The notes below the pieces were generated by a model, which saw only the letters and a program-made list of their open reading frames with translations, did no database searches and was not told where the DNA came from. Of a stretch of 64,000 nucleotides of DNA, positions 1-64,000 are shown one piece after another (position 1 is the first letter of the stretch; the number at the start of each line of letters is the position of its first letter). The DNA comes from a virus. The stretch lies in IMG/VR virus record IMGVR_UViG_3300025645_000037, positions 1-64,000 of that record; one strand, given 5' to 3'. The position numbers and the translations under genes were made by a program.

Positions 1-100
1 TTGGTACATCAAAGGCATCAGGTACAGCTTCGACAAATGGCTTGAACACACCGATTATACCGAAGCACAAAAAACGTTAATGAGGTTACAATATGCGTAA
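1..100 (+). CDS. MORN-variant-like repeat protein, C-terminal end only (array gene 1)
   Basis: Only the last 32 codons are inside the window (frame begins at base 2). They encode the terminal module shared by every gene of this array: a WY.KG last repeat, an F.KWLE segment and the closing peptide MRLQYA. The stop TAA at 98-100 lies inside the start of the next gene, giving the 8-base overlap ATGCGTAA (93-100). This shows that the array continues to the left of the window. Function unknown. Confidence 0.8.
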   Translation, partial: WYIKGIRYSFDKWLEHTDYTEAQKTLMRLQYA

Positions 101-440
101 TGGATTGACCATAACCGAAAATGGCACTAAGTCTTGGTATCAAAACGGAGAACTACATCGTGTTGACGGGCCAGCAGTTGAATATCCAAATGGCCGCAAG
201 ATGTGGTATCAAAACAATCTACTACATCGCGAAGATGGACCAGCAGCTGAATGGAGCGATGGCACCAAGGAGTGGTATCAACACGGGCAACGACACAGAA
301 TAGATGGTCCAGCAGTTGAACATTCAAGCAGCACCAAGTTGTGGTTCATCAAAGGCGATATATACAGCTTCGACCAATGGCTTGAACACACCGATTATAC
401 CGAAGCACAAAAAACGTTAATGAGGTTACAATATGCGTAA
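93..440 (+). CDS. MORN-variant-like 23-residue repeat protein (array gene 2, 3 units)
   Basis: 115 aa. It begins MRNGL, carries three units of the pattern W-Y-x-N/H-G-x-x-H-R-x-D-G-P-A-x-E with a 23-residue (69-base) period, and ends with the shared module F.QWLEHTDYTEAQKTLMRLQYA-type tail (about residues 85-115). The repeat resembles the MORN_2/YwqK-type variant repeats found in bacterial and giant-virus proteins; that assignment is by pattern only. No signal peptide or membrane segment is seen. It overlaps both neighbours by 8 bases, so translation is probably coupled along the array. Function unknown. Confidence 0.75.
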   Translation: MRNGLTITENGTKSWYQNGELHRVDGPAVEYPNGRKMWYQNNLLHREDGPAAEWSDGTKEWYQHGQRHRIDGPAVEHSSSTKLWFIKGDIYSFDQWLEHTDYTEAQKTLMRLQYA

Positions 441-987
441 TGGATTGATCATAGAAGGAGATGGAACCAAGACTTGGTATCAAAACGGCCAACTACATCG
501 AACGGATGGTCCAGCTGTTGAATATGCAGATGTCCACAAGGAGTGGTATCAAAACGGAGAACTACATCGAATTGACGGACCAGCAGTTGAATTCGCAGAT
601 GGCACCAAGGAGTGGTATCAACACGGAGAACTACATCGAATTGACGGACCAGCAGTTGAATATGCAACTGGCAAAAAGGTGTGGTATCAAGACGGAGAAC
701 TACATCGAACAGATGGCCCGGCAATCGAGCGCTCAAGTGGCACCAAGGAGTGGTATCAACACAACCGACTACATCGAATTGATGGCCCAGCGATTGAATA
801 TGCAACTGGCAAAAAGGTGTGGTATCAAGACGGAGAACTACACCGAACAGATGGCCCAGCTATTGAGCGCTCAAGTGGGACCAAAAAGTGGTACTTCGAA
901 GGCGTTAGGTGTTCCTTTGGCGACTGGATTGAACTTGTTAACATCACCGAAGTAGAAAAAACAATGATGAGGTTGCAGTATGCGTAA
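433..987 (+). CDS. MORN-variant-like repeat protein (array gene 3, 6 units)
   Basis: 184 aa with six HR-x-DGPA units; the fourth and sixth units are nearly identical (both followed by ERSSGTK), a sign of recent internal duplication. It has the same N-terminal MRNGL and the C-terminal tail ending MRLQYA. Its size exceeds the 115-aa gene by exactly three 23-residue units. The start at 433 is fixed by the repeated junction: the Shine-Dalgarno-like GAGG lies inside the codons for the previous gene's MRL, and the ATG overlaps the previous stop by 8 bases. Confidence 0.75.
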   Translation: MRNGLIIEGDGTKTWYQNGQLHRTDGPAVEYADVHKEWYQNGELHRIDGPAVEFADGTKEWYQHGELHRIDGPAVEYATGKKVWYQDGELHRTDGPAIERSSGTKEWYQHNRLHRIDGPAIEYATGKKVWYQDGELHRTDGPAIERSSGTKKWYFEGVRCSFGDWIELVNITEVEKTMMRLQYA

Positions 988-1534
988 TGGATTGATCGTA
1001 GACATTCAAGGTGCTAAGGTGTGGTATCAAGATGATCTACTACATCGAGACCAAGGACCAGCAGTCGAATATGCAAATGGCCGCAAGGAGTGGTATCAAC
1101 ACGGGCAACGACACAGAACAAATGGACCAGCGATTGAACGGAACGATGGCACCAAGCAGTGGTATTTCGAAGGCCGACTACATCGAACAGATGGCCCAGC
1201 GATTGAATGGTACAACAGCGACAAGGAGTGGTATTTCGAAGGCCGACTACATCGAACAGATGGCCCAGCGATTGAACGCGCAAGCGGCGGCCGGTATTGG
1301 TATCAACACAACGGACGACACAGAACAGATGGCCCAGCGATTGAACGCGCAAGCGGCGACCGGTATTGGTATCAAAACAATCAACTACACCGAACAGATG
1401 GACCAGCTATTGAATACGCAAATGGCAATCAGCGTTGGTTCCTTAAAAGTGAACCGTTTTTTTTAAATGACTGGCTTGAACACGTCAATTACACAGAAGT
1501 ACAAAAAACAATGTTGAGGTTGCAGTATGCGTAA
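980..1534 (+). CDS. MORN-variant-like repeat protein (array gene 4, 6 units)
   Basis: 184 aa, six units. Two adjacent units have WYFEGRLHRTDGPAIE and two later ones share ERASG.RYWYQ, showing unit-level copying within the gene. N-terminal MRNGLIVD is shared with genes 5 and the two minus-strand copies near 17 kb. The C-terminal tail contains F.LNDWLE and ends MLRLQYA. Function unknown; coupled by 8-base overlaps to genes 3 and 5. Confidence 0.75.
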   Translation: MRNGLIVDIQGAKVWYQDDLLHRDQGPAVEYANGRKEWYQHGQRHRTNGPAIERNDGTKQWYFEGRLHRTDGPAIEWYNSDKEWYFEGRLHRTDGPAIERASGGRYWYQHNGRHRTDGPAIERASGDRYWYQNNQLHRTDGPAIEYANGNQRWFLKSEPFFLNDWLEHVNYTEVQKTMLRLQYA

Positions 1535-1943
1535 TGGATTGATCGTAGACAAAAATGGCACCAAGATTTGGTACCAAAACGACCGACGACACAGAACAGA
1601 TGGACCAGCAGTTGAATGGCACAACGGCGACAAGCATTGGTATTTTAAAGGCCGACTACACCGCACTAATGGTCCAGCAGCTGAATATGCAAGTGGCGGC
1701 AAAGAGTGGCATCAACACGGCCAGCGACACAGAACAGATGGACCAGCAGTTGAATTCGCTGCGGGCGACCGGTATTGGTATCAAAATGATCTACTACACA
1801 GAACCACCGGACCAGCTATTGAATACGCAAATGGCAACCGGCGTTGGTTCCTTAAAAATGAACCACTTTTTTTTAATGACTGGCTTGAAGAGGTCGCTTT
1901 CAACGAAGTACAAAAAACAATGTTGAGGTTGCAGTATGCGTAA
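1527..1943 (+). CDS. MORN-variant-like repeat protein (array gene 5, 4 units)
   Basis: 138 aa, four HR-x-x-GPA units, i.e. exactly one unit longer than the 115-aa member. Same N-terminal MRNGLIVD and C-terminal MLRLQYA. The tail NEPLFFNDWLE closely matches that of gene 4 (SEPFFLNDWLE), so genes 4 and 5 look like sister copies that differ by two repeat units. Function unknown. Confidence 0.75.
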   Translation: MRNGLIVDKNGTKIWYQNDRRHRTDGPAVEWHNGDKHWYFKGRLHRTNGPAAEYASGGKEWHQHGQRHRTDGPAVEFAAGDRYWYQNDLLHRTTGPAIEYANGNRRWFLKNEPLFFNDWLEEVAFNEVQKTMLRLQYA

Positions 1944-2490
1944 TAGAATGATCACAAACAAATCCGGCGACCGGTTTTGGTATCAAAACGGTCTACTACA
2001 TCGCGACGATGGGCCAGCAGTTGAATACCCAGATGGCAACAAGGAGTGGTATCAACACGGCTTACTACATAGAATTGACGGACCAGCAATCGAATTTGCA
2101 GATGGTGATAAGGAGTGGTATCAAAACGGGCAACGACACAGAACTGATGGCCCAGCTGCTGAACGTGCAAATGGCACTAAGATGTGGTATCAAAACGGAG
2201 AACTACATCGAATTGACGGACCAGCAGTTGAATACGCAAGTGGCACCAAGGAGTGGCATCAAAACAATCAACGACACAGAACAGCTGGACCAGCAACTGA
2301 ATACGCAAATGGCGATCGGGCTTGGTATCAAAACGGAGAATTACACCGAACCGACGGTCCGGCAGTTGACCGCGTAAGTGGTTCTAAGCTTTGGTACTTC
2401 AGAGGCGTCGAGTACAACTTCATTGATTGGCTCGAACACGCCAATTACACAGAAGTAGAAAAAACATTAATGAGGTTACAATATGCGTAA
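1936..2490 (+). CDS. MORN-variant-like repeat protein (array gene 6, 6 units)
   Basis: 184 aa with six units; the fifth reads HRTAGPATE and the last HRTDGPAVDR, so units drift individually while spacing stays fixed. It begins MRNRMITN, a diverged form of the MRNGL start, and ends with the invariant MRLQYA. The overlap with gene 7 is again ATGCGTAA (2483-2490). Confidence 0.75.
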   Translation: MRNRMITNKSGDRFWYQNGLLHRDDGPAVEYPDGNKEWYQHGLLHRIDGPAIEFADGDKEWYQNGQRHRTDGPAAERANGTKMWYQNGELHRIDGPAVEYASGTKEWHQNNQRHRTAGPATEYANGDRAWYQNGELHRTDGPAVDRVSGSKLWYFRGVEYNFIDWLEHANYTEVEKTLMRLQYA

Positions 2491-2764
2491 TGGAGTAGCT
2501 ACACTTGCAAGCGGCGACCGGTATTGGTATCAAGACGGATTGCTGCACAGAACTGATGGACCGGCAGTTGAATATGCAAATGGCGAATACAGTTGGTGGT
2601 TCGAAGGCCGACTGCATCGTGTTGACGGCCCAGCAGCTGAATATACAAATGGCGACCGACATTGGTTTTATAAAGGCAAACCACTTTTATTTGACGAGTG
2701 GCTTGAACTAGTCGACACATACACCGAAGTAGAAAAAACATTAATGAGGTTACAATATGCGTAA
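2483..2764 (+). CDS. MORN-variant-like repeat protein (last gene of the array, 2 units)
   Basis: 93 aa with two HR-x-DGPA units followed by the shared tail F.EWLELVDTYTEVEKTLMRLQYA-type end. It is the shortest complete member of this array and the last one. Its stop again overlaps an ATGCGTAA at 2757-2764, but the reading frame begun there is only 18 codons long, so the array stops here. Function unknown. Confidence 0.75.
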   Translation: MRNGVATLASGDRYWYQDGLLHRTDGPAVEYANGEYSWWFEGRLHRVDGPAAEYTNGDRHWFYKGKPLLFDEWLELVDTYTEVEKTLMRLQYA

Positions 2765-2813
2765 TCAACAAAGCTATATGTACACAAAACAAAAGGAAAA
2801 ACAAAATGTCTGA
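2757..2813 (+). other. Truncated array-junction ORF (18 codons), remnant or coupling leader
   Basis: The canonical junction ATGCGTAA starts an 18-codon frame (MRN then QQSYMYTKQKEKQNV) that ends at TGA 2811-2813, just inside the next real gene (ATG at 2806). It keeps the MRN start but has no repeat unit. It may be what is left after loss of a further array member, or a leader that hands ribosomes to the gene at 2806. Confidence 0.4.
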
Positions 2814-2982
2814 CCCATATAAAACAATGATGGAAGATCCATGCGATGACATCATCATGCAAGAACTTATAACCTATCGATCAAAACCTGATGGTACTAC
2901 AGTTCGCACTACAACCACTCGTCGTTTCTACAAAGGCGATTACATTGATTCACAAACCAACGTGCCTTTGCGCACATCTTAA
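2806..2982 (+). CDS. Small hypothetical protein, 58 aa
   Basis: 58 aa starting MSDPYKTMMEDP, with a good ribosome site (AAGGA, about 9 bases upstream). The middle carries a Thr/Arg-rich stretch (TTTTRRF) and the protein ends NVPLRTS. No recognised domain. It directly follows the repeat-gene array and precedes another small early-type gene by 12 bases, so it is probably part of the same transcript. Confidence 0.55.
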   Translation: MSDPYKTMMEDPCDDIIMQELITYRSKPDGTTVRTTTTRRFYKGDYIDSQTNVPLRTS

Positions 2983-2994
2983 AAGGATTACAAG

Positions 2995-3267
2995 ATGACT
3001 AAAATCTATATTGCATTCTATGACCGCGAAGAAGGCGGCGATCGCGAGAATTGGAATACGTTTTATACTCCATGGGTTGCTGCAACTACATACGAGAAAG
3101 CAATGCAGCTGGCCCAGGATGCTGTTAAAGCTAACATCTACAGTGAATACAATCTCAAAATCACTGACGACCTTGACTCTGCAGATATAGACGATGAGGA
3201 CCGCGCAGAAATCGAATATGATCTAGGAAGTTATCATATTGAAATCCAAGAAGGTGAATTGCTTTAA
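2995..3267 (+). CDS. Hypothetical acidic protein, 90 aa
   Basis: 90 aa, acidic (ADIDDEDRAEIEYD near residues 62-75), no membrane segment. Ribosome site AAAAGGA lies 7-8 bases before the ATG. The opening KIYIAFYDREE looks like a beta strand followed by a loop. No family recognised. It is the last gene before the promoter at 3276. Confidence 0.6.
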   Translation: MTKIYIAFYDREEGGDRENWNTFYTPWVAATTYEKAMQLAQDAVKANIYSEYNLKITDDLDSADIDDEDRAEIEYDLGSYHIEIQEGELL

Positions 3268-3275
3268 AATAAAGG

Positions 3276-3304
3276 TTGACATTATAACTTATACCTGCTA
3301 GTGT
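3276..3304 (+). promoter_or_regulatory. Early sigma70-type promoter, extended -10
   Basis: TTGACA (3276-3281), 17-bp spacer ending in TGC, then TAGTGT (3299-3304). The TGC directly before the -10 fits an extended -10 element and recurs in other promoters of this region. It drives the exported-protein and SPFH genes. Confidence 0.65.
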
Positions 3305-3335
3305 TAACTTACACAAAACAACGCATGGAGATAAA

Positions 3336-3596
3336 ATGCAAAAGGTACTATTTGGACTTGTGGCAGGACTAGCACTCAGTGTAGCATCTGCTCAAGCAGG
3401 ATTGTTCGATCAGTTGGCTACATCAAAGTGGCCGTCTAAAGAGAGTTCAGCTTACAAAGTCGAAGCATACGGATTTGATTTTCGTGTGTACGAATGGCAG
3501 ACAGAAAATGATGAAAATACATTCTGTACTGTTGCAATCGGTAACGCAGATCATGCACCGTACATGGGCATGGAATGTTTTCAGAAAACTCAATAA
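3336..3596 (+). CDS. Small exported protein with signal peptide
   Basis: 86 aa. The N-terminus (K3, hydrophobic residues 4-16, then ASAQA-G) is a typical Sec signal peptide with predicted cleavage near residue 21, leaving about 65 residues in the periplasm. Two cysteines in the mature part (in TFCTVA and MECFQK) could form a disulfide. RBS GGAG lies before the ATG. It is the first gene behind the 3276 promoter and sits 12 bases before the SPFH gene, so the two may act together at the host inner membrane. No family recognised. Confidence 0.6.
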   Translation: MQKVLFGLVAGLALSVASAQAGLFDQLATSKWPSKESSAYKVEAYGFDFRVYEWQTENDENTFCTVAIGNADHAPYMGMECFQKTQ

Positions 3597-3608
3597 GGAA
3601 CTAAACAA

Positions 3609-4982
3609 ATGAATGATAAAGAATTTACGAATATGGTAAAACGATTTGCAAAATACGCAGTAGCATCTGTAGTAGTTCTATTCGTGGCACTTTCGACTTG
3701 GTTTACTACCAGTGAAGGGTATTTGTACTATGTGCAAAACAAACTCACGGGCTCTACTACTGTTTACTCGGAACCGGGTGTGCACTTGAAGATGCCATTG
3801 TTTACTAATATCTATGAATACAAACGTGTTGCAACAATTGATATGACCATGGAAGACGGTAACTTTACTCGAAACCTTGGTGCAATTAATGTCGGCTTTG
3901 CGGATACTTACACAGGCACAGTTCCTGCAACGTTCCGTTATCGTTTGCCTGTAGATGAAGAGAACTTCCGAAAGCTGCACCAAGATTTCCGAAGCTTTGA
4001 CAACTTGGTAGATACTTTGCTTGTTAACAACTCTCGCAACGTTGCAGTTGTTACAGCAACTCAGTACACAGGTGAAGAATTCATCCAAGGTGGAGTTAAC
4101 GCTTACAAAGCACAAATGGAAGATCAACTTTCAAATGGTCTATATGTAACAAAGCGACAGCAAGTTGAAGTTACAGAAAGCGGATATGCTGATGTATCAA
4201 GCACAAACTCAAACGCTAATCTTGTTGAAAACGAAATTCGACTTGTGATGAAAAATGTGATCGTCATTGACGAGACTTCGGGACAACCTCGGCGACTTGA
4301 GAATCCTATGGCAGAATACGGTATCCAAGTTACGCAGGTAACAATTGGTAAACCTACAGCAGATTCTCAACTTGAAACATTGCTTGACCGAAAGCGTCAA
4401 TCGGTTGGTGAAAAGATTACTGCTCAACAGGAAATCGACACAAACCGTGTAAAGGCAGAAGCAGCAAAGCAAGAGCGCGAAATTGATAAGCAAAAAGCTA
4501 TTCAAGATGCTCAGAAGGAAAAAGAACTTGCAACTATCCAAGGTCAGCAACGTGTTGAAGTAGAGCGCCAGCAAGCCTTGCAAGAACTTGTAAAGCAACA
4601 AAAAGAGAAAGATGTTGCTGTGATCCAAAAGGAAAAGGAACTTGCTATTGCCGAAGCTAACCGCGGTATCCAAGAAGCTGCTGCACAAGCTGCAAAGTTT
4701 GAAGGTATGGCAATCCGCGAAAAGGGTCTAGCCGAAGCAGATGTTGAACTTGCTAAATTGAGTGCAAAGCAATCAGCTAAGGATATCTATATGGCAGAAA
4801 TCGAACGTGACATTGCTCGGGTTATGTACCCTGCGCTGAAAGATGTTACTATTGACATGCCAGACTTCTACAGCGGCGGTAGCGGCGCAGAAGCACCAAC
4901 ATCACTTGATGTGTTTACTACGCTCGGCGCACTGAAGAACCTGGAAGACCGCGCAGCAAAAGAAGCACCGCGATTTAAATAA
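3609..4982 (+). CDS. SPFH/prohibitin-like membrane protein
   Basis: 457 aa. One N-terminal transmembrane helix (about residues 15-32), then a prohibitin/stomatin-type domain (about 35-250), then a long Glu/Lys/Gln-rich coiled coil (about 260-400) in which AAKQEREIDKQKA and similar heptads are clear. Prohibitin homologs are known in marine T4-like phages; family members form large ring assemblies on membranes and influence proteases or membrane domains. The phage version's target is unknown. It is followed by a strong terminator at 5001-5027 and is preceded by the exported small protein under the same promoter. Confidence 0.8.
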   Translation: MNDKEFTNMVKRFAKYAVASVVVLFVALSTWFTTSEGYLYYVQNKLTGSTTVYSEPGVHLKMPLFTNIYEYKRVATIDMTMEDGNFTRNLGAINVGFADTYTGTVPATFRYRLPVDEENFRKLHQDFRSFDNLVDTLLVNNSRNVAVVTATQYTGEEFIQGGVNAYKAQMEDQLSNGLYVTKRQQVEVTESGYADVSSTNSNANLVENEIRLVMKNVIVIDETSGQPRRLENPMAEYGIQVTQVTIGKPTADSQLETLLDRKRQSVGEKITAQQEIDTNRVKAEAAKQEREIDKQKAIQDAQKEKELATIQGQQRVEVERQQALQELVKQQKEKDVAVIQKEKELAIAEANRGIQEAAAQAAKFEGMAIREKGLAEADVELAKLSAKQSAKDIYMAEIERDIARVMYPALKDVTIDMPDFYSGGSGAEAPTSLDVFTTLGALKNLEDRAAKEAPRFK

Positions 4983-5000
4983 TTCACAACACATGCAAAC

Positions 5001-5027
5001 AAAAAGAGCCTTTAGGGGCTCTTTTTT
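5001..5027 (+). terminator. Rho-independent terminator after the SPFH gene
   Basis: AAAAAGAGCC and GGCTCTTTTT form a 10-bp stem around a short loop, followed by a T run. Its position 18 bases after the SPFH stop ends that transcript; the next promoter begins at 5029. Confidence 0.85.
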
Positions 5028-5028
5028 C

Positions 5029-5058
5029 TTGACATCTATTGCGTATTTGTGCTACAGT
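5029..5058 (+). promoter_or_regulatory. Early sigma70-type promoter
   Basis: TTGACA (5029-5034), 18-bp spacer ending TGC, then TACAGT (5053-5058). It starts immediately after the terminator and serves the 40-aa gene at 5095. Confidence 0.55.
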
Positions 5059-5094
5059 AAATTATATAAAATAAAAGCAACATAGGATTATAGA

Positions 5095-5217
5095 ATGTTT
5101 CATGTATCAAGCGACGGCACTACTGTTGAATTTAATTCTCGTCTAGGACAACGCAGGCGATACACTACCACGCAGTGGGACAGGATTTGGCCGAAGCTGT
5201 TGGCCAAAATGTTTTAA
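5095..5217 (+). CDS. Small basic hypothetical protein, 40 aa
   Basis: 40 aa beginning MFHVSSDGTTVEFNSR, with a basic patch (QRRRY) and a Trp-rich end (QWDRIWPKLL). It has its own promoter (5029-5058) and terminates before the promoter at 5254, so it is a single-gene unit. RBS is weak (AGGA 10 bases upstream). No family recognised; independent promoter and compact frame are the support. Confidence 0.5.
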   Translation: MFHVSSDGTTVEFNSRLGQRRRYTTTQWDRIWPKLLAKMF

Positions 5218-5253
5218 CACACAAATAGGTTGTAGTAAAGTATGCGTAATCGG

Positions 5254-5282
5254 TTGACATCGATTAAAAAAAATAGTATACG
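5254..5282 (+). promoter_or_regulatory. Early sigma70-type promoter
   Basis: TTGACA (5254-5259), 17-bp spacer, TATACG (5277-5282). It precedes the three coupled genes 5308-6019. Just upstream (5241-5256) is a 15/17 match to the MORN array junction, possibly a remnant. Confidence 0.6.
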
Positions 5283-5307
5283 TTAAATTTACACAAAGGA
5301 GACTGTA

Positions 5308-5526
5308 ATGAAAACTGTAAAACTCGAAGTGCTTAAGAATGGTTCAATTTATGTAGACGACATGCGCATTACTGATCGTAGCACAAAACCTTGGGGAGGA
5401 TCCCCTACTGTGTTTACAGTTAATGTTCTTAAGCGAGACGTAATACAAACATTAGTAGACAATAACTTTAGCATCAAGAAGATTGATGATACTTGTTATG
5501 CAAAGCAGTTAAAGAAATATCTATGA
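5308..5526 (+). CDS. Hypothetical protein, 72 aa
   Basis: 72 aa starting MKTVKLEVLKNGSIYVDD, mixed charge, no membrane segment. Strong ribosome site (AAAGGAG, 7 bases before ATG). Its stop overlaps the next start as ATGA, so it is translationally coupled to the 76-aa gene. No family recognised. Confidence 0.6.
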   Translation: MKTVKLEVLKNGSIYVDDMRITDRSTKPWGGSPTVFTVNVLKRDVIQTLVDNNFSIKKIDDTCYAKQLKKYL

Positions 5527-5753
5527 CATATTGGGCAACGCTTTATTTTGCAGGCAAGGTTGTATTAACAATGGGCTTTGCAGGACAGACACTTGATCAA
5601 TGTCAGACAATTACTAAATTAATGATTGAAGATATTGAAAATCATTATCGAGTTGATCCAGACAACGCAGTGTTATTGATGTTCCCTACAAACAAATTCA
5701 CTGCAACTTGTGAAACCAAGTTGCTTGATGTTGACCCAGAATACAAAAAATGA
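5523..5753 (+). CDS. Hypothetical protein, 76 aa
   Basis: Start chosen at 5523 (MTYWATLYFAG) because the ATG overlaps the upstream stop as ATGA; an in-frame ATG at 5493 would need a 34-base overlap. 76 aa, with a short beta-rich start and a likely helix around residues 20-40. It couples onward to the 89-aa gene by another ATGA at 5750. Unknown function. Confidence 0.6.
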   Translation: MTYWATLYFAGKVVLTMGFAGQTLDQCQTITKLMIEDIENHYRVDPDNAVLLMFPTNKFTATCETKLLDVDPEYKK

Positions 5754-6019
5754 AAGAATACGTATTACCTCCAGAGGCACTAGATTCTCTATACCAACAA
5801 TGGTTAGTCCGTGTAAATCATTCTGATATTAATTACAGGTACCCTGCACGTTACACATACAAACATGTTAGCCGGCAATGTCCTATCAGAGGCAGGCATT
5901 TCGAAGACTGGCTATGGACTCAAAGATTTTCTGTTTTCCAAAAAAATAAAGAACGTTATGCAAAGTTTGTGGGCTCGGAAAAAGAACTCACATTGTTTTT
6001 ACTTAAAAACAATCTATAA
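5750..6019 (+). CDS. Hypothetical protein with C-terminal F-x(n)-F-L-L-K motif
   Basis: 89 aa. The C-terminus (KFVGSEKELTLFLLKNNL) matches a motif seen at the ends of several other small genes here (11181, 11924, 12178, and 13174 on the other strand): aromatic, short charged stretch, then F-[LM]-L-K/W. Members of this pattern are common in marine T4-like phages but have no known function. ATGA coupling to the gene before it fixes the start. Confidence 0.6.
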   Translation: MKEYVLPPEALDSLYQQWLVRVNHSDINYRYPARYTYKHVSRQCPIRGRHFEDWLWTQRFSVFQKNKERYAKFVGSEKELTLFLLKNNL

Positions 6020-6024
6020 TTTTC

Positions 6025-6053
6025 TTGACATCTAATATTGCACCTGCTATTGT
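6025..6053 (+). promoter_or_regulatory. Early sigma70-type promoter, extended -10
   Basis: TTGACA (6025-6030), 17-bp spacer ending TGC, TATTGT (6048-6053), 31 bases before the ATG at 6085. Its position rules out the in-frame upstream start at 6025 for the following gene. Confidence 0.65.
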
Positions 6054-6084
6054 GAACAAAAGAAACATACACAGAGAGAAGACA

Positions 6085-6738
6085 ATGCCAGCAATTAAAG
6101 TATACAAAGCAAATGGACTAGTTATTCCATTTGAGGAAGCAAAAGTCGGCAAGGCATATCGTTGCCCGTTTACTAATAAAATTTACAGTACAAAACGTGC
6201 ATACGTGACGCATCTGCAAAAGTACCGCGCGACTACTATTCGTAGAAATAATTCAAAGCAACGTTGGCAACGAAAATTAGAGAATCTAAGGAACCAAACT
6301 AGTATTGACAATATTATTCAATGGATCGAAATGAATCCAGAATTTTTTATCAATAACATAATCCTAGACAGTTTTGCAGACGACCGAAAATATCTAGAGA
6401 GTATTATTTGTGATTTTAACATCACTGTTACTAGACTTGTACTCAATTATAGCAATAATGTAAGCAACTCGCATTCTGCCCCGTTTGGCAAACGGACCAA
6501 CTGGGGCGGCAGAGTAAAAGATGCACCAAGGGGATATCCCGGATGGCAAGGTTCTATTAGTTTTACAATGAGTCATGAAGTGCCTAGCTTCACTACTAAT
6601 ATGTTCAATAACACTGGAATCAACATAGGAAGTGGCGGGGGCGGTGGCCTTAAATTTCAATACACGGTGGAACTCTTTGAAGATGACTGGCCTGGTCTTG
6701 CAAAATCACGAACACTAGACATTCTAAGTCAGAAATAA
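6085..6738 (+). CDS. Paralog A: hypothetical protein sharing the 71-bp block
   Basis: 217 aa from ATG 6085 (RBS GAGAGAAG). Residues about 27-50 (YRCPFTNKIYSTKRAYVTHL) look like a degenerate zinc-finger-type segment with only one Cys. Residues about 70-217 are paralogous to the whole product of 7058: both have WIE/VN...F near the start, SAPFGKRTNWGGRVKDAPRG in the middle, a Gly-rich GSGGGGG segment and end with a DDWP motif. Identity outside the central block is modest by eye, but the block is identical at the DNA level. Function unknown. Confidence 0.6.
   Translation: MPAIKVYKANGLVIPFEEAKVGKAYRCPFTNKIYSTKRAYVTHLQKYRATTIRRNNSKQRWQRKLENLRNQTSIDNIIQWIEMNPEFFINNIILDSFADDRKYLESIICDFNITVTRLVLNYSNNVSNSHSAPFGKRTNWGGRVKDAPRGYPGWQGSISFTMSHEVPSFTTNMFNNTGINIGSGGGGGLKFQYTVELFEDDWPGLAKSRTLDILSQK
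6477..6547 (+). repeat. 71-bp block, copy 1 (identical to 7264-7334)
   Basis: Every base matches 7264-7334. The block contains the hairpin-forming palindrome ccgtttggcaaacgg (6-bp arms) and the perfect 10-bp palindrome gggatatccc. It is read in the same frame in both genes (SAPFGKRTNWGGRVKDAPRG plus YPGW). Confidence 0.95.
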
Positions 6739-6739
6739 C

Positions 6740-6976
6740 TTACATCAAGCGGACGGTAACAAATTGGTTCTTAACATTACTGTGCCAGAACTGACCTTTA
6801 CTGCCCGCTTGCATCCACGCCTGGTAAACTTGTTCCCCGGCTCTTCTTACACGATACCGGCGACCGTTTCCTAACGCCATAGTAATGTCTCCGCTCGGTC
6901 CATTGACTAATGTTAAATCAGCAATCCATGAACTTGATACAGGGTCTTCGGCAATGGCAAATTCTTTAAACTTCAT
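6740..6976 (-). CDS. KTSC-like domain protein, late-type gene antisense in the early block
   Basis: 78 aa from ATG 6976. The C-terminal half (GRRYRVRRAGEQVYQAW, ASKGQFW-type segment and NVKNQF) follows the layout of the KTSC domain: sequence-specific strand, then Y-x-V-x(n)-V-Y, then A-x-S-K-G-x-F/W, then a final N-x-x-F/Y. KTSC proteins are small and may bind nucleic acids; function here is unproven. The start was chosen because TATAAATA lies 5 bases upstream (6982-6989); an in-frame ATG at 7003 lies upstream of that promoter. It is the only minus-strand gene among the early plus-strand genes. Confidence 0.6.
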   Translation of the reverse strand: MKFKEFAIAEDPVSSSWIADLTLVNGPSGDITMALGNGRRYRVRRAGEQVYQAWMQAGSKGQFWHSNVKNQFVTVRLM

Positions 6977-6981
6977 ATGCA

Positions 6982-6989
6982 TATTTATA
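6982..6989 (-). promoter_or_regulatory. T4-like late promoter (TATAAATA), 5 bases before the ATG
   Basis: Perfect TATAAATA on the minus strand, ending 5 bases before ATG 6976. In T4 this box is read by the gp55 late sigma factor. The spacing implies a leaderless mRNA. Confidence 0.6.
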
Positions 6990-6996
6990 ATTTCTA

Positions 6997-7025
6997 TTGA
7001 CATACGTTAACAGACATGCTACAAT
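6997..7025 (+). promoter_or_regulatory. Early sigma70-type promoter, extended -10
   Basis: TTGACA (6997-7002), 17-bp spacer ending TGC, TACAAT (7020-7025), 32 bases before ATG 7058. It lies back to back with the late promoter at 6982. Confidence 0.7.
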
Positions 7026-7057
7026 AAGATAATTGCAACAATATAGAAATTAGTACA

Positions 7058-7591
7058 ATGGACAAATTTGCAGAACTTTGGCAACAACCTAGCTTTGAAA
7101 AAATAGCCGAATGGGTTAATATTAATTCCAATGTGTTCCTGTTAAACGCATTAGGAAACAATAGTAATTATCGATATTTGTATAACAGAATAGTCAACGA
7201 CTTTCGTATTGAAGTCACTTACCTCGAAGGACGCTGGAGCGAAGTAGTTTCGAACAATCATAGTGCCCCGTTTGGCAAACGGACCAACTGGGGCGGCAGA
7301 GTAAAAGATGCACCAAGGGGATATCCCGGATGGCGTTCAAGAATTGAATTTTGTATAACTCACAATCTTCCGGTTTTTGCAAAGGACCTTTTTCAAGGAA
7401 GTCGCATCCGGCTTGGCACAGGAAGTGGCGGCGGCAACAACCGGTTTGGGTACAGCACTGAGTTTTTTGCCGATGACTGGCCTAAATTAGTCGAACGAAT
7501 AGAAATTCAAAAGACTCATTCTATTATGTCCGATATTCCTTTCAACCCGAAAATAACATTCGGACAACCTAGATATTTTGCAACTTTCTAG
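7058..7591 (+). CDS. Paralog B: hypothetical protein sharing the 71-bp block
   Basis: 177 aa. It aligns over its full length with the C-terminal two thirds of the product of 6085 (WVNINSNVFLL against WIEMNPEFFIN, the shared central block, GTGSGGG, and FADDWPKLV against FEDDWPGLA) but lacks the N-terminal degenerate finger. It has its own early promoter. No known family recognised. RBS is poor: no clear Shine-Dalgarno lies before ATG 7058. Confidence 0.6.
   Translation: MDKFAELWQQPSFEKIAEWVNINSNVFLLNALGNNSNYRYLYNRIVNDFRIEVTYLEGRWSEVVSNNHSAPFGKRTNWGGRVKDAPRGYPGWRSRIEFCITHNLPVFAKDLFQGSRIRLGTGSGGGNNRFGYSTEFFADDWPKLVERIEIQKTHSIMSDIPFNPKITFGQPRYFATF
7264..7334 (+). repeat. 71-bp block, copy 2 (identical to 6477-6547)
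   Basis: Second copy of the block, 716 bases after the end of copy 1. Sequences immediately outside it (6548 onward against 7335 onward) no longer match, so the edges of identity are sharp. Confidence 0.95.
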
Positions 7592-7620
7592 TTGACACGC
7601 TAATAGTAATATGCTACACA
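7592..7620 (+). promoter_or_regulatory. Early sigma70-type promoter, extended -10
   Basis: TTGACA (7592-7597), 17-bp spacer ending TGC, TACACA (7615-7620), 31 bases before ATG 7652. It overlaps the last base of the previous stop codon by abutment, showing tight packing. Confidence 0.6.
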
Positions 7621-7651
7621 TTAGTAACACAACAAAAGAAAGAATCATAAG

Positions 7652-8053
7652 ATGGTTAATCGATACGGATACATTACAGGATGGGCAATTGCGTCACTAG
7701 CATGTGCTAGCTTTTTCTATGCAGGCACACTGTATGAAGCGTATAATGCGCCTAAGCCGTGCATATCTAACTTTCATTCACTATCACATCCTTGGTTTGC
7801 TAGATCTCATCAAGAACAGTTAGAAGACACAGAAGTTCGAACTTGGTTTAAAGGCACAGCAGACGAAGTGGAACAAAGTGGTCGAGACTACCTCTTTACA
7901 CTTCTAAATTATGTTTCTGATGATGGCAGAGAAAATCCTTTCGGTGAAGTCCTCAAAGGCGAACGCACTAAAAAAGAGTACTACGTTCCGAAAGGATGTG
8001 TTGTTACTGACTCGGACTCGTGGAACGGTCCTACACTATGGAGAAGGAAATGA
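7652..8053 (+). CDS. Membrane-anchored or exported hypothetical protein
   Basis: 133 aa. An N-terminal hydrophobic segment (residues about 7-25, GWAIASLACASFFYAG) is either an uncleaved anchor or a signal sequence; the rest is polar with two cysteines (C37 and one near residue 117) that would lie outside the cytoplasm. RBS GAAAGAA. The stop overlaps the next start as ATGA at 8050. No family recognised. Confidence 0.6.
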   Translation: MVNRYGYITGWAIASLACASFFYAGTLYEAYNAPKPCISNFHSLSHPWFARSHQEQLEDTEVRTWFKGTADEVEQSGRDYLFTLLNYVSDDGRENPFGEVLKGERTKKEYYVPKGCVVTDSDSWNGPTLWRRK

Positions 8054-8433
8054 TTAGAGATATTATGTTAGGTGCAGCCGAATTGCTGTTTTACTTGCTT
8101 GATGGAGAAATGCTTGTTAACACCTTTTGGGTTTTTCCTTATGTACTTGTAGGCACACTTATTATAGCCGGTCCAATGACATTTTTTGATAAACTTAGAA
8201 AATATCAAAAATGGGGTCCAGCGATGTTTATTATCACCTTTTTCCCGAGCTTGTTTTTTATTATAGGACCGCCGACTGTGCAAACACAAATGATGCAAGA
8301 GTGCCGTGTGTTTGAGCAAAGCATCACCGGCGATCTGGCAGAGGCAAGAGTTATGAGCTTCAAAGAATGCCGTCACAAGGACAACTACTACGGCGATTTT
8401 GGTGAATGGAAAGTACAAGGAATAACGCAATGA
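8050..8433 (+). CDS. Two-helix inner-membrane protein
   Basis: 127 aa from ATG 8050, chosen for the ATGA overlap and the GGAG 6 bases upstream; longer in-frame starts at 8020 and 8038 overlap the previous gene more. Two hydrophobic helices (about TFWVFPYVLVGTLIIAG and AMFIITFFPSLFFIIG) are joined by a short basic loop. The C-terminal part has two cysteines. It is coupled to the exported protein before it and the 75-aa gene after it, suggesting a membrane-acting unit. Confidence 0.6.
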   Translation: MIRDIMLGAAELLFYLLDGEMLVNTFWVFPYVLVGTLIIAGPMTFFDKLRKYQKWGPAMFIITFFPSLFFIIGPPTVQTQMMQECRVFEQSITGDLAEARVMSFKECRHKDNYYGDFGEWKVQGITQ

Positions 8434-8657
8434 GTGTTAGTAAATTTGATAAATGGTTTGAATCAAACCAAGACAAACTTACAAAGATGCTAAATCATGA
8501 CAACTACGAATTGTTGTACGTTGCATGGCAAGCTGGATATTCAGCAGGCTGCGACAGCATGGGAGATGTATTAAGTGCACTGTCTTGGGAACACAATCCC
8601 GACAGGTCCGGCGGGCAATTTACTGACGAAGAAATCAATCGCCACCAGAAGCGATAG
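8430..8657 (+). CDS. Hypothetical protein, 75 aa
   Basis: Starts at 8430 (MSVSKFDKWFESN) by ATGA overlap. The segment YELLYVAWQAGYSAGCDSM is typical of short phage proteins that carry a helical W-x-A-G-x-x-A/S-G motif (seen in many tailed-phage early genes). No catalytic residues evident. Function unknown. Confidence 0.6.
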   Translation: MSVSKFDKWFESNQDKLTKMLNHDNYELLYVAWQAGYSAGCDSMGDVLSALSWEHNPDRSGGQFTDEEINRHQKR

Positions 8658-8671
8658 CAAAGGGTAATAAA

Positions 8672-9046
8672 ATGAAATGGTATCTTTTCCTCGATGACAT
8701 TAGAACACTAGACCAAGCAAAGGTTTCGTATGAAAAGGACGAACTACTGATCATTGCTCGCAATATGGATGATGCTATTTTCTATGTTACTCGTTACGGC
8801 ATTCCGCAGGTTGTACATTTCGACCACGATCTTGCTGAAGAGCATTACGTACAAGGCCATGGCGACAAGACAGGCTACGACTTTGCTCGCTGGCTGTGTG
8901 ATCATATTCTTGATAATGATCTTGACTTTCCTAAGGATTTCCACTATACTGTACATAGTATGAACCCAGTTGGTAAAGAAAAGATTATCAGCTATATGAA
9001 TAATTTTATGAAACACTTAAAAGAAGAGAGACGGAAACAGAAATGA
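8672..9046 (+). CDS. Cyclic-phosphate processing receiver-like domain protein (cREC)
   Basis: 124 aa. LFLDDIR at the N-terminus, a middle FDHDLAEEH, GYDFARWLCDHI, and a C-terminal VHSMNPVGKEKI reproduce the signature of the cREC family (receiver-fold domain predicted to process cyclic phosphates on nucleotides or RNA ends). The acidic residues D8, D9, D50 and D52 form a plausible metal site. In bacteria the family is linked to RNA repair and conflict systems; the role in phage is inferred. RBS AAAGGGT is present. ATGA couples it to the next gene. Confidence 0.75.
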   Translation: MKWYLFLDDIRTLDQAKVSYEKDELLIIARNMDDAIFYVTRYGIPQVVHFDHDLAEEHYVQGHGDKTGYDFARWLCDHILDNDLDFPKDFHYTVHSMNPVGKEKIISYMNNFMKHLKEERRKQK

Positions 9047-9273
9047 AACTTGATAAAAATCTTATCGAAGTACTAGAAATGATGTTGACGCGCATTGAAG
9101 AAAAAGGCAACGGCTCATTTGGTATTCCTGGCGATCTTGCACCGCGAGATCAACTTTCACAAGAAGAACTCAACAAGCTGGAAGATGCTGGATTTGTTTG
9201 GCACGACAGTGTTTATGAAGGCGGTGGCTGGCTGCTAGATCTGCTCGAACAAGAAAGCATTAACAAAACATGA
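9043..9273 (+). CDS. Hypothetical protein, 76 aa
   Basis: 76 aa, helical N-terminus (LDKNLIEVLEMMLTRIEE) followed by a loop with GFVWHDSVYEGGGWLLDLL. Coupled on both sides by ATGA overlaps (9043 and 9270), so it shares the transcript of the cREC gene. The layout resembles a small single-domain regulator or enzyme partner, but no family is recognised. Confidence 0.6.
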   Translation: MKLDKNLIEVLEMMLTRIEEKGNGSFGIPGDLAPRDQLSQEELNKLEDAGFVWHDSVYEGGGWLLDLLEQESINKT

Positions 9274-9488
9274 AGATTAAAAAATTGATTAAACAGCTTA
9301 AAAAGCTTGAAAAAGAAAATGGCAATGTTCCAGTTTACGTCTGGGCAGACCATGGTCAGATGTGTCTTGCCGCAGGCGGTCCGGTGATGAGATATGTAGA
9401 CGAAGATGGAGAAGAAATTGCAGACGAAGACATCGGAGAGTACGATGCAAATGACCTTTGCAGAGCTGTGGTAATTGACGGAGTATAA
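9270..9488 (+). CDS. Hypothetical acidic protein, 72 aa
   Basis: 72 aa. KIKKLIKQLKKLEKENGNVPV at the N-terminus followed by YVWADHG and a C-terminal AVVIDGV strand is a pattern seen in many small phage proteins (basic helix, then strand, acidic loop, strand). The acidic loop DEDGEEIADEDIGEYD is conspicuous. ATGA coupling fixes the start. Function unknown. Confidence 0.6.
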   Translation: MKIKKLIKQLKKLEKENGNVPVYVWADHGQMCLAAGGPVMRYVDEDGEEIADEDIGEYDANDLCRAVVIDGV

Positions 9489-9491
9489 AAT

Positions 9492-9740
9492 ATGAAAACT
9501 CTTAAACTATATAGACGAGCAGGCTGGTGGATCGATATGCTCAAAGACAGCTCGCCGAAAATGTATGAAATCGAACGTGAACTGGTATATACATGCTTGG
9601 GCGAATTCGAACATGCTCTTGGACATGTTTTGATGTGCGAGTTCGGAACGTGGAAACTACGCGGAATGTGTGAGATTGACAGCTTTGAAGAAATTCCACA
9701 TCATCCTGAAACATTTCCAATTGACTCCGACGACCGATAA
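9492..9740 (+). CDS. Hypothetical protein, 82 aa
   Basis: 82 aa beginning MKTLKLYRRAGWWIDMLKDS. Two cysteines and a GTWKLRGM stretch, no membrane segment. Three bases separate it from the previous stop. No family recognised. It ends the cREC transcript before the promoter at 9771. Confidence 0.55.
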   Translation: MKTLKLYRRAGWWIDMLKDSSPKMYEIERELVYTCLGEFEHALGHVLMCEFGTWKLRGMCEIDSFEEIPHHPETFPIDSDDR

Positions 9741-9770
9741 TGCCGGCCTGGTAATAACTACAATTGCTTC

Positions 9771-9799
9771 TTGCTTTCTGATTGCTCCGGCGCTATAGT
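9771..9799 (+). promoter_or_regulatory. Probable early promoter with weak -35
   Basis: TTGCTT (9771-9776), 17-bp spacer, TATAGT (9794-9799), in an 88-base gap before the gene at 9829. The -10 equals that at 10588. Weaker than the TTGACA promoters. Confidence 0.45.
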
Positions 9800-9828
9800 A
9801 AGTTATAAGAAATATATTGGAAGAGACA

Positions 9829-10164
9829 ATGGCAACAATGGTTTTAAAATTATGTGCATGTTGTGGCAAAGGTCACGAAGTTCGCCGAGCTGACTTAGAT
9901 CGAGGCTGGGGTAAATTCTGTAGCAAAAGATGCAAAGCTATTGCACAAGAGAAGAAAAACGGACAACATGCTGCATATCTTAACGGCAAAGGTGTAAGCA
10001 ATTTGCATCCAGAGCGTATGAAGAAAATTCGTCGCGAAGGTAAAGTTTGGATGAACAGTCGAACCGGTGAAGAATGCGATCCTTTTGATGATGAAGGCTA
10101 CTTGCATGATTTTAACGACGACACACATCCGTTTAGTTCAGAAGGATTAGGACAGTGGGAATGA
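9829..10164 (+). CDS. Small zinc-finger (treble-clef-like) protein
   Basis: 111 aa from ATG 9829 (RBS GGAAGAGA). CxxC near residues 9-12 (CACCGKGHEV) and CxxxC near 30-34 (FCSKRCKA) form a likely zinc site of the type found in HNH/NUMOD-associated and Fpg-like fingers. The rest is polar and acidic at the end. It may bind nucleic acid; no nuclease motif was found. ATGA links it to the next gene. Confidence 0.6.
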   Translation: MATMVLKLCACCGKGHEVRRADLDRGWGKFCSKRCKAIAQEKKNGQHAAYLNGKGVSNLHPERMKKIRREGKVWMNSRTGEECDPFDDEGYLHDFNDDTHPFSSEGLGQWE

Positions 10165-10568
10165 AACTAGTTGATAAATTAAAAGCTACTTTGACAGAGC
10201 TCGACCAAGCTAAGGTTAAAGGCCTTGAAGCTCAGCACCTTGCTGACATGGCCAAGATTCGTAAAGAACGCAAAAAAATACAAGATACCCTTAATAAATG
10301 GCAAACTAATATAGTCACTGATATTGAAAGCGGAAAAATACCGTATATTAAAATCAGTGACTATAACTTAAAATCTTGGATACATGCTGCAATCAAAGGT
10401 AACGCTAAACACCAAGAGTTGTGGCAGGAATTTGTATCATTTTGGGACAACGAACAATTAACGGTTTCGACTACACATCAGCACGACGGTGTAGGAATAA
10501 AAGATTGGATCGAGTTAACTGTTAAACCTTACGGATCTGGCTTCCGACATAGAGGGATTAAAAGTTGA
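10161..10568 (+). CDS. Hypothetical protein with N-terminal coiled coil
   Basis: 135 aa from ATG 10161 (ATGA overlap). Residues about 1-50 form a Lys/Glu-rich helix (LADMAKIRKERKKIQDTL), followed by a mixed domain with several Trp and His residues. No family recognised. Its last codons overlap the -35 of the next promoter at 10565. Confidence 0.6.
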   Translation: MKLVDKLKATLTELDQAKVKGLEAQHLADMAKIRKERKKIQDTLNKWQTNIVTDIESGKIPYIKISDYNLKSWIHAAIKGNAKHQELWQEFVSFWDNEQLTVSTTHQHDGVGIKDWIELTVKPYGSGFRHRGIKS

Positions 10569-10593
10569 CATTGTTGTCTAGTTAGCATATAGT
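10565..10593 (+). promoter_or_regulatory. Early sigma70-type promoter
   Basis: TTGACA (10565-10570), 17-bp spacer, TATAGT (10588-10593), 25 bases before ATG 10618. The -35 overlaps the stop codon of the previous gene. Confidence 0.7.
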
Positions 10594-10617
10594 AAACTTA
10601 CAAATAGGAGACAGTAC

Positions 10618-10803
10618 ATGATACGTTGGTATGATTACATTGCAGCAGCAATTGTTGCACACGCACTTTTTACAGTCACAACAGGAATGTTCATCGAAGA
10701 GATTTGGTGGAAAGTTGTATTAAACGCACTTGCAATTCCAGGCTGGATGATTATCTGGGATGATTACTATACTAAATTTAGAATCAGTCAGGAAACAAAA
10801 TGA
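10618..10803 (+). CDS. Small two-helix membrane protein
   Basis: 61 aa with two hydrophobic segments (about residues 8-22, IAAAIVAHALFTVTTG, and 32-46, VVLNALAIPGWMIIW) and a charged C-terminus. RBS TAGGAGAC. ATGA at 10800 couples it to the next gene. Function unknown. Confidence 0.6.
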   Translation: MIRWYDYIAAAIVAHALFTVTTGMFIEEIWWKVVLNALAIPGWMIIWDDYYTKFRISQETK

Positions 10804-11171
10804 AAATGTATATTGCAGTTCTAGACCAAGTACCGGATCATATGGTACCTGTTCTTGTTGCACATTCAGTGCTAGGTGCACACAAACATTTTATCGCTGT
10901 AAACAAACTTGAAGATATCTTTGACCAAGGCACATACAAATTTCCTGAATACATAGATTGGTTTACAAACAATTTTAAGAAATGCGTTGTTCAAGTAAAC
11001 CAGAAGGAATTTGACAAGGTGTGTAGTATAAATAATGCGTACATAGGTTACGAAAGTACTGTATTAGAGGGCAATCCAAGTTGCGCAATTCCGTTAGTAA
11101 CAGAAGATGCAGTTAGACCTAATGTGCTTAAATTTGCAAAGTTATGGAAGCCAAAAGATGCACCACCTTAA
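10800..11171 (+). CDS. Hypothetical protein, aminoacyl-hydrolase-like start
   Basis: 123 aa. The opening MKMYIAVLDQVPDHMVPVLV and AHSVLGAHK look like the start of the Pth2-like (peptidyl-tRNA hydrolase II / DUF2000-type) fold seen in phage proteins, with the last third (NPSCAIPLVTEDAVRPNVLK) also in that style. I cannot confirm catalytic residues, so the call is tentative. Start fixed by ATGA with the membrane gene. Confidence 0.5.
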   Translation: MKMYIAVLDQVPDHMVPVLVAHSVLGAHKHFIAVNKLEDIFDQGTYKFPEYIDWFTNNFKKCVVQVNQKEFDKVCSINNAYIGYESTVLEGNPSCAIPLVTEDAVRPNVLKFAKLWKPKDAPP

Positions 11172-11180
11172 GAGACTAAG

Positions 11181-11600
11181 TTGCTAAGAAAATTATTTAA
11201 GCAGTTTAAGTATACACGATTAGAACGCGAATGGGATCAAGTTCTCAAAGATGGCGGTTACCGTAGTTGGGAGAATTATCTTTACCACAATGATCCGGGT
11301 TTAAATCCAGAAGGTCGAAACCTTGAAGAAATATTCTGTGGCTATCCTTACTACACAATTATCGATTCTAGTAAACTAGGAGTTACTCATGACAGCATGT
11401 GGGGACCTATTCATAATTGTGACAACGTAATAAATTGGTGTGAGAAACATTGCAGAAACAAGTTTAAACATTTCTGGCTGCCACACATAAAAGATTACAA
11501 AGATCAATATTCTCCAATTGGTACATTTGGAGTAGATAGATTAGCAATGGGATTCAAAGATGATCGAGACCTTATTTTGTTCATACTTATCTGGAGTTAA
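11181..11600 (+). CDS. Conserved small phage protein with C-terminal F-x-L-x-W motif
   Basis: 139 aa from a TTG start at 11181 with AGAGA before it. The pattern EREWDQVLKDGGYRSWENYL, then RNLEEIFCGYPYY, a cysteine pair (NWCEKHC) and the C-terminal MGFKDDRDLILFILIWS resembles proteins common in marine T4-like phages. The final F-K-D-D/E-x-D-x-x-L-F-x-L-x-W motif recurs in neighbours. Function unknown. Confidence 0.6.
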   Translation: MLRKLFKQFKYTRLEREWDQVLKDGGYRSWENYLYHNDPGLNPEGRNLEEIFCGYPYYTIIDSSKLGVTHDSMWGPIHNCDNVINWCEKHCRNKFKHFWLPHIKDYKDQYSPIGTFGVDRLAMGFKDDRDLILFILIWS

Positions 11601-11603
11601 CGT

Positions 11604-11927
11604 ATGATGCAGATCCGTCCGATTGTTAAATCCTATCCAATTTTTAAATCAAGACGATCCAGAATTTGGAAGGGTTGGACATCAGAGGTTATTATGAAAA
11701 AAGTACATTACCAACATTTTATTAAATTAGACAATAGAAAAAAGAAACAAAAAGTCAGTGATGTGACCGCAGCTGGATATAGTTGCATTAAAATATCTCT
11801 AACTGATCTAATTAAAGCTAAGGTCTGGTGCCGAAAGAACCTCAAAGAAGGCGCATGGGTCAATCTAAACTCTCGGTTCTATTTTGCGTATAACAAAGAC
11901 GCTACAAAATTTACAATGTGCATATGA
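11604..11927 (+). CDS. Basic hypothetical protein
   Basis: 107 aa, strongly basic in the first half (SRRSRIWKGW, DNRKKKQK). The start is uncertain: ATG 11604 gives 107 aa with no clear RBS, while ATG 11694 has GAGG upstream and gives 77 aa. The end (YFAYNKDATKFTMCI) is a weak version of the F-x-D-A-x-x-F C-terminal motif. ATGA couples it to the next gene. Confidence 0.5.
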   Translation: MMQIRPIVKSYPIFKSRRSRIWKGWTSEVIMKKVHYQHFIKLDNRKKKQKVSDVTAAGYSCIKISLTDLIKAKVWCRKNLKEGAWVNLNSRFYFAYNKDATKFTMCI

Positions 11928-12181
11928 CTTATATTGTAAAGATGTATGAGATCGACGGACCTTTTCAGCGAGCTCACCACGCAGTTGTTAAATCATTAGG
12001 CGGTGCTAACCATTTAGCAAAACAACCTAACCATTGGACAACAATGGAGATACAATGGAAGAAGCTACACAAGGCTAAAATTCTCGGAGGCGTGTCGGAA
12101 AGTAATAACCAACCACGATGGCACTCGATTGAATTTGAATCAGAAGCGGCCTTTACTGTATTCTTGTTAAAATGGTCATGA
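11924..12181 (+). CDS. Small protein with C-terminal FTVFLLKW motif
   Basis: 85 aa from ATG 11924 (ATGA overlap; a GTG at 11918 is possible). The product ends FESEAAFTVFLLKWS, the clearest match to the C-terminal motif shared by genes here. The middle is rich in His and Trp. Function unknown. Confidence 0.55.
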   Translation: MTYIVKMYEIDGPFQRAHHAVVKSLGGANHLAKQPNHWTTMEIQWKKLHKAKILGGVSESNNQPRWHSIEFESEAAFTVFLLKWS

Positions 12182-12435
12182 AAATTGAGTTTGGATATTT
12201 CCCCGAAAGTGAGCAACCGTACGAGTACGAAGAAAACAAATGGGAAATGATAACAGAACCAGAAAGATATTATGTTTCAATCCGAGCTGAAGAAATGTGC
12301 GATCACATAACTATAGAAAACATATATCAAGTCTGTTGCGGTCAGGGAATTTATGCAGTACACACTGACAGAGATTTACTAGTGTATTTTCGATCTGACA
12401 AGGAAAAAACTTGGTTTAGTTTAATGTTTGCATAA
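12178..12435 (+). CDS. Small acidic protein with diverged C-terminal motif
   Basis: 85 aa from ATG 12178 (ATGA overlap; ATG 12172 would overlap 10 bases). Acidic first half (PESEQPYEYEENKWE). The end (YFRSDKEKTWFSLMFA) is a diverged form of the F-x-S-D/E-x-x-x-F-x-L motif. Likely a paralog of the preceding gene. Confidence 0.55.
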   Translation: MKIEFGYFPESEQPYEYEENKWEMITEPERYYVSIRAEEMCDHITIENIYQVCCGQGIYAVHTDRDLLVYFRSDKEKTWFSLMFA

Positions 12436-12443
12436 GTACGTGT

Positions 12444-12731
12444 ATGCGAGTAAGAATTATTAGCACCAACTTAGACGAGTCTCGAGATTCTAATGTAAGA
12501 TATTCAGTATACCTAACACACATGTTTAAGATGGAACGCAGGGCAGAAAAAGCTGTTGCGTGGATGTGTGCACAAGGACACGATGCTATGATAGAACATG
12601 TTCACCGCACTTGGATACAAATAATAATAGACAACGCACCCGAGAATCTTAGCACATTCTTGGTGTTATCTTCTGGCCAATGGATTGATCCTTGCTGGGA
12701 GACAGAACTAGTATTTACAGACCTAGACTAG
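12444..12731 (+). CDS. Hypothetical protein, 95 aa
   Basis: 95 aa beginning MRVRIISTNLDESRD. Contains two cysteines and several Trp residues; no membrane segment. RBS is weak. It is the last plus-strand gene of the early block and is followed by a long hairpin. No family recognised, and the C-terminal motif of its neighbours is absent (it ends ELVFTDLD). Confidence 0.5.
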   Translation: MRVRIISTNLDESRDSNVRYSVYLTHMFKMERRAEKAVAWMCAQGHDAMIEHVHRTWIQIIIDNAPENLSTFLVLSSGQWIDPCWETELVFTDLD

Positions 12732-12754
12732 ATAATAAAGAACCATCTTTTTCT

Positions 12755-12820
12755 AAACCTTAACGACAGGTAGTTTCCGCCACGTTAAAACCTACCTGTC
12801 GTGCAGGTTTGTTAATTTTT
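12755..12820. terminator. Long hairpin between convergent gene blocks
   Basis: An 11-bp perfect stem ACGACAGGTAG (12763-12773) / CTACCTGTCGT (12792-12802) is extended by AAACCT (12755-12760) / AGGTTT (12805-12810) across a 2x2 mismatch; the loop is 18 bases. A T run follows at 12815-12821. It separates the + block (ends 12731) from the - block (ends 12881), so a terminator is most likely; a structured small RNA is possible. The remaining bases to 12880 hold nothing else clear. Confidence 0.65.
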
Positions 12821-12880
12821 TTATCTATATATGCGTAACGCATAATGATACTAGAGAAGCAAAATTTAGAAGTGTGCTTG

Positions 12881-13195
12881 CTAAAAAGGCCTAAAAAGAA
12901 TAGACTTATCTTTTTGTAATTTTCTTATCACTGCTTCTTTAAATGAAATTTTATTATCTACTGCACGGGTTGAGAAAGCTCGAGGAATGTCTCTACAGGA
13001 TAACAGCCATATTGTTTCATCTTTTTCATCTTTAAAATAAAACACCCTATACGCATAGGCAAACGGACCTCTTAATTGAGTAAAATGTACCTTCTCTACA
13101 ATCTTAAGTAGATTGTAGTAACTATTGTGATCGACGGTTGTGCTAATATAATACAGGTTTACAATTTTTCGTTCTACAAACATTCTCTTTCCCAT
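12881..13195 (-). CDS. Hypothetical protein, 104 aa
   Basis: 104 aa from ATG 13195 (MGKRMFVERK); the ATG at 13183 is an alternative with a 10-base instead of 22-base overlap with the upstream gene. Basic at both ends, beta-rich middle (AYAYRVFYFKDEKDETIWLL). The FKDEKDETIWLL stretch is faintly like the C-terminal motif family but internal. Function unknown. Confidence 0.5.
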   Translation of the reverse strand: MGKRMFVERKIVNLYYISTTVDHNSYYNLLKIVEKVHFTQLRGPFAYAYRVFYFKDEKDETIWLLSCRDIPRAFSTRAVDNKISFKEAVIRKLQKDKSILFRPF

Positions 13196-13434
13196 ACTAC
13201 AGTTATAAGGTCGGTTACGTCTCCGGGATATAACATCATAAAAGCAGTAAATGCACTTTTGCTATCGTGGGTTAATTGGTACTGCCATTTCCACCGTGCA
13301 TGACATTCGGGCATTTCTTCTACATCGAAGCCGAAATTGCTGAGCAGTAAGATTGTTTGAATGACACTAATTAAAGGATGAAGACGGGTATCGACTTCGA
13401 TGTGCCAGGTAGGTTTTATTTTACTTAATGGCAT
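13174..13434 (-). CDS. Hypothetical protein related to the FxxFLLKW set
   Basis: 86 aa. The segment KWQYQLTHDSKSAFTAFMML (residues about 49-68) matches the C-terminal motif of the small early proteins on the other strand (for example FESEAAFTVFLLKW), here followed by 18 more residues. It has its own promoter with an inverted repeat in the spacer (13466-13485). Function unknown. Confidence 0.55.
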   Translation of the reverse strand: MPLSKIKPTWHIEVDTRLHPLISVIQTILLLSNFGFDVEEMPECHARWKWQYQLTHDSKSAFTAFMMLYPGDVTDLITVVWERECL

Positions 13435-13459
13435 CTACATATCCTCAGCTTGTTAGCAC

Positions 13460-13488
13460 AATGTAACACAGCCGTTAAGCTGTGTCAA
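13460..13488 (-). promoter_or_regulatory. Sigma70-type promoter with inverted repeat in the spacer
   Basis: Minus strand TTGACA (13488-13483), 17-bp spacer, TACATT (13465-13460), preceded by TGT. The spacer holds an inverted repeat ACACAGC/GCTGTGT (13466-13485), a candidate operator. It lies just after the gp41 stop and drives the two genes down to 12881. Confidence 0.6.
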
Positions 13489-13491
13489 CTA

Positions 13492-14922
13492 TTAATCTTC
13501 GTCGTCGTTTCCAAGATTATTTAAAAATGCTCGCAATTTAGTCGAGTCTGCTTCTGCGCGGATCTTAGGTGCCGGTTCGTCTGCATCTTCGTCTCTGCTA
13601 GAACTATTGCGTTTTACTTTGTCAATGATAGCAGCGCCGACTTTTGAACTTGCAGATGCAGTTGGAGAATCTCCGTCTTCGTCTTCGCCTAAATCTTCAA
13701 TGCGCAATGTATCTACATTAAATCCTAGATCAATTTTTGAGCCAACACCGGATGACGAACGTGTCTTCATTAACTGAAGCTGATATCGTCCTCGTTCTCG
13801 CATTGCCCTAGATGTAAAGATACCGAGCACGTTGTCTGCTGTTTGAATCTTTGACAAGCCTCCTGAGATGTGTGAATGGTCAAATTCAACTTCCTCTGTT
13901 GCACCTCTGTTTAACTGCGATGCTGTTACAAAGATAGTGTTCAATTCCATTGCTAGATTGCGTAGTTCTTCTGATACGTATTTGTCTTTGATGAACAAGT
14001 TCTCTGGACTAATTTTAATAGAGATAGGCATCAACAGATCAAGATAGTCAAGCAACACAATATCTACTTTGCGTCCTGTTTTGATTTCAAGTTCTTTTAA
14101 GTATGCACGAACATCGTTTGCTGTCTTGCCGCTGGGCATATATTTGATTTGGAATGATCCACTCTTCTTACCAATCATTCTGACCTTTAAGTTAACGTCT
14201 TCGATATTCTTAAAGATGTCCCGCGATGGTATGCCTGTTGTCATAGAGTCGAGTCGCATACCAACTAGGTTTTCACTAAGCTCTAATGTTAGATACAATA
14301 CGTTGTAGCCTGCCTCGGCCCAGTTCACTCCGAGGTTAGCAAGGAACAAACTCTTACCTGCGCCTGATGCACCTGCGAAGATGTTTAGTTCGCCTCTGTT
14401 AAATCCACCAAACAGCTTTCTATCCAACCCAGGCCAGCCTGTAGATATCTGTCCGTTCTTGTCTTTAATTGCCATCAATCGTTCAAGAGGATTACCAAAG
14501 TAATCTGTGCCCATGTCTTTCTGCAAACCGATTTGTACGGCTGCTTTAATGCGCTCTTCTACTGGTCCGTAGTCGCCTTTTTCTAATAAGTCTGCACTTT
14601 CGAATATTGCCCGTTCTAGTGCTTTGTGTTTTGTAAATGTTTCAAATTCGTCAAGTAACCAGTCATAATGATTTTCAGCAAGGTCTGTTATTTCCTTAAA
14701 TTTTGTTCCGGTAGCAGATGATACAATATCAATGGTCGGCATAGCATTGTATTCTGTTACATAATCATTTATGAACTTTGCAGACGGTTGCAATGATCTG
14801 TCAAACAACGTATCGTCAAAAATATTCTGGCATCGTACAAATGTTTCTGCATCTGATAGCATTATTTCGAGATAAACCTTTTGTATGTCTACCCCGTAGT
14901 CTGTGTTTTGTCTTACTGCCAT
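13492..14922 (-). CDS. 41: Replicative DNA helicase (T4 gp41-like, DnaB family)
   Basis: 476 aa; T4 gp41 has 475. N-terminal helical domain (about 1-150), then the RecA-type core: Walker A GASGAGKS near residue 184, a hydrophobic strand ending in D (DIVLLDYLD near 288, Walker B), and SQLNRG near 333 (H4-type). C-terminal acidic tail. It unwinds the fork as a hexamer and works with the gp61 primase encoded upstream. RBS AAAGGAGT overlaps the end of the carbamoyltransferase gene, so they are co-translated. Confidence 0.93.
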   Translation of the reverse strand: MAVRQNTDYGVDIQKVYLEIMLSDAETFVRCQNIFDDTLFDRSLQPSAKFINDYVTEYNAMPTIDIVSSATGTKFKEITDLAENHYDWLLDEFETFTKHKALERAIFESADLLEKGDYGPVEERIKAAVQIGLQKDMGTDYFGNPLERLMAIKDKNGQISTGWPGLDRKLFGGFNRGELNIFAGASGAGKSLFLANLGVNWAEAGYNVLYLTLELSENLVGMRLDSMTTGIPSRDIFKNIEDVNLKVRMIGKKSGSFQIKYMPSGKTANDVRAYLKELEIKTGRKVDIVLLDYLDLLMPISIKISPENLFIKDKYVSEELRNLAMELNTIFVTASQLNRGATEEVEFDHSHISGGLSKIQTADNVLGIFTSRAMRERGRYQLQLMKTRSSSGVGSKIDLGFNVDTLRIEDLGEDEDGDSPTASASSKVGAAIIDKVKRNSSSRDEDADEPAPKIRAEADSTKLRAFLNNLGNDDED

Positions 14923-14923
14923 T

Positions 14924-15895
14924 TTACTCCTTTGTCTCCCAAATTCCGTCTATGTTCACACGCTGATTATACCGCGCTAGAACTGCACCTATCGCAGACC
15001 CTGGGTCGCCTGGATTTACCGGTACATGTACATTATGCCATTGATTTCGAATTTTGTCAACCGCTCTTTTATTCATTGCTCCGCCACCTGCAAGTGCAAG
15101 ATTTGGTGATCCAGTTAGATACACTGCTTTAGACGACAAATGACTGATGCAATCTTCAAATACTGATTGTGTTGCCGCTGCAATGCGTTTTCGATCCTTA
15201 AATTTTTTAAGATCTGGACGCCAGTCTTTGTATCCTTTGTGCAAGTTTTGCTTCATCTTAATAAACGGAGCAGTGTCTTGTATTTCCAAAATATCTTCGT
15301 AGATAGCAGGAACAAGAGAATCAATACCTTTTACTGGATCGCCGAGTGCTGCTAACAAATGTTCATCTTGTTGCGGCGTGCCGCCGGCGCGCTGAACCAT
15401 AGCTGAATAAAACAAACCAAGACTATGCGGATAGTTTTGTGAATAGACTTTAGTAAGCCGCCAGTCTTTGTCGCCTTTCCACATCGTTAATGTTTCAAAC
15501 TCTCCAATTGAGTCAAGACAGATTATTGCACAGTCGGCATACGGTTGCGTATAGTAAGCATATGCTGCATGACTGAGGTGGTGTTTGGTATAGACGATAG
15601 GAATGTCGCATAAATTACGTTCTGCAAGATATTGCTTGATGTTGTTTTCTTTTAGCAACCATCCTTGCCCTGCACGCCATTGTCGTAGAGTTTTTAACAA
15701 AGGTTTTTCATACCAGACTACTTGATCCGGGTAACCGACATTTTCTATTGCTCCTTGAATAAGCTCTTCGGTGATGTCAGAGTTATTGGCTAACTTTGCC
15801 CATTTTGGTGTTAATGTTTTACCGTCGTGTGTAAAACCGGCAATGCTTGCGTCATGGCTGTTACCAGTCATTCCCCAGATAATTTTTGTTGTCAT
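14924..15895 (-). CDS. Carbamoyltransferase (NodU/CmcH-type, core domain only)
   Basis: 323 aa. G-x-x-x-x-HDAS at the N-terminus, KHHLSHAAYAYY near 104, DSIGEFET near 129, the PHSLGLFYS segment and a late PGDPGSAIGA are hallmarks of the Kae1-like catalytic domain of O-carbamoyltransferases. Usual family members (about 550 aa) have an additional C-terminal domain that is missing here. The family transfers carbamoyl from carbamoyl phosphate to a hydroxyl. Position between gp41 and gp61 suggests a DNA-related substrate such as a hydroxymethyl pyrimidine, which is an inference. Confidence 0.85.
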   Translation of the reverse strand: MTTKIIWGMTGNSHDASIAGFTHDGKTLTPKWAKLANNSDITEELIQGAIENVGYPDQVVWYEKPLLKTLRQWRAGQGWLLKENNIKQYLAERNLCDIPIVYTKHHLSHAAYAYYTQPYADCAIICLDSIGEFETLTMWKGDKDWRLTKVYSQNYPHSLGLFYSAMVQRAGGTPQQDEHLLAALGDPVKGIDSLVPAIYEDILEIQDTAPFIKMKQNLHKGYKDWRPDLKKFKDRKRIAAATQSVFEDCISHLSSKAVYLTGSPNLALAGGGAMNKRAVDKIRNQWHNVHVPVNPGDPGSAIGAVLARYNQRVNIDGIWETKE

Positions 15896-15903
15896 TGTGT
15901 TCC

Positions 15904-16026
15904 TTATCGGTATATAAACGGATCTTGTTCTCTCATTTTCTTAAGACGCTTTTTAAACGCCTTCTCTTCTTTATACCATGTGTATGGAAATTTAATAATT
16001 CCCCAAAGCTTCTTTAACCAAACCAT
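15904..16026 (-). CDS. Very small conserved-type protein between primase and carbamoyltransferase
   Basis: 40 aa: a hydrophobic/aromatic start (MVWLKKLWGIIKFPYTWY) followed by a highly basic helix (KEEKAFKKRLKKMREQDPFIYR). Such short aromatic-basic proteins ending in DPFIYK/R occur in marine T4-like phages. It overlaps the primase end by 13 bases and has AGGATGAAG before its ATG. It is probably a membrane-peripheral amphipathic protein; function unknown. Confidence 0.55.
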   Translation of the reverse strand: MVWLKKLWGIIKFPYTWYKEEKAFKKRLKKMREQDPFIYR

Positions 16027-16997
16027 TTCTTCATCCTTAGTTTTATCTTAAGTGGGCTTGTCTCGATTGCGCCGATAATCGAGTGCAACGTATATAGCCT
16101 TCCGTATTTTTCAACAGCCGAGCCAGCATCATCTATGCCTTCTTCCCACTCAGGAAACGAAACAAGCCAGCCTAGATCGATTGCTTGTTGAACCATCTGT
16201 TTGCCTTTGCTGTCTCTGTCAGGCACTAATACATTTATTTTAGCCAGTCTATTAATTAGCAATGCTTGCTCGTCTTTGATTTCTGATCCTAGTATCGCAA
16301 CTCCGTCAAAGTATATTGCATCAATTGGTCCTTCGAACACCAAGCAGAATACACGATTATTTTGTTGCTCGTCTAAATTAAACACATATCCTACAGGCTG
16401 GTGCGACATGTATTTTGATGCTGCATTTCCTGTCACGTCTCTTGCAGTCCAGCCGACAATTTTACCCTCATAGTAAAATGGTATCATAAGTCTGTTACGG
16501 TATATTCTATCAGGCGACCAGTGAAAGTTGTAGTCGTCAAGATACAATCCTCGTTCGTTCATGTAGGTTGCAACTTTAACAATATATTGATTGTTTTCGA
16601 TATCCCAATCTAAAATAGGCTTAGAATCAGGAGGCAGTTCCTTTTCATCAAAACTTGGTAGATGAACTATTCTTTCTGTAGACTCTACGCCTTCTTTTTC
16701 TCTTAGAAGTTGTAAAGCAATTTTATTAATAGTGTCGTCAGGTATTCCTAACCAAACAAACAGTTTTCTCATATTATGAGATAGTGTGCGCCCTTTAACA
16801 TGACTTGCTTTATAGCCACAGTTAAAGCAATGATAACTAACTTCTTCATCACTACCAATAACGCCGCCGCGCATTCGTGTATCTGCAGACTCGCCATTGT
16901 GAATACAACAGGTAGCGTTAAACGACGTCCATCCGCTCGGCGTTGTCTTCCTCTTGCCAGGCAGATAGGTCATTAATGTATCATACACAATACTCAT
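16014..16997 (-). CDS. 61: DNA primase (T4 gp61-like)
   Basis: 327 aa; T4 gp61 is 342. N-terminal zinc-binding segment with C30/C31-x-H and C57-x-x-C60 (YHCFNCGY), then the TOPRIM domain: VFEGPIDAIYFDG (catalytic Glu) near 220 and VPDRDSKGKQM (D-x-D) near 260. It makes RNA primers for lagging-strand synthesis with gp41. A perfect promoter lies only 6 bases before its ATG (TATAAT at 17004-17009), implying a leaderless message. Confidence 0.88.
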   Translation of the reverse strand: MSIVYDTLMTYLPGKRKTTPSGWTSFNATCCIHNGESADTRMRGGVIGSDEEVSYHCFNCGYKASHVKGRTLSHNMRKLFVWLGIPDDTINKIALQLLREKEGVESTERIVHLPSFDEKELPPDSKPILDWDIENNQYIVKVATYMNERGLYLDDYNFHWSPDRIYRNRLMIPFYYEGKIVGWTARDVTGNAASKYMSHQPVGYVFNLDEQQNNRVFCLVFEGPIDAIYFDGVAILGSEIKDEQALLINRLAKINVLVPDRDSKGKQMVQQAIDLGWLVSFPEWEEGIDDAGSAVEKYGRLYTLHSIIGAIETSPLKIKLRMKKWFG

Positions 16998-17003
16998 ACT
17001 GTA

Positions 17004-17032
17004 ATTATAACATTATTTCAGTGTACTGTCAA
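17004..17032 (-). promoter_or_regulatory. Strong sigma70-type promoter of the primase operon
   Basis: Minus strand TTGACA (17032-17027), 17 bp, TATAAT (17009-17004): consensus in every position, with TGT before the -10. Only 6 bases separate the -10 from the primase ATG. Confidence 0.8.
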
Positions 17033-17041
17033 GATTTTCCA

Positions 17042-17323
17042 TTACGTATATTGCAATCGTATCATTGTTTTTTCTACTTCTGTACATGTGTCAACACGCT
17101 CAAGCCACTCGTTGAAGTCGTGCTCGACGTCTTTGAGGAACCAAAGGTTGACGCCATCTGCATATTCAACAGCTGGGCCATCTGTTCGATGTAGCTGATT
17201 GTTTTGATACCACACCTTGGTGCCATCTGGATGTTCGACTGCTGGTCCATCTTCGCGATGTAGTAGATTGTTTTGATACCAAGTCTTGGTTCCATCTTCG
17301 TCTACGATTAATCCATTACGCAT
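17042..17323 (-). CDS. MORN-variant-like repeat protein (minus-strand pair, 2 units)
   Basis: 93 aa, same length and unit count as the last gene of the 5-prime array. Starts MRNGLIVDEDGTK and ends MIRLQYT instead of MRLQYA: the usual ATGCGTAA after it is ATACGTAA, so the next start codon has been lost. Overlaps its upstream partner by 8 bases (17316-17323). Function unknown. Confidence 0.72.
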   Translation of the reverse strand: MRNGLIVDEDGTKTWYQNNLLHREDGPAVEHPDGTKVWYQNNQLHRTDGPAVEYADGVNLWFLKDVEHDFNEWLERVDTCTEVEKTMIRLQYT

Positions 17324-17663
17324 ACTGTAACCTCATCAATGTTTTTCGTGCTTCGGTGGCGTCGACCTGTTCAAACCATAGGTTTAATGAAAGTTGTTCC
17401 CCGTTGAAATACCACACCTTGGTGCCATCTGGATGTTCGACTGCTGGTCCGTCAATTCGATGTAGTCGGCCGTTTTGATACCACACCTTTTTGCCATCTG
17501 CATATTCAACAGCTGGTCCATCTGTTCGATGTAGCTGATTGTTTTGATACCACGCTTTGGTGCCATCTGTCCATTCAACTGCTGGTCCATCTTCGCGATG
17601 TAGTAGATTGTTTTGATACCAAGTCTTGGGTCCATCTTCGTCTACGATTAATCCATTACGCAT
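17316..17663 (-). CDS. MORN-variant-like repeat protein (minus-strand pair, 3 units)
   Basis: 115 aa, three HR-x-DGPAVE units; ends with the invariant MRLQYA. The N-terminal 20 residues are nearly identical to its partner (MRNGLIVDEDG, then TWYQNNLLHREDGPAVE), so this is a recent duplication. It has its own extended -10 promoter at 17685. RBS AAAGGAC. Confidence 0.75.
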   Translation of the reverse strand: MRNGLIVDEDGPKTWYQNNLLHREDGPAVEWTDGTKAWYQNNQLHRTDGPAVEYADGKKVWYQNGRLHRIDGPAVEHPDGTKVWYFNGEQLSLNLWFEQVDATEARKTLMRLQYA

Positions 17664-17684
17664 ACATTGTCCTTTCTTAAAAGA

Positions 17685-17713
17685 ACATTAGCACAGCCTG
17701 GTCAAGTTGTCAA
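17685..17713 (-). promoter_or_regulatory. Early promoter of the minus-strand MORN pair, extended -10
   Basis: TTGACA (17713-17708), 17-bp spacer ending TGC, TAATGT (17690-17685). Same architecture as the early promoters at 3-10 kb, 22 bases before ATG 17663. It sits directly behind the stop of the structural gene at 17715. Confidence 0.7.
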
Positions 17714-17714
17714 G

Positions 17715-18497
17715 TTAATTCCTGACGAGAATCTTTGTGATTTTATCTGCAGGATCTACCGTTGTTTTAACTCTAAGGTAGCTAAACACTCCGTTGAAAT
17801 TTGCGTAGATAGGAGCAGTTTCGTTAGCTGCTGTTAGAGTAGTCAAATCAGCCCACACAGTGTTAGGAGTAACTTGGTTCTCTAAGGTACCTTGTACTAC
17901 TACATCGCCTGTGTATTCGCTTGTATACACCGCTACAGTATGCAATGCTTCGTTGCCATTGATGCCAGGCTGTGCGTCTAAACTTTCACTTGTCCATTCA
18001 TCAAGACTTGGTGACACTTTTGAGAAGGTATTAATCTCGCCAGTTGCCCGCGGTCCAGGAAAAGCTCTAGACGACAAGTATATAACACCAGTTGCGTCAA
18101 ACCATTCGTTGGCGTAAGTTAAAACTTTTTCGTTGTCTGCATCTTCCATGTAAATGTTATAAGTGAGATACTGCTGTTTTAAATTGAGCAAATTGTTCTC
18201 AGGAATTATTACTTTAAACGTGCCACGTGTTGCGCTCGAATCGTCATCAAGAAGAACACCATTAATGTCTAACACTTGATTTGAATTTTCATCAAAGGCA
18301 ACAAACCTCGGTGTATAGGATGTTATGTTAACTGGCTTTTGGTCTGCGTTTTTAACTTGGAATTGTAACACATTATCAATTCCTTTGTAGACATATAAGT
18401 TTCTTTGATACACTGGTCTGAACTCCACGGTGAAGCCGGCTTCATCTAAGACAACTACGGTTCTGTTATTGACTAAATATCGCGGCACTAACTGCAT
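17715..18497 (-). CDS. Virion structural protein of the marine T4-like type
   Basis: 260 aa, beta-rich. The N-terminal region (PRYLVNNRTVVVLDEAGFTV, VYQRNLYVYKGIDN, FQVKNADQKP) resembles a protein found in marine T4-like virions, and the remainder reads like successive Ig/jelly-roll-type strands. It lies in the replication region but has a late promoter TATAAATA 5 bases before the ATG, so it is expressed with structural genes. Exact virion location unknown. Confidence 0.55.
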   Translation of the reverse strand: MQLVPRYLVNNRTVVVLDEAGFTVEFRPVYQRNLYVYKGIDNVLQFQVKNADQKPVNITSYTPRFVAFDENSNQVLDINGVLLDDDSSATRGTFKVIIPENNLLNLKQQYLTYNIYMEDADNEKVLTYANEWFDATGVIYLSSRAFPGPRATGEINTFSKVSPSLDEWTSESLDAQPGINGNEALHTVAVYTSEYTGDVVVQGTLENQVTPNTVWADLTTLTAANETAPIYANFNGVFSYLRVKTTVDPADKITKILVRN

Positions 18498-18502
18498 GAG
18501 TA

Positions 18503-18510
18503 TATTTATA
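18503..18510 (-). promoter_or_regulatory. T4-like late promoter (TATAAATA), 5 bases before the ATG
   Basis: Minus strand TATAAATA ending 5 bases before ATG 18497; its first base is also the A of the plus-strand ATG at 18510. Confidence 0.6.
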
Positions 18511-18881
18511 TGTTATTAAGAGATATCAACGAAAATTTTCCTTTCATAAGCGTAGTCACCTATGGCGGCAACGAATACGTAGGAATTATTTCAAATCAAG
18601 ATCAAGTTATTACAAGTTTGTATAGTTACAACCTTTTAAAGACAACTTTGGAAAAACAAGCATTCTTAGAACTAGGAGATGTTTGGTGGTGGGAATCAAA
18701 TAGAATGATACCTATAAATATTTTCTTAGGAGACGAAATGGATCAATTTGGATATTGCATAATGTCTATGGTAACAAAAGATGTAAAAGTAGTAACAGGT
18801 CCGACAGTAAATTTAAACAACCTTGCTGTTAAAAGGGTAAAACGTAAATCAGTGCAGTTAGTTAGACGTCCAAAGGATTAA
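18510..18881 (+). CDS. Conserved phage hypothetical protein (WWWESNR)
   Basis: 123 aa on the plus strand inside the minus-strand block. MLLRDINENFPFISVVTYGG, NEYVGIISNQDQVIT, FLELGDVWWWESNRMIPINIF and a basic end (KRVKRKSVQLVRRPKD) are typical of a small protein conserved in marine T4-like phages; its role is not known. The 3-prime end overlaps the convergent gene by 20 bases. No Shine-Dalgarno is seen. Confidence 0.55.
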   Translation: MLLRDINENFPFISVVTYGGNEYVGIISNQDQVITSLYSYNLLKTTLEKQAFLELGDVWWWESNRMIPINIFLGDEMDQFGYCIMSMVTKDVKVVTGPTVNLNNLAVKRVKRKSVQLVRRPKD

Positions 18882-19425
18882 GTTCTTCACAAAGTAAATT
18901 CATATGAACAACTACAGCCATTGCATAAGAATGGGCGTGGCTTTTCTTAAAGAAGTATTGATCAGTACTCGGAGCAATCCACACTTCTTGAAATATATCA
19001 TACCAATCTCTATTTAACAAGTATCGTTTTGCAGGACGAATAACAGCAAGACAAGCTGCTAACTTTTCAACTGTGTCGGGTTTGAGTTTTTGTAAAATAT
19101 TATGATGCCCAGACAAGTGAAAAACTTTATCTACAAATTCTTCATGCTGCAACAGTTCCCACATAGGTTCACGCATTAACTCGTTGAGATGTTCTTCGTC
19201 TCTGACATTTTGATAGATACTTACATTAAGACAGTCGAGTTTAAAATAACCACGCTCTTCAGCTTTCTTGTAATCTATTGTAGCATAGCCTGTGATAGGA
19301 TCGTGGGGTATATCTGTAAAATATACCCCGGTGTTATGCTTCTTTCCGTTTTCAAGTATAGCAGGATGATGCTTGAAAAGGTTTAGAAGATCATCTCTGT
19401 TTGAAAAATCAATGTCGACGTCCAT
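18862..19425 (-). CDS. Conserved protein resembling a fragment of DNA polymerase III alpha
   Basis: 187 aa. The start MDVDIDFSNRDDLLNLF resembles the PDIDIDF motif of bacterial PolC/DnaE polymerases, KKHNTGVYF the G-x-H-x-A/T-G segment and AACLAVIRPAKRYL the RPG segment of the same enzymes. With 187 aa it cannot be a full polymerase (DnaE exceeds 1000 aa). It overlaps the deformylase stop by one base (TAATG). It may be a domesticated piece used structurally or in regulation. Confidence 0.45.
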   Translation of the reverse strand: MDVDIDFSNRDDLLNLFKHHPAILENGKKHNTGVYFTDIPHDPITGYATIDYKKAEERGYFKLDCLNVSIYQNVRDEEHLNELMREPMWELLQHEEFVDKVFHLSGHHNILQKLKPDTVEKLAACLAVIRPAKRYLLNRDWYDIFQEVWIAPSTDQYFFKKSHAHSYAMAVVVHMNLLCEELNPLDV

Positions 19426-19925
19426 TAGATTGAATACAGCTTTGCTACTTTGTTTTTCTTTTGTCTTGCTCTATCCCATTTGAGTTTACTTACTCGGTCT
19501 TTAAATGTGATACCTTGCAAGTGGTCCCATTCGTGCAAAAACACCCGGGCAGAGTAGTCATCGATTTTAACTGTTTGCTGCACAAGATCCTCGTCGAAAT
19601 ATTGAACTAAGATTTCTTTTGGACGTTTTACTTTTACAAACATTCCAGGAAACGACAAACATCCTTCGTAGTCTAATCCAGTGTCAGATGTGTGCTGTAG
19701 GACTTGAGGATTGATAAACATTTTTACACCAGCAACTTTGTCGCCCATAATAAACAATGCACGATCTATTCCAACTTGACAAGCTGCTAAGCCAACGCCG
19801 TCCGATGCAAGCATTGTGTCTGACATTTCTTTAAGTAATTCATTTGGGTCAAAATCGATGTTTTCAATATCAATTAGTTTTAATTGTTTGTTTAATATTT
19901 CTGCTGGGTAGTGTACTAATTCCAT
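19425..19925 (-). CDS. def: Peptide deformylase
   Basis: 166 aa, the normal size. All three motifs are present: DGVGLAACQVG (motif 1, near 43), EGCLS (motif 2 with metal-binding Cys, near 87) and HEWDHLQG (motif 3, metal-binding HExxH, near 131). It removes the formyl group from new proteins; viral versions are known in marine phages and thought to speed maturation of proteins during infection. Overlaps both neighbours by one base (TAATG). Confidence 0.93.
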   Translation of the reverse strand: MELVHYPAEILNKQLKLIDIENIDFDPNELLKEMSDTMLASDGVGLAACQVGIDRALFIMGDKVAGVKMFINPQVLQHTSDTGLDYEGCLSFPGMFVKVKRPKEILVQYFDEDLVQQTVKIDDYSARVFLHEWDHLQGITFKDRVSKLKWDRARQKKNKVAKLYSI

Positions 19926-20629
19926 TATAGGTTTGCCTTCTTAGCTATGTCTTTTATAAGTGCAACATCATCTTTTTCTCTGCTAAAACGTATAGTCCAG
20001 TTCTTTGGATTAATTACATCAAACACGTTGCTTAGTTGCTCGTCATTAAATTTATTCAGCGCTTCTTTACCGCTCTTACAATTTAGCATTAACCACGGGG
20101 ATACTTTACCATCTCTGACATCTCGTACAATTCTGTTCGGTGATGCATATAAGAAATAATGATTGTACGAAGAGTTATTTTCTTTTGCCCATGCATCCAT
20201 TGTTTCTATCGATCGAGTTAGTGCTACTGTTGCATCTTCTTTGAGAATGTATGCTAGTGCATACTTTTCATACAATTCATCTCTGCACCAATGATCCAAT
20301 TTTGCGCCACTTGTTACAACATAGTCAATATATTTTTCAGGATACAATGGCTTAACGTTTGACACATACGATCCAAATTTAACAAATGCTTTATAATATT
20401 GCGATCTACAAAAATCGTCGTAGCTCTTTTCTTTTGTAGTTGATCCTACGTTTAGTTTATAAAACCTCAAGAAAGCATAAAACGCAAGACGAACATGCTT
20501 GTCGTCTTTTTGCAAATGCCTGCGCTTTTGTTCACACGTATGTGAGAATAATGTTTTTTCTCTAGTAAACCCAGTGTTGCAATAACCACACTTAAAAGGT
20601 TTATTAGACCGGGAAGTCTCGTTTTTCAT
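19925..20629 (-). CDS. Conserved phage protein with N-terminal C2H2-type zinc finger
   Basis: 234 aa from ATG 20629 (MKNETSRSNK), which overlaps the upstream gene by 26 bases; the longer in-frame start at 20698 overlaps by 95. Residues about 13-35 form CxxC-x(12)-H-x-C (CGYCNTGFTREKTLFSHTC), a zinc finger with a Cys in the last position. The rest (KAFVKFGSYV, KLDHWCRDELYEKYAL, SPWLMLN) is a conserved marine T4-like family of unknown function, possibly a DNA-binding regulator. Confidence 0.6.
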   Translation of the reverse strand: MKNETSRSNKPFKCGYCNTGFTREKTLFSHTCEQKRRHLQKDDKHVRLAFYAFLRFYKLNVGSTTKEKSYDDFCRSQYYKAFVKFGSYVSNVKPLYPEKYIDYVVTSGAKLDHWCRDELYEKYALAYILKEDATVALTRSIETMDAWAKENNSSYNHYFLYASPNRIVRDVRDGKVSPWLMLNCKSGKEALNKFNDEQLSNVFDVINPKNWTIRFSREKDDVALIKDIAKKANL

Positions 20630-21062
20630 AACCAAGGTCTTTAGCCAACTCTCTGATTTCTTCTTTGGTAGATATTCTAGCAAGTAATTCAACCTCATCT
20701 GTCTTCATATTAGGAAAGTGCTTGTCAATAAATTTAGCAGTTTTTGAATTGTCTACACCTTTTTTCTTATGACCAATCCAGGTGTGTCTTTGGATCTTTC
20801 CTTCACCTCCTGCGGCACATAAAAGTTGCCACTGTAAGTGCGGGTGCTTTGTGCCAATTACATTCCAGTTCTTATTGTAGTATTCGTTTACTTTTAATAC
20901 AGCAAGCTCTACTTGATCCGGCGTCCCTTCAACCGAACTAACATAACGATTAAGTAACCAGAAACTTACTTGTTTTCTATCTTCGTCGCTGAATTCCTTC
21001 CATACGCTTTTGGCGTTGTAATCAATTGCAGCAAGTATATCTTTTAACGGAAGCTTACTCAT
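20604..21062 (-). CDS. Probable clamp-loader small subunit (gp62-like)
   Basis: 152 aa. KLPLKDILAAIDYNAKSVW, VSFWLLNRYVSS, VNEYYNKNW and HPHLQWQLLCA followed by a basic stretch match my recollection of marine T4-like gp62 proteins; T4 gp62 itself (187 aa) is too diverged to confirm by eye. gp62 and gp44 load the sliding clamp. No gp44 gene is seen beside it. The promoter at 21110 is consensus. The alternative is a conserved protein of unknown function. Confidence 0.45.
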   Translation of the reverse strand: MSKLPLKDILAAIDYNAKSVWKEFSDEDRKQVSFWLLNRYVSSVEGTPDQVELAVLKVNEYYNKNWNVIGTKHPHLQWQLLCAAGGEGKIQRHTWIGHKKKGVDNSKTAKFIDKHFPNMKTDEVELLARISTKEEIRELAKDLGYEKRDFPV

Positions 21063-21109
21063 GTTATAAAATTTCTTCGGTTAATATTATTTTGTTGTGT
21101 CATGTTATA

Positions 21110-21138
21110 ATTATACTTTCCTTTGTGCAAGTTGTCAA
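21110..21138 (-). promoter_or_regulatory. Strong sigma70-type promoter
   Basis: TTGACA (21138-21133), 17 bp, TATAAT (21115-21110), consensus throughout, 47 bases before ATG 21062. The -35 overlaps the stop codon of the small membrane-protein gene upstream. Confidence 0.8.
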
Positions 21139-21272
21139 CTTTTATCTTTTTTTGATACCCTTGATTTAACAGATTTTACTATTAATTTCCAAGCTATAGA
21201 TTCTAACAAATTCTTTATAACAAAAAACAGTGCTAGTTTAAGTAATCCTAACATGATTAGAAATATCCACAT
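21135..21272 (-). CDS. Single-helix membrane microprotein, 45 aa
   Basis: 45 aa: hydrophobic helix (residues about 2-19, WIFLIMLGLLKLALFFV) then a basic tail (VKSVKSRVSKKDKS), giving an N-out or N-in single-pass anchor with a cytoplasmic basic end. Starts one base after the stop of the 168-aa gene. RBS is weak and depends on coupling. Function unknown. Confidence 0.5.
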   Translation of the reverse strand: MWIFLIMLGLLKLALFFVIKNLLESIAWKLIVKSVKSRVSKKDKS

Positions 21273-21273
21273 G

Positions 21274-21780
21274 TTACATCAGCAAGTCATAGTCAATCAG
21301 TTCGCTTTGTCTGCTAATTTCTTTAACGATGTAAATGCATTGTGGATTTGGTTTGTCTTCAATTGGTAGTGCTAGCAATTGGCCGTTTCGCATCTTTGGA
21401 AAATACCATTGCACGTCGTTATAAAAGTTAACAACTTTTACAGGAGCAAAGCTGGTCATGTAACTGGTTAGAGGATTGAATATGAACGCATCAAAGCCTC
21501 TTAGATTCAAACTAGTAATTGAGATTACTTCTAAGTCGTTACCTGTTTCTCTGTCACCTAATGCAATGCACCAATCCAGAGGAACAGTTACTTCGTGGCC
21601 GCCGACGTCTAATACAACAGCAGGCGAACTAAAAGATTCCAGAAAGATAAGAGGAACAAAAAAGAAATCTGGATTCTTATTATCTGAATTATCTAGTACT
21701 GCAAATCGTACGTCGTCTTCTATTTCGTCCGGTAGTTGCGTTAAGTTAAAGAATGTATTTTCGAGTGTTAGGATTTTCAT
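21274..21780 (-). CDS. Conserved phage hypothetical protein downstream of uvsW
   Basis: 168 aa. FFFVPLIFLESFSSPAVVLD, VTVPLDWCIALGD, GFDAFIFNPLTSY and the final MRNGQLLALPIEDKPNPQC define a protein common next to uvsW in marine T4-like phages. Beta-rich, no catalytic motif seen. ATGA overlap with uvsW fixes the start, so it is made in step with the helicase. Confidence 0.6.
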   Translation of the reverse strand: MKILTLENTFFNLTQLPDEIEDDVRFAVLDNSDNKNPDFFFVPLIFLESFSSPAVVLDVGGHEVTVPLDWCIALGDRETGNDLEVISITSLNLRGFDAFIFNPLTSYMTSFAPVKVVNFYNDVQWYFPKMRNGQLLALPIEDKPNPQCIYIVKEISRQSELIDYDLLM

Positions 21781-23234
21781 TTCCAGTCAACCTTTTCTAT
21801 TGAAAATGGATATTTTGCCTCGTTATAGAATTTTTTACGTTCACGCAAATGCCTTTTTGCGAATTTACAATTACTAGTAATATCCCAAATATTTACAAAG
21901 TCTTTGTCTTTTGCAACACGTACTCCTCGACCAATTGACTGAATAACTCTAACAAAAGATTTGCCTGGTTCAATTAGTACTAGATTAAATATTCGCGGAA
22001 TATTAATTCCAACGGCAGCGACTCCATAAGTCGCAATAATTACTTTATTTTCAGATGTATTAATATCATCGTATTCTGTATTACGGTCGTCTACTTTGAC
22101 CGATCCGTTGATAAAAACTGCACCTTCAATAAGTTCTGTTAAAAGTGTGCCCGTGGATATCCTATCCACAAGTATTAATGTATTGCCTGTATTGCTAACC
22201 TTTGTTAACAGTTTGCCTAAATATTCTAATCTTTTCTGATCTGTAACTAGATATTTTAGTTCTTCTTGATAGTTTTTAAAATCTACCATATCTAGCAACT
22301 GCACGATATTAACTTGCAGTTTAGCGAGAACGCCTTGGTCTTGTAAATCATGCGCTGCAATGTTTCCTACAACTGGGCCGATTGCAGCTAAGATTCCCAT
22401 AAATTCAAAATCTTCTTTTGGTACAGTTCCCGTCAATCCCCAACGTATTGGAGCGTGACGTAGATTCTCTGTTAACAATTTTGTAAGAACATCTGCTTTT
22501 GCTTGGTGAACTTCGTCAACAATAACCGTTGCAACACCTTCGAGAAATTCTGCCAATGTAAGCTTTGAAGATCCGTCTGCGCCTTTCTTGTCAAGAATGT
22601 TAAGACTTTGCCAAGTGCAGATAGTATGCGTTCTGCCTAATTCTTTTCTATCACCAAAGTACACACCTACGTCAAGACCTACATTTATATAGTCTTTTTC
22701 TGTTTGCACAACAAGGCTTTTATTTGGAACAATAATAATAGAACGTCCAATAGGTTCTACAATTTTTGACAGTGTTGCTGTCATAATTGTTTTACCTGCG
22801 CCTGTTGCAATCTGTTGCAACGATTGCGGATTCTTAATAAAATTGTTAACAGCTTCGACTTGATAGTCGCGCATTCGTATTGGTTCGCCTGCCGCAGGAT
22901 GCCCTGGTGGCCACACTTGATCGCCCCAATAATCTTCTGTAATAGGATCAATACTTAAATCAACAACATGACGATTGTCTTCAATGTCGTCAATTGCATA
23001 ACCGTTAGCCTCAAGAATAGGTAATAGTTTCTCTAAATGATTTAAATAGCCGTGACCAGAAAGTCCAAAATATCCTTTCATTCCGTCCCATCGGCCTAAC
23101 TTAAACTGCGGCGTGTGCCGAGCATAAGGTATTTCAAATTTCATTTCTTTAGTTAACTTGCGACGGATGTCTGCGGGCAAGCCTTCTATTTTAATATTAA
23201 CTTCGTCAAATATTTTTAATTGGCACGTTGGCAT
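21777..23234 (-). CDS. uvsW: UvsW-like superfamily 2 helicase
   Basis: 485 aa; T4 UvsW is 503. N-terminal small domain (1-110), Walker A ATGAGKT (near 143), DEVH box (VIVDEVHQAK near 246), LTGTVP motif III (near 272) and a C-terminal helicase lobe with SIGRGVRV (motif VI near 441). It unwinds branched DNA and R-loops, switching T4-type replication from origins to recombination. RBS GGAG lies 5 bases before its ATG; overlaps the upstream gene by 29 bases. Confidence 0.9.
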   Translation of the reverse strand: MPTCQLKIFDEVNIKIEGLPADIRRKLTKEMKFEIPYARHTPQFKLGRWDGMKGYFGLSGHGYLNHLEKLLPILEANGYAIDDIEDNRHVVDLSIDPITEDYWGDQVWPPGHPAAGEPIRMRDYQVEAVNNFIKNPQSLQQIATGAGKTIMTATLSKIVEPIGRSIIIVPNKSLVVQTEKDYINVGLDVGVYFGDRKELGRTHTICTWQSLNILDKKGADGSSKLTLAEFLEGVATVIVDEVHQAKADVLTKLLTENLRHAPIRWGLTGTVPKEDFEFMGILAAIGPVVGNIAAHDLQDQGVLAKLQVNIVQLLDMVDFKNYQEELKYLVTDQKRLEYLGKLLTKVSNTGNTLILVDRISTGTLLTELIEGAVFINGSVKVDDRNTEYDDINTSENKVIIATYGVAAVGINIPRIFNLVLIEPGKSFVRVIQSIGRGVRVAKDKDFVNIWDITSNCKFAKRHLRERKKFYNEAKYPFSIEKVDWK

Positions 23235-24420
23235 TCATTCTCCGTAAGAGTTCCGTTCTTTGCAATACGCTTCTCCAGCTTGTTATAGAGGTATCATAAT
23301 GAATGACCAAGTCTGTTGAATTTGCGTAGTTCTCGAGTTTAGCAGTTAATCTAGTACTCGAGCATAATAAAATTGTCTTAGCTTGTATATTTTCTTTTAA
23401 AATAGTTTTTTGTAGCTTATTCTTGTTAGTATACAACACTTTAGTAGTTTTGTCAAGTCGGTTGTTGATTTTGCTTGACTTTACATATTCGTTGTATTCA
23501 ATGCCGGTGCCTTTGTTAAGCAATCGATATAGAACAGAGATGTCTTCGTTTGCAACAATTCCCTGCAACGCATCGTGTGTAGTCTTTAATTGCTGCAATG
23601 CAGATTTATCATCAAGTACGATCATGAGAGGGAATCGGTTGAGTTCTAGCAACGACTTAAAAATGTCACTATACCCGAATTCGCTAGGCAAAAGATTAAC
23701 ATGCGATTTGCATCGATTTGCAATTAGTCCAGTCAATTCTGTTTTTGAACGCAATGCATTGTTTACTTGATCTTGATTTACAAGTGTTCCGTACTGCACA
23801 GAACGATCTTGAAACAAGTGAATATTTTCCGCAGCTGGTTCTCCGAGTTCTGCTATCATTGCTTTTTTTGAATTGGCATGAAGTCTTGAAATTTTCCCAA
23901 TTTCAACATAAGGAAGATGTGCAGTTTTGTTTAAGATAATATTTTCGTATTCTGCGTATCGTTCCATTAAGTCTTCTTCGATTTCAAAAGACATATCCTT
24001 TAAATTTGAAATAATTTTATAAAGATTTTTGTGCGTTGCGGGCCAGAAATGAGTTTTGTCTTTGTAATAGTGCCCTGCAATGTCTCGTTGTAAGACTCTT
24101 ATTTTTTTAAGGATTTCGGTTGAGAATGCAAATCGTACAGCAATCGTTGAATCAATTATTGTAATCAAACGTGTGCGATCAATTTCTCTGATTCCAAGGG
24201 CAGTATTAGCAATAGCGACATCGTAGTCAATTTTAGTTTCTTCAAGATAACTACGATGTTTGTCTAAAATAGAAGAAGCTAGAACCATCTGACGAGCAGT
24301 TAGTCCTAGTTTATTATCAGCTGTTTGTCGATACAAAGATGAAATTACTTTTTTATCTTTAGAATCTTTCATTACCTTGGTTAGATGTAAGGTAGCGATC
24401 ATGGTTTCAATATCTTGCAT
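23206..24420 (-). CDS. Uncharacterised protein upstream of uvsW
   Basis: 404 aa, alpha-helical and rich in Lys/Ile/Leu. LGLTARQMVLASSILDKHRS (about residues 38-57) and a long helix-rich middle are visible, as is KTTKVLYTNKNKLQK near 330. No P-loop or metal motif. Its own promoter (24450) and overlap with uvsW suggest a recombination or replication role, unproven. Confidence 0.6.
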   Translation of the reverse strand: MQDIETMIATLHLTKVMKDSKDKKVISSLYRQTADNKLGLTARQMVLASSILDKHRSYLEETKIDYDVAIANTALGIREIDRTRLITIIDSTIAVRFAFSTEILKKIRVLQRDIAGHYYKDKTHFWPATHKNLYKIISNLKDMSFEIEEDLMERYAEYENIILNKTAHLPYVEIGKISRLHANSKKAMIAELGEPAAENIHLFQDRSVQYGTLVNQDQVNNALRSKTELTGLIANRCKSHVNLLPSEFGYSDIFKSLLELNRFPLMIVLDDKSALQQLKTTHDALQGIVANEDISVLYRLLNKGTGIEYNEYVKSSKINNRLDKTTKVLYTNKNKLQKTILKENIQAKTILLCSSTRLTAKLENYANSTDLVIHYDTSITSWRSVLQRTELLRRMNANVPIKNI

Positions 24421-24449
24421 AACGTCCTCTATAAGGTTGTGCTTATACT

Positions 24450-24478
24450 AAGATACTATACTACAAGTGATCTGTCAA
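24450..24478 (-). promoter_or_regulatory. Sigma70-type promoter of the uvsW operon
   Basis: TTGACA (24478-24473), 17 bp, TATCTT (24455-24450), 29 bases before ATG 24420. It overlaps the 3-prime end of the sugar-transferase gene. Confidence 0.65.
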
Positions 24479-25291
24479 CCTCTTTAACGGTTCGCCGCTG
24501 GCAATCTCAGACACAGTCCATTCTGTGTAAGCTAAATGATTTATCCATTCTGTGCGATCTGGCATTTCTGGATGTTCTATTGTAGAAAGGTTATGATTTC
24601 CTACGTCCCATGCCAGGCTTGCATTTTCTACAAAAACAGGGATCCCTTTTATAGCTGCTTGTACACCAGGGCCAGAAGATGCGTTAACTACTGCCCAAGC
24701 GGTTTTTGGATTGAAGTCGTAATCATCGTAGCTGCGGGGGATTTTTGTTGGTACTGAATATTGCACGTTTTTGAATTTTTTAGATATGTCGGAAATTGTA
24801 GATCTTGGATGGGCTCTAATTAGAATGTCTCGTTTGGTGTGTTGCCGAAGTTCAATTATAGTATTTTCTAACCATTGTTCGATACTTGGTTTTCCGTTCC
24901 ACTGAAATGAATTATAATTTTGACAACAAATTACAACCGGTCCTTTTGTATTTGGGCACCATAGGTCTGCTTTTAATCCTAGCTTCTTAGCTCGTTCGTC
25001 CCCTGGATCTGGTCTCGGAAACATTGCATGGCGATCTATGCCACCTATTGCTACCTTCCACGTTGTGCCTCGTTTAATACCGCCTACTTCTAAAACAATA
25101 GTGCTGCTGTTAAAGATGGCTTTATTTGATGCCATCTTTCCTTTCCAAAGTACGCTCCATATTACGTCTTTGTCTGCTCCAGGCTCATTGTAAACAACAG
25201 TGTGCCCTTCATTTTTTAATGATTGTGCAAAAGCATCAAATACAGGTTTTGAGTTTTGCGCTCCGTATTTGGTCCATAGACTAAATTTCAT
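24461..25291 (-). CDS. Capsule-synthesis-like sugar transferase (KpsC/KpsS-like), paralog 1
   Basis: 276 aa. VVICCQNYNSFQW, WLENTIIELRQHTKRDI, RAHPRS, then VVNASSGPGVQAAIKGIPVF and a final WINHLAYTEWTVSEIASG are the shared landmarks of three genes in this cassette (also 26117 and 27055). The HP-x-x and N-S-S-x-G-V-x-A-A-x-x-G-x-P order resembles the GT-B-like fold of capsule KDO transferases. Distant, so function is inferred. Overlaps the upstream gene by 11 bases. Confidence 0.55.
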   Translation of the reverse strand: MKFSLWTKYGAQNSKPVFDAFAQSLKNEGHTVVYNEPGADKDVIWSVLWKGKMASNKAIFNSSTIVLEVGGIKRGTTWKVAIGGIDRHAMFPRPDPGDERAKKLGLKADLWCPNTKGPVVICCQNYNSFQWNGKPSIEQWLENTIIELRQHTKRDILIRAHPRSTISDISKKFKNVQYSVPTKIPRSYDDYDFNPKTAWAVVNASSGPGVQAAIKGIPVFVENASLAWDVGNHNLSTIEHPEMPDRTEWINHLAYTEWTVSEIASGEPLKRLTDHL

Positions 25292-26120
25292 TCCAATATT
25301 TTTCCTTGCGTTGGGACATTAGATCTTTTTTATGAGAATGTCCTGTGTCTTTACGACCGCCTTTCATGTGATCAAACCACGTGCCTAGCACACTATTAAT
25401 AAGGGGGTGTCCGCCACCGCCAGTTTTAGCAGTCTTGTTATATATCCCATCTGTGTAATCATAAAAGTGAGGATACTTAGATTTCATGTCATTTAATATA
25501 TGCCCAAACACAAACGAGTCGTGCCATTCTTCTAGTTTGAAGATTCCATTTTCTGCATCGTCGTACATACGCTGAAACTCGCCTAGGAAATATTGTGCTG
25601 CTGGATCGTGCATGTTTATTCCGTAGAATCCACACTCCGGCCACGACTGCGAACCTTTGCCGCGTCCAACGTAAGTTATCCAATGTTTAGGATCTAACAA
25701 CGATTCAAACTCTTCGTTAGTAATAGGTGAGTGAACATAAGTGTCTGCATCCATCCATACTACCCAGTCGGCATCGGTTTTCATTACTGCATCAAATACC
25801 GCATACACTTTATTAGCAAATCTCACAGCATCCCATTTAAATTCTTTATGATGGTCTCTCGGACGTCTTTCTGGAAACGGACATTTGCCATTTGCTTTAG
25901 GAACATCTTTCCATTTTGTTTTAAACTCATGTAAGTCAGTTAAGTGGCTTGCATCTAATATTACAATTTGCTTAGAATTAGGATTAACAGGAACACAATT
26001 CTCTGCGTACACTGTGAGTTTTATTTCTTTAGGCACATTATGTGCAAAGCTGTTTAAAAATCTCTGACCATATGTGTCTAGACCTTCTTTATGAAATGTA
26101 GTTACTACTTCGATCTTCAT
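25281..26120 (-). CDS. Glycosyltransferase, GT-A DxD type
   Basis: 279 aa from ATG 26120 (MKIEVVTTFHKEG), chosen for the ATGA overlap; a longer frame from 26222 would overlap the upstream gene by 106 bases. VVWMDADTYVHSPI (near residue 128) is a DxD-type nucleotide-sugar/metal site, and GFYGINMHD and EWHDSFVFGHI follow as in such enzymes. It probably adds a sugar to a surface glycan or virion component. Confidence 0.65.
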   Translation of the reverse strand: MKIEVVTTFHKEGLDTYGQRFLNSFAHNVPKEIKLTVYAENCVPVNPNSKQIVILDASHLTDLHEFKTKWKDVPKANGKCPFPERRPRDHHKEFKWDAVRFANKVYAVFDAVMKTDADWVVWMDADTYVHSPITNEEFESLLDPKHWITYVGRGKGSQSWPECGFYGINMHDPAAQYFLGEFQRMYDDAENGIFKLEEWHDSFVFGHILNDMKSKYPHFYDYTDGIYNKTAKTGGGGHPLINSVLGTWFDHMKGGRKDTGHSHKKDLMSQRKEKYWNEI

Positions 26121-27058
26121 GTTTTTGTTTCCAATTTTGCCCATTTCTTCATATGGGTCCACGCTTCGCCTGATTTTAGTTCGTCTAAATTCCAATGCAT
26201 TTGTGCAATTTGCTGTATCCAAAATTCTCTATCAAATTCTTTTAAGTTTTTTAGATCTCTAAGATGGTGATGAGAAACAGAAGCAGCTTGGCTTCGTTGC
26301 GGATCTAATACAACCACAGGTTTACCTTCTATTGCTGCTGCAACCCCGGGAGATGAGTTATACGTGATTACTGCCTTTGCTTTCTTAAAGTCGTTGCGGA
26401 TATCGGGTTCAACCGATATTTCAGTATCTGGTATACGTAATCTTTTTATTCTTGCTATATGATCTTTTTTCTTTTTGTCACCGGGATGGAATCGTATTTT
26501 AATAGGAGTAGTTGAATATCTTCGCATTTCGGTTATAGTATTAATTAACCACGGAACAATGCTATTGCCGCCCATACTCCAACCGCCGTCACGCTGACAA
26601 CAAATTAGAAAATATTTGCCATTAAAATCCCAAGGCTTTAATGCAATCCCTAAGGCTGTTTTTATCTTTTCCCAGCGTTCCGGATCAGGACTTGCATTAC
26701 AATATTCTCCAGTATTTGGAAATACTCCATCGTACGAATAACGTAGATATTTTTTTGAATTACCCGGATCTGCATAAAGAAACAAATTGCTGTCTGCTAT
26801 AATACAACGCTTGTTCTCTTCTAACTGTGTTTCGAAAACTTTTTTGCGCAACATCAAATGGGGAGTATTTTTGCTGTTGGCGTGCACAAAGCCTTGTATT
26901 AATGCTACGTCTGCAGGAAGTACTGTTCTTGTGTCGACAACAGTACCTTGATCTCCTGAATTGTTTACGCCCTCTATGAAGTTCTTAATCAAAAGCGGTT
27001 TTTCAAGGTTTCTGTTGTTAGGTGGTATTCCTGATAGATATGCAGCAACCGAAATCAT
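26117..27058 (-). CDS. Capsule-synthesis-like sugar transferase, paralog 2
   Basis: 313 aa from ATG 27058 (MISVAAYLSGIPPNN; ATGA overlap; the frame could begin at 27139 but that overlaps 85 bases). FLICCQRDGGWSMG, WLINTITEMRRYSTTPIKIRFHPGDK, VITYNSSPGVAAAIEGKPVV and a C-terminal QIAQMHWNLDELKSGEAW line up with the neighbouring paralogs. GT-B-like capsule or polysaccharide transferase is the best guess. Confidence 0.55.
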   Translation of the reverse strand: MISVAAYLSGIPPNNRNLEKPLLIKNFIEGVNNSGDQGTVVDTRTVLPADVALIQGFVHANSKNTPHLMLRKKVFETQLEENKRCIIADSNLFLYADPGNSKKYLRYSYDGVFPNTGEYCNASPDPERWEKIKTALGIALKPWDFNGKYFLICCQRDGGWSMGGNSIVPWLINTITEMRRYSTTPIKIRFHPGDKKKKDHIARIKRLRIPDTEISVEPDIRNDFKKAKAVITYNSSPGVAAAIEGKPVVVLDPQRSQAASVSHHHLRDLKNLKEFDREFWIQQIAQMHWNLDELKSGEAWTHMKKWAKLETKT

Positions 27059-27864
27059 AGCTGATATTCCTGTTGTAGTTTCCATGCTGTTCCGTCGGCT
27101 AGTTCTTCTGGGGTGTACTGACAATACGCCAAATAACAAAGAAATTCTTCTACTGCTTCTTCTGCTGGATAATACGGATCTTCGATTGTAGATAAATCTT
27201 GCGATGCTAGTGATTGCGCAGCATTTGGAGCAAGGGTAAACGCTGGCACTCCTGCATGTATTGCTTCAACAGCAGCAATTGAATTGTACGTCACTAGCGC
27301 ATGTATGTTATCGGTTTGTAACTGTGCGGCTAATGAGTTGTCGCCGACACGATTACGACGATCGGGTTTATCACGTATAACAATAGGACGATTTGTATGT
27401 TTTTTAATCTCACTTATTGTTTCTTCTAACCATTTGTCCCTGTTAACATTATAAAATTGGCAGGGTTTACCTGATGGAGTAACGACAAGAATTGCTTCAC
27501 CTGTGTCTTGTCTTTTTCCTTTATATTCCATATAAGGTTGCATTCTGCATATAGTTTCGAATCTGTCTCTTGGCATCTTTTTAACACCGGTTAAATGTTG
27601 TACGTTATTTTTAACAACACGATGAAAATCTTTTCTTTTTCCTAGATTGCCGATGTATCCAGTATCTATATAATAGAAGTCTCTGCCCTCGTCCCAAAGT
27701 GCATAAATTAATTTACGCTTAGTTAGCGACCGGAATGCAAGAGGAATATGCTTAGGATAATCATCTCTAGATTTAGCATTAATTGATATGCCACCGGTGC
27801 CTTCAATCCATGCTCCTAAGATTACATCTGTAGAATCTGTGCCTAGCATTCTTACTTCAGTCAT
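27055..27864 (-). CDS. Capsule-synthesis-like sugar transferase, paralog 3
   Basis: 269 aa. WLEETISEIKKHTNRPIVIR, then LVTYNSIAAVEAIHAGVPAF and LSTIEDPYYPAEE match paralogs 1 and 2, with HP replaced by DKP at the HP position. Overlaps the upstream gene by 8 bases (ATGACTGA). The three genes sit close together, interleaved with a DxD glycosyltransferase, indicating local duplication. Confidence 0.55.
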   Translation of the reverse strand: MTEVRMLGTDSTDVILGAWIEGTGGISINAKSRDDYPKHIPLAFRSLTKRKLIYALWDEGRDFYYIDTGYIGNLGKRKDFHRVVKNNVQHLTGVKKMPRDRFETICRMQPYMEYKGKRQDTGEAILVVTPSGKPCQFYNVNRDKWLEETISEIKKHTNRPIVIRDKPDRRNRVGDNSLAAQLQTDNIHALVTYNSIAAVEAIHAGVPAFTLAPNAAQSLASQDLSTIEDPYYPAEEAVEEFLCYLAYCQYTPEELADGTAWKLQQEYQL

Positions 27865-28564
27865 TGGCTTCTTCTGGATTGTCGTTCATCATTTTTCTAA
27901 GTTCGTATTTCCATTCTTTATGATAATGGCAAAATCTATAGTTCTCAAACCAAGGTCCGCCTGACGTATAATGTAATGCCTTTGGTTTACCGTTAGATGG
28001 TTCTTCATACCAATCAACTAACCAATTCCATTCGTGACTAAACTCTCCAACTTCGCTGTCATCTAACCAACTAAATCTATGCAAGAATGCACCAGTAGTA
28101 TCTGGATGATTAACAAGCTCTTTTGTTAGTTGCTTATTTGATGCGTGTCCGCAATTAATAAGCATAACCGAGCTCCAATTCTTACGTGGATAAATTGATT
28201 GAACTTGTCCATCCATCTTAATTGTGTCTGTTGGCTTATAATCGTGCTGCGCACACATCACAGCATATTGGTCATCTGCTTGATCAAAAAGTTCTTGTAC
28301 GTCTGTTAAAAACAAAATGTCGCAATCACAAAATAACGCCCAGCCTTCGAATTTATTTAATTCAGGTATAAGAAATCTAGTAAAAGTAAATTCAGTTGCT
28401 GCTAACTTATCTATTTCTCTCCAGTATAATTCGTAATTGCGTAATTCTTGTTGCTTAAGAGGTATAACTTCGATATCCGGATTGCGAGATTCTATGCTGT
28501 ATTTGCATACTTGATACGCAATATCTTCTCTTGGATCGTAGCCTATATAAACTCTATTTTTCAT
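27857..28564 (-). CDS. Glycosyltransferase with DCD motif (GT8-like)
   Basis: 235 aa. RVYIGYDPREDIAYQVCKYS at the start and WALFCDCDILFLTDV (near 72; D-x-D) are typical of GT8-like sugar transferases; LHYTSGGPWFENYR near the end is the conserved HxxGxxPW-type segment that holds the second metal ligand. First gene of a five-gene coupled unit (28564 to 24461). RBS is weak; the GTTAAATA box lies 27 bases upstream. Confidence 0.7.
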   Translation of the reverse strand: MKNRVYIGYDPREDIAYQVCKYSIESRNPDIEVIPLKQQELRNYELYWREIDKLAATEFTFTRFLIPELNKFEGWALFCDCDILFLTDVQELFDQADDQYAVMCAQHDYKPTDTIKMDGQVQSIYPRKNWSSVMLINCGHASNKQLTKELVNHPDTTGAFLHRFSWLDDSEVGEFSHEWNWLVDWYEEPSNGKPKALHYTSGGPWFENYRFCHYHKEWKYELRKMMNDNPEEAND

Positions 28565-28591
28565 TGTTATTCCTATTAAATTATATGCTGC

Positions 28592-28599
28592 TATTTAAC
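28592..28599 (-). promoter_or_regulatory. Possible late-type promoter (GTTAAATA)
   Basis: Minus strand GTTAAATA in the 37-base gap before the sugar-transferase unit, 27 bases from the ATG. It differs from TATAAATA in the first two or three positions, so it is a weaker candidate. Confidence 0.35.
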
Positions 28600-28601
28600 C
28601 A

Positions 28602-29228
28602 TTACCAGCCGAAAATATAGTCTTTCCTGACATTGGTGATTTCTTTTGCACCGTATTCTTTTAAAAACTTTCCTGCACAATATTCAGTATCAGGGTGTTG
28701 CTCAACTACTACAATAGGTTTATATTTTAAAATAGTTTCAATACCGCCATTGAGTACTTCTAATTCAAATCTTTCACAATCAATTTTAAGTAATCCAAAC
28801 CTTGGTAAATTTAAATCATCCATACGCTTTATATCAATACTGCCTTTGCCTATTGAACTTTCGTCAACGTAACTTGCACCGGTATTTTCTCGATCAAAAA
28901 TCATTTCAATTGTGCTGTTTGCATTGCCTAAAGCAAAGTTGTTTAGTTGTACATTGCAGTCTCGTACATTTAATTTCAAACATTTATAAACCTCTTGAAT
29001 AGGTTCATATGCTAAGACTTTTCCAAATTTTTCACTTAACGGTCTTGCCCATAATCCGACATTTGCGCCAACATCTACTGCTAAATTAAAATCAGTTACG
29101 TACTTGTATGCTTCGTCTCTGACGTCATCCTGATATTCTGCAGGTCCGCCATTTTTAATTCGCTTGGTAATTAATCTTTCAAAATGGTCATCGCTGTCGG
29201 GCATCCAATATTTGTAAACCTGTTTCAT
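28602..29228 (-). CDS. FkbM-family methyltransferase, copy 1
   Basis: 208 aa. VDVGANVGLWARPLS (SAM-binding motif I, near 52), YEPIQEVYKCLKLN, and RFGLLKIDCERFELEVLNGG (near 142), then PIVVVEQHP follow the FkbM order. Related enzymes O-methylate sugars or lipids. It overlaps copy 2 as ATGA at 29225. The pair is likely to modify the glycan made by the adjacent sugar transferases. Confidence 0.85.
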   Translation of the reverse strand: MKQVYKYWMPDSDDHFERLITKRIKNGGPAEYQDDVRDEAYKYVTDFNLAVDVGANVGLWARPLSEKFGKVLAYEPIQEVYKCLKLNVRDCNVQLNNFALGNANSTIEMIFDRENTGASYVDESSIGKGSIDIKRMDDLNLPRFGLLKIDCERFELEVLNGGIETILKYKPIVVVEQHPDTEYCAGKFLKEYGAKEITNVRKDYIFGW

Positions 29229-29881
29229 GCTACACCTATTAACGCATTTTTTCTATCTATCGGTGCTAATTCTTTATACCCTAACGGGGCTAATATGTCC
29301 AAGACAATACTGTTAGGTTTGTTATATCGTTGCGAATGTCCTTTTCTTTCATACAAAATAACCGGTTTGTATTTCTGAATTGTTTCCATTCCGCCTTCGA
29401 TTATAAATGATTCAAATCCTTCTGCATCGATTTTGATGAAATCTACATCTGTAAAATTGTAATAATCTAATTTATTAACTTTTACGTTTCCGGGTTTGCT
29501 TGTGTCTACATGAGTGGAAAAAGTTTTGCCTGGATTAAAATGCAAGGATACTGTTTCTTCTTTATTGCCTAACCCGCAGTTGTAAATATCAACATTTGAT
29601 AGGTTAAACTTAGCAGCATTAAGTTTAAAACATTCTAGTACTTCTGGTACAATTTCAAATGCAGAAACTTTTTGAAACTTCCTAGCCATGTTGTACGACA
29701 TTATTCCGTAATTTGCTCCTACATCAATTGCATGTCGAAACTGTTTACAAAATTTATAAGAAATGTCTAACTGTTGTTTTTGATATTCAGAAACTTCTGT
29801 TATTCTTTCTTTTTTCATAGCACGCTCGAGGGTATTATCTCCCTCAAGCACATGCCATCCGTGTTTAATATTATTGCTCAT
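29225..29881 (-). CDS. FkbM-family methyltransferase, copy 2
   Basis: 218 aa. IDVGANYGIMSYNMA, then VDFIKIDAEGFESFIIEGG and PVILYERKG are the FkbM landmarks. It overlaps uvsY upstream by 4 bases (ATGA), so methyltransferase production is coupled to the recombination gene. Its substrate is unknown; sugar O-methylation is the family norm. Confidence 0.85.
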   Translation of the reverse strand: MSNNIKHGWHVLEGDNTLERAMKKERITEVSEYQKQQLDISYKFCKQFRHAIDVGANYGIMSYNMARKFQKVSAFEIVPEVLECFKLNAAKFNLSNVDIYNCGLGNKEETVSLHFNPGKTFSTHVDTSKPGNVKVNKLDYYNFTDVDFIKIDAEGFESFIIEGGMETIQKYKPVILYERKGHSQRYNKPNSIVLDILAPLGYKELAPIDRKNALIGVA

Positions 29882-30333
29882 ACTGAGGCATCTTCCATTC
29901 CTGCTACTCGTAGTTTAACAATGTTTGTAATCTGCCACTGTTTTTGATCCAGTCCTTTTAGAACTGCTAACCAGCGATTACGCACAAGTGCAAATTCGTT
30001 AATTAGATCTTCATAGTCGATTACTGCCTGTTCTCCGTCAACGTATTTTTCAACGTCTCTACTAGACAGTGCTCTTTGATAATTTTCAAGATACTTTTTA
30101 AAAAGTACAGATCGTACTTTACGTAGTTTAATGTTAAGATGATTTAGTATTGCTTCGATTTCTTGTAGTTGAGCAAACCGCTGTTCTACCAATCCTGGTA
30201 ATTCAGCGGCTGCTTTTTCTACATTTCCTTTGAGGCGAACTTCCTTTTGGGCGTCTACTAATTCAGATTCATAATATGCAATCGCATTTGGAATCTCGTT
30301 AATGTCACTTGATACTTTATTGTACCATCCCAT
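29878..30333 (-). CDS. uvsY: UvsY-like recombination mediator
   Basis: 151 aa; T4 UvsY is 137. KYLENYQRALSSRDVEKYVD (near 79-98), then a helical LVRNRWLAVLKGLDQKQWQI ending VAGMEDASV matches the marine T4-like UvsY layout. UvsY loads UvsX onto gp32-coated single-stranded DNA. Position two genes after uvsX supports it. T4 similarity is weak by eye. Confidence 0.72.
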   Translation of the reverse strand: MGWYNKVSSDINEIPNAIAYYESELVDAQKEVRLKGNVEKAAAELPGLVEQRFAQLQEIEAILNHLNIKLRKVRSVLFKKYLENYQRALSSRDVEKYVDGEQAVIDYEDLINEFALVRNRWLAVLKGLDQKQWQITNIVKLRVAGMEDASV

Positions 30334-30558
30334 TTAGTAATCCTCTTCATCCTCGTCGTCTTTTTCATCAAGATCGAGATAGTACTTAATAGCGTCATCT
30401 AATGCTGCGTCTGCACCTAAACTAAGAGTTAATGTTTCTTCACTAACTCCGTAGTCTGCGCACAGATCAACAAACTTTTCAGCTGTAATTTCAATCTGTT
30501 TTTTATCAAGATTTGGTCGAAATAGTGTCCACAAATCAACTAGTATATCTTCATCCAT
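30334..30558 (-). CDS. Small acidic protein between uvsX and uvsY
   Basis: 74 aa with a strongly acidic tail (DEKDDEDEEDY), otherwise helical (KKQIEITAEKFVDLCADYG). A short acidic gene in this place is common in marine T4-like phages. Its stop abuts the uvsY ATG. RBS AAGGAGAC. It may bind one of the recombination proteins; not known. Confidence 0.6.
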   Translation of the reverse strand: MDEDILVDLWTLFRPNLDKKQIEITAEKFVDLCADYGVSEETLTLSLGADAALDDAIKYYLDLDEKDDEDEEDY

Positions 30559-30572
30559 AAATGGCAGTCTCC

Positions 30573-31667
30573 TTAGGATTCAGCTTCGATGTCGACATCA
30601 ATTTCTGTATCGATTTCTTCAGCTTCTTCAATCTCGGTATTTACCGAAAGTTCTTCTTTAAGAAGGTAGTCTGACATAACCATGTCAAGCATTTCGCCAT
30701 TCCAGTCTTTACGATAAGCAAGATGCTCTTCGCCTGACGAATCAACATATTTCAAACGGTTGCCTTGTTTAACAAGCTGTTCTTTCTTTTCGAACAACTC
30801 AACTAGACCACTATAAGGATTCATGCCTGTTTCCCAAGGAATCTCAACTTGTACACCTTCAAACGGTTTTGCATAACGTGTTTTAACAACCTTACATGCT
30901 GCTCTAATACCGTGTACTTGAGAAGTTTTTACGCCGTTTGCATCTACTTTTAGTTTAAGCTTTTTCATAGCAACAACAATACTTGATGCATAGATAAAGC
31001 CTGCGCCGCCTGAGATCTTGTCGTCTGGGTCAAACATATCTTGTGATGCATAAGTGTGATTGGTTGCAACCATGCCTACGTTAAATGAACCAAACATATT
31101 CACACAGTTTGTTACAAGTGCTTTGAGTGCTTTTGCTTTACGACCCATGTCGCCTTTCATGTCACCTGCGTCAAACTGATTAACCTCGGTCGGTGTCATT
31201 AACATGCCTAGCGAGTCAACTACAAACAAAACTTTCGGTCGATCTTCTTCTGGACTGTCTCTGTAGTCTTTCATAAATGTTGACATAGTTTTAGCTACGT
31301 CGTCGATCATTGCCATGTTTAGCTTTAGGATCTTTTCTTCGCTAGTGTCTACGCCCAGTGCAGTTAGCCAAGATTCGTCAAGTGCATTTTCTGTATCAAT
31401 TAAGATAACGTAAATGCCTTGATCTTGCGCTGCTTTTACAATATTTCCTGATGCAATATATGATTTACCTGCACCTGATTCTCCAGCAAATACGCTTACT
31501 TTTCCTAGCGGAACACCTTTATTAAAGTCTCCGCTAACAAGATAATTTAAGGCATAGTTGCCTGTTGAGATCCAGTCTGTTGGATCGTTAAAGCCGCTGC
31601 TCATGCCCGTGATGGATTTAGTTAACCCTTTGCGAAATGCAGATGGGTCAAATGATTTATTCGCCAT
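30573..31667 (-). CDS. uvsX: UvsX RecA-like recombinase
   Basis: 364 aa; T4 UvsX is 391. Walker A GESGAGKS (near residue 66), strand with D (VLFVVDSLGML near 149, Walker B), VATNHTYAS (near 200) and L2-region residues. C-terminal tail acidic (EIEEAEEIDTEIDVD). Forms filaments on single-stranded DNA for strand exchange and recombination-driven replication. RBS TAGGAGAC. Head of the operon that leads through uvsY into the FkbM genes. Confidence 0.93.
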   Translation of the reverse strand: MANKSFDPSAFRKGLTKSITGMSSGFNDPTDWISTGNYALNYLVSGDFNKGVPLGKVSVFAGESGAGKSYIASGNIVKAAQDQGIYVILIDTENALDESWLTALGVDTSEEKILKLNMAMIDDVAKTMSTFMKDYRDSPEEDRPKVLFVVDSLGMLMTPTEVNQFDAGDMKGDMGRKAKALKALVTNCVNMFGSFNVGMVATNHTYASQDMFDPDDKISGGAGFIYASSIVVAMKKLKLKVDANGVKTSQVHGIRAACKVVKTRYAKPFEGVQVEIPWETGMNPYSGLVELFEKKEQLVKQGNRLKYVDSSGEEHLAYRKDWNGEMLDMVMSDYLLKEELSVNTEIEEAEEIDTEIDVDIEAES

Positions 31668-31694
31668 TATGTCTCCTATATGGTTTTAGATAAG

Positions 31695-31726
31695 AAAGAG
31701 ACAGAGCCGAAACCCTGTCTCTTTTT
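31695..31726 (-). terminator. Terminator after gp32
   Basis: AAAGAGACAG (31695-31704) / CTGTCTCTTT (31715-31724) form a 10-bp stem with a 10-base loop; the transcribed strand ends in a T-rich stretch (TTTCTT). It separates gp32 from uvsX. Confidence 0.75.
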
Positions 31727-31728
31727 AG

Positions 31729-32724
31729 TTACGCGCCTTGACGTCTGCGAATCGCTGCTAGGATATCGCTTGCATCACCGCTTGCACTTGCATCTGGTGC
31801 AGGTGCTGTTTCTGCTGGCGGAGATACTGATGCCTCTGCCGCTGCTTCTTCATTGCTTTTAAAAGGAATGTCTTCGCTAGCTGCCGGGGCTGGCTTAGGT
31901 GCAGGTGCAGGTGTCTTGTTTGGATCGCCTGTTGCTTGACTCATGCCTGCTGGACGGAAGTACTGGCTCCAACGATCTGGATCGTATGGTTCGCCATCAA
32001 CGCTTGCTTCAAACATTTCTTTAATAACTTGCACTGCTACTGCATCTGGCTGCTTTGGAATAAAGTCAGACAGATCAAGCAAACCATGCTCTTCAATTGC
32101 GTCGATATCAGATTGTGACAACGGACGCTCGCGACGTGCCCACTTTGATGTTGAATAATCAGCAAAATTACCTTTGCTAGTCTTCTTAATAACAAAGTCA
32201 AGACCGTTTGCATAGTCAGTTGGCAAGTCTTCAAGATCTGGATCAAGAAGTGCGTCCTTGATCAATCCAAAGATTTGTGGTCCAATAATACTTCTACGAA
32301 TCGGATTCTCTGGCTTGTTCTCTTCGTTCATATCTGATTCAACAACCAGATTCTGGAAGATGTACGAACGCTTTTTCCAATATGTACGACCCATAGATTC
32401 CATAGCTGGATCTTTAAACCATGGACGTACTTCGGTAAGAACTGGACAAGCTTCGCCATACATTTCCATGCATGGTACTTGTACAACTGTTGGTCGTGAA
32501 TCAGTTTGACCTTTAATACCTGCAAAGGGTAGTTTGATCATTAATCGTTCTTGCCAGAAAAAGTCATTTTTAGGGTTTGCGTCTGGAAGGAATCTAACTG
32601 TAGATGATTGTCCTTCTTGCATATTCCAAAAAGGGAATATTGCGTTGTCTGACGGTCCTGAGTTAGAACCGCCTCTGGTTTCTTGCTCTTTAAGTTTCGC
32701 GCGAATTTCTGCTAGTGTGGCCAT
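31729..32724 (-). CDS. 32: Single-stranded DNA-binding protein (T4 gp32-like)
   Basis: 331 aa; T4 gp32 is 301. N-terminal ATLAEIRAKLKEQE is the cooperative-binding basic segment, the core has FPFWNMQEGQSSTVRFLPD and FWQERLMIKLPF, and a Cys pair (PCMEMYGEAC) marks a reduced zinc-binding region. The tail (after about 270) is Pro/Ala-rich and acidic. Coats DNA and recruits UvsX/UvsY and helicase. It has its own leader and a terminator, allowing independent expression. Confidence 0.88.
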   Translation of the reverse strand: MATLAEIRAKLKEQETRGGSNSGPSDNAIFPFWNMQEGQSSTVRFLPDANPKNDFFWQERLMIKLPFAGIKGQTDSRPTVVQVPCMEMYGEACPVLTEVRPWFKDPAMESMGRTYWKKRSYIFQNLVVESDMNEENKPENPIRRSIIGPQIFGLIKDALLDPDLEDLPTDYANGLDFVIKKTSKGNFADYSTSKWARRERPLSQSDIDAIEEHGLLDLSDFIPKQPDAVAVQVIKEMFEASVDGEPYDPDRWSQYFRPAGMSQATGDPNKTPAPAPKPAPAASEDIPFKSNEEAAAEASVSPPAETAPAPDASASGDASDILAAIRRRQGA

Positions 32725-32761
32725 AATGTGATTTTCTCCTGTAATGCCTATAAGTGCCTAA

Positions 32762-32794
32762 TGTGTAACAACACTATACTTGTATTATTACACA
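32762..32794 (-). promoter_or_regulatory. gp32 leader stem-loop and promoter region
   Basis: In the 131-base gap upstream of gp32, TGTGTAA / TTACACA forms a 7-bp stem with a 19-base loop. Upstream on the minus strand is TTGACT with a TAATAC at 18 bp and an overlapping GCTAAATA late-type box, so gp32 may have both early and late promoters. T4 gp32 autoregulates through structure in its leader; this is a candidate equivalent. Confidence 0.4.
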
Positions 32795-32855
32795 CTTATT
32801 TAGCAAGTCAAGAGAAAAATACGCAAAAAGCGAATGTTTTCAAGGGGTTAGCAGG

Positions 32856-35528
32856 TTACTTTAAACCTGCTAACTTTGCAATACCAGCCATTTCTTCACG
32901 GTACCCAGATGATTCAAAGCCGTTGTCTTTTTGCTGTTGATACATATGATCGCCGCGTTCGTCGTCGTAGCTGCTCATTTGATCGCCGAGTTCTTCTTTC
33001 CAACGAGCTTCATCTCTTGGAGAATAATCTACTTCGTTTCCTGCTGCATCAACTGCATAAAATGTGATGTCGGAATTTCCGTACATATCTTCGTCTGCTT
33101 CCCAATGTACAGTTACTTCTGTGCCGTCGTCATCGTCTATATAGCTGTCAAATTCACCACTTTTTTCGCCGGCTCTCTCGCCAATTTCACTGTCGCCTAG
33201 TTGCTCTACATCATTTATTTCTGGACGCTTAGTATGCTCTGCGAACTTACCGTGGATCTGTTCAATAAACTTCTTTGCAGGATCAATAAAGCTTTCACCA
33301 TAGTCTTTCTCAATTGACGTAAGCACTGCTGTTTCGCCCTTAGGGAATCGCCCAGTTTCTTTATCAAAATAGCTAAGGATAAATTCACCTAATGGTATCT
33401 GATCCGGCTTTGCTGCTTTCATTTGTGGCTCTTCTGCAAAACTCTTCTCTTGATCAACTGTTATCTTAGTTGGACCATAGCTTTGTACTATTGCCGGCTT
33501 CGTTACTGTGTTTGCAAATTGTCTGTAGACCTTATCAGGCATAACAAACGTCCTCTGAGCAGGCTTGTAATACTTTCTCATAAAGTCTGGATATTGCTTT
33601 TTAAACATGTCAAGAAGTCGAGCATTATCAATAGTAAGGTATCTAGTCATCTTCTTATCAGGTGCAGTTACTTCTCTGTCTCCTGATGCAAACGAGCCTT
33701 TCTTTGCTCTCTTTTTAAGAGGTCCATTAGGATCTTTTTCAATCTTGTCTCTATCCGGCGCACGTTCTACTCCGACTGCTTCGCCGCTGTATGATTTCAT
33801 CCACTTAAAGAAGTCACGCAGTTGCGGGTGTTGCCCGACTACACTGTCTTCTCTATATAATATAATCTTCCCAGCGTTTACAAACACCTTGTCGTTCATC
33901 AATTTCTTAACAGCGTTCTGAATATCTTTTTGAGTGTTTAAGTTAAGAAACTTTCGGGTTGCTGTTTTCATTTTTAGATCTTTAGGATCTTGTTCAAAAC
34001 CTGCAAAACCTACAAGGTAAGGAACAGAACCTTCTGCGCTCGAACCCGGAGTCATTTGTGTTCTAAATTTAAGATAAAGGTTACCAACGCCGCCGGCTTC
34101 TTCAACAGAATCAAATGTTCTGCGATAGCTGTTTTTGCTCATGCTGCTACCTGATCCAATTACACCTTTACCTTCTCCACTTAGTAGAAGGTCGTACATC
34201 ATTTTTACAAGATCCATTACTGATTTCTTTGAAGCAATATTTTGCTTAAACCAGTTAACTTTTTGCTTTTGCATAGGCTTAGCTGAATCTGCAGAAACTA
34301 ATTTAAATGCAAATTCTTGTGCTTGCTTCAAATCTTTGATGCGTTGTAGTTTTTGAATGTCATCTGCTGTAAAGTTGTAATCTTTCTTTTCGGATATTTG
34401 ATGTTCTGCAAATTGTCCCATCATTTCTTCAATTCCGCGTTCTAGTTCTTCTTCTTCCGGAACACAATTTGGCACTTTTTTGCCGCTTTTTTCTTTCATT
34501 CCAACTTGCTTGTGATCTTTCCAGCACGGATCATCTTCGGACACCATCTCATCAGCTGTAAGCTCGCGTGGTCCGGCTTCTCCGATAAGCTTGTAGATGT
34601 AAGGAAATACATCTTGCAATTCTTCGTTAAACTGTTTAATTGTAAGTTGTGCAATCCAGTCTTGCTTTACGTCTTCTGGAACATCTTCAAACATAGGCTT
34701 TTCAAAACCTTCAAAAGCTTCTTTGTAATAGCTTTCGCGCTGTAGTTTATCAATGCGTGATTTTACTTCGCTTACTCGTTCGTTAACAACGTCCATGTAT
34801 CCCGACAAACCTTCTGCCATAACACTTGAACGACCCATGTACGATTTAAACTTGCGTAGTTTTGCTAGTTCTTCTGATAGTCCCGTAATGTGCCCGCCAA
34901 ACTCATCATACGCATTACCGCCTTCGGATACGTGACGAGCCATTGCACGAGCACCTGACATGTGCTTAAATGGATATTTAAATCTTTCACCTTCTGAACT
35001 CTCAATGTAAATGCCTTCAATATGCATCGTTCTACCTGTTGGTAATTCTGTGTTTACCGGCTTAGTATGACGCACCATTAATCTTGCGTTTCCTACATCC
35101 TGGTAGCTTATTCTTGCAGTGCCGTACATCTTTGATTCGTTCATTGATTCGTCCTTTGGAGGTTTAGCGAGATACTTGTAATCTCTTTTCTTTAAATTGT
35201 TGCGCTCAATATCTCTAGTGTCAAAACTAAGTAACCGCTTGCGAGCAAATCGACGTAACTCACGTAAGAATCCGTACCAGTCGCTTTTTCTGTTGCTGCC
35301 TTCGAGTGCAATTAAATCACTGTTGTACATCACAACCAAGCCACTGTCTTCATCTATGCTAACAGATACTTTGTTGTTTGGATCCATTTTTGAATATGCA
35401 AAATCAAAAAATCTTGCCTCTTCTGGAACGTTGGTTACTTTGCCGTTTTCGTCACCGATGGTAACTGACGGGAATCGTCCGCGAATCTTGTTAAATAGTT
35501 CTTCACCTATTGTGCTTAAATCTTTCAT
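32856..35528 (-). CDS. Large virion-associated protein next to terminase
   Basis: 890 aa. Conserved stretches: YNSDLIALEGSNRKSDWYGF and RELRRFARKRLLSFDTRDI near 75-125, DPCWKDHKQVGMKEKSGKKV with following PNCVP near 344 (a motif seen in phage head/core-type proteins), and a late ILSYFDKETGRFPKGE segment near 735. It ends IAKLAGLK, the same tail as gp22. No enzyme motif is seen. Likely packaged in or needed for the head. The late box 4 bases before the ATG implies a leaderless message. Confidence 0.6.
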   Translation of the reverse strand: MKDLSTIGEELFNKIRGRFPSVTIGDENGKVTNVPEEARFFDFAYSKMDPNNKVSVSIDEDSGLVVMYNSDLIALEGSNRKSDWYGFLRELRRFARKRLLSFDTRDIERNNLKKRDYKYLAKPPKDESMNESKMYGTARISYQDVGNARLMVRHTKPVNTELPTGRTMHIEGIYIESSEGERFKYPFKHMSGARAMARHVSEGGNAYDEFGGHITGLSEELAKLRKFKSYMGRSSVMAEGLSGYMDVVNERVSEVKSRIDKLQRESYYKEAFEGFEKPMFEDVPEDVKQDWIAQLTIKQFNEELQDVFPYIYKLIGEAGPRELTADEMVSEDDPCWKDHKQVGMKEKSGKKVPNCVPEEEELERGIEEMMGQFAEHQISEKKDYNFTADDIQKLQRIKDLKQAQEFAFKLVSADSAKPMQKQKVNWFKQNIASKKSVMDLVKMMYDLLLSGEGKGVIGSGSSMSKNSYRRTFDSVEEAGGVGNLYLKFRTQMTPGSSAEGSVPYLVGFAGFEQDPKDLKMKTATRKFLNLNTQKDIQNAVKKLMNDKVFVNAGKIILYREDSVVGQHPQLRDFFKWMKSYSGEAVGVERAPDRDKIEKDPNGPLKKRAKKGSFASGDREVTAPDKKMTRYLTIDNARLLDMFKKQYPDFMRKYYKPAQRTFVMPDKVYRQFANTVTKPAIVQSYGPTKITVDQEKSFAEEPQMKAAKPDQIPLGEFILSYFDKETGRFPKGETAVLTSIEKDYGESFIDPAKKFIEQIHGKFAEHTKRPEINDVEQLGDSEIGERAGEKSGEFDSYIDDDDGTEVTVHWEADEDMYGNSDITFYAVDAAGNEVDYSPRDEARWKEELGDQMSSYDDERGDHMYQQQKDNGFESSGYREEMAGIAKLAGLK

Positions 35529-35532
35529 ATTG

Positions 35533-35540
35533 TATTTATT
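35533..35540 (-). promoter_or_regulatory. T4-like late promoter (AATAAATA), 4 bases before the ATG
   Basis: AATAAATA then CAAT then ATG (35528). The same spacer CAAT occurs before the genes at 41181 and 61662. It overlaps the end of the gp17 gene. Confidence 0.6.
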
Positions 35541-37122
35541 AAGTTATACTGATAAACATTGGCATCGGAGCAACGTCGTATTTCTCATCCTCGTCAAGTT
35601 GTGTGAAGGTGTTATAAATCTTTGCATCCCAGTCTTTCATTACTGTTAGCATTCGTAAGGTTAACAAGATTGCAGAAACCAAGTCGTCTGTTTGTCCCGA
35701 CTTAGCTTGATACGAAGATCCAGTTGCTACAAAGTTTTTTAATTCAGAAATAAGTGGCTTTGAATTAATGGTAAATTTATTATTTTCTACCATCGTTTTT
35801 AACTTAGAACACGACGAGATCTTATGCCCGTGAGTCGTGTTAAAACCTTTACGGAATTTACGAACGTGCCCTTTTCGTGCAGGCTCTGAGAGGAACATTC
35901 CGGGAATAGTTTCTTCTCCAAAATCATCAATTACAATTAGAGCTGCTTCTCCAAGTCCGTTATTTTCAACAGACCAGTATACATTTTCTCCATTATTTTT
36001 ACATCTATCTGCAATGTACGTGCAGATGTCTTTTAGTACTCGTATCTGCCCAGGTATGCCTGTGTCGTTGTGCATCCATTCTCCTACTTGTATGTAAGTA
36101 GGAACTTCGATAATTTGTATAGCTGCATTGTTGCCACCGGTTCCCATACTAGGGTCGAGTGCTACAACATAAGAATATTGTTTCTTTGGCTTCTTATACC
36201 AGCGTGTTTGTCCCATATTAAGTATAGGAGATATGCCTTCCATTTCAGCAAGCTTAATTGCGTGAATAAGAGTCTCATCAAATACAAGGAATTCACAGCC
36301 GTATTCACGACGGAATTTCTCTTCACCAATTCTTCCAACTTCGGTAGCTTTCCACGCTTCGTCTCTATCTGGATGTTCGTCCCATGTTGATATAAACGAG
36401 TGAAACCCGTTGACTCCTACGTCGCTCTCGTTGCCGTGCTCGTCAAACTTTTGTTCTGCACCTTTCCATATAGTAGCAAATGTATCTTCATCTGAGTTAG
36501 GCGTGCTTGTAAGAATTGCACGTCCACCTGTTGCTAGTGTAGGTGAAATTGAAGTCCAAAATTCTTCAGCAATGTTAGGTTGCACAAATGCAAATTCGTC
36601 ACAATATAATAACGAAATAGACATACCACGTCCTGTGTTGCCTGTTGTTGTTTGGCTTACAATACGTGATCCATTTTCAAATTCAATAGAACCTTTGTTA
36701 TAGCTTGTAACCCCGGCTCTAATATGATCAGGGCAACTTTCGTATACAAATCGTATACGTGACATAATTTCCTGCGCACCTGTGTATTTGTGAGCAGCAA
36801 TTAGAATAGTTTGGTCTGGATTAAACATTGCATACCATGCAAGATAGATAGCAGCACAAGTAGTTTTACCCGTTTGTCTAGGCATCATATTAATATTAAA
36901 TCTAAAGCTGTGATAACTGTCCATTAATCCTAGCTGATATTCATATGGAGCAAATAACAACTTACCTTTTACAGGGTGTTGAATATATGCGAAATTTCTA
37001 GAAAAATACAAATAGCCATCATCAGGATCCATACACTTTATAAGTTCTCCAACTTCTTTTTCAGTGTATGATTCCTTCTGATTGGCTTTTTTAATCAGTA
37101 CGCCGTCTAACGACTTTGACAT
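35539..37122 (-). CDS. 17: Large terminase subunit (T4 gp17-like)
   Basis: 527 aa; T4 gp17 is 610. ATPase: Walker A MPRQTGKT (near 81), Walker B LLYCDEFAF (near 170), coupling motif SSTPN-type (ILTSTPNSDED near 201). Nuclease domain: VALDPSMGTGG (first Asp, near 312), WSVENNGLGEAALIVIDD (near 385) and a late QTDDLVSAILL (catalytic Asp, near 478). It pumps and cuts DNA during packaging with gp16 and the portal. Stop of the upstream gene abuts its ATG. Confidence 0.95.
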   Translation of the reverse strand: MSKSLDGVLIKKANQKESYTEKEVGELIKCMDPDDGYLYFSRNFAYIQHPVKGKLLFAPYEYQLGLMDSYHSFRFNINMMPRQTGKTTCAAIYLAWYAMFNPDQTILIAAHKYTGAQEIMSRIRFVYESCPDHIRAGVTSYNKGSIEFENGSRIVSQTTTGNTGRGMSISLLYCDEFAFVQPNIAEEFWTSISPTLATGGRAILTSTPNSDEDTFATIWKGAEQKFDEHGNESDVGVNGFHSFISTWDEHPDRDEAWKATEVGRIGEEKFRREYGCEFLVFDETLIHAIKLAEMEGISPILNMGQTRWYKKPKKQYSYVVALDPSMGTGGNNAAIQIIEVPTYIQVGEWMHNDTGIPGQIRVLKDICTYIADRCKNNGENVYWSVENNGLGEAALIVIDDFGEETIPGMFLSEPARKGHVRKFRKGFNTTHGHKISSCSKLKTMVENNKFTINSKPLISELKNFVATGSSYQAKSGQTDDLVSAILLTLRMLTVMKDWDAKIYNTFTQLDEDEKYDVAPMPMFISIT

Positions 37123-37956
37123 TTAGATACCTGCTAGTTTCTTAAGGTCCAGTGCATGTTGTGTTTTGTTTGCAGAAGGTGCGTTTACTTCTGTTAGGGC
37201 AAGTTTAACAATATCGTTAACTTCTTTGCTCTCTCCAACAAGCTTGCCTTGGTCTGGATGCCCTTTTTTATTATTGCCTTTTGAATAGCCTGAAAACTTC
37301 GTTTCTTTTGAAGCTTCAGTTGTATTCTTTTCTTTAGCAACTGGCTTCTTTGAACTCTTAGGAAGATATTCGTCTTGCTTCTTCTTTATATTCTTTGACC
37401 AGCTGCCTTCTTTTTCCCATGACGGTTTGCTTGCTTCGGCGACTTTGTCATCTTGCATCTTTTCACTAAGTGCTTTCAAAAGAGACTGCTTAATAGTTTC
37501 AACTGCCATTGCGTTGTCACCATCTTGTGCTTTTGCATACATTTTCTTCGGCTTGTTAATACCGCCAGCTAAATCATGTTGCATATACTCGTTGTCTTGG
37601 TACTCGTCATTTGGCTCATTTTCATATTCTTCGTTAGACTGGCTGTCATATTCGCCATTTTCGTGCTCGTCTTCCATGTCGCCCATTGCTATCGATATTG
37701 ATTCAGGATCTTCTTCACTGCCTGACCCACATGATTCTTCTTCGCCTGATTGAATAGACATCGGCGCCGGCGCTGCATCTGGCATTCCTGCATTTTTGAA
37801 CATACGCATTAGTTGTTCTACTTCTGCCGCGCTGTCGCCTGTAAGACTGATATTTGCTGCTGCCGCTTCGTTTAGTTGCTTTGCTGGCTTAGTGTCTACG
37901 TCGTTTGATTTTACTGCTTGAATTAAAGCTTTAAAAATGTCTTTTTGGTTATCCAT
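37123..37956 (-). CDS. Acidic head/core-type protein between gp17 and gp16
   Basis: 277 aa, low-complexity acidic middle (EYENEPNDEYQDNEYMQHD near 105-125) and a basic C-terminal half (KKKQDEYLPKSSKKPVAKEK). It ends ALDLKKLAGI, close to the tails of gp22 (VDLRRLAGLK) and the 890-aa protein. Full Shine-Dalgarno AGGAGG. Charge pattern and tail suggest a head-internal or scaffold component; not proven. Confidence 0.5.
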   Translation of the reverse strand: MDNQKDIFKALIQAVKSNDVDTKPAKQLNEAAAANISLTGDSAAEVEQLMRMFKNAGMPDAAPAPMSIQSGEEESCGSGSEEDPESISIAMGDMEDEHENGEYDSQSNEEYENEPNDEYQDNEYMQHDLAGGINKPKKMYAKAQDGDNAMAVETIKQSLLKALSEKMQDDKVAEASKPSWEKEGSWSKNIKKKQDEYLPKSSKKPVAKEKNTTEASKETKFSGYSKGNNKKGHPDQGKLVGESKEVNDIVKLALTEVNAPSANKTQHALDLKKLAGI

Positions 37957-37957
37957 G

Positions 37958-38530
37958 TTAACCTCCTACTACCGAATCGGTGTTTACTATTGGGGATATA
38001 TCTGTGCTGTCGCCTACTGGAGTTCCTTCTGTTGGATTACCTGTAGTGCGTTCTGCTCTTGCTTGCTCTAGTTCTTTAAGCAAGTCCATTACTCTGTTTG
38101 AGCCTACTTTGCTTTGTGCATCGGGGTCAGCATCTTCCATTTCTGTTTTAGAAAGGATCGGCTCGTATGTGTCGCTTTTAGCTGCTGGATTTGCAAGCTC
38201 TTCAAAAGGCTCAGTTGCAGATGTTACAAGAACATGTGTCTCTGCTAATCCAATTGTATCAGCTAGATACTTTTGCAAGATTGTTGCTGTTGCAGGGTAT
38301 TTTAATACAGCATCATATGTCATTACTTCGCAATTTTGAATTTGCGGAAAGTGTAACGGATTTTCTTGTATTGGTGTTTTCCTGCCAGATGCAAATGACA
38401 CTAACTCGTACTTTTGCAATGCTGTTTCTAACTTGCTTACTCTGTCAGTCGGTATGTCGTGACCAGCAATACGAATCTTAAATTCATATTTCTTTTCACT
38501 TTCGACTATATATTCTAAAAACTTCTTCAT
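37958..38530 (-). CDS. Conserved protein of the packaging region
   Basis: 190 aa. KFLEYIVESEKKYEFKIRIA, GRKTPIQENPLHFPQIQN and CEVMTYDAVLKYPATATILQ match a protein widely kept near terminase genes in marine T4-like phages. Mixed alpha/beta, acidic middle. Role unknown; possibly virion-associated. The GCTAAATA late box lies 17 bases upstream and RBS AAGGGG precedes the ATG. Confidence 0.55.
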   Translation of the reverse strand: MKKFLEYIVESEKKYEFKIRIAGHDIPTDRVSKLETALQKYELVSFASGRKTPIQENPLHFPQIQNCEVMTYDAVLKYPATATILQKYLADTIGLAETHVLVTSATEPFEELANPAAKSDTYEPILSKTEMEDADPDAQSKVGSNRVMDLLKELEQARAERTTGNPTEGTPVGDSTDISPIVNTDSVVGG

Positions 38531-38546
38531 TGTAATCCCCTTATAG

Positions 38547-39065
38547 CTATTTAGCAGCGTTGCCTTTAATGCTGGCTAGTAAGCTGTTACGATCTGTAAT
38601 AACTACACCGTCGCCGTTAACTACTCCGTTGTTGGTTTCTTTAGCTCGCAAGTCATTGTCTTGCTTTTCTTTCTTAAGTTGCAAATCGACCATCTTTAAT
38701 TTTTTGTCTAGCTTTGCTGTCTTTGCATCTAGACTTGTTTTAAGCATTGATCCTGCTACTTCAAATATTCTACCTGCATAGCGCTGTTCTACATTCATAC
38801 CAAGATCCATTAGGTCTTCATATGACTTTAACGCACGTTCTGCAATGTCGTCGATTTCTTCATCGCCTTTGTTATTAAGTCCTTTAACTCTCGGCAGTGC
38901 CGAAGTAATCTTATCAAGCTGCTCATAAGTTGTTAACGCTTTTGATGCTTTACTTTTCTTACGTTTCTTTTCAGCAAGCGCTTCTGCTTGTTTCTTTTTG
39001 AGCTCTTCGTCGACTACATCTTTTGAATCAGGAAGGTTTAAAAGTTCTTCTAATTTACGTGTCAT
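38547..39065 (-). CDS. 16: Small terminase subunit (T4 gp16-like)
   Basis: 172 aa from ATG 39065 (MTRKLEELLNLPDS), chosen by ATGA overlap with the zinc-ribbon gene; a frame from 39104 would overlap it by 43. LNLPDS at the start, YEDLMDLGMNVEQRYAGRIF and EVAGSMLKTSLDAKTAKLDK (about residues 82-122) form the central helices of gp16 that make the DNA-binding ring. C-terminal end GDGVVITDRNSLL. It recognises DNA and stimulates gp17. Confidence 0.8.
   Translation of the reverse strand: MTRKLEELLNLPDSKDVVDEELKKKQAEALAEKKRKKSKASKALTTYEQLDKITSALPRVKGLNNKGDEEIDDIAERALKSYEDLMDLGMNVEQRYAGRIFEVAGSMLKTSLDAKTAKLDKKLKMVDLQLKKEKQDNDLRAKETNNGVVNGDGVVITDRNSLLASIKGNAAK
38548..38555 (-). promoter_or_regulatory. 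Late-type promoter (GCTAAATA)
   Basis: Minus strand GCTAAATA, 17 bases before ATG 38530, followed by AGCTATAAGGGG. It overlaps the stop region of gp16 and gives a transcript with an ordinary leader. Confidence 0.5.
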
Positions 39066-39214
39066 AATTCGGATGCCTCTTTGTTGCAGTTTTTGCAGTC
39101 GCATTCGTTACAAACTTTTCGTTCGCCTAGGCGTTCTTCCCGCCAGTTACGTGCTTCTTCAAACAACGGACTGCCGCAATGACAATCTCGCTCGCAATTT
39201 TTGCATTTAAACAT
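39062..39214 (-). CDS. Zinc-ribbon microprotein, 50 aa
   Basis: 50 aa with two clustered Cys groups: CKNCERDCHC (residues 4-13) and CNECDCKNC (35-43), nine cysteines in 50 residues. This fits a two-zinc ribbon or knuckle. The gene overlaps gp16 as ATGA, so it is co-expressed with the terminase and may assist packaging or bind DNA ends. Late box ACTAAATA lies 18 bases before its ATG, with GGAG between. Confidence 0.6.
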   Translation of the reverse strand: MFKCKNCERDCHCGSPLFEEARNWREERLGERKVCNECDCKNCNKEASEL

Positions 39215-39232
39215 ACGCTATTTCTCCAAGTG

Positions 39233-39240
39233 TATTTAGT
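39233..39240 (-). promoter_or_regulatory. Late-type promoter (ACTAAATA)
   Basis: Minus strand ACTAAATA 18 bases before ATG 39214, overlapping the gp4 stop codon. It leads the zinc-ribbon/gp16 unit. Confidence 0.5.
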
Positions 39241-39677
39241 TATCTTCTCCGACCGCCACCGAAGATATCGTCCTCGGTAACAATACGGAATTTTATACGT
39301 TGTTGCTTACACCATGCCTGTGCCGCTGCCCACTTTACTTGATTTAGCGCATACTGTGCTTGATTGCTTTTGTTCTTGCCCACTTGTTCTTGTATTGCTT
39401 GATTTTTTGGTTTGACTTCTATTAGTTCAACGTGATCGATACCTTTTTGGTCTGTATAAGATATAAAGAAGTCTGGCACATATACTGTGTTCTTACCTGT
39501 AAAAGGATTCTTGTAAGGTATGCGTATTGCTTCACTTGCCCATTGTTGTATATTAGGATTCTCGTCGCAGAATTTCATAAACGTGAATTCCCAGCCTGAT
39601 CTGTACGTAGGAGTCTTTTTGCCAATATATTTTTCAGGATTCTTTGGCGTAAATTTTCCTTGTGCAAATCTAGACAT
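39240..39677 (-). CDS. 4: Head completion protein (T4 gp4-like nuclease fold)
   Basis: 145 aa; T4 gp4 is 150. RSGWEFTFMKFCDENPNIQQ then WASEAIRIPYKNP, VYVPDFFISYTD and VELIEVKPKNQ (near 90-97) give the PD-(D/E)xK order E-x(n)-PDF-x(n)-E-x-K. gp4 is needed to finish filled heads before tail joining. Overlaps the next gene upstream by one base (TAATG). Confidence 0.85.
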   Translation of the reverse strand: MSRFAQGKFTPKNPEKYIGKKTPTYRSGWEFTFMKFCDENPNIQQWASEAIRIPYKNPFTGKNTVYVPDFFISYTDQKGIDHVELIEVKPKNQAIQEQVGKNKSNQAQYALNQVKWAAAQAWCKQQRIKFRIVTEDDIFGGGRRR

Positions 39678-40039
39678 TATAGTATTATGTTGCGTAACTC
39701 ATTAAACTGTGACTGGTTCTCAACTCTATAACCAAGTGTGCTAGAACGCGGGCGATTGTAGTTAAGTATTTCTGTAACTACTGAACTTAATTGCACTTCG
39801 GACAATCCTTTAAGTGTGTCTAACAATTTAAACACTTTAATTCCGTCTAGTTTAGCCTGCTCTAAAAGAACTGAACTAACTGCGCGGGCAGCTTGTTCTT
39901 CAAAATTACGCTTTGTAAAGAAATTAAAAACTGCATCTACTTCAGCAGCCGGATATGATATTCTTTTAACAAAATATCTGTCATAGAATTCTTTAACTTC
40001 GGTTGCGCTATCAGAAGGTTTATTTTCATAGTTTGACAT
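39677..40039 (-). CDS. Conserved small virion-type protein
   Basis: 120 aa, helical. VKEFYDRYFVKRISYPAAEV, FFTKRNFEEQAA and KLLDTLKGLSEVQLSSVV followed by LNYNRPRSSTLGY are features of a protein found in marine T4-like phages next to gp4 and the tube initiator. It may be a baseplate or neck part; no direct evidence. One-base overlaps (TAATG) on both sides. Confidence 0.55.
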   Translation of the reverse strand: MSNYENKPSDSATEVKEFYDRYFVKRISYPAAEVDAVFNFFTKRNFEEQAARAVSSVLLEQAKLDGIKVFKLLDTLKGLSEVQLSSVVTEILNYNRPRSSTLGYRVENQSQFNELRNIIL

Positions 40040-41181
40040 TATCTATTGTTCTCTCTTGCTTGGGCTATTCTTGCAGCATACGACGAGCTAGCAGTATCAA
40101 CTGATCCGCCTTGGCTAGTCGTTTGACTCGCTCTTGCACCAGGTCCTGCACTTTTAGGAAACGATGTGTTTGCTATTCCGCTTAACGAATTAGTTGATGT
40201 ATTAGAATTAATAAACAACGGAGCAGAACGTATTGCAGTTGATGCAAAGTTTTCAAGTATTCTTACACCGTCTGTTCGTAATCTGTCAGAAGTTAATGTT
40301 TTTGAATTTCTAAACAAATCAATTCCTTTAAGAACTGTACTTAGACCAGTGTTTCCTGTTGTAACGTCGGTTAGAATATCACCTACAGTACCGAGCACGC
40401 CACCGTTTCCAAAATCACTTGTTGTTGATCTAATCGAACTTGGTTGTTTGTCGTAGTGCGATTTAGCAAAACCAGCAGGACTATCTTCGCCTGCATTTCC
40501 TCGAGTATAGTGCACAGCTTCGTATGCTACTCGTATAGTGTTTGCTGTTGGTTGACTATCTGCGTTATCTAATGAGTCGTGGCCCCAATTTGTAATAATC
40601 GGATTAACTAATGTAAATCCTGTAAATCTTTGTCTAGCTAATTGGAATACGGTAATTCTTCTAAAAAATGGCACTTGCGCTTTGTTAGTCATACCGTAGT
40701 TAATCTTTGCTAACTGTGATGACTTGTACGTGGACCTTGGATCATATGCAGATGCATTACCAAGTAAGTTTCCGTCTTCGTAATAATAACGATAATATGC
40801 TTCTAGCAATGATGTAGTAATGCCTACATTGTCATCATGAAATACTATTTGAACAGGATCATAAGAAATAGCTGTTTGTACATTCTTTTTACGATTGTAT
40901 TGATTCTTTGTTTCAATCTCTGCATTAAATTGAGGCAAGTCAACAGACTTAACTAGCATGTTGATTTCTTCTCTATTTCTGTTACTTAATTGAGGCATAT
41001 AATTTAATGCCTCAGCTGATGGTTCAAATACAACGTGATAAAGAAATTTATGTCTCGGTGCTAAAGCAAACGAGTTCTGGTTGTATAGATACGAAGCGTG
41101 TTTGTAGTCAGATAAATCGCCTCGCGGAGATAATGCCCCGTTTAATAAGTTATCTAAGAATCCATTTAAAAAATTTGACAT
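40039..41181 (-). CDS. Baseplate tube initiator/cap-like protein (gp54/gp48-type)
   Basis: 380 aa; T4 gp54 is 320 and gp48 364. FLYHVVFEPSAEALNYMP, INMLVKSVDLPQFNAEIETK, NQYNRKKNVQTAISYDPVQI and FHDDNVGITT carry the tail-tube fold (compare the tube protein next door), and the C-terminal third is Ser/Gly-rich. Place beside gp19 supports a role at the start of the tail tube. Which of gp48 or gp54 it equals is not clear. Confidence 0.55.
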   Translation of the reverse strand: MSNFLNGFLDNLLNGALSPRGDLSDYKHASYLYNQNSFALAPRHKFLYHVVFEPSAEALNYMPQLSNRNREEINMLVKSVDLPQFNAEIETKNQYNRKKNVQTAISYDPVQIVFHDDNVGITTSLLEAYYRYYYEDGNLLGNASAYDPRSTYKSSQLAKINYGMTNKAQVPFFRRITVFQLARQRFTGFTLVNPIITNWGHDSLDNADSQPTANTIRVAYEAVHYTRGNAGEDSPAGFAKSHYDKQPSSIRSTTSDFGNGGVLGTVGDILTDVTTGNTGLSTVLKGIDLFRNSKTLTSDRLRTDGVRILENFASTAIRSAPLFINSNTSTNSLSGIANTSFPKSAGPGARASQTTSQGGSVDTASSSYAARIAQARENNR

Positions 41182-41185
41182 ATTG

Positions 41186-41193
41186 TATTTATA
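41186..41193 (-). promoter_or_regulatory. T4-like late promoter (TATAAATA), 4 bases before the ATG
   Basis: Perfect TATAAATA, then CAAT, then ATG 41181; predicted transcript starts at or inside the start codon. Confidence 0.7.
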
Positions 41194-41210
41194 TCAGAAA
41201 AAGTAGTCAT

Positions 41211-41239
41211 AATAAAAGGGGCACATGGCCCCTTTTATT
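41211..41239 (-). terminator. Terminator after gp19
   Basis: AATAAAAGGGGC / GCCCCTTTTATT, a perfect 12-bp stem with a 5-base loop, 16 bases after the gp19 stop. Symmetric T and A runs make it work in both directions. It probably accounts for high, separate gp19 expression. Confidence 0.88.
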
Positions 41240-41255
41240 TTGCTTGTAACTATTA

Positions 41256-41888
41256 TTAGATAGCGCCGCCGCCACCTGTAATAAGTGTATTTGTTGTACG
41301 TCCAACATTTGTACCAATGCCAGATCCTTGTGGTGACTGGATTGCGTTGTCGTAACGAATTGCAAGTGTAACAGTTGCTGGTTCATTGCTGTTGTAAGCT
41401 AATGAGTTCCAGTTGGTGTTTTGTACAAAACAACCATATAGTTCAAATGTTTCAAGTACAGTTGCGTCAAACGCTCCGTTACCACCGTCTAGGATCTCAA
41501 TGCGTGTTGTAAACTTATAGTCAATACCAGATGCTGCTGATGCTTGTTCGAAGAAATCGAACTGCTTCTGGTTTTGCTCGCCTACGAGTTTCTGCACGTT
41601 GCCACCTACGTCATCGCGCAAGTTAAGCGTGATTGGATCCCAAGTGTGTTTTCCTGCAAGATACGAACGTGAGTTATACACGTCAATTGTGATCTCTTCG
41701 AAAGTTAAGTTAGGACGGGTTACGTCCATAACTTGCTTAGTAAGTTCTGTTCTTGGCGTACTTACTCCAAAGTTCTCCAGTATCACTCGAAAGCGATACT
41801 GTAGCTTTGGCATTAGCTGTCCCTGAGCGACCGCGGATTGGTCGCTCGCTAGTGGAACAGTAATTTTTGATAGTGTTGAGATTGCCAT
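41256..41888 (-). CDS. 19: Tail tube protein (T4 gp19-like)
   Basis: 210 aa; T4 gp19 is 163. KLQYRFRVILENFGVSTPRT near the start, QVMDVTRPNLTFEEITIDVY, the DPITLNLRDDVGG loop and EILDGGNGAFDATVLETFEL, then GCFVQNTNWNSLAY are typical of T4-like tube proteins. It stacks into the inner tube. Late box CATAAATA 24 bases upstream, RBS AAGGAGAG, terminator downstream: a self-contained high-output unit. Confidence 0.88.
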   Translation of the reverse strand: MAISTLSKITVPLASDQSAVAQGQLMPKLQYRFRVILENFGVSTPRTELTKQVMDVTRPNLTFEEITIDVYNSRSYLAGKHTWDPITLNLRDDVGGNVQKLVGEQNQKQFDFFEQASAASGIDYKFTTRIEILDGGNGAFDATVLETFELYGCFVQNTNWNSLAYNSNEPATVTLAIRYDNAIQSPQGSGIGTNVGRTTNTLITGGGGAI

Positions 41889-41911
41889 TTAAATTCTCTC
41901 CTTGTTGCTAC

Positions 41912-41919
41912 TATTTATG
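41912..41919 (-). promoter_or_regulatory. Late-type promoter of gp19 (CATAAATA)
   Basis: Minus strand CATAAATA, 23 bases before ATG 41888 with AAGGAG between. Same box as that at 56213. Confidence 0.6.
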
Positions 41920-41923
41920 CCTA

Positions 41924-44900
41924 TCAAAGCCCTGAAATCTCACCAGTGTTTTTCAACCTTAGTGGGATATAGATAAATTCAACTGCCTTGACTGGCTCGA
42001 TAGCAATGTCCAGATACAGCTCATTTCTATCAATTCTCGATGGTGTGTTGTTTGACTCGTCACATACAACTAGATAGTCATATAGTGCGCGTAAACCTAC
42101 AAGTTCTAAGCACAAGCTTTCTGCTGCCTGCTTAATTTCGTCCCTTGTGATCTTATCGTTAGGTTCGAATAAGTATGGCTTTGAAAGTCTCTTAAGCTGC
42201 GAGCGCAGATATACTACAAGACGAACAACGTTGATTCTGTCCAACGAACTTGCGCTTCTTGCTCTTGTCTTTTGTCCAAATGCTACAAGTCCTGCACCAG
42301 TAATAAATGTAATTGGGTTAACATCTACTGAGTACAATGTATCTCTTTGTCCTTCGTTAAGAGCAATTGCGTTAAATTCGCCTTCGCTTGTTACATAGCC
42401 TGTTGACGTTGCATTAGTAATTCCGCCGCGTCGTGTACCAGCTGGTGCAAACCATGGATAGCTAACCTGATCGCTTAGTGCAATTGTACGTAGCATCATG
42501 TGGCTTGGGGGTACAACTACGTTGTTACCAAAGTTGTCACTTGTAAAGCCCCATGGATAGTAAACACCCATATACTCGTCTCTTGATACCAATCCATCAT
42601 CGTTGTCTTCAACTGCTTGAGCAACGTTTGTTCCCCATTCGTTAAGCGATGTTGCATCTGGTGTGAGTCTTGCTGGCGAGTCTGCTACGATAAATGCTGT
42701 TAGGCCTCTATCAAAGTTAAGTGAGATCATCTCACCGATCAATTCTGGATAACCCGGTGTTGCCATTAGGTTAAAGATTCTTGATTCGTCGTCGCGGATC
42801 TCTTGGTTGCTGTTTACTGTTGCTTGGAGCGCTTGTACCACAACCTTACGTTGTGCCTTACGTCCAAATGCACCCGAACCGTCTGCTTCGTTTGCTGATT
42901 CAGTTACCCAACGATTAGCATAATAACCACTCATTGATTCGTCACTAAAGCGTATGTTATCAGAACTTGTGTTAACGTAGTTACGTGCAAAACGCTTTAC
43001 GTTAAAGCCTGAACGACGTAGGTTCCAAAGTAGCATACCTTTTGGGTATAGTGCTGGATCTGGAGCATCAAAGTCAACAAAGTTGCTTGCTAATAGATCA
43101 ACAATTTCGCCTGCTGTATTGCTGTTAGCACCCGAGGTGTTATAACGAGCATCTGCAAACAAGATACCGTCTTCGGTTGTTTGATCAGACTTGTCAACTA
43201 GTTCCCAATCAGCAAGTACATCATTGTACTTGTAGATAGTTGGATAGTTTTCGATATCTGCTGTGTCAATCCACAAATCGCCATTCTTTAGTGCAGTACC
43301 GTCGCTTTGTAGAGTCGGCTCGGTTGCAGAAACAATAGGACCTGCTGGGTCTGTTTTTTCGTCTTCGGTTACAGAATAAAATGGGCTAGTTGAATCTTGG
43401 TAACCAACCCATGTTGTTCCGTTATGAACCATAACATCGACATCGTCAACAACTGATGAATACCATAGACGTCCGTCTACTGTTAATGCAGTTGGTGCAG
43501 ATTCTGAAGCTGTATACGAAAGTACTTGCCAGTTTGTTGCTACTAGTGTGTTTGTTGAATCGCCAGCTGGTGCTGCATACAGGTTTGTTGTACCGCTGTT
43601 AGCGTCTACGTAAGCTGTATAGCCCATCTCTGTTAAAACAGTACCGCTATCCACCAAACGGAAGTCGCCGCCTAGTTTGTGACTGATTGTAACTCTGTTC
43701 TGTGCGTCAACTGTTGCAGTAATATTAACAAAGCCTGCAGAGTTAATTGCTCCAGCAATAACATCTGCATCCGACGAAGCACCTGTTGCTGTTCCGCTAA
43801 CTGTAATAGCAGCCGCTAGTTCGCCACTTGTTAAAATACCTTCTTGGATATCGAAGCTAAATGCACCTGCTGAAATGCCAGTGGATATAACCCCTGAGCG
43901 GATGCTAGTTGGACCAGCTGCTCTACGACGATATAGTTTATAGTTTGTAAACACCGGATTTTCTTCCGAGTCATTATACTTTGCATAAAGTGTTCCGACT
44001 GGAAGATTTAAGCCGCCGCCTGCTGCGTCAAGTGCATAAATTGCAGCACTGCCACTTGAGTAAAGTGGTGCTTCGACATCTTCAAACAATTGTGTGTCTG
44101 CATTGTAAACTTTAACTCTCCAACGTGCTCCAGCATTTGGTTCTGTAGTCTTTGACCAAATTGAACCTGTTGGGCGCGGATTAGTATCGTTAAGTTTATA
44201 CTCAGGTACTTGCGTGTGACGACTGATTGTAACTGATGGCGCGTAGAACGTACCTGCTGTTAAACCAACATCTGCCATTAATTCATTAGAACCTTCTGAT
44301 ACAATAACATCTACACCAGTTGAATAAATCTCAATGCTACCATCAACTGCTGCCGCAGTAACTCCTGCAATTCCTGCATCGTTGATATCATTTGCTAGAT
44401 TCGAAAGCAACGTTCCTGCAAGTGTAACAGTTGTGCCGTTAATAATAATTGTCTCGCCTGTTAAAAGCGTCGGATTACTTACTGTTCCGCGTACTGTTGG
44501 CCAGCTTGCTGCCCAATCGCTCGCGCCAACTTCTACCCATGTACCTGCTGTATTCTTGAAATACAATTTGTTAAGTGTAGTTGTTGCAAGCAGCACGTAA
44601 TCACCAATTGCACCAACCGATGTTTTTGGTGCACCAAAGCTATCGACCTTAGTTGCATCTGTAATTACAGTAACTTCTTTAACAGTAAAGCTTTGACCGC
44701 CTGTTGTTGTTTGCGGATTACCGTTCCATTCGAAAATACCAAACTTAGTATTTTGTGTGTCAAACCAGTATGTGCCATCTGCAGGTGATCCTGCTGGCGC
44801 TGTTGCAGATGCTTCAAGTTCAGATAAATCAACATCTGCACGAACAACATATGCTCTATTAGAAACACCAAGCAATGAATAAGCTGCTTGTAATCCGTAT

Positions 44901-45172
44901 TCGTTTAATTCACCTGCGTGAATTGGATTGTTATTGCTGTCGGTTTTAAACGATGGGTCTCCAAAAGTTTCTGCTAGATCACGCTGTGATGTAAGCAAGT
45001 ATGGACGTCCTGCGTTTGCTGCCAGTGTACCTGGCGCTGTTCCGGTACCGCTTGGGTTTGCCTTATTTGATGCTGTTGCAACAAAAATAAGTGGAACAGT
45101 TCCTGGTTCTGCCGGTGTGTAAAAACTTTCGTCGATTACGCTAACTTCTACACCTGGTGATACTAATGCCAT
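41924..45172 (-). CDS. 18: Tail sheath protein (T4 gp18-like), enlarged
   Basis: 1082 aa; T4 gp18 is 659. N-terminal LVSPGVEVSVIDESFYTPAE and C-terminal VGLRALYDYLVVCDESNNTP and DIAIEPVKAVEFIYIPLRL are the conserved contractile core. Between (about residues 130-690) lie several surface modules of the kind GxLW/YWF-x-T...Y-N...W, for example DGTYWFDTQNTKFGIFEWNG, DGRLWYSSVVDD and GDLWIDTADI. These inserted modules probably stick out from the tail. RBS AGGGAGA. Confidence 0.93.
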   Translation of the reverse strand: MALVSPGVEVSVIDESFYTPAEPGTVPLIFVATASNKANPSGTGTAPGTLAANAGRPYLLTSQRDLAETFGDPSFKTDSNNNPIHAGELNEYGLQAAYSLLGVSNRAYVVRADVDLSELEASATAPAGSPADGTYWFDTQNTKFGIFEWNGNPQTTTGGQSFTVKEVTVITDATKVDSFGAPKTSVGAIGDYVLLATTTLNKLYFKNTAGTWVEVGASDWAASWPTVRGTVSNPTLLTGETIIINGTTVTLAGTLLSNLANDINDAGIAGVTAAAVDGSIEIYSTGVDVIVSEGSNELMADVGLTAGTFYAPSVTISRHTQVPEYKLNDTNPRPTGSIWSKTTEPNAGARWRVKVYNADTQLFEDVEAPLYSSGSAAIYALDAAGGGLNLPVGTLYAKYNDSEENPVFTNYKLYRRRAAGPTSIRSGVISTGISAGAFSFDIQEGILTSGELAAAITVSGTATGASSDADVIAGAINSAGFVNITATVDAQNRVTISHKLGGDFRLVDSGTVLTEMGYTAYVDANSGTTNLYAAPAGDSTNTLVATNWQVLSYTASESAPTALTVDGRLWYSSVVDDVDVMVHNGTTWVGYQDSTSPFYSVTEDEKTDPAGPIVSATEPTLQSDGTALKNGDLWIDTADIENYPTIYKYNDVLADWELVDKSDQTTEDGILFADARYNTSGANSNTAGEIVDLLASNFVDFDAPDPALYPKGMLLWNLRRSGFNVKRFARNYVNTSSDNIRFSDESMSGYYANRWVTESANEADGSGAFGRKAQRKVVVQALQATVNSNQEIRDDESRIFNLMATPGYPELIGEMISLNFDRGLTAFIVADSPARLTPDATSLNEWGTNVAQAVEDNDDGLVSRDEYMGVYYPWGFTSDNFGNNVVVPPSHMMLRTIALSDQVSYPWFAPAGTRRGGITNATSTGYVTSEGEFNAIALNEGQRDTLYSVDVNPITFITGAGLVAFGQKTRARSASSLDRINVVRLVVYLRSQLKRLSKPYLFEPNDKITRDEIKQAAESLCLELVGLRALYDYLVVCDESNNTPSRIDRNELYLDIAIEPVKAVEFIYIPLRLKNTGEISGL

Positions 45173-45260
45173 TAGTGAGTCTCCCTTTAAATCTCAATTC
45201 GAATTATGTACAGCTATAACTATTTGTGTTAAATAACTTATATACATTCGTCGTCATTTG

Positions 45261-45268
45261 TATTTAGT
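45261..45268 (-). promoter_or_regulatory. Late-type promoter of gp18 (ACTAAATA)
   Basis: Minus strand ACTAAATA, 88 bases before ATG 45172, giving a long leader. It diverges from the plus-strand box at 45329. A small hairpin AGCGG/CCGCT (45276-45291) lies just upstream. Confidence 0.45.
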
Positions 45269-45328
45269 ACAAGGGAGCGGAAAACCCCGCTTTGATCACG
45301 GCGAAAAGGGGCACTAAAGGTGTGGAAA

Positions 45329-45336
45329 AATAAATA
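45329..45336 (+). promoter_or_regulatory. Late-type promoter (AATAAATA), 5 bases before the ATG
   Basis: AATAAATA, then CACAC, then ATG 45342 on the plus strand. Spacing equals that of the minus-strand leaderless set. Confidence 0.55.
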
Positions 45337-45341
45337 CACAC

Positions 45342-45680
45342 ATGAGACCATTATGCGTATGCGGTTTACGCCCCGCAGCTATCAATTATAAAAAAGATAA
45401 GAAAGTATTTTATCGTAAAAAGTGTGAGATTTGTTTAAAACATGGAGGATATGCCCACGGCATACCTAAATGGAGACAAGCTGGTTATGTTAAGAAAAGC
45501 TTATGCGAGAAATGCGGCTTCTCTAGTAAGCACTCTGAGCAATTTAATGTTTTTCATATTAATGGAAATTTAGACGATTGTCGTGTACCAAATTTAAAAA
45601 CCGTATGTGCAAACTGTCAACGCATTATACAGAAAGAAGGCGTAGTCTGGAAGCAGGGAGATTTACGCCCCGACTTTTAA
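45342..45680 (+). CDS. HNH-like zinc-finger protein with degenerate active site
   Basis: 112 aa. CVCG and CEICL near the start and KSLCEKCGFSSK then VFHINGNLDDCRVPNLKTVC followed by ANCQ near the end follow the HNH/zinc-finger order (H-x-N/D-x-N... N-L-x-x-x-C-x-x-C), but the last His is replaced by Gln, so nuclease activity is doubtful. Proteins of this type are widespread in marine T4-like phages. Plus-strand island between gp18 and dNMP kinase; its 3-prime end overlaps the kinase end by 18 bases. Confidence 0.65.
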   Translation: MRPLCVCGLRPAAINYKKDKKVFYRKKCEICLKHGGYAHGIPKWRQAGYVKKSLCEKCGFSSKHSEQFNVFHINGNLDDCRVPNLKTVCANCQRIIQKEGVVWKQGDLRPDF

Positions 45681-46172
45681 AAACTTTTCTACATTCTCTT
45701 TTAGTTCTTCAAGAGTGCCGTTGTTGTCAATAACATAGTCTGCCATTTCTTCGTCCATTGTCATGCTGTCTTGTGATTCTTGCGGCAGGTGTTGCGATCG
45801 GTCTACCCAAACTGCACAATCAAAAACATGATTATCAATCATAGCATAATATTCTGCTGCATTCCTTAGTCCGCAATAAATGTCGTATTCTTTAAAGATT
45901 TCTCTACCAAGTCGTGAAGGATCAGGCACATTGTATTCGCAGATTAAATTATACCATTCTTCTCTATGATTGTGACGATCATTGTAACACTCTTCCTCAG
46001 AAGAATAGTTGTATCTGTCTTTTAGCTTATCGTAAATGAATTTCTCTGAACAAAATTTACTACTGCTTTGAAAATTAAAGCCATAGTCGTCGCGCAGTAT
46101 TTCACATACTGTATCTTTTCCGTGGCGTCCATGACCGATAATTAATAATTTAGGTTTCAAAAGCTTCTCCAT
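45663..46172 (-). CDS. Deoxynucleoside monophosphate kinase-like (T4 gp1 type)
   Basis: 169 aa; T4 gp1 is 241. P-loop GHGRHGKDT near residue 13, then DYGFNFQSSSKFCSE (acceptor-side), GLRNAAEYYAMID (near 101) and ADYVIDNNGTLEEL at the end, as in phage dNMP kinases. It would phosphorylate dNMPs for phage DNA synthesis. The promoter's -10 is only 8 bases before the ATG, so the message is leaderless or nearly so. Confidence 0.75.
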   Translation of the reverse strand: MEKLLKPKLLIIGHGRHGKDTVCEILRDDYGFNFQSSSKFCSEKFIYDKLKDRYNYSSEEECYNDRHNHREEWYNLICEYNVPDPSRLGREIFKEYDIYCGLRNAAEYYAMIDNHVFDCAVWVDRSQHLPQESQDSMTMDEEMADYVIDNNGTLEELKENVEKFLKVGA

Positions 46173-46180
46173 ATAAACGT

Positions 46181-46209
46181 ATTATATAAGAAAAGCTTTA
46201 AGTTGTCAA
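46181..46209 (-). promoter_or_regulatory. Strong sigma70-type promoter of the dNMP kinase gene
   Basis: TTGACA (46209-46204), 17 bp, TATAAT (46186-46181). Consensus. It is an early-type promoter inside the late structural region and sits just after the gp13 stop (46217). Confidence 0.78.
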
Positions 46210-46216
46210 TCTAAAT

Positions 46217-46978
46217 TTAACCGATGATCCAAGAATATCCCTTGCCGCCGCCTACCTGCTGCATTAGTTCAATCTCTAATCTTTCAATCTCTGCTTGTGC
46301 TTCTGCTTTAAGCGTATCGCCGTTTAATGCAGTGCCGCCTTGTGGTCCGGCAATTGTAGTAAATTTTCCTCTCGCTTCGCCTAATATATATTTGCATTGG
46401 GCAAGTGTGTAATCTTTTATCCATTGCCCAGCTTGATAATCATCTAGCAGTTGTGCATCAGGGCGGAGGTTATAAGCATAAAGCATTATCTGCTCAGGGC
46501 CTCTCGGGCGTTGAAATATAGTAAGTTTCTTAGTTGTTGTGTTCCATTTAAATTGAATGTATGAACCAAACATGCGTCCTACCAATTCTTGGTGTTGTGC
46601 AAAGAAATCATATGTTGCTAATCCTCCCATACTAGAGCCAGAAGCAAGATAAGTGTTTGTGTATGCCATGTTAAATGGTTCAAATACTGTGCCGCCTCCG
46701 CCGCCACCTGTGCGTGATCCTACAGAGCGACGAAATACTTGACGCACTTCGATTACTTCTTGTGGCAATGTGTAGTCATTTCTGTCAATAGCTAAGTCAA
46801 CAAAAATGTAGCTTTCTTCGACTGAGTGATCAGACCTCTGTCTAAATTTACCAAGTGCTTTTTTAAGAGCAGTTTCGTAATGAATTGGATCGAGTTCTAC
46901 ATCAATCATACCGCCGCCTAAAAATGCGTTAACATAATCAAATACTTCTTGTTTTTTAGTTGCTAGTTCATCTGCCAT
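46217..46978 (-). CDS. 13: Neck protein (T4 gp13-like)
   Basis: 253 aa; T4 gp13 is 309. FLGGGMIDVELDPIHYETAL, FRQRSDHSVEESYIFVDLAI, NDYTLPQEVIEVRQVFRR, then FDPF-like FEPFNMAYTNTYLASGSSMG and TIAGPQGGTALNGDTLKAEA near the end match marine T4-like gp13. With gp14 it closes the filled head and joins the tail. RBS TGGAGAC. Late box AATAAATA 19 bases upstream. Confidence 0.82.
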   Translation of the reverse strand: MADELATKKQEVFDYVNAFLGGGMIDVELDPIHYETALKKALGKFRQRSDHSVEESYIFVDLAIDRNDYTLPQEVIEVRQVFRRSVGSRTGGGGGGTVFEPFNMAYTNTYLASGSSMGGLATYDFFAQHQELVGRMFGSYIQFKWNTTTKKLTIFQRPRGPEQIMLYAYNLRPDAQLLDDYQAGQWIKDYTLAQCKYILGEARGKFTTIAGPQGGTALNGDTLKAEAQAEIERLEIELMQQVGGGKGYSWIIG

Positions 46979-46997
46979 TTTGTGTTGTCTCCACTAG

Positions 46998-47005
46998 TAT
47001 TTATT
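46998..47005 (-). promoter_or_regulatory. Late-type promoter of gp13 (AATAAATA)
   Basis: Minus strand AATAAATA, 19 bases before ATG 46978, 2 bases from the plus-strand TATAAATA at 47008: divergent late promoters for gp13 and gp14. Confidence 0.6.
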
Positions 47006-47007
47006 CG

Positions 47008-47015
47008 TATAAATA
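47008..47015 (+). promoter_or_regulatory. Late-type promoter of gp14 (TATAAATA)
   Basis: Plus strand TATAAATA followed by TAAAGTAACAGGAGAAG; it lies 21 bases before the proposed ATA start at 47037. Confidence 0.65.
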
Positions 47016-47036
47016 TAAAGTAACAGGAGAAGTTCC

Positions 47037-48194
47037 ATACCAAGATTGAGTCTTTATAAACCCGAGCGCGGCAATGACTACAGATTCTTTGATAGGATAA
47101 TCGAAGAACAATTTACTGTAGGCGGCACTGATGTATTTGTACATAAGTATCTTGGTCCAAAGATTGTTTCCGACGAAGATGCAACCGCAGATCAGCCGCA
47201 ATACGATGCACTTAATGTAAGAAATATTCAAGACATGTTGTTTCTTGAAAACAGAGATAGAGCGTACGATGAAGATGTTTATTCAATTCGCGGTATCTAC
47301 AATGTGCAAGACTTAGACTTTGATTTATCACAATTTGGTTTATTTTTATCAAACGATATTTTGTTTATGACTATACATATTGTTTCATCTATAAAAATAC
47401 TCGGACGTAAAATAATGCCCGGGGATGTGTTTGAGCTGCCGCATCTAATCGACGAATACGCACTTAATGATCTGGAACTAGCACTCAAGCGTTTTTATGT
47501 TGTAGAAGATGTAACTCGTGCCGCTGAAGGTTATTCACAAACTTGGTATCCTCACTTATATCGTGTAAAACTTAAACAAATGTACGACGGACAGGAATTT
47601 TCAGATATCCTAGATCGACCAGCAGGCGAAGATACAAATACTACATTAAGAGATTTGCTATCTACTTGTTCAACTGATATGGCAATTAATCAAGCAGTAT
47701 TAGATCAAGCAGAAGCTGATGCTAAGAAATCCGGACACGAAACTTCGCATTTTTATACACTTGCATTAGACGACGAAGGCAGACCTGAAATACGAACTGC
47801 TGATCAAGATGATATAAATGCATCTGATACTAATACAGCAGACGAAGTGTTTGGTAAACCCGATCGTTTAGGATACAAAGGTTACCTTATTGGTTTAGAC
47901 GAAGCTCCTAATGGCGCAGCATTTGGTTCTGGAATTTCATTTCCGATGGATAGCGCAAATGGTGATTATTATTTAAGAAGCGATTTTATGCCAAAGAGAT
48001 TATTCCGTTATGACGGACAACGTTGGGTTAAAGTAACCGACGATGTACGCGAAACACTGTCCAACACAGACACTCGTAAAACACAACTTGGCACTTTTGT
48101 TAATAATACAAATACAAACGAAATTGGTGGCGAAGAAGTACAAGAGCGTCAGAGTATTACAAAAGCTCTACGAGCTAAACCAGATGACGTATAA
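47037..48194 (+). CDS. 14: Neck protein (T4 gp14-like), probable ATA start
   Basis: 385 aa from ATA 47037; the TTG at 47046 gives 382 aa. The ATA is 7 bases after AGGAG (47025-47029), the TTG 16 bases after it, and no ATG is available before the conserved SLYKPERGNDYRFFDRIIEE. IMPGDVFELPHLIDEY and LALKRFYVVEDVTRAAEGYS then WYPHLYRVKLKQM (near 125-180) are gp14-like. T4 gp14 is 256 aa; here a C-terminal extension includes the module DYYLRSDFMPKRLFRYDGQR followed by W. Confidence 0.72.
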   Translation: MPRLSLYKPERGNDYRFFDRIIEEQFTVGGTDVFVHKYLGPKIVSDEDATADQPQYDALNVRNIQDMLFLENRDRAYDEDVYSIRGIYNVQDLDFDLSQFGLFLSNDILFMTIHIVSSIKILGRKIMPGDVFELPHLIDEYALNDLELALKRFYVVEDVTRAAEGYSQTWYPHLYRVKLKQMYDGQEFSDILDRPAGEDTNTTLRDLLSTCSTDMAINQAVLDQAEADAKKSGHETSHFYTLALDDEGRPEIRTADQDDINASDTNTADEVFGKPDRLGYKGYLIGLDEAPNGAAFGSGISFPMDSANGDYYLRSDFMPKRLFRYDGQRWVKVTDDVRETLSNTDTRKTQLGTFVNNTNTNEIGGEEVQERQSITKALRAKPDDV

Positions 48195-48205
48195 AGGAGC
48201 CTAAA

Positions 48206-49660
48206 ATTTCACAGCATTTCTACGATGGGCAAGTAAGACGATATCTAACACAGATGATTCGTATGCTTAGTAATTTTAAGTACAAAGATGGCTCAGGTAT
48301 TGAGAGAGAAATTCCTGTGCAGTACGGAGACATGACCAAGCAGGTAGCAAATATAATCAGAGAAAATTCTGAGAACAAGATTCCAAAAGCGCCTCGCATG
48401 GCAATCTATATTACCGGACTTGAATCAGACCGCGAAAGACAACGTGATGCTACGTTTGTTGATAAGGTACATGTTAGAGAACGTGCATATGATAGCGAAG
48501 GTCAAGAGTATTTAAATTATCAAGGCAAGAATTACACAGTAGAACGTTTAATGGGTGTTCCGTACAAATTAACTGTTAATGCAGATTTATGGACAACTAA
48601 CACTGATCAAAAATTACAGATTTTAGAACAAATTCTAATGATATTCCGCCCGACGCTCGAGATACAAACTACAGACAATTACGTCGACTGGACTTCGTTA
48701 ACTGTTGTAAATTTAGACAGTCTTAATTTCAGTAGTCGATCGATACCTCAAGGCACAGACAGTGAGATTGATGTTGCTACATTAACATTCAGTACACCTA
48801 TCTGGATTAACCCTCCCGTAAAGGTAAAACGTCTTGGTGTTATTACAAATATTATTGCATCTATACACGACGAACGTGCAGGCACAATTGACTTGGGCGA
48901 TTCTGTTCCGCAATTATCAAAATATAATGATCCTGTTCCTGTAGGAGCAATTGATGATCCTAACAGCGGTAATCGAAATATAGAAACAACCGAAACCAAT
49001 ACTGTAGTAGGTGTAAACTATCTTGATTATGATTTATATGTTTCCGGTAGCACTGTTAAACTTGCAAAGAATGGTATCATAAGTGATGCTAACTGGCTTA
49101 CGATAACAGAACCGCATCCGGGTACATATCAAGATGATATTTCTCGATTATTCCTTATTCGTAAATTAAATGATTATTTCGAAATGACTGGTACGTTTAC
49201 TATTAATGAACTAAACAACGGCGAAATTGTAGTAAATTGGGATACTGATACATTCCCAGATGACACGCAAATCGAAGGTCCAGCACGTAACACAAATGCA
49301 TTTACAAGTATTGATTACATAGTTGATCCATTAAAAACTAATCCTACAGATTTAAAAACTTCCGGATTACGGTTATTGTTGCTAGAAGATATTGGTAATG
49401 AAGATAACACAGACGGCGCAGATGCGTGGAAGAATACAAATGGTTCATCGTTAGTTGCTGGCGCAAATGACATCATCGAATGGACTGGATCAAGTTGGAG
49501 TATTGTTTTTGATGCAAGTGAAAACACAGAAATAGAAGAATTTGTTTATACTACCAACTTAAACACCGGCGTGCAGTATAGATGGGACGGCGAAGATTGG
49601 ATGCTTTCAGTAGATGGTATCTATCCTGCAGGTACATGGCGTCTTAACCTCGATGGATGA
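48206..49660 (+). CDS. 15: Tail sheath stabiliser/terminator (T4 gp15-like), probable ATT start
   Basis: 484 aa from ATT 48206, 6 bases after AAGGAG (48194-48199). The first ATG in frame (48254) would cut off HFYDGQVRRYLTQ, which aligns with the T4 gp15 start YFYNSSFRRYATLM; so translation must begin upstream and no ATG, GTG or TTG exists there. Core: NYTVERLMGVPYKLTVNADL, DQKLQILEQILMIFRPTLEI. T4 gp15 is 272 aa; the extra C-terminal 200 aa end with RWDGEDW and GTWRLNLDG modules. Confidence 0.78.
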   Translation: MSQHFYDGQVRRYLTQMIRMLSNFKYKDGSGIEREIPVQYGDMTKQVANIIRENSENKIPKAPRMAIYITGLESDRERQRDATFVDKVHVRERAYDSEGQEYLNYQGKNYTVERLMGVPYKLTVNADLWTTNTDQKLQILEQILMIFRPTLEIQTTDNYVDWTSLTVVNLDSLNFSSRSIPQGTDSEIDVATLTFSTPIWINPPVKVKRLGVITNIIASIHDERAGTIDLGDSVPQLSKYNDPVPVGAIDDPNSGNRNIETTETNTVVGVNYLDYDLYVSGSTVKLAKNGIISDANWLTITEPHPGTYQDDISRLFLIRKLNDYFEMTGTFTINELNNGEIVVNWDTDTFPDDTQIEGPARNTNAFTSIDYIVDPLKTNPTDLKTSGLRLLLLEDIGNEDNTDGADAWKNTNGSSLVAGANDIIEWTGSSWSIVFDASENTEIEEFVYTTNLNTGVQYRWDGEDWMLSVDGIYPAGTWRLNLDG

Positions 49661-49690
49661 TTGAAAATATAATATCCGATAATTATTTGT

Positions 49691-50131
49691 ATGGACAAAT
49701 CAATTACAGGATCAGGTGCGTTATTTTATAATCTCACTACTAAGCGTTTTTTACTTTTACATAGAACCCAGGAAAATAAACAATGCTGGGGACTTGTTGG
49801 TGGAAAAATAGAAGGAGAAGAAACTCCTTGGCAGGGTTTACAACGAGAAATCACAGAAGAAATAGGAACACCGCCTGATATTATAAAGTCTATTCCTTTA
49901 GAAACATTTGTTAGCAACGACGAGAAATTTCATTTCTATACATACCTATGTGTAGTTAAGGAAGAATTTATTCCTATATTAAATAACGAACACGACGGTT
50001 ATGCATGGGTATCTTATGAACAATGGCCTAAGCCTCTTCATTCCGGATTGTTAAATACTGTAAGAAATAAAATAGGTCGTACAAAATTAAAAACAGTATT
50101 AGAATTAATAGAAGAATTTATAGACATATAA
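49691..50131 (+). CDS. Nudix hydrolase
   Basis: 146 aa with a complete Nudix box at residues 39-60: G39, E45, R53-E54, E57-E58, G60 following the GX5EX7REUXEEXGU spacing. Before it WGLVGG. The family hydrolyses nucleoside diphosphates linked to another group; target here unknown (T4 nudE acts on Ap3A/FAD-type substrates). No Shine-Dalgarno is evident. It ends exactly where the convergent gene at 50132 ends. Confidence 0.88.
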   Translation: MDKSITGSGALFYNLTTKRFLLLHRTQENKQCWGLVGGKIEGEETPWQGLQREITEEIGTPPDIIKSIPLETFVSNDEKFHFYTYLCVVKEEFIPILNNEHDGYAWVSYEQWPKPLHSGLLNTVRNKIGRTKLKTVLELIEEFIDI

Positions 50132-50503
50132 TTAACTACTGCTTTGATAATACCTAACACTAAACGTAACCTTGCATCCATCTTTGCCAGCTGTCGGAGT
50201 TACGTTTATTGTCACTGCTGTCGGGCTAGCTGATACCGAAATATCAACTATCGGATCACCGACTGCTACTTTGCTATACACATCAGTAACTGCATCAGCT
50301 GTAGTAGCAACAACTGTAAATTTTGTTATCTCTTTAGTAGTCCCGCTGTAATCAGCTACTACTGTATAATCAGCATAAGCAATTTGTCCCGGATGGAAAC
50401 TATCAATTTCGGTTGTGCCCGTTGCTACTTTCCACAATCCTACTTGAAGAAAGCCAACGCCGCTACTTGATAATACTGTATTGTTTCCGCCAACATAATC
50501 CAT
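50132..50503 (-). CDS. Small virion surface-type protein
   Basis: 123 aa, Val/Thr-rich and beta-predicted, no charged clusters. The end (VSASPTAVTINVTPTAGKDG, then CKVTFSVRYY) reads like an Ig-type sandwich as found at the ends of tail or fibre proteins. Lies downstream of the fibre-like genes. RBS AAGGAATTC. Exact role unknown. Confidence 0.5.
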   Translation of the reverse strand: MDYVGGNNTVLSSSGVGFLQVGLWKVATGTTEIDSFHPGQIAYADYTVVADYSGTTKEITKFTVVATTADAVTDVYSKVAVGDPIVDISVSASPTAVTINVTPTAGKDGCKVTFSVRYYQSSS

Positions 50504-50513
50504 AATGAATTCC

Positions 50514-50843
50514 TTACACTATCTCTACGTAACTAAATGTAGCATCAAGTGAAGTTGCTGTATCAGCCGAGATCTTAATACTATAATCCGCTGGTAAGAT
50601 TAATTTTTCTCCGCTGACAATTGGTCTAAGACTAAGGCCTGCCGGAATAATTGTATCTTTAAGATAGTAAACTTCAACAGCTAAGTCGTCTACAACTGTT
50701 ATATTAACTTTAACTGCTGAGGTAGTTAGATTACTCACTGATAGTCCAATTACAGTTATTTGCGATGATGCTCCTGTAGTTATTGCAGTTACAGGTGATG
50801 TTCCTATTTCTTTAATTAATTGATTTTTAAAAAATGTAGCCAT
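50514..50843 (-). CDS. Small beta-rich virion protein, related to the 54423 gene
   Basis: 109 aa. The layout VIGLSVSNLTTSAVKVNITV, IIPAGLSLRPIVSGEKLILP and ADYSIKISADTATSLDATFSYVEIV parallels the product of 54423 (IMVCNTW, EIPAGETFTFDSEKIILSEG, VVGDSPTNLSAMVSWLEV). Both probably share a beta-sandwich fold and sit beside a fibre-like gene; one per fibre is plausible. Confidence 0.5.
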   Translation of the reverse strand: MATFFKNQLIKEIGTSPVTAITTGASSQITVIGLSVSNLTTSAVKVNITVVDDLAVEVYYLKDTIIPAGLSLRPIVSGEKLILPADYSIKISADTATSLDATFSYVEIV

Positions 50844-50846
50844 TTG

Positions 50847-52325
50847 TTATCCTAATAATAATGCGTATTCAATTGAGAGATCAGTTGCAATTGCTTCTGT
50901 AATTAATCCGTCTGGTCCGGTAACTAGTCCCCATTCAGATCCGTTATATACTTCGGCAATCTGAAGATCTGTATTCCAGCGTAATTGTCCTGTTTCTGTG
51001 TTCCCTGCTGACGGTCTTTGCAAACTAGTACCAGATGGTAACACAACACCTTTTGTTCCGCTAAACTTGTAATAACTGTCGCCGGTGATTTCAAAAGTAA
51101 ACGCTGCATCTGATACAGTGTTAGTTATCGAACTGCTAGTAATTGCAAAGTCTTCTATTAAAATAGAACCGGTTCCGTTTGGGGATAACTGTAAATCTTG
51201 ATTGGCACTAATTGTTGAGATAACATTACCGTCAATAGTAATTTCGTCTACTTCTAATTTATCAAACCTTGCTCGAGTTTCAGTTATATCTGCGCGGAGA
51301 ACACCATTAGTATAAAAACGAATAGTATCATCATTTGCACCAGGCGTTAATTCTGCTGTAATATATGTATTACCATCTAAATCTCTTACGCCATCTAATG
51401 GTGTCCATGCTGCATTAGTATAACCTTCGAAACCTGATGTGTCAGTGTTATACCGAATCATTCCTGCAAGAGGAGCACCAGGTCTTTCAAGAGTGGTTCC
51501 TCTTGGTAATACTACTGCTCCGACAGTATTCATTGTAATAATTTCAGACTGGGATTCTAATACTAAGTTACCAGTAGATGTAGAAATGGTATTATTTTCA
51601 AAGGTTAAATCGTCAACTATTATTACACCGGTTCCGGCTGCTCTTAGATCTAAATCTGCATTCGAATCTATAGTTTCGATTACGTTTCCGTTAATATGTA
51701 TCGAATCTATGTACGCTTCTGTTGCGTACAAAGTCTTCCACCTCTGAACCAAAGATCCTAAATCGTATGTATTTGAAACGACAGGAATTAGATCAGAATC
51801 AATACTTGCTACAATTATTAATGTATCATCTACCGAATCGCCTATAGTAATGTCGCCGCCAATTATTAAATTCTCGACAACTGTTACGTTACCAATAACG
51901 TGAACGTCTCCTGTAACATTAGTTGATGCAAGTAATTCAATTGACCCAATTCCATTTGGGTTTATTTCAACATTAGCATTTGATTCATTTGAACTAATTG
52001 TAGTTCCATTAAACGTCAATCCATCAACAATTAATTTATTTTGATAGATGACATTGTCAGGGGATGCCAATGTTAAATTCGGCGAAGTGCTTGTAATAGA
52101 ATTTGAATCTATTATCATTCCGTTAATGTTTGCCGAATCGGCATTAATAATATCAGTAATAATAGGACCAGCTACATCAAGAGCAAATTGGGGATTATCT
52201 TTATTGATACCAATTCTGCCAGAATTTACGTCTAAGTAAAGTAAGTCCGTATCAAAAGCTAAATCAACGCCTTGGCGTTCTAGATTAGCTTTCAACATAG
52301 GACCTGATATACGACCAAGTGCCAT
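50847..52325 (-). CDS. Fibre-like virion structural protein A
   Basis: 492 aa. N-terminal GRISGPMLKANLERQGVDLA and NSGRIGINKDNPQFALDVAG form an attachment-type domain shared with the product of 52428. Middle is repetitive beta (NTTISSN-type turns, GNVIETIDSNADLDL, GNVISTISANQDLQLSPNGT). Two RYNT/RWNT modules (GMIRYNTDTSGFEGYTNAAW near 290 and QLRWNTDLQIAEVYNGSEW near 452) resemble those of the neighbours. Trimeric fibre or whisker is likely. Confidence 0.6.
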   Translation of the reverse strand: MALGRISGPMLKANLERQGVDLAFDTDLLYLDVNSGRIGINKDNPQFALDVAGPIITDIINADSANINGMIIDSNSITSTSPNLTLASPDNVIYQNKLIVDGLTFNGTTISSNESNANVEINPNGIGSIELLASTNVTGDVHVIGNVTVVENLIIGGDITIGDSVDDTLIIVASIDSDLIPVVSNTYDLGSLVQRWKTLYATEAYIDSIHINGNVIETIDSNADLDLRAAGTGVIIVDDLTFENNTISTSTGNLVLESQSEIITMNTVGAVVLPRGTTLERPGAPLAGMIRYNTDTSGFEGYTNAAWTPLDGVRDLDGNTYITAELTPGANDDTIRFYTNGVLRADITETRARFDKLEVDEITIDGNVISTISANQDLQLSPNGTGSILIEDFAITSSSITNTVSDAAFTFEITGDSYYKFSGTKGVVLPSGTSLQRPSAGNTETGQLRWNTDLQIAEVYNGSEWGLVTGPDGLITEAIATDLSIEYALLLG

Positions 52326-52326
52326 G

Positions 52327-52410
52327 TTAATCCTCTTTTGGGGATCCTGTCCCTCCAGCCACCTTACCTTGCGGGCTGCCCACAGTTTGTCCTGGGTGTT
52401 GCCTCCCCAT
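52327..52410 (-). CDS. Gly/Pro-rich microprotein, 27 aa
   Basis: 27 aa: MGRQHPGQTVGSPQGKVAGG then TGSPKED. It fills the 102-base gap between two fibre-like genes, starts 6 bases after the late box GCTAAATA and ends one base before the ATG of fibre-like A. The DNA is notably GC-rich compared with surroundings. It could instead be a structured leader read by chance. Confidence 0.4.
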   Translation of the reverse strand: MGRQHPGQTVGSPQGKVAGGTGSPKED

Positions 52411-52416
52411 TACTAC

Positions 52417-52424
52417 TATTTAGC
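52417..52424 (-). promoter_or_regulatory. Late-type promoter (GCTAAATA)
   Basis: Minus strand GCTAAATA, 6 bases before the 27-aa ORF and 91 before the fibre-like A gene. Confidence 0.5.
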
Positions 52425-52427
52425 TGT

Positions 52428-53891
52428 TTATGTAAGTACAAGGCTCCACAGGAACCGTATTTCCTCAAATCGTTCTTGAGTAACTGGTGGTACAACACCT
52501 ACCATAGGAAACCAATCTGCACCGTTGTGAAGCTCATAATATCCTAAGTCAGTATTAAACCGGGCCATACCTTCTTCCGGAGTAGGATGACGTTCTGCTG
52601 TTGTTCCTGCCGGAAATGACACAGCAGATGTACTAGCTAATTTTACTCTGCCATCGTTTGTAACACCGATAGAAATTGCAGAATTTGTGCTGTTTATCCA
52701 CGAGTCTTCAAAGAATCCAAAAGTAGATCCAAAGAAAACTGCTCCACTACCGTTAGGTTTAAATTCTAAATCTGCGTTTGTTACAGCTGAACTAATTTCG
52801 TTGTTATTAATTATAGTGTCGTCAACATCAACTCTGTTAAAAATACTTGTGTTATTATTAATAGTGCCAACTGTTATTGAATTTGTAGTTAATGAAAGGA
52901 AATCCTGTGTCAGATCTGCAAGTACACTAGTTTGAGTATCTCCGGAATAAATTCCGCTGAATCTAATAACTTCTCCTTTGTATCCTTCGAATAAGTTATT
53001 GTCTATATTATATCGCATAGCACCATTAATAGGTGCAAATTCTGCTGTTGTTCCTTTTGAAATTACTACAGATGATGTTGAATCTAAATCAATTATATTA
53101 CTACTTGAATTTAATTCAAGTTGAGTATCTGACGAAATTATGTTGTTAGTTGCAGTAACATCTTCAAAAATTACTCTACCAGTAGTTTGTAAATTTAAAT
53201 TAGAATTGGTTAGAGTTGTTTCGATTATATTATCATGAATTAATATGTCAGTGGTTTGAAATCTAAATGCAAATAAATTTTTCCATTCGGATAATACAGA
53301 TCCTAAAGAATGAGTATCGTTTATTGCTACTAATATGTTTTGTTGAAATTCTAAATTAAAATCAATAGTATCTGACGTAGCATCGCCTAATGTTGATACA
53401 CTACCATTTATATCTATGTCTCCTGTAAGAGATAATGTTCCAGCAACGTACATATTTTCATTTACATTTACGTTGCCGTAGAAATCAATTTCACCTGCGG
53501 CATTTGGCAAAATCTCTATGTTAGCGTCTGTCTGTAATCCAGTTATTCTATTACCGTCAAACAAATAATCAGTTGTTTGCAATCCTGGAAGCGTAATTGT
53601 TCCTGCAGAACTAATTGTAAGATCTCCGGAGACTACAGAGATAGAGCCATTAGATATTGTAAGGTTTCCGTAATCTGCCGGATCAGTTAGCGTAATATCT
53701 GTAAATTTTAATCCGCCGATTACTTCTAAGTCAGAAGCAGGCGTGCTAGTGTTAACGCCTATACGGCCATTAACTGCGTCAATAAACAATACAGGTGCGT
53801 CTATTGCGTTGTTTTTAAAAGCTAAATTAGATCCGTTTCTTAACAAATCTTCATCTAGCATAGGTCCACTTATGCGTCCTAGTTGTGCCAT
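52428..53891 (-). CDS. Fibre-like virion structural protein B
   Basis: 487 aa, same architecture as protein A: LGRISGPMLDEDLLRNGSNL at the start, NGRIGVNTSTPASDLEVIGG, a beta-repetitive body with NNIISSDTQLELNSSSN-type stretches, and modules INGAMRYNIDNNLFEGYKGE (near 285) and EGMARFNTDLGYYELHNGAD (near 445). Ends with a helix RFEEIRFLWSLVLT. Paralog of A by tandem duplication. Own late box at 53910. Confidence 0.6.
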   Translation of the reverse strand: MAQLGRISGPMLDEDLLRNGSNLAFKNNAIDAPVLFIDAVNGRIGVNTSTPASDLEVIGGLKFTDITLTDPADYGNLTISNGSISVVSGDLTISSAGTITLPGLQTTDYLFDGNRITGLQTDANIEILPNAAGEIDFYGNVNVNENMYVAGTLSLTGDIDINGSVSTLGDATSDTIDFNLEFQQNILVAINDTHSLGSVLSEWKNLFAFRFQTTDILIHDNIIETTLTNSNLNLQTTGRVIFEDVTATNNIISSDTQLELNSSSNIIDLDSTSSVVISKGTTAEFAPINGAMRYNIDNNLFEGYKGEVIRFSGIYSGDTQTSVLADLTQDFLSLTTNSITVGTINNNTSIFNRVDVDDTIINNNEISSAVTNADLEFKPNGSGAVFFGSTFGFFEDSWINSTNSAISIGVTNDGRVKLASTSAVSFPAGTTAERHPTPEEGMARFNTDLGYYELHNGADWFPMVGVVPPVTQERFEEIRFLWSLVLT

Positions 53892-53909
53892 ATGCTACCC
53901 CTTACGAGA

Positions 53910-53917
53910 TATTTATC
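53910..53917 (-). promoter_or_regulatory. Late-type promoter (GATAAATA)
   Basis: Minus strand GATAAATA, 18 bases before ATG 53891, with AAGGGG between box and start. Confidence 0.55.
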
Positions 53918-53922
53918 GCAAT

Positions 53923-54423
53923 TTACTTGTCAAAATTATGCAATACTATTATCGGCTTTCCGGTTGGTGGCGGTGTGCCAAACGCAACATAGAATCCTGG
54001 ATCCTTGCCGACAGGATTTTGAACAAGAGTGTAGTTAGTTGTTGATATTTGCGGAACGTTTTCAACATAAACTAAAATATTCTCTGCCGAATTAGGTACA
54101 GGAAAATCTGTATCGCCCGAATCTAATGGACCGAAATGCACTTCTGCATCGTTGCCAACACCTAAGTTCTGTTGCACAATATCTGTTGGATTTTTTGAAC
54201 CAATAGCTTGCCACTCATTTTGCACATAAAACTCAAATTCACTGCGTGTTGTGTTGTAACGCATCATGCCGTTTTCGGGGGTTGGAGGACGAGACGAAGT
54301 TGGACCGACTGGAATTTTTATAGATTTAGTTGAATCTACAATTACTTCTTGCGATGTTTCATACCGTATACCTTTGCCTCTTATTGAGCGCAAATTTGTC
54401 GAGTTTGCTTTAATAAGTCTCAT
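53923..54423 (-). CDS. Fibre-associated structural protein with RYNT module
   Basis: 166 aa from ATG 54423 (MRLIKANSTNLRS), a 1-base overlap (TAATG) with the previous stop; GGAGGT precedes it inside the upstream gene. SRPPTPENGMMRYNTTRSEF then EFYVQNEWQAIG is the same module as in proteins A and B. The rest ends GKPIIVLHNFDK with a DSGDTDFPVPNSAENILVYV strand region, as in short fibre or adaptor proteins. Confidence 0.55.
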   Translation of the reverse strand: MRLIKANSTNLRSIRGKGIRYETSQEVIVDSTKSIKIPVGPTSSRPPTPENGMMRYNTTRSEFEFYVQNEWQAIGSKNPTDIVQQNLGVGNDAEVHFGPLDSGDTDFPVPNSAENILVYVENVPQISTTNYTLVQNPVGKDPGFYVAFGTPPPTGKPIIVLHNFDK

Positions 54424-54767
54424 TATACCTCCAACCAACTAACCATTGCTGACAGGTTAGTTGGCGAATCTCCAACTACTACAATCTTATCGCCTTCGCT
54501 TAATATAATTTTTTCTGAATCGAAAGTAAACGTTTCGCCTGCAGGAATTTCCAATTGATTAATTACTTGATTAACTGCGGATTTTGTGCCACCTGATTTA
54601 ACAAAGTGCATATCAAAGTTAGTTAATCCATCGAGTTCGTCTTCTGGGTTATTCACTAATGCCCATGTGTTGCACACCATAATTGTTGTAATTGCATACT
54701 GCTTTCCTGCAGGAACTACTACAAGGTCGGTGTCTGTGTTTGCTATTGCTACATAATCAATTGCCAT
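54423..54767 (-). CDS. Small beta-rich virion protein, related to the 50514 gene
   Basis: 114 aa, beta-rich: VPAGKQYAITTIMVCNTW, IPAGETFTFDSEKIILSEGD, VVGDSPTNLSAMVSWLEV. Similar order to the product of 50514 (see there). Located between fibre-type genes. RBS AAGGAAAA. Function inferred from position only. Confidence 0.5.
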   Translation of the reverse strand: MAIDYVAIANTDTDLVVVPAGKQYAITTIMVCNTWALVNNPEDELDGLTNFDMHFVKSGGTKSAVNQVINQLEIPAGETFTFDSEKIILSEGDKIVVVGDSPTNLSAMVSWLEV

Positions 54768-54776
54768 TATTTTTCC

Positions 54777-55754
54777 TTAAAATACCATGCTAAACACAAG
54801 TGCTTTGTTTTTTGAAATTAATTCTCCACGTGAAGAATCTTGATTAACAAAGAACATACCGGTGCCGCCTACATCTTCACTGTTTGTATATACCGTAACG
54901 CCGTCAATTGGTGCAGCAGGAACGGTTGTTGCATCATCTACTCCCGGTACTGAGTTAATTTGAAGCATATCATCTACTCTAACTAGACCTGTGCCAGCTG
55001 CTGATAAAATTAAATCTTCATTTGAATCAATTACTTGGAGATGTGTTCCGTCTATTCTTAATCCATACAGGTCGACGCTCTCTGCACTAAATGTTGCTAC
55101 TACAGTTTCGTCGATTCCGACTGCTATTCTACTCGGATTACTAGTTGTTTCAAAGTCTTGCGCTTCTACATAAGTTTTACTTGCAACTGTTCCGTCTTCA
55201 ATTCTTATAGGAAGATTAATAGTAAACGCGGTACTAACGTAGTCTACAATATATTTCTTGTTAGGAATATGATCATCATCAATTACTTGGTCTTCGTAAT
55301 TTGCAGTACCTATTACAGATATAACACCGGTACCAGAGTTAATTAAATAAAGGTCGCCGCCACCGGTTGTAATGCTGTTAGTTCGAATACCGACAAGGCT
55401 TCCGTTAGCTGTTTTAGAATGCCACGCCCCTGTTAGAGCACCTTCTGAAATTGGATCTGTCCATGTTACATTTTCGTCCCAAACAAACAATGCATCGTGC
55501 AATGATCCTCTATCGACTTGTATGCCAGCTGTGTCAAGAGTTACTCCTGATCCAGTTTCTCCGTTATTAATTATAATAACATTGTCACGGACAGACAGGT
55601 CCTCAGACGAAACTGTAGTAGTGTTTCCTTCAACGATGAGATCACCGCTAATTTCAACTCTACCTAATTCCGAGCCTGTATCTAAACGAATTACGCCGCC
55701 ATCTTGAACGTAGACGTAGTAACTACCATTGGGTACACTGAGGACCTTTGTCAT
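54777..55754 (-). CDS. Fibre-like virion structural protein C
   Basis: 325 aa. GSELGRVEISGDLIVEGNTT then VRDNVIIINNGETGSGVTLD, IQVDRGSLHDALFVWDENVT and HIPNKKYIVDYVSTAF form a pattern known from large marine T4-like virion proteins (annotated as structural or fibre). Late VIDSNEDLILSAAGTGLVRV matches the beta units of proteins A and B. Ends with an ISKNKALVFSMVF strand. Confidence 0.58.
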   Translation of the reverse strand: MTKVLSVPNGSYYVYVQDGGVIRLDTGSELGRVEISGDLIVEGNTTTVSSEDLSVRDNVIIINNGETGSGVTLDTAGIQVDRGSLHDALFVWDENVTWTDPISEGALTGAWHSKTANGSLVGIRTNSITTGGGDLYLINSGTGVISVIGTANYEDQVIDDDHIPNKKYIVDYVSTAFTINLPIRIEDGTVASKTYVEAQDFETTSNPSRIAVGIDETVVATFSAESVDLYGLRIDGTHLQVIDSNEDLILSAAGTGLVRVDDMLQINSVPGVDDATTVPAAPIDGVTVYTNSEDVGGTGMFFVNQDSSRGELISKNKALVFSMVF

Positions 55755-55763
55755 TTTTATTCC

Positions 55764-56126
55764 TTACTCAATTGGTGTCAGGATTAGTGCTGTTTCAGTT
55801 GAGTCATCTTGGATTTCCCAAGTATAACGTACACTGTTAAAATCAACTGCTGTTCTATTGAATAGTTTTGCAATTGTTGCACGACCGACACCGCCTGCAA
55901 CTGAACCGGCAATTACCATTTCACCTTCTGCAATAGCTGCAAAAGCTTTATCAACAAGACGGCAATCTAATGCTGTCGTACCATCGGTAACTTTAAATTC
56001 GTTTGTTCCTTTTTGAGCAAGGATATATGCTACTTCACTTGCACCGTTACCGGTATCAGCTTCTACTTTAAGCTGAGTACCACCAACTGGATCACCGAAA
56101 TATCTTTTATTAACTGGACGTCCCAT
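55764..56126 (-). CDS. Small head or surface protein following gp23 region
   Basis: 120 aa from ATG 56126 (MGRPVNKRYFGDPVGG), with AAAGGAGA 5-6 bases upstream; the ORF also reads back to 56210 but that start lacks such a site and abuts the late box at 56213. Beta-rich, with a repeated AGSVAGGVGRATIAKLFNRT. Likely a virion component because of its late promoter and place between fibre-like and capsid genes. Confidence 0.55.
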   Translation of the reverse strand: MGRPVNKRYFGDPVGGTQLKVEADTGNGASEVAYILAQKGTNEFKVTDGTTALDCRLVDKAFAAIAEGEMVIAGSVAGGVGRATIAKLFNRTAVDFNSVRYTWEIQDDSTETALILTPIE

Positions 56127-56212
56127 TCTGTTTCTCCTTTGACGTTCTAGGTCTACAGGGCGGGTAACCGCTGTAAGTCCAGCACATTGGCTGGTTCTTT
56201 TAATAGACATAG

Positions 56213-56220
56213 TATTTATG
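56213..56220 (-). promoter_or_regulatory. Late-type promoter (CATAAATA)
   Basis: Minus strand CATAAATA, 86 bases before the chosen ATG 56126; an ATG 2 bases after the box (56210) is in the same frame, so a leaderless longer form is possible. Confidence 0.55.
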
Positions 56221-56236
56221 CAAGGAGAAAGATAGT

Positions 56237-56515
56237 TTACTTTGAAAGAATAGCTAGAGTACTATATCTGGAGATTTTATTAACCATTACAGGAAGGATA
56301 GCATTAACTTCTTCATACGCTTGATCAATTTTTAATTGCACTTGTTTGCTCTTTTTTTGACGAAGTTCTACTTCTAATTTACTAATGTTAAAAAGCATCT
56401 TTTCAATATTACGATTAAAAGCATTTACTTCAATTCGTTGTCTAAAAGGAAGGTGCTGTTTTTTTTGATTAATATCTGTCATAATCGGATGCCAGTCTGA
56501 AATTTTCGTAATCAT
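56237..56515 (-). CDS. Small coiled-coil protein downstream of gp23
   Basis: 92 aa, mostly helix (NRNIEKMLFNISKLEVELRQ, then KKSKQVQLKIDQAYEEV), basic. No family recognised. It stands alone between the gp23 terminator and the next late promoter; its own promoter was not found. RBS TAGGAACAA. Confidence 0.5.
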   Translation of the reverse strand: MITKISDWHPIMTDINQKKQHLPFRQRIEVNAFNRNIEKMLFNISKLEVELRQKKSKQVQLKIDQAYEEVNAILPVMVNKISRYSTLAILSK

Positions 56516-56582
56516 AATATTGTTCCTAAATATTTTTGCTATTATAGAATAGCAGACTGTTAGGCGAAAGTCAAGTCAAAAG

Positions 56583-56604
56583 AAAAGGCTCCGAAGAGCC
56601 TTTT
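56583..56604 (-). terminator. Terminator after gp23
   Basis: AAAAGGCTC / GAGCCTTTT, a 9-bp stem closed by a stable TTCG tetraloop (on the transcribed strand) and a T-rich flank, 23 bases after the gp23 stop. Works in both directions. Confidence 0.9.
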
Positions 56605-56626
56605 CTGTATTTGTATTCTCAACTTA

Positions 56627-57805
56627 TTAGCTGAATGATACGTTACCGTTAGTAATAGCAACCTGACCAAGATAGTCAGCAGCGTTACCAAGCGATGATG
56701 CTGTGTTGTTCAACTCAACATAACCATAACGTGTCATAAATGACACAACTGGTTCGAATGTTGACGGATCAAGCACTGTACCGGAGCTCATTAGTGGGAT
56801 ATATGGGCAGTAGAACGCTGGCGCGTCGCTTTCTGTTGATCCTTTATAACCAATAAGAACACCTGTAGCGTCTGATGCATATGTGTCAACATATACGCGC
56901 ATTGCGTTGTTAAGTGTACCAGCAAACTTTGTATTTGTTGGTGCTTCGAACGAACCTTCTGTAGTACGAGCAAATGCCGAAGTAGTTGCTGACTGTAGAA
57001 TTGTAAGTGCAAATGGGCTAACAACTGCGTAGTTGCCTGCGCCACGACGTGTACGCTGAGCGATGATGTTTGATACACGGTTGATTTGAACAGCTAGAGC
57101 AGCGTGTTCGTCACCAACGAATGTAGCAGTACCAGATACCGCAGCTTGGTCGTATGTTTCAGAAGCAGCACCTGCAAGCGAACGAAGTGAAGATAGTACT
57201 TCACGGTCAATCTCTGCTGTGATTTCCTGTGCAAGAGCAGCCATTACTTCTGCTTCTACGTCGATACCGTGCTGTGACTGAGCATCTTGTGCAGATTCAA
57301 AAGTCCAACGTGCTGATAGCTTACGAGTTTTAGCTTCAACAGTCTGCTTTAGGATCTGGATGTTCATACGGTTACCAGCTAGGCCTTCTAGAGACGCAGT
57401 TGGTGCAGCCTTATCATCAGCAGCGTTACCGGAGTAACCTTCTGCAATCTTGAATGGGCTTAGTGCCTCTTCGCCAGCAGTAGTATCAGTACCGCCTGTG
57501 CTGTTAAACGAATCCGCATAACGTACACGTAGCGTGTGGATCTGACCCACAGGACCTGTCATTGGCTGAACACCAACAAGTTCGTTTGCAATCACAGTCG
57601 GCATTACACGACGGATGACTGGAAGAATAACACGGTTAAGTGTTGCGATGTTGCCTGCGCTTGTAGCGCCTGCTGTTGCTGTTTCTGCAAGATAATTACG
57701 AGTGTTCTCAAGTGTTGTTGCCATAACGGATTTTTTAGTTCCGTGTAGACCTTCAAGTAGAGCACCCTTAGTTTCCTGCCAGCGGCTTTCTAGTAGTTCT
57801 GACAT
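56627..57805 (-). CDS. 23: Major capsid protein (T4 gp23-like)
   Basis: 392 aa; T4 gp23 is 521, but marine T4-like versions are shorter. SRWQETKGALLEGLHGTKKS near the start, NRVILPVIRRVMPTVIANEL, VGVQPMTGPVGQIHTLRVRY, EITAEIDREVLSSLRSLAGA and YCPYIPLMSSGTVLDPSTFE near the C-terminus are classic. The N-terminal part is probably removed by gp21 during maturation. RBS AAGGAGAT; strong terminator after the gene. Confidence 0.95.
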   Translation of the reverse strand: MSELLESRWQETKGALLEGLHGTKKSVMATTLENTRNYLAETATAGATSAGNIATLNRVILPVIRRVMPTVIANELVGVQPMTGPVGQIHTLRVRYADSFNSTGGTDTTAGEEALSPFKIAEGYSGNAADDKAAPTASLEGLAGNRMNIQILKQTVEAKTRKLSARWTFESAQDAQSQHGIDVEAEVMAALAQEITAEIDREVLSSLRSLAGAASETYDQAAVSGTATFVGDEHAALAVQINRVSNIIAQRTRRGAGNYAVVSPFALTILQSATTSAFARTTEGSFEAPTNTKFAGTLNNAMRVYVDTYASDATGVLIGYKGSTESDAPAFYCPYIPLMSSGTVLDPSTFEPVVSFMTRYGYVELNNTASSLGNAADYLGQVAITNGNVSFS

Positions 57806-57815
57806 TATGATCTCC

Positions 57816-58916
57816 TTATTTCAATCCAGCAAGTCTACGTAAATCAACTACGTTCTCATTGCTTGTACTACTGGTTTTATTTGTGTTTTCGCGATTGCCT
57901 GTGATAGATGTGCCTTCATTTAGTTGTGCCTTTTGCTTGGCCGGAGTGCTCTTACCTTCGTTTAGAACGGATGGCAAGTATCTGTCAAACGAAGCACGAA
58001 GCTTCACTGTTTGAACTGATTCCAGTAAGTCTGTCATAATTTCGCGCTGTGACTTTGAAAGAGGTGATACTAGTTCATTGATAGTGTCCTTGCGGCTTTG
58101 ACTTTCAACTAATAGTGTCTTTTCTTTCGCTGCGCTTTCAGCGAGTAATTTTGCTTTTGAAGCGAATGTTTTTGCTTCTGCAATCTGCTTATTCTTGGTG
58201 TTAATAACCTTAAGTAGTTGTGCAGTTTCTGACTTCTCGTTTAAGTAACTAGAAGTATATTCGTTAGCAAACGCTTCAAATATTTTACGACCGAAGTCGT
58301 TCTTTCGTGCAAGCTCGATGTCTTCCTTAAGCTGTGTCATTTCACGGTTAAGTGATTTTGAAACAGTTTCGGAAACAAGCGTTGCGCTTCTTTCAACAAA
58401 TGCCTTTTTGACTTTGTTGAAGTGTGCTTTACCCTCGCGGATTAAGCGAACCTTAGTTTCTGCTAGGTCCTGTTTGTCCTCCATAAACTCATTGATTTCT
58501 TTAGCCAGTGACTCGATAATGAATTCTTCAAGTTTAGCAAAATTTTGAGCCATCAATTTTTGGTCCTCGTGGAGGTCCTTGATTTCTTCAGATAGTTGCT
58601 TAGTAATAAACTTGTTAACAAGCGCTGCGTTCTCACGCATTGCTACTGCATACTTTGCTTTTGCTTCTGCAAGTTGATTACGATCATCCTTAAGTTCTGC
58701 CATCTCTTCAGTTAGGCGTTCCTCAAGCATTGATTCAATGGCCTCAACCATTGTGCTCTTGTCGTGTTCATACTTTTTTGCAAATTCTTCGCGAAGTTCT
58801 GCTGTTGCTTGTAAGCGATTTTCTTTAATTTTCGCGTTCCAAGCTTCTTCAATATCAGTTCTGATCTCTTCAGAAACCACATTGTTTTCAAATAGAGTTT
58901 TTAGTGCATCCAACAT
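57816..58916 (-). CDS. 22: Prohead scaffold protein (T4 gp22-like)
   Basis: 366 aa; T4 gp22 is 269. Almost wholly helical and charged, with heptads over residues about 40-280 (for example ELKDDRNQLAEAKAKYAVAM). The end (ENVVDLRRLAGLK) shares its LAGLK tail with the 890-aa and 277-aa packaging-region proteins. It forms the inner core on which gp23 assembles and is then cut by gp21. RBS GGAGAG. Confidence 0.82.
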   Translation of the reverse strand: MLDALKTLFENNVVSEEIRTDIEEAWNAKIKENRLQATAELREEFAKKYEHDKSTMVEAIESMLEERLTEEMAELKDDRNQLAEAKAKYAVAMRENAALVNKFITKQLSEEIKDLHEDQKLMAQNFAKLEEFIIESLAKEINEFMEDKQDLAETKVRLIREGKAHFNKVKKAFVERSATLVSETVSKSLNREMTQLKEDIELARKNDFGRKIFEAFANEYTSSYLNEKSETAQLLKVINTKNKQIAEAKTFASKAKLLAESAAKEKTLLVESQSRKDTINELVSPLSKSQREIMTDLLESVQTVKLRASFDRYLPSVLNEGKSTPAKQKAQLNEGTSITGNRENTNKTSSTSNENVVDLRRLAGLK

Positions 58917-58929
58917 GTTTTCTCTCCTT

Positions 58930-59562
58930 TCATTGGAGACCCTTGATCAAGTTGATCAACGATTCTTTGAGATACTTTTGTGCCTTAGGGTCTTCTTTAG
59001 TTGCCTGTGCTAGTGTATATGCCTGATACCCACCTCGAGTGTTCATTAAGTGCTCATAAATCGGAGTGGGGTATGCACCCGGAGCGCTTGGTTGTGCGAC
59101 GACGTCCACGGTGATGATCTCAAAATCTGAAACCTCACCGCTTCCGTCCTCTTTAACATTGCCACTACCGCGTGATGAAACTCCTAGCTTAACTCCGCTT
59201 TCAAACATTGTTGAAACTAGTTTTCCCATTGGTGTCGGTAGTATCTTCAGTTTACCGTAACCGTTTGCTCCATCCATCCACATTTCTGTGATCATATGAG
59301 ACACTCGGTCTAGGTTTATATTAAGGCCATCTGGATGATCAACTTCCCCGAGGACTGAATAACCTCCAGTAACTTGGTCGTTAAGAGTTTTGACAGCCCT
59401 GCCAATCTCATTCACAGGGTACACACGTTGGTTTGCATTACGCACACCACCTTGGATACAAATACCTTTAAGGTATAGATCCTTGCCGCCCTTTGCGTTA
59501 TCAGCAGACTCAACAACCAAATTAGCTTGGTCCATCGTCAATGTCTCTCGTAAAAAGTTCAT
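58930..59562 (-). CDS. 21: Prohead protease (T4 gp21-like)
   Basis: 210 aa; T4 gp21 is 212. GYSVLGEVDHPDGLNINLDR (near 68-87, catalytic His), GVSSRGSGNV (near 127-136, nucleophile Ser) and DFEIITVDVVAQPSAPGAY (near 147-165) are the herpesvirus-like protease signature. It matures the head by cutting gp22, gp23 and other core proteins. No strong RBS; 12 bases after the acidic gene. Confidence 0.9.
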   Translation of the reverse strand: MNFLRETLTMDQANLVVESADNAKGGKDLYLKGICIQGGVRNANQRVYPVNEIGRAVKTLNDQVTGGYSVLGEVDHPDGLNINLDRVSHMITEMWMDGANGYGKLKILPTPMGKLVSTMFESGVKLGVSSRGSGNVKEDGSGEVSDFEIITVDVVAQPSAPGAYPTPIYEHLMNTRGGYQAYTLAQATKEDPKAQKYLKESLINLIKGLQ

Positions 59563-59574
59563 CTATTGATCGCC

Positions 59575-60585
59575 TTACTTCTTGCTACCGATAAGTGATT
59601 TCTTATCAGGAGCAGTTTCAGCAGCGCCCTTCTTTTCAGTTCCGTGGCCCTTAGGCATTGGCTTCATAGATTTTGCTGCTTTACCGCCTGGCACATTTAC
59701 ATTACCATGCGAATCTTCTTTTTTGTTTTGGTCATTAAGAGCTGCGCCTTTAATGTTACCTTTGTTTGCTTCAACACCTGCTTCGGTACCAGATTGATTA
59801 ATGTTCGACGCAGTGCCGCCCATGTCATTCTTGCCTGCTACTGACGACTTAGTGTTAGCACCAGGTGCTTCACTCTTTAGTTCGCCGTTGTGATCAAGTC
59901 CGCCGCCTTTGCCGACTTTTTCTACATACTCACGCATTGTTTCTGACGCTGACTTCTGATGTTCGTCGACTTCTTCGTCTTCGTCTTCATCTTCGAATGC
60001 AAAGTTTTCGTAACCTTCTTCAGTTTCGTCTTCGTCGCCTTCTTCGTCACCCATGTCCATGCCATCTTCGTCGTCGCTGTCCATGTCCATTTCGTCTTCG
60101 TCGTCGCCGCCGCCCATGATTTTGTCAAATTCAGCTTTTAGATCTTCTAATGCATCCTCAAGGTCTTCAACACGATCTTCAACATCGTCTTCTTCACCTT
60201 CGTCTTCGTCGTCACCGCCGAATGGATCATCTTCACCTTCTTCGTCGTCATCGTTACCGAATTCAACGTCGCCCATCATGTCGTCTGCAGGATCTGCTTC
60301 AACTTCAAACTCGTCTAAATCAAAACCTTCGTCAAGATCTTCGTCGTCTTCGTCTACTTCTTCATCATCTGCTTCGTCAACTTCTTCGTCGTCGTCTGAC
60401 TCGTCAACTTCTTCATCAGTTGCTTCGTCAACTTCTTCGTCATCTGCTAGATCGTCTTCTAGGATGGTTTCATAAATTGTACGCGACTGTTCTACAACAA
60501 TCTCGTGGAATAGCTCTTCTGCTCCCTTGCGGTCTTCCGCAATAAGAAGTTCAAGCATTCTTTCAAACTTTTTCTTATCTGCCAT
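59575..60585 (-). CDS. Highly acidic prohead-core-type protein
   Basis: 336 aa from ATG 60585 (MADKKKFERMLELL; AGGAGA upstream; an in-frame ATG at 60633 lacks a site). Residues about 45-215 are almost all Asp/Glu (EVDEATDEEVDESDDDEEVD and more), the last third is Gly/Lys-rich (GGTASNINQSGTEAGVEANK). T4 has small acidic core proteins gp67/gp68 in this place; this is much larger. It probably fills the prohead core and may be digested by gp21. DNA repeats (gaagaagtcgac-like) reflect the codon pattern. Confidence 0.65.
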   Translation of the reverse strand: MADKKKFERMLELLIAEDRKGAEELFHEIVVEQSRTIYETILEDDLADDEEVDEATDEEVDESDDDEEVDEADDEEVDEDDEDLDEGFDLDEFEVEADPADDMMGDVEFGNDDDEEGEDDPFGGDDEDEGEEDDVEDRVEDLEDALEDLKAEFDKIMGGGDDEDEMDMDSDDEDGMDMGDEEGDEDETEEGYENFAFEDEDEDEEVDEHQKSASETMREYVEKVGKGGGLDHNGELKSEAPGANTKSSVAGKNDMGGTASNINQSGTEAGVEANKGNIKGAALNDQNKKEDSHGNVNVPGGKAAKSMKPMPKGHGTEKKGAAETAPDKKSLIGSKK

Positions 60586-60698
60586 TTTTAAATCTCCTGT
60601 AAATGGGGTTAATACCTTTAGCAAGGCTGTCAACTAATACTTATAGAGATTTAGATAAAGGGGTGGGAAACGGTGCCAAAACAGCCCATTTTTGTATT

Positions 60699-61415
60699 TC
60701 ACCGTGAAATGTTAAATTGTTTCATGAATTTTTCGACAGTAATGTGTTCTACATTGCTTAATCGTAATAACTCAGGAGGAACAAAGTCATTTGGTCTTAT
60801 TACTCTTATATATCTCGTTTTGTTATTTTTTTCAACAGTGATCGCAGTTTGTCGAAGCCAATTTCCATAATAAGTTGCACGATCTTTAGATCTCTTATAG
60901 TTTTTTGTGTCTGCAAACATATTATTAATTTTATCTTGGAGACCTTTGTAGTCAAACCCGAGAATATATATTTCTTGAAAGCCATGTCGTGATGCCATAT
61001 CAAGTGCAGTAGGTCCTGAACTCCATCCTTTAGGAGGATCAAAGAAGTTTAAATTTTTTATGCTACTGTATACTTTGTTTGGGTTTGTCCAAACTTGATT
61101 ATTCATTTGATAACCGCTTTGTGCTATCTCTAAAACCATTTTAGTGTCAACTGCTACTAAAAAATCAGGATTAAAGTCTCTATACACTGCATTACAGGCA
61201 TATACTGTGCCGCGTTCCTTTAAATCAGGCAAAGGAACGTGCTCTCTTGAAGTACCATTACCTAAAACAAATGCAATAGGTGCGTTACTATTAGCATTTG
61301 TTTTAGGTTTTGATGTTGTGTCTATTTTAGGGTGTTGTGCGTTTTCTTTTCTTCGCTCTGCACGTATGCGATGCCATTCCTCTTTGGTATAGAGGCGTTT
61401 GTCTACCTTAGTCAT
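60699..61415 (-). CDS. Glycosyltransferase-like protein (MptE/DUF115 type) in the head operon
   Basis: 238 aa from ATG 61415 (MTKVDKRLYTKEEW), one base after the previous stop. AFVLGNGTSREHVPLPDLKE (about residues 49-68) and VYACNAVYRDFNPDFLVAVD (near 71-90) match the G-N-G-x-S... N-x-x-Y-R... D-x-x-x-x-x-D order of DUF115/6-HMP-like sugar-transferase proteins, and GPTALDMASRHGFQEIYILG follows. It may modify the capsid. 113 bases separate it from the acidic gene, in which I see no further feature. Confidence 0.55.
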   Translation of the reverse strand: MTKVDKRLYTKEEWHRIRAERRKENAQHPKIDTTSKPKTNANSNAPIAFVLGNGTSREHVPLPDLKERGTVYACNAVYRDFNPDFLVAVDTKMVLEIAQSGYQMNNQVWTNPNKVYSSIKNLNFFDPPKGWSSGPTALDMASRHGFQEIYILGFDYKGLQDKINNMFADTKNYKRSKDRATYYGNWLRQTAITVEKNNKTRYIRVIRPNDFVPPELLRLSNVEHITVEKFMKQFNISR

Positions 61416-61416
61416 G

Positions 61417-61662
61417 TTAGATAGCTTCTTCAGCCGGTGGCGCTCCGTACATTTGACGAACAAAAACTAAATCTTTTTCAGATTCTTCTTGATGTAGTTC
61501 GTTTGCTTTGCGAATCTTGTTGATAGCGCGTAAAGTTAGCTTTGTTTTACGAGTATCATCGTATTGCATTGGAGATTCGTCATCTCTCGGGCTATAAAGC
61601 TTGCTGTCAGTGTTTTCCATTGACTCTTTATCAAAATAAAATAGTTCACGTAGTAATGGCAT
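61417..61662 (-). CDS. Small conserved protein between portal and core genes
   Basis: 81 aa. MPLLRELFYFDKESMENTDS, DDTRKTKLTLRAINKIRKAN and KDLVFVRQMYGAPPAEEA; basic helical middle. In T4 the gp67/gp68 core genes hold this place next to gp20, and marine phages keep a protein of this type. A core or portal-adaptor role is likely but unproven. Late box with the CAAT spacer lies directly before its ATG. Confidence 0.6.
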   Translation of the reverse strand: MPLLRELFYFDKESMENTDSKLYSPRDDESPMQYDDTRKTKLTLRAINKIRKANELHQEESEKDLVFVRQMYGAPPAEEAI

Positions 61663-61666
61663 ATTG

Positions 61667-61674
61667 TATTTACC
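61667..61674 (-). promoter_or_regulatory. Late-type promoter (GGTAAATA), 4 bases before the ATG
   Basis: Minus strand GGTAAATA then CAAT then ATG 61662; the box ends at the portal stop. Identical spacer to 35533 and 41186. Confidence 0.5.
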
Positions 61675-63435
61675 TTAAATATTTATTTCAGAGCTGCCTG
61701 GTGCTGCGCCAGTACCTTGAGCTGGATCAGTTGCTGACGTCGGACCTTCGCCCATTCCTGCTTCCATGCCCGTTTCGTCACCTTCTAGTTCTGCATCAAG
61801 TCCGCCCATATCGCCTTCGAGACCGGCACCAGTAACTCCGGCACCGCGCATTTCTGCATCAGTGTCTGTTGGCATTGCGTCAAGCAAGTCGTCATTTTCT
61901 TCTTTCCAAAGACGTTCGTTCTCTGCAACTTCTTCGTCTGTTAAGCCTAAGTAACGTTTCATAGCAAATCTATTTGAAATAAACGGAACAGCCATCATTT
62001 GTGTAAATGTTGGGATTCTTGCGTTATCTAATTCACTTTGTCTGTATGCTGCAAAGTTCTGCGGCGGTTGGAATTGCAGTCCGAACATTGATGTATCAAC
62101 GTTTAACCCTTTTTCTAACAAGTAACGCTTAAATTCTGTGTCGATTGCTTCTGTGAGCAAACTTTGTAGTCTCTCACAATAAGTGTTAAAGCGTAATTCT
62201 TGAATATATGCTGTACCAACACGACCATCGTTGTATTGTGCTGCCGAGTCGTCTGCACCTGTTGGCAAGTACGACGAAGGAATGCGCAAACCACGGACCA
62301 TTTTATTAGTAAAGTAACGCAAGTCGTCAATCTCACCAAGGTTTGTACCGCCTGGAAGCGTTTCAACCTTTGATCCGCGTCCTTCAGCAGTTTGCGGGAA
62401 AAAGTAATCTTCATTAATTGACAACGGATTATAAGAACTGTCAATAACACTCTGGCCGCCGCCAGTCTGACTGGGTATACGTCGTTGGTGTATTTCGTTT
62501 TTTACGCGCTCAACGAAGCTCATAGCCATGTGGGTTGGCATGTTACCTACATCAACGTAAAAGACTCTACGTTCAGGCGCACGTTGTACACGATAAATGA
62601 TGATCGCATCTTCTAGCAATTCTTTCTGCTTGTATACTTTAAATACAGTCTCTAGCAATGAATTTCCAAAAGGAAAATTCTTATCTAGGCCTTCACTTAG
62701 TGACAGGTGCACAATATGCTTTGCATCAATTGAAATTTCACCGTCTTCTACTTGGAAACGCGAACCAGTGCTGCCTGCACCTGGCGATCCGGTCATTTGA
62801 CGATTGTTCGGTTGTTGGAAACCGCCGGCTGAGCCGCCACCTGTTACGCCGCCTGTTGTTTGAATTGGGTTTGTAGCTACCATATGTTTAAAATTAAGGT
62901 TAACGTCCTTGATAACATATTGTTCTGCTTCTTTGCCTTCGCTTTCGTTGACAATAATGCGTACTACGTTGCCCGGATCAATGTGAAACCACTTTTTTGT
63001 TTGTGGATCACGAAGGAAAAAGGCGTCACCGTTCTTAAACACATTCCTTACAATACGGAACATACGTGTTTCGAACTTTTGAAGCTTGCACCATTGCTTA
63101 AGGTATTGGTTGATTACTGTTGTTTCTGACTGAGTTGCTTTTTTGTAAAAATCAAGCATAAATGGAGTATTATTCGCTTCGTTCTTTTGTGTACAGAACT
63201 CTGCAAGGATATCAAGTGCAGCATTTACTTCTGAATCCATATCCATTGAATTATATTGACCGTATCTGTCAACGCGGTTTGGAGCACCGACATAAATGTC
63301 TGGCAGGTAAGAGGAATAATTAGTTCTTGCCGGTCCGGCACCAAGGCGACCGCGTCCGCTTCCACTAATCGGACCATAGTTGCTACCTTGTGTTCCGTCT
63401 GTGTTAACGGGGGTAAAATGTTTACGCCATGACAT
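61675..63435 (-). CDS. 20: Portal protein (T4 gp20-like)
   Basis: 586 aa; T4 gp20 is 524. PDIYVGAPNRVDRYGQYNSM and DSEVNAALDILAEFCTQKNE near the start, AFFLRDPQTKKWFHIDPGNV, RRVFYVDVGNMPTHMAMSFV and SSYLPTGADDSAAQYNDGRV are typical. C-terminal 90 residues are Gly/Glu/Ala-rich. It is the 12-fold ring for DNA entry, tail joining and prohead start. Starts 3 bases after the previous gene. Confidence 0.94.
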   Translation of the reverse strand: MSWRKHFTPVNTDGTQGSNYGPISGSGRGRLGAGPARTNYSSYLPDIYVGAPNRVDRYGQYNSMDMDSEVNAALDILAEFCTQKNEANNTPFMLDFYKKATQSETTVINQYLKQWCKLQKFETRMFRIVRNVFKNGDAFFLRDPQTKKWFHIDPGNVVRIIVNESEGKEAEQYVIKDVNLNFKHMVATNPIQTTGGVTGGGSAGGFQQPNNRQMTGSPGAGSTGSRFQVEDGEISIDAKHIVHLSLSEGLDKNFPFGNSLLETVFKVYKQKELLEDAIIIYRVQRAPERRVFYVDVGNMPTHMAMSFVERVKNEIHQRRIPSQTGGGQSVIDSSYNPLSINEDYFFPQTAEGRGSKVETLPGGTNLGEIDDLRYFTNKMVRGLRIPSSYLPTGADDSAAQYNDGRVGTAYIQELRFNTYCERLQSLLTEAIDTEFKRYLLEKGLNVDTSMFGLQFQPPQNFAAYRQSELDNARIPTFTQMMAVPFISNRFAMKRYLGLTDEEVAENERLWKEENDDLLDAMPTDTDAEMRGAGVTGAGLEGDMGGLDAELEGDETGMEAGMGEGPTSATDPAQGTGAAPGSSEINI

Positions 63436-63438
63436 ATA

Positions 63439-64000
63439 TTATATTTCTCCTCGAACCTTTTTAAGTCCGTCTATTATTTGTGTGTTTTGTGTTTGATTCT
63501 TTTCAAGCAAACCAACAACTCGCATCATTGTTGTATTTAAGCGTTTTACTTCGTCATTAGAGCCTGAGCTGGACCCTGCAGTAAGTCCTTCGAGTAATTG
63601 GCCTGCGTCTGCCCGTTTGTTACCAAAGAATCCATTGTTATCTTGCGCTAATTCGTCATTTAAGTTATCAAGCGACTGCCTAAGTTCATCTATTGCTTCT
63701 CTAAATGTGTCAATAGGTGATGCATCTAAGTTAAATTCTAATTGTTGCAAATCTTTCATTTGATCTGTTAATAGTGATAGATTTTTCGAATCTACGTTTC
63801 CTAAATTAGATAACGAAGTTGCTAAGTTTTCAAGATTTGATTCGCCTGACAGCAGATTTAAAATTCCGCTACCTGCAAGTTTAGTAAGTCCGAGACTTAA
63901 AGGACCTAATGATTCAGAAGCTTCATTAATTTTTTTTGAGTCAAGATTGGATATGTTTGTTAAACCGGTACTAATTTTTACAATCGAATCTGCAACTTTG
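63439..64000 (-). CDS. C-terminal part of a larger helical protein, cut by the right edge
   Basis: The frame stays open from 63439 to the window edge: 80 further in-frame codons precede the ATG at 63759. So this is the last 186 codons of a longer gene, not a 106-aa protein. Sequence is helical with Leu/Ser repeats (SLGPLSLGLTKLAGSGILNL, SLSNLGNVDSKNLSLLTDQM). Upstream of the portal gene; could be a large structural or tape-measure-like component. No family assigned. Confidence 0.65.
   Translation of the reverse strand, partial: KVADSIVKISTGLTNISNLDSKKINEASESLGPLSLGLTKLAGSGILNLLSGESNLENLATSLSNLGNVDSKNLSLLTDQMKDLQQLEFNLDASPIDTFREAIDELRQSLDNLNDELAQDNNGFFGNKRADAGQLLEGLTAGSSSGSNDEVKRLNTTMMRVVGLLEKNQTQNTQIIDGLKKVRGEI

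What the first reader, a model, noticed from the sequence alone, without database searches (positions are those of the whole stretch)
1..2764. Self-similar operon: seven repeat genes chained by an invariant 8-base stop/start overlap
Each of the seven plus-strand genes ends with a codon set for (M)RLQYA and its stop overlaps the next start as ATGCGTAA (93, 433, 980, 1527, 1936, 2483, 2757). The codons for MRLQ also hold a GAGG that sits 7-8 bases before the next ATG, so the C-terminal peptide doubles as the next gene's ribosome site. Gene lengths are quantised in 23-residue units (93, 115, 138, 184 aa for 2, 3, 4, 6 units). Because unit length is a multiple of 3 and every junction is identical, whole units or whole genes can be gained or lost by homologous recombination without breaking frame or coupling. 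This looks like a built-in expansion/contraction system for repertoire or dosage. The repeats resemble MORN-variant (MORN_2-like) repeats, but function is not known.
Basis: partly seen in the sequence, partly recalled or inferred. Interest (0 to 1): 0.85.

Follow-up and report, generated by a model that had tools for sequence, protein, structure and literature searches.

The report
Chained MORN-fold repeat genes in phages
A large bacterial virus carries rows of short, similar genes built from one 23-residue building block and joined so that the end of each gene holds the translation start of the next; related viruses differ by whole blocks, so this looks like a modular gene set that can grow, shrink and reshuffle without breaking.

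Summary
At 1-2764 lie six complete genes and the 3' end of a seventh, made of 23-residue repeats and joined by identical 8-nt ATGCGTAA stop/start overlaps. A GAGG sits 7 nt before each ATG, inside the tail codons. Its last tail, with no gene after it, has lost both the GAGG and the start codon.

The repeats are a sequence-divergent MORN type: the AlphaFold model (pLDDT 94.7) matches MORN proteins at the top of the PDB. Similar chains occur in many uncultivated phages, each with its own tail peptide and junction (8, 7, 4 or 1-nt overlaps, or short gaps). The SD-in-tail device is one of several solutions. In a related 317-kb phage (terminase 54% identical) all 12 array genes measured are exact multiples of 23 residues.

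Near-identical phage contigs differ by 69, 138 or 207 bp inside repeat genes, and gene heads and tails look reassorted, so unit gain/loss and shuffling are supported. Whole-gene gain/loss between near-identical phages was not caught. The molecular role is unknown; a diversified set of protein-binding surfaces is my best guess, not shown.

The parts
2..100 (+). 3' end of array A gene 0 (cut by the contig start); tail LMRLQYA and junction
   Evidence: sequence
93..440 (+). array A gene A1, 115 aa, 3 MORN-like units
   Evidence: ORF, repeat count
433..987 (+). array A gene A2, 184 aa, 6 units; contains a two-unit internal duplication
980..1534 (+). array A gene A3, 184 aa, 6 units
1527..1943 (+). 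array A gene A4, 138 aa, 4 units
1936..2490 (+). array A gene A5, 184 aa, 6 units; AlphaFold model pLDDT 94.7, MORN fold
2483..2764 (+). array A gene A6, 93 aa, 2 units
2467..2490 (+). example junction: TTAATGAGGTTACAATATGCGTAA, tail codons LMRLQYA with GAGG 7 nt before ATG 2483 and the 8-nt stop/start overlap; same pattern at 93, 433, 980, 1527, 1936 and 2757
2757..2812 (+). 18-codon ORF begun by the last junction; its stop overlaps gene 2806-2982 as ATGTCTGA
17316..17663 (-). array B gene B1, 115 aa, 3 units; entry gene with SD AAAGGA (anti-SD pairing -5.3)
17042..17323 (-). array B gene B2, 93 aa, 2 units; terminal tail MIRLQYT with AGG changed to CGA and the next ATG to ATA
17004..17032 (-). 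consensus sigma-70-type promoter (12/12, spacer 17) just after array B, in front of the primase gene

Best explanation
Two tandem arrays of paralogous MORN-fold repeat genes in a T4-like myophage. Translation passes along each array by termination-reinitiation: a ribosome ending at TAA finds a start codon in the 8-nt overlap and a GAGG written in the tail codons, so the array is translated from its entry gene (inferred from anatomy). All units share one 69-bp period and all junctions are identical, so an in-register unequal exchange inside the array should leave intact genes and an intact chain (a structural consequence, argued). Such exchange does happen at the level of units (shown in related phages). 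The products are small beta-repeat proteins with a fixed scaffold, a few fast-changing positions per unit and a common helical C-terminal cap. Most likely they are a diversifying set of protein-binding modules used against host factors (a guess, about 0.35 on its own). The confidence below is for the anatomy, the coupling and recombination by units, not for the molecular role.
For: Junction and tail conservation with AGG at 8 of 8 against 2.5-3% elsewhere; decay of SD and ATG at the terminal B2 tail; similar loss at the ends of other arrays (L136 twice, L066, L139, L074, L110, L309 twice); chains with array-specific constant junctions in many phages; in G017 entry genes have an SD and internal ones do not, as expected if internal starts depend on coupling; 12 of 12 measured G017 genes are exact multiples of 23 aa; contigs identical over 12,567 nt that differ only by 207 bp = 3 units, and a 99.07% pair that differs by 69 and 138 bp; head and tail distances uncorrelated, fitting exchange within genes; MORN fold; overlaps of -8 nt lie in the range of termination-reinitiation (PMC10666635).
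Against: No expression data. -8 overlaps couple less well than -4 (PMC10666635). The unit indels come from metagenome assemblies, where repeats can collapse. No near-identical pair differs in gene number. Terminal tails keep their ATG in G000 array A and both G017 arrays (a short ORF follows) and L141 keeps its SD. The positional test of diversification used columns picked for variability.
Confidence: 0.7

Rival explanations
1. Passive repeat expansion: the array is a by-product of slippage and recombination at 69-bp repeats in a recombination-rich phage. Identical junctions only reflect recent common descent, and neither coupling nor variety is selected.
For: Copies are clearly paralogous; -4/-8 overlaps arise readily in compact genomes (PMC3887535; PMC10666635); in-frame repeats expand without obvious function in other elements (PMC9879509).
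Against: AGG is fixed while neighbouring synonymous sites drift, and SD plus ATG are lost where no gene follows; strong constraint at scaffold positions (pN/pS 0.18 and 0.07) shows that the proteins are used; the chain pattern recurs with unrelated tails.
Confidence: 0.15
2. Fixed-ratio assembly: the chained genes make subunits of one heteromeric filament or ring, and coupling serves stoichiometry and co-translational assembly.
For: Overlapping gene pairs are enriched for subunits of heteromeric complexes (PMC10666635); MORN1 proteins dimerise tail-to-tail through C-terminal repeats (PMC7725318); a common cap is kept on all subunits.
Against: Gene and unit number vary strongly between arrays (2 to about 16 genes, 1 to 15 units), which does not fit a fixed assembly; single-gene forms exist (Celeribacter phage P12053L; an 848-aa fused form in L017).
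Confidence: 0.2
3. Dosage: the array simply makes more of one protein activity, gained by recombination under pressure, as in gene accordions.
For: Identical junctions and tails make copy-number change easy; copy-number change of gene arrays is known in poxviruses (PMC6115191, title and abstract).
Against: Copies differ by 32-48% from A5 in protein sequence and differ in unit number, with change concentrated at certain positions.
Confidence: 0.12

Closest known systems
MORN repeat proteins (TbMORN1, TgMORN1, PfMORN1, MORN4, junctophilins)
   Same: Predicted fold; best PDB matches (Foldseek E 2e-7, probability 1.00); 23-residue period with W/Y, G and D/N-G positions
   Different: HR-x-x-GPA-x-E core; Pfam MORN_2 is below its cut-off for the window proteins; genes occur as chained paralogues; helical cap
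Pfam DUF6745 (PF20530)
   Same: Two window genes pass the cut-off (43.8 and 36.6 against 27 bits)
   Different: Only about 20 of 206 profile positions are matched, i.e. the repeat motif, not the domain
Overlapping gene pairs coupled by termination-reinitiation (e.g. trpBA)
   Same: Stop/start overlap in the -8 to +6 range, SD inside the upstream gene (PMC10666635)
   Different: Here the same junction is repeated between many paralogues and is part of the repeating gene unit
In-frame amino-acid tandem repeats of Borg elements
   Same: Unit lengths divisible by 3; unit number varies within populations (PMC9879509)
   Different: Those are near-perfect repeats tied to disordered regions; here diverged repeats, a folded protein and chains of several genes

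Membership tests
MORN repeat proteins (fold level) | Tandem beta-hairpin units of about 23 residues stacked into an elongated sheet | tested here: met
   AlphaFold pLDDT 94.7, pTM 0.82; the top PDB matches are MORN1, junctophilin and MORN4; TM-scores of 0.37-0.52 are moderate because solenoid curvature differs
MORN_2 (PF07661) sequence family | Pfam score above the curated cut-off | tested here: not met
   Window proteins 13.2 and 10.7 bits against 29.6; relatives L064 and L014 pass with 32.9 and 32.2
DUF6745 (PF20530) | Match over the 206-position domain | tested here: not met
   Scores pass for two genes, but only about 20 profile positions are covered
Termination-reinitiation coupled genes | Stop and start within -8 to +6 nt on one strand | tested here: met
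   8-nt overlap at all junctions
Termination-reinitiation coupled genes | Downstream translation depends on upstream translation | not testable with these tools
   Needs reporters or ribosome profiling
Recombining, contingency-type repeat loci | Unit number differs between near-identical genomes | tested here: met
   207-bp, 69-bp and 138-bp indels confined to repeat ORFs; assembly artefact not excluded; shown in relatives, not in this phage
Recombining, contingency-type repeat loci | Gene number differs between near-identical genomes | tested here: inconclusive
   No near-identical pair with different gene number was found; 16 records, 14 of them with terminase about 80% identical, lack the family
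Known anti-phage defence proteins | Match to a PADLOC model | tested here: not met
   No match for two array genes, four neighbours and two relatives

The most novel reading that the evidence does not exclude
Many uncultivated large phages carry a register-locked cistron array: paralogous MORN-fold binders whose tail codons carry the next gene's start (and often its SD), so that recombination keeps producing new, fully translated sets of binding surfaces against changing host targets - a phage analogue of a combinatorial repertoire.
Probability: 0.3. Interest if true: 0.85.

Novelty: new variant of a known kind. Interest (0 to 1): 0.62.

Why it matters
Each ingredient is known (MORN fold, overlap coupling, in-frame repeats). 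Their union into chains of up to about 16 adjacent paralogous genes, with array-specific constant junctions, recurs across many phages, and I found no description of it in the papers searched. Short-read assemblies handle such genes badly: a long-read marine data set held MORN repeats 37 times more often than assemblies (PMC9238414). If it is a repertoire, it opens a testable route to what large phages target in their hosts; if not, it is still a natural series for studying translational coupling, with internal and terminal junctions as built-in controls.

Tried and rejected
Close relatives of this phage with the same array: none found. The junction pattern AGGYTNCARTATGCNTAA gave 27 viral contigs, none with the repeats. 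Phages sharing the SPFH gene at 56-71% (L033-L036) show no match to the other flanking genes tested, and the two searched in full (L033, L034) lack the family. Fourteen records with terminase about 80% identical, two of them 237 and 275 kb, also lack it; records may be incomplete. A sequestering hairpin at the junctions: opening energies of 3.6-8.3 kcal/mol overlap those of ordinary gene starts in the window (1.3-10.7), so no special structure. Whole-gene duplication as the only process: disfavoured because head and tail distances do not correlate (only 8 and 12 genes). Function by domain fusion: no Pfam domain in the non-repeat parts of L019, L032 or L097. Sequence relatives of solved structure: only weak matches to designed TIM barrels. 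Defence models: none. A promoter in front of array B was not called by the scan, so none is claimed. NCBIfam PRK11443 'lipoprotein' matches are far below their cut-off. In bacterial genomes the repeats occur too but two-gene-plus chains were few in the loci held (L145, L147, L186, L189); these were not followed.

Full report
WHAT WAS CHECKED. The window is the first 64 kb of a 187,282-base virus record. A search of the whole record found a second array, B1 17663-17316 and B2 17323-17042 on the minus strand, with the same MRNGL start, ATGCGTAA junction and RLQY tail. No further copy was found in the 187 kb. The phage is a T4-like myovirus by its genes: terminase, tail sheath, portal, UvsX, DnaB-type helicase and primase and a T4 gp15-like protein.

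THE JUNCTION. In all eight tails followed by an ATG the codons are (TTA/TTG/ATG)-(ATG/TTG)-AGG-(TTA/TTG)-(CAA/CAG)-TAT-GCG-TAA. AGG makes up 2.5-3% of Arg codons in the array bodies and in 14 large ORFs of the window, yet is fixed here while neighbouring synonymous sites drift. Computed anti-SD pairing is about -6.3 kcal/mol at the array A junctions. The one tail with no gene after it (B2) reads ATGATACGATTGCAATATACGTAA: AGG has become CGA, the next ATG has become ATA, and pairing is +0.3. Shared descent makes a p-value from the eight tails meaningless, but the B2 tail is a natural control in the direction expected if SD and ATG are kept only where they are used.

COMPARISON WITH OTHER PHAGES. 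Among the loci kept, about 30 chains of three or more repeat genes were found. Each has its own near-constant junction: 8-nt overlap ATGCGTAA/ATGCTTAA with tail ELVLTYA/HYA (L064, phage G017); ATGGATAA, ATGCCTAA and similar (L122); ATGA with tail WKLLQ (L074), ILKWSS (L027), RTEEG with GAGGAGGG (L097) or LFxLDSV (L309); 7-nt ATGGTAG (L068); TGAGATG with GAGG in the tail (L136); gaps of 4-5 nt (L085), or of 8 and about 40 nt (L076). Roughly half have an SD in the tail; the rest do not. In G017 the two entry genes have an SD (-5.8, -3.9) while internal junctions do not (-2.8). At array ends the tail often changes: both L136 ends, L066 and L139 lose the SD; L074, L110 and both L309 ends lose the start; in L136, L110 and L139 a TTGACA-like box lies at or next to the stop codon. 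L141 keeps its SD at the end, so this is a tendency.

THE CLOSEST ARRAY. G017 (317 kb) shares a 54%-identical terminase with this phage. It has arrays of nine and four genes on opposite strands, and all 12 genes measured are exact multiples of 23 residues, 69 to 230 aa. Its second array starts in an 8-nt ATGCGTAA overlap with an unrelated gene ending GKRYA, as if the array had landed with its junction. Overlap geometry and the MRNGL start are thus shared with this phage, the tail peptide and the SD are not.

GAIN, LOSS AND SHUFFLING. L067 and L071 are identical over 12,567 aligned bases except for 207 bp (3 units) inside a repeat gene. L075 and L095 (99.07%) differ by 69 and 138 bp, again only there. 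L017 and L018 (95%) differ by 144 bp, which would be two units of 24 residues. Assembly collapse could explain some of these. Whole-gene differences between near-identical phages were not seen. Pairwise distances of gene heads and tails are uncorrelated in both G000 and G017, which fits exchange within genes. Records with about 80%-identical terminase lack the family.

THE PROTEIN. The A5 product is predicted with pLDDT 94.7. The best PDB matches are MORN1 of Trypanosoma, Toxoplasma and Plasmodium, then junctophilins and MORN4. Among viral models, matches with about 34-53% identity occur in uncultured phages and in mimivirus and megavirus relatives. The tail LMRLQYA is the end of a C-terminal helix (173-183), so the junction codons also code for part of the cap. 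Unit positions W1, H8, R9, G12, P13, A14 and E16 are (nearly) fixed; positions 6, 10, 17, 18, 21 and 23 vary most in this phage. pN/pS at the variable positions is 0.96 here and 3.8 in G017, against 0.18 and 0.07 at the others. Those columns were picked for variability, so this suggests but does not prove diversifying selection.

MECHANISM. Shown: anatomy, codon bias, decay at the B2 end, unit indels in relatives, predicted fold. Inferred: translation is handed along by termination-reinitiation; -8 overlaps are the third most common in prokaryotes, lie in the coupling range and couple less well than -4 (PMC10666635), which may be why an SD is added here. Guessed: the proteins are a set of binding modules. 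The MORN1 study re-evaluated lipid binding, found no membrane-binding surface and described tail-to-tail dimers through C-terminal repeats (PMC7725318), so a fixed-ratio assembly is a live rival.

VERDICT. It was undersold in one way (it recurs in many phages and there is a second array here) and oversold in another (the SD in the tail is one local solution, gene-level expansion is unproven, function is open). It is a new variant built of known kinds.

Noticed in passing
window 2757-2812; L305 2216-2248; L307 minus strand from 4530: The last junction of three arrays opens a short ORF (18, 10 and 10 codons: MRNQQSY..., MRNKIIKELK, MRNRIIKNKY); in two of them its stop overlaps the next gene's start (ATGTCTGA, ATGA), as if to hand the ribosome on.
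   Followed up: partly
L136 4685 and 6487; L110 4299; L139 3036; window 17032-17004: At several array ends a TTGACA-like -35 box of the next promoter lies at or just after the stop codon of the last repeat gene.
   Followed up: partly
window 6079-6738 and 7058-7591: Two neighbouring paralogues of unknown family share the stretch NNHSAPFGKRTNWGGRVKDAPRGYPGW; no Pfam match.
   Followed up: no
window 3609-4982: SPFH/Band 7 gene of 457 aa close to array A (Pfam E 3e-15).
   Followed up: partly
window 8672-9046: Cyclic-phosphate processing receiver domain (cREC_REC, E 3e-20).
   Followed up: no
window 14924-15895: Nol-like carbamoyltransferase gene next to the DnaB-type helicase (PHROG 1601, E 6e-26).
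   Followed up: no
L093 1966-3123 and L123 4018-4704: Repeat proteins with a twin-arginine-like N-terminus (NRRGLFKSGILGLIAPSVAKA), which would suggest export.
   Followed up: no
G025 (locus L076), both ends of the contig: A 204-kb record has repeat genes at both contig ends, as if the assembly was cut within one array.
   Followed up: no

Follow-up and report, generated by a model that had tools for sequence, protein, structure and literature searches.

Two diverged neighbouring genes of a T4-like phage, here called A and B, contain one and the same 71-bp stretch of coding sequence, and this block very probably reflects recent short-tract gene conversion between the two co-resident homologs. 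The DNA analysed (the window, 64,000 nucleotides) is part of a 187,282-bp virus record; its source is a metagenome contig, and the identity of the two copies is that seen in the assembled record. We assign the phage to the T4-like group because it encodes a RecA/UvsX homolog (30573–31667) together with genes that, by our own reading of the sequence, we take to specify a UvsW-like helicase, a large terminase, a tail sheath and a portal-like protein. RecT was not detected in the record, and a megablast search of 25 kb against phage records returned no near relatives. Elsewhere in the window, positions 1–2760 hold a tandem array of similar genes made up of repeats 69 bp (23 aa) in length, with the pattern WYQ-G-LHR-DGPAVE; every gene ends in ...MRLQYA with overlapping stop and start (ATGCGTAATGG); one array gene matches Pfam DUF6745, and related copies lie inverted at 17100–17665. 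The features in and around the block are the following:

6085–6738, plus strand: gene A, an ORF of 217 aa; uncharacterised phage protein with an N-terminal C2H2-like finger and a core
6477–6547, plus strand: 71-bp block, copy 1, in gene A, encoding APFGKRTNWGGRVKDAPRGYPGW
6481–6495 (copy 1) and 7268–7282 (copy 2), unstranded: interrupted palindrome CCGTTTGGCAAACGG, from sequence search
6531–6540 (copy 1) and 7318–7327 (copy 2), unstranded: palindrome GGGATATCCC, from sequence search
6740–7003, minus strand: KTSC domain gene (87 aa) between A and B; Pfam PF13619, 28.8 bits against a cut-off of 25
6997–7025, plus strand: sigma-70-like promoter match 5' of gene B, TTGACA-17-TACAAT; consensus match only
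7058–7591, plus strand: gene B, an ORF of 177 aa; without the N-terminal finger, with a C-terminal extension in common with its nearest homolog (L003) and absent from gene A
7264–7334, plus strand: 71-bp block, copy 2, in gene B, same sequence as copy 1

The start of gene A was placed at MPAIK since its relatives begin there. The two copies of the block agree at 71 of 71 bases, and the agreement has sharp edges, with the first mismatches at 6476/7263 and 6548/7335. Compared without gaps, the 120 bases flanking the block show 40% identity between the copies on one side and 40% on the other, and a codon alignment of A and B outside the block (130 codons) gives 48% DNA identity. An earlier, sequence-only reading of this DNA had described the identity as sharply bounded, as including third codon positions and as set in two otherwise diverged genes, all of which is borne out here. 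It had also proposed comparing silent divergence inside and outside the block: where the two proteins share a residue other than Met or Trp, the codons are identical in 21 of 21 cases within the block versus 22 of 43 outside it. Chance or protein constraint would produce such agreement with a probability of about 0.51^21 (<1e-6), and the contrast between the two counts thus argues that neither explains the identity of the block. A search for the 71-mer, likewise proposed, found two copies in the 187-kb genome, 787 bp apart, and the core 29-mer of the block was found in no IMG/VR contig. Further copies in unrelated genes, which the same reading had thought worth looking for, are absent from the genome, and both existing copies sit in homologs. 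We therefore treat the presence of an identical block in A and B as confirmed.

The block encodes the most conserved protein segment of a family with more than 50 phage homologs. A profile scan for this family found 56 IMG/VR loci, while no homologs were found in genome_contigs; a profile built from the relatives recovers both A and B in the genome, and PHROG 12523, a family annotated as unknown function, matches A (E = 4.7e-06) and, weakly, B (E = 0.013). The family signature, SN[ST]H--P---NW----PRGYPGW-G, lies within and adjoining the block. In the homologs the segment occupies the same position, in some cases longer by a few residues or shorter by one; none of them has an empty site, and the silent sites of the segment vary freely among them. 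In L003, for example, 14 degenerate block residues are in common with A or B and only 2 codons are identical, and other homologs have about 48–57% of block bases in common with A or B. The presence of the segment throughout, the lack of any empty site and the unrelated silent sites together indicate native protein sequence and not an insert. They also dispose of simple protein constraint, the account that the sequence-only reading had set against its own proposals, as the codons of A and B are identical throughout the block whereas those of their relatives are not. The FGKR and RVKD residues vary across the family, yet A and B agree in them.

The phage of A and B has two copies of the family. 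Whole-record searches of 18 other phages gave a single copy in 17 and, in the remaining one, an additional distant copy in tandem. In a phage other than that of A and B, the family forms a tandem pair at L025:3748-4425 and 4977-5657, where the upstream copy has lost most of the conserved loop. In an AlphaFold2 model of the gene A protein (pLDDT 92), the block is a loop between two long strands, behind the N-terminal finger and a helical part, and the conservation of H130, P133, W140 and GYPG suggests that this loop may be functional. Fold comparisons gave no convincing match, whether in the PDB (best E 0.13), with VIA-align (best Z 5.0, 9% identity) or in BFVD (one unnamed match, E = 6.5e-10), and a search for solved relatives found nothing beyond weak zinc-finger matches. 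Our analysis thereby points to a family of phage proteins that is uncharacterised, has a loop under strong conservation and matches no recognised fold. Copying of the block could keep this key region of the A and B proteins alike.

The two genes are either old paralogs, or one of them was acquired from a related phage; under either origin the identical block is far more recent than the genes that hold it. In a tree built without the block columns, L003 is the sister of B (99/95), and A falls on another branch with weak support. Forcing A and B to be sisters costs 10.5 log units and is not rejected (AU p = 0.115), so the case for conversion is built on DNA identity and not on significant tree conflict. 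On the two sides of the block, B matches L003 at 53% and 50%, and A matches L003 (46% and 40%) about as well as L004 (39% and 51%), so there is no indication of reciprocal A/B chimeras. A Campbell-type chimera, with the 5' part of A, the block and the 3' part of B as the original gene, likewise found no support, given that B is equally L003-like on both sides and A is more distant on both.

Under gene conversion, the conserved motif region, which encodes the same protein in both genes, would have paired out of register during phage replication, and 71 bp from one gene would have been written over the other; such a conversion, or a double exchange with the same outcome, is the simplest account. 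We infer the enzymes (UvsX-type strand exchange or single-strand annealing) as well as the timing of the event and its non-reciprocity. Minimal pairing segments are 23–27 bp for Red-beta and 31–34 bp for RecA (De Paepe et al. 2014, PMC3945230), and phage recombination functions act relaxedly on diverged DNA (PMC3945230). Recent local gene conversion, one of the explanations offered by the sequence-only reading, is supported by the exact and sharp-edged tract, by the silent divergence outside it and by homologs in which different DNA encodes the segment, and both the FGKR/RVKD residues and the RecA/UvsX homolog count in its favour. On the other hand, the modest identity of the block with other homologs counts against it where pairing calls for uninterrupted identity, and so do the rare codons of the block, of which conversion alone gives no account. 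A stronger version, in which the block is a preferred recombination target or is selected at the DNA level, and the functional loop is repeatedly homogenised in concerted evolution by directed short-tract conversion, seems to us very improbable.

Over 544 kb of loci from other phages, a comparable tract of at least 50 bp came up once: a pair of small, diverged paralogs (MMNERIKEIAAKAG...) has an exact 112-bp tract in common across the gene starts, with dissimilar flanks (L030:1964-2075 and 6818-6929). The genome of A and B itself has exact direct repeats with unrelated flanks of 43 bp (135529/136599), 27 bp (134928/135599) and 26 bp (162471/162805), given in coordinates of the full record (G000) and located outside the window (loci L074 and L076). 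With the 112-bp case and these short tracts in the same genome, the event appears uncommon but not singular. The three short repeats duplicate terminal parts of neighbouring genes, at either the start or the end. In those of 27 and 26 bp, what is copied is the start region of the gene at 134069–134941 and of that at 161633–162499, and the copy lies beyond a neighbouring gene; we take these two genes to be QueE-like and thymidylate synthase-like, respectively. The short repeats resemble scars left where a gene was locally inserted or replaced, or where two alternative cassettes were joined.

The composition of the block brings other histories into consideration. Its GC content is 59%, whereas A and B are at about 38% outside it, and it contains codons that are rare in this phage (GCC, CGG, ACC, AGG, CCC; p = 0.005 against its own protein, with about 2% of real 23-codon stretches equally odd). 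These codons could mean that the block was imported from another phage before it was copied, and a third, GC-richer phage homolog may have supplied the block to one gene, from which it was then copied, or to both; a similar GK[RH]TNW in L014, L013 and L016 fits such a source. However, the high GC is partly due to conserved G, P, W and R residues, the blocks of homologs being GC-rich too (0.52–0.61), the GC3 excess is only marginal (p = 0.053), the absence of the core 29-mer from IMG/VR contigs speaks against a donor, and copying within the phage or a double import would still be required. We consider import unlikely. Homogenisation or misjoining of two copies during assembly or consensus building deserves mention for an IMG/VR-type virus contig, the more so as the length of the exact repeat is near common assembler word sizes. 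Yet a linear path through two direct copies allows just one order in which all the sequence is used, and both genes are continuous homologs across the block, with B resembling L003 on either side of it, which makes such an artefact very unlikely.

Besides gene conversion, the sequence-only reading had entertained a nucleic acid-level function and a mobile palindromic element, and had noted two palindromes, both of which we found in each copy. If the block served in DNA or RNA as a binding site, origin or regulatory hairpin, selection would keep its copies identical. The shared palindromes and the rare codons fit this, as does the 7-pair inverted repeat, expected in 0.5% of draws given the protein and phage codon usage in a test chosen post hoc, once the repeat had been seen; under the usual definition of a stem, with 6 pairs and a loop of 3 or more, the figure is 1.7%. 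With the 10-bp palindrome expected in 13% of the same draws, and thus unremarkable, the palindromes are mildly unusual at best. Against such a function, CCGTTTGGCAAACGG and GGGATATCCC occur nowhere else in the genome and are not conserved in the DNA of relatives, and the CCGTTT/AAACGG hairpin stem is missing from the minimum-energy predicted RNA fold, itself ordinary (z -1.24), which leaves an RNA hairpin function without support. Selection would, moreover, have to hold 71 consecutive bases at homologous codons of two genes, silent sites included, and copying is far simpler. In sum, we found no positive evidence for a nucleic acid-level function and judge it very unlikely. Insertion into A and B of a mobile palindromic element, in frame and of the type known from Rickettsia, would agree with the reading frame of the block and with palindromes lying 4 and 7 bases from its ends, but the 187 kb hold just two copies, which occupy matching positions in homologous genes, and relatives have the same protein segment. 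The family alignment refutes this reading in substance, and we give it next to no probability. A template/variable pair of a diversity-generating retroelement was also rejected: the record has no RVT_1 match, and the copies do not differ.

Gene conversion would be an ordinary mechanism here, and the block a tidy case of its short-tract form. It provides a clean natural example of how a T4-like phage can transfer some 70 bp of coding sequence from one gene to another although the two are only about half identical elsewhere, and it bears on low-fidelity phage recombination as a shaper of protein motifs. Literature searches on phage paralogs that undergo gene conversion turned up no paper that matches directly. 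Several known systems offer partial parallels. Rickettsia palindromic elements are similarly in-frame and palindromic, whereas the 71-bp block lacks insertion, dispersed copies and unrelated host genes. PeSL cassette shuffling in T4-type phages (Arbiol et al. 2010, cited in PMC4503421) likewise concerns T4-like genomes and recalls the short repeats by gene starts elsewhere in the genome of A and B; the block, however, is coding sequence and not a promoter/stem-loop cassette. In relaxed recombination by phage recombinases (De Paepe et al. 2014, PMC3945230), short segments are also swapped between diverged phage sequences, although that system involves temperate phages, defective prophages and Rad52-like recombinases, while here the exchange lies inside one T4-like genome with a UvsX homolog and no RecT detected. 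Finally, compared with typical partial gene conversion between paralogs, the flanks of our block are more diverged and the tract is short, but the hallmarks are the same: a short, exact and sharp-edged tract, silent sites included, in diverged neighbouring homologs.
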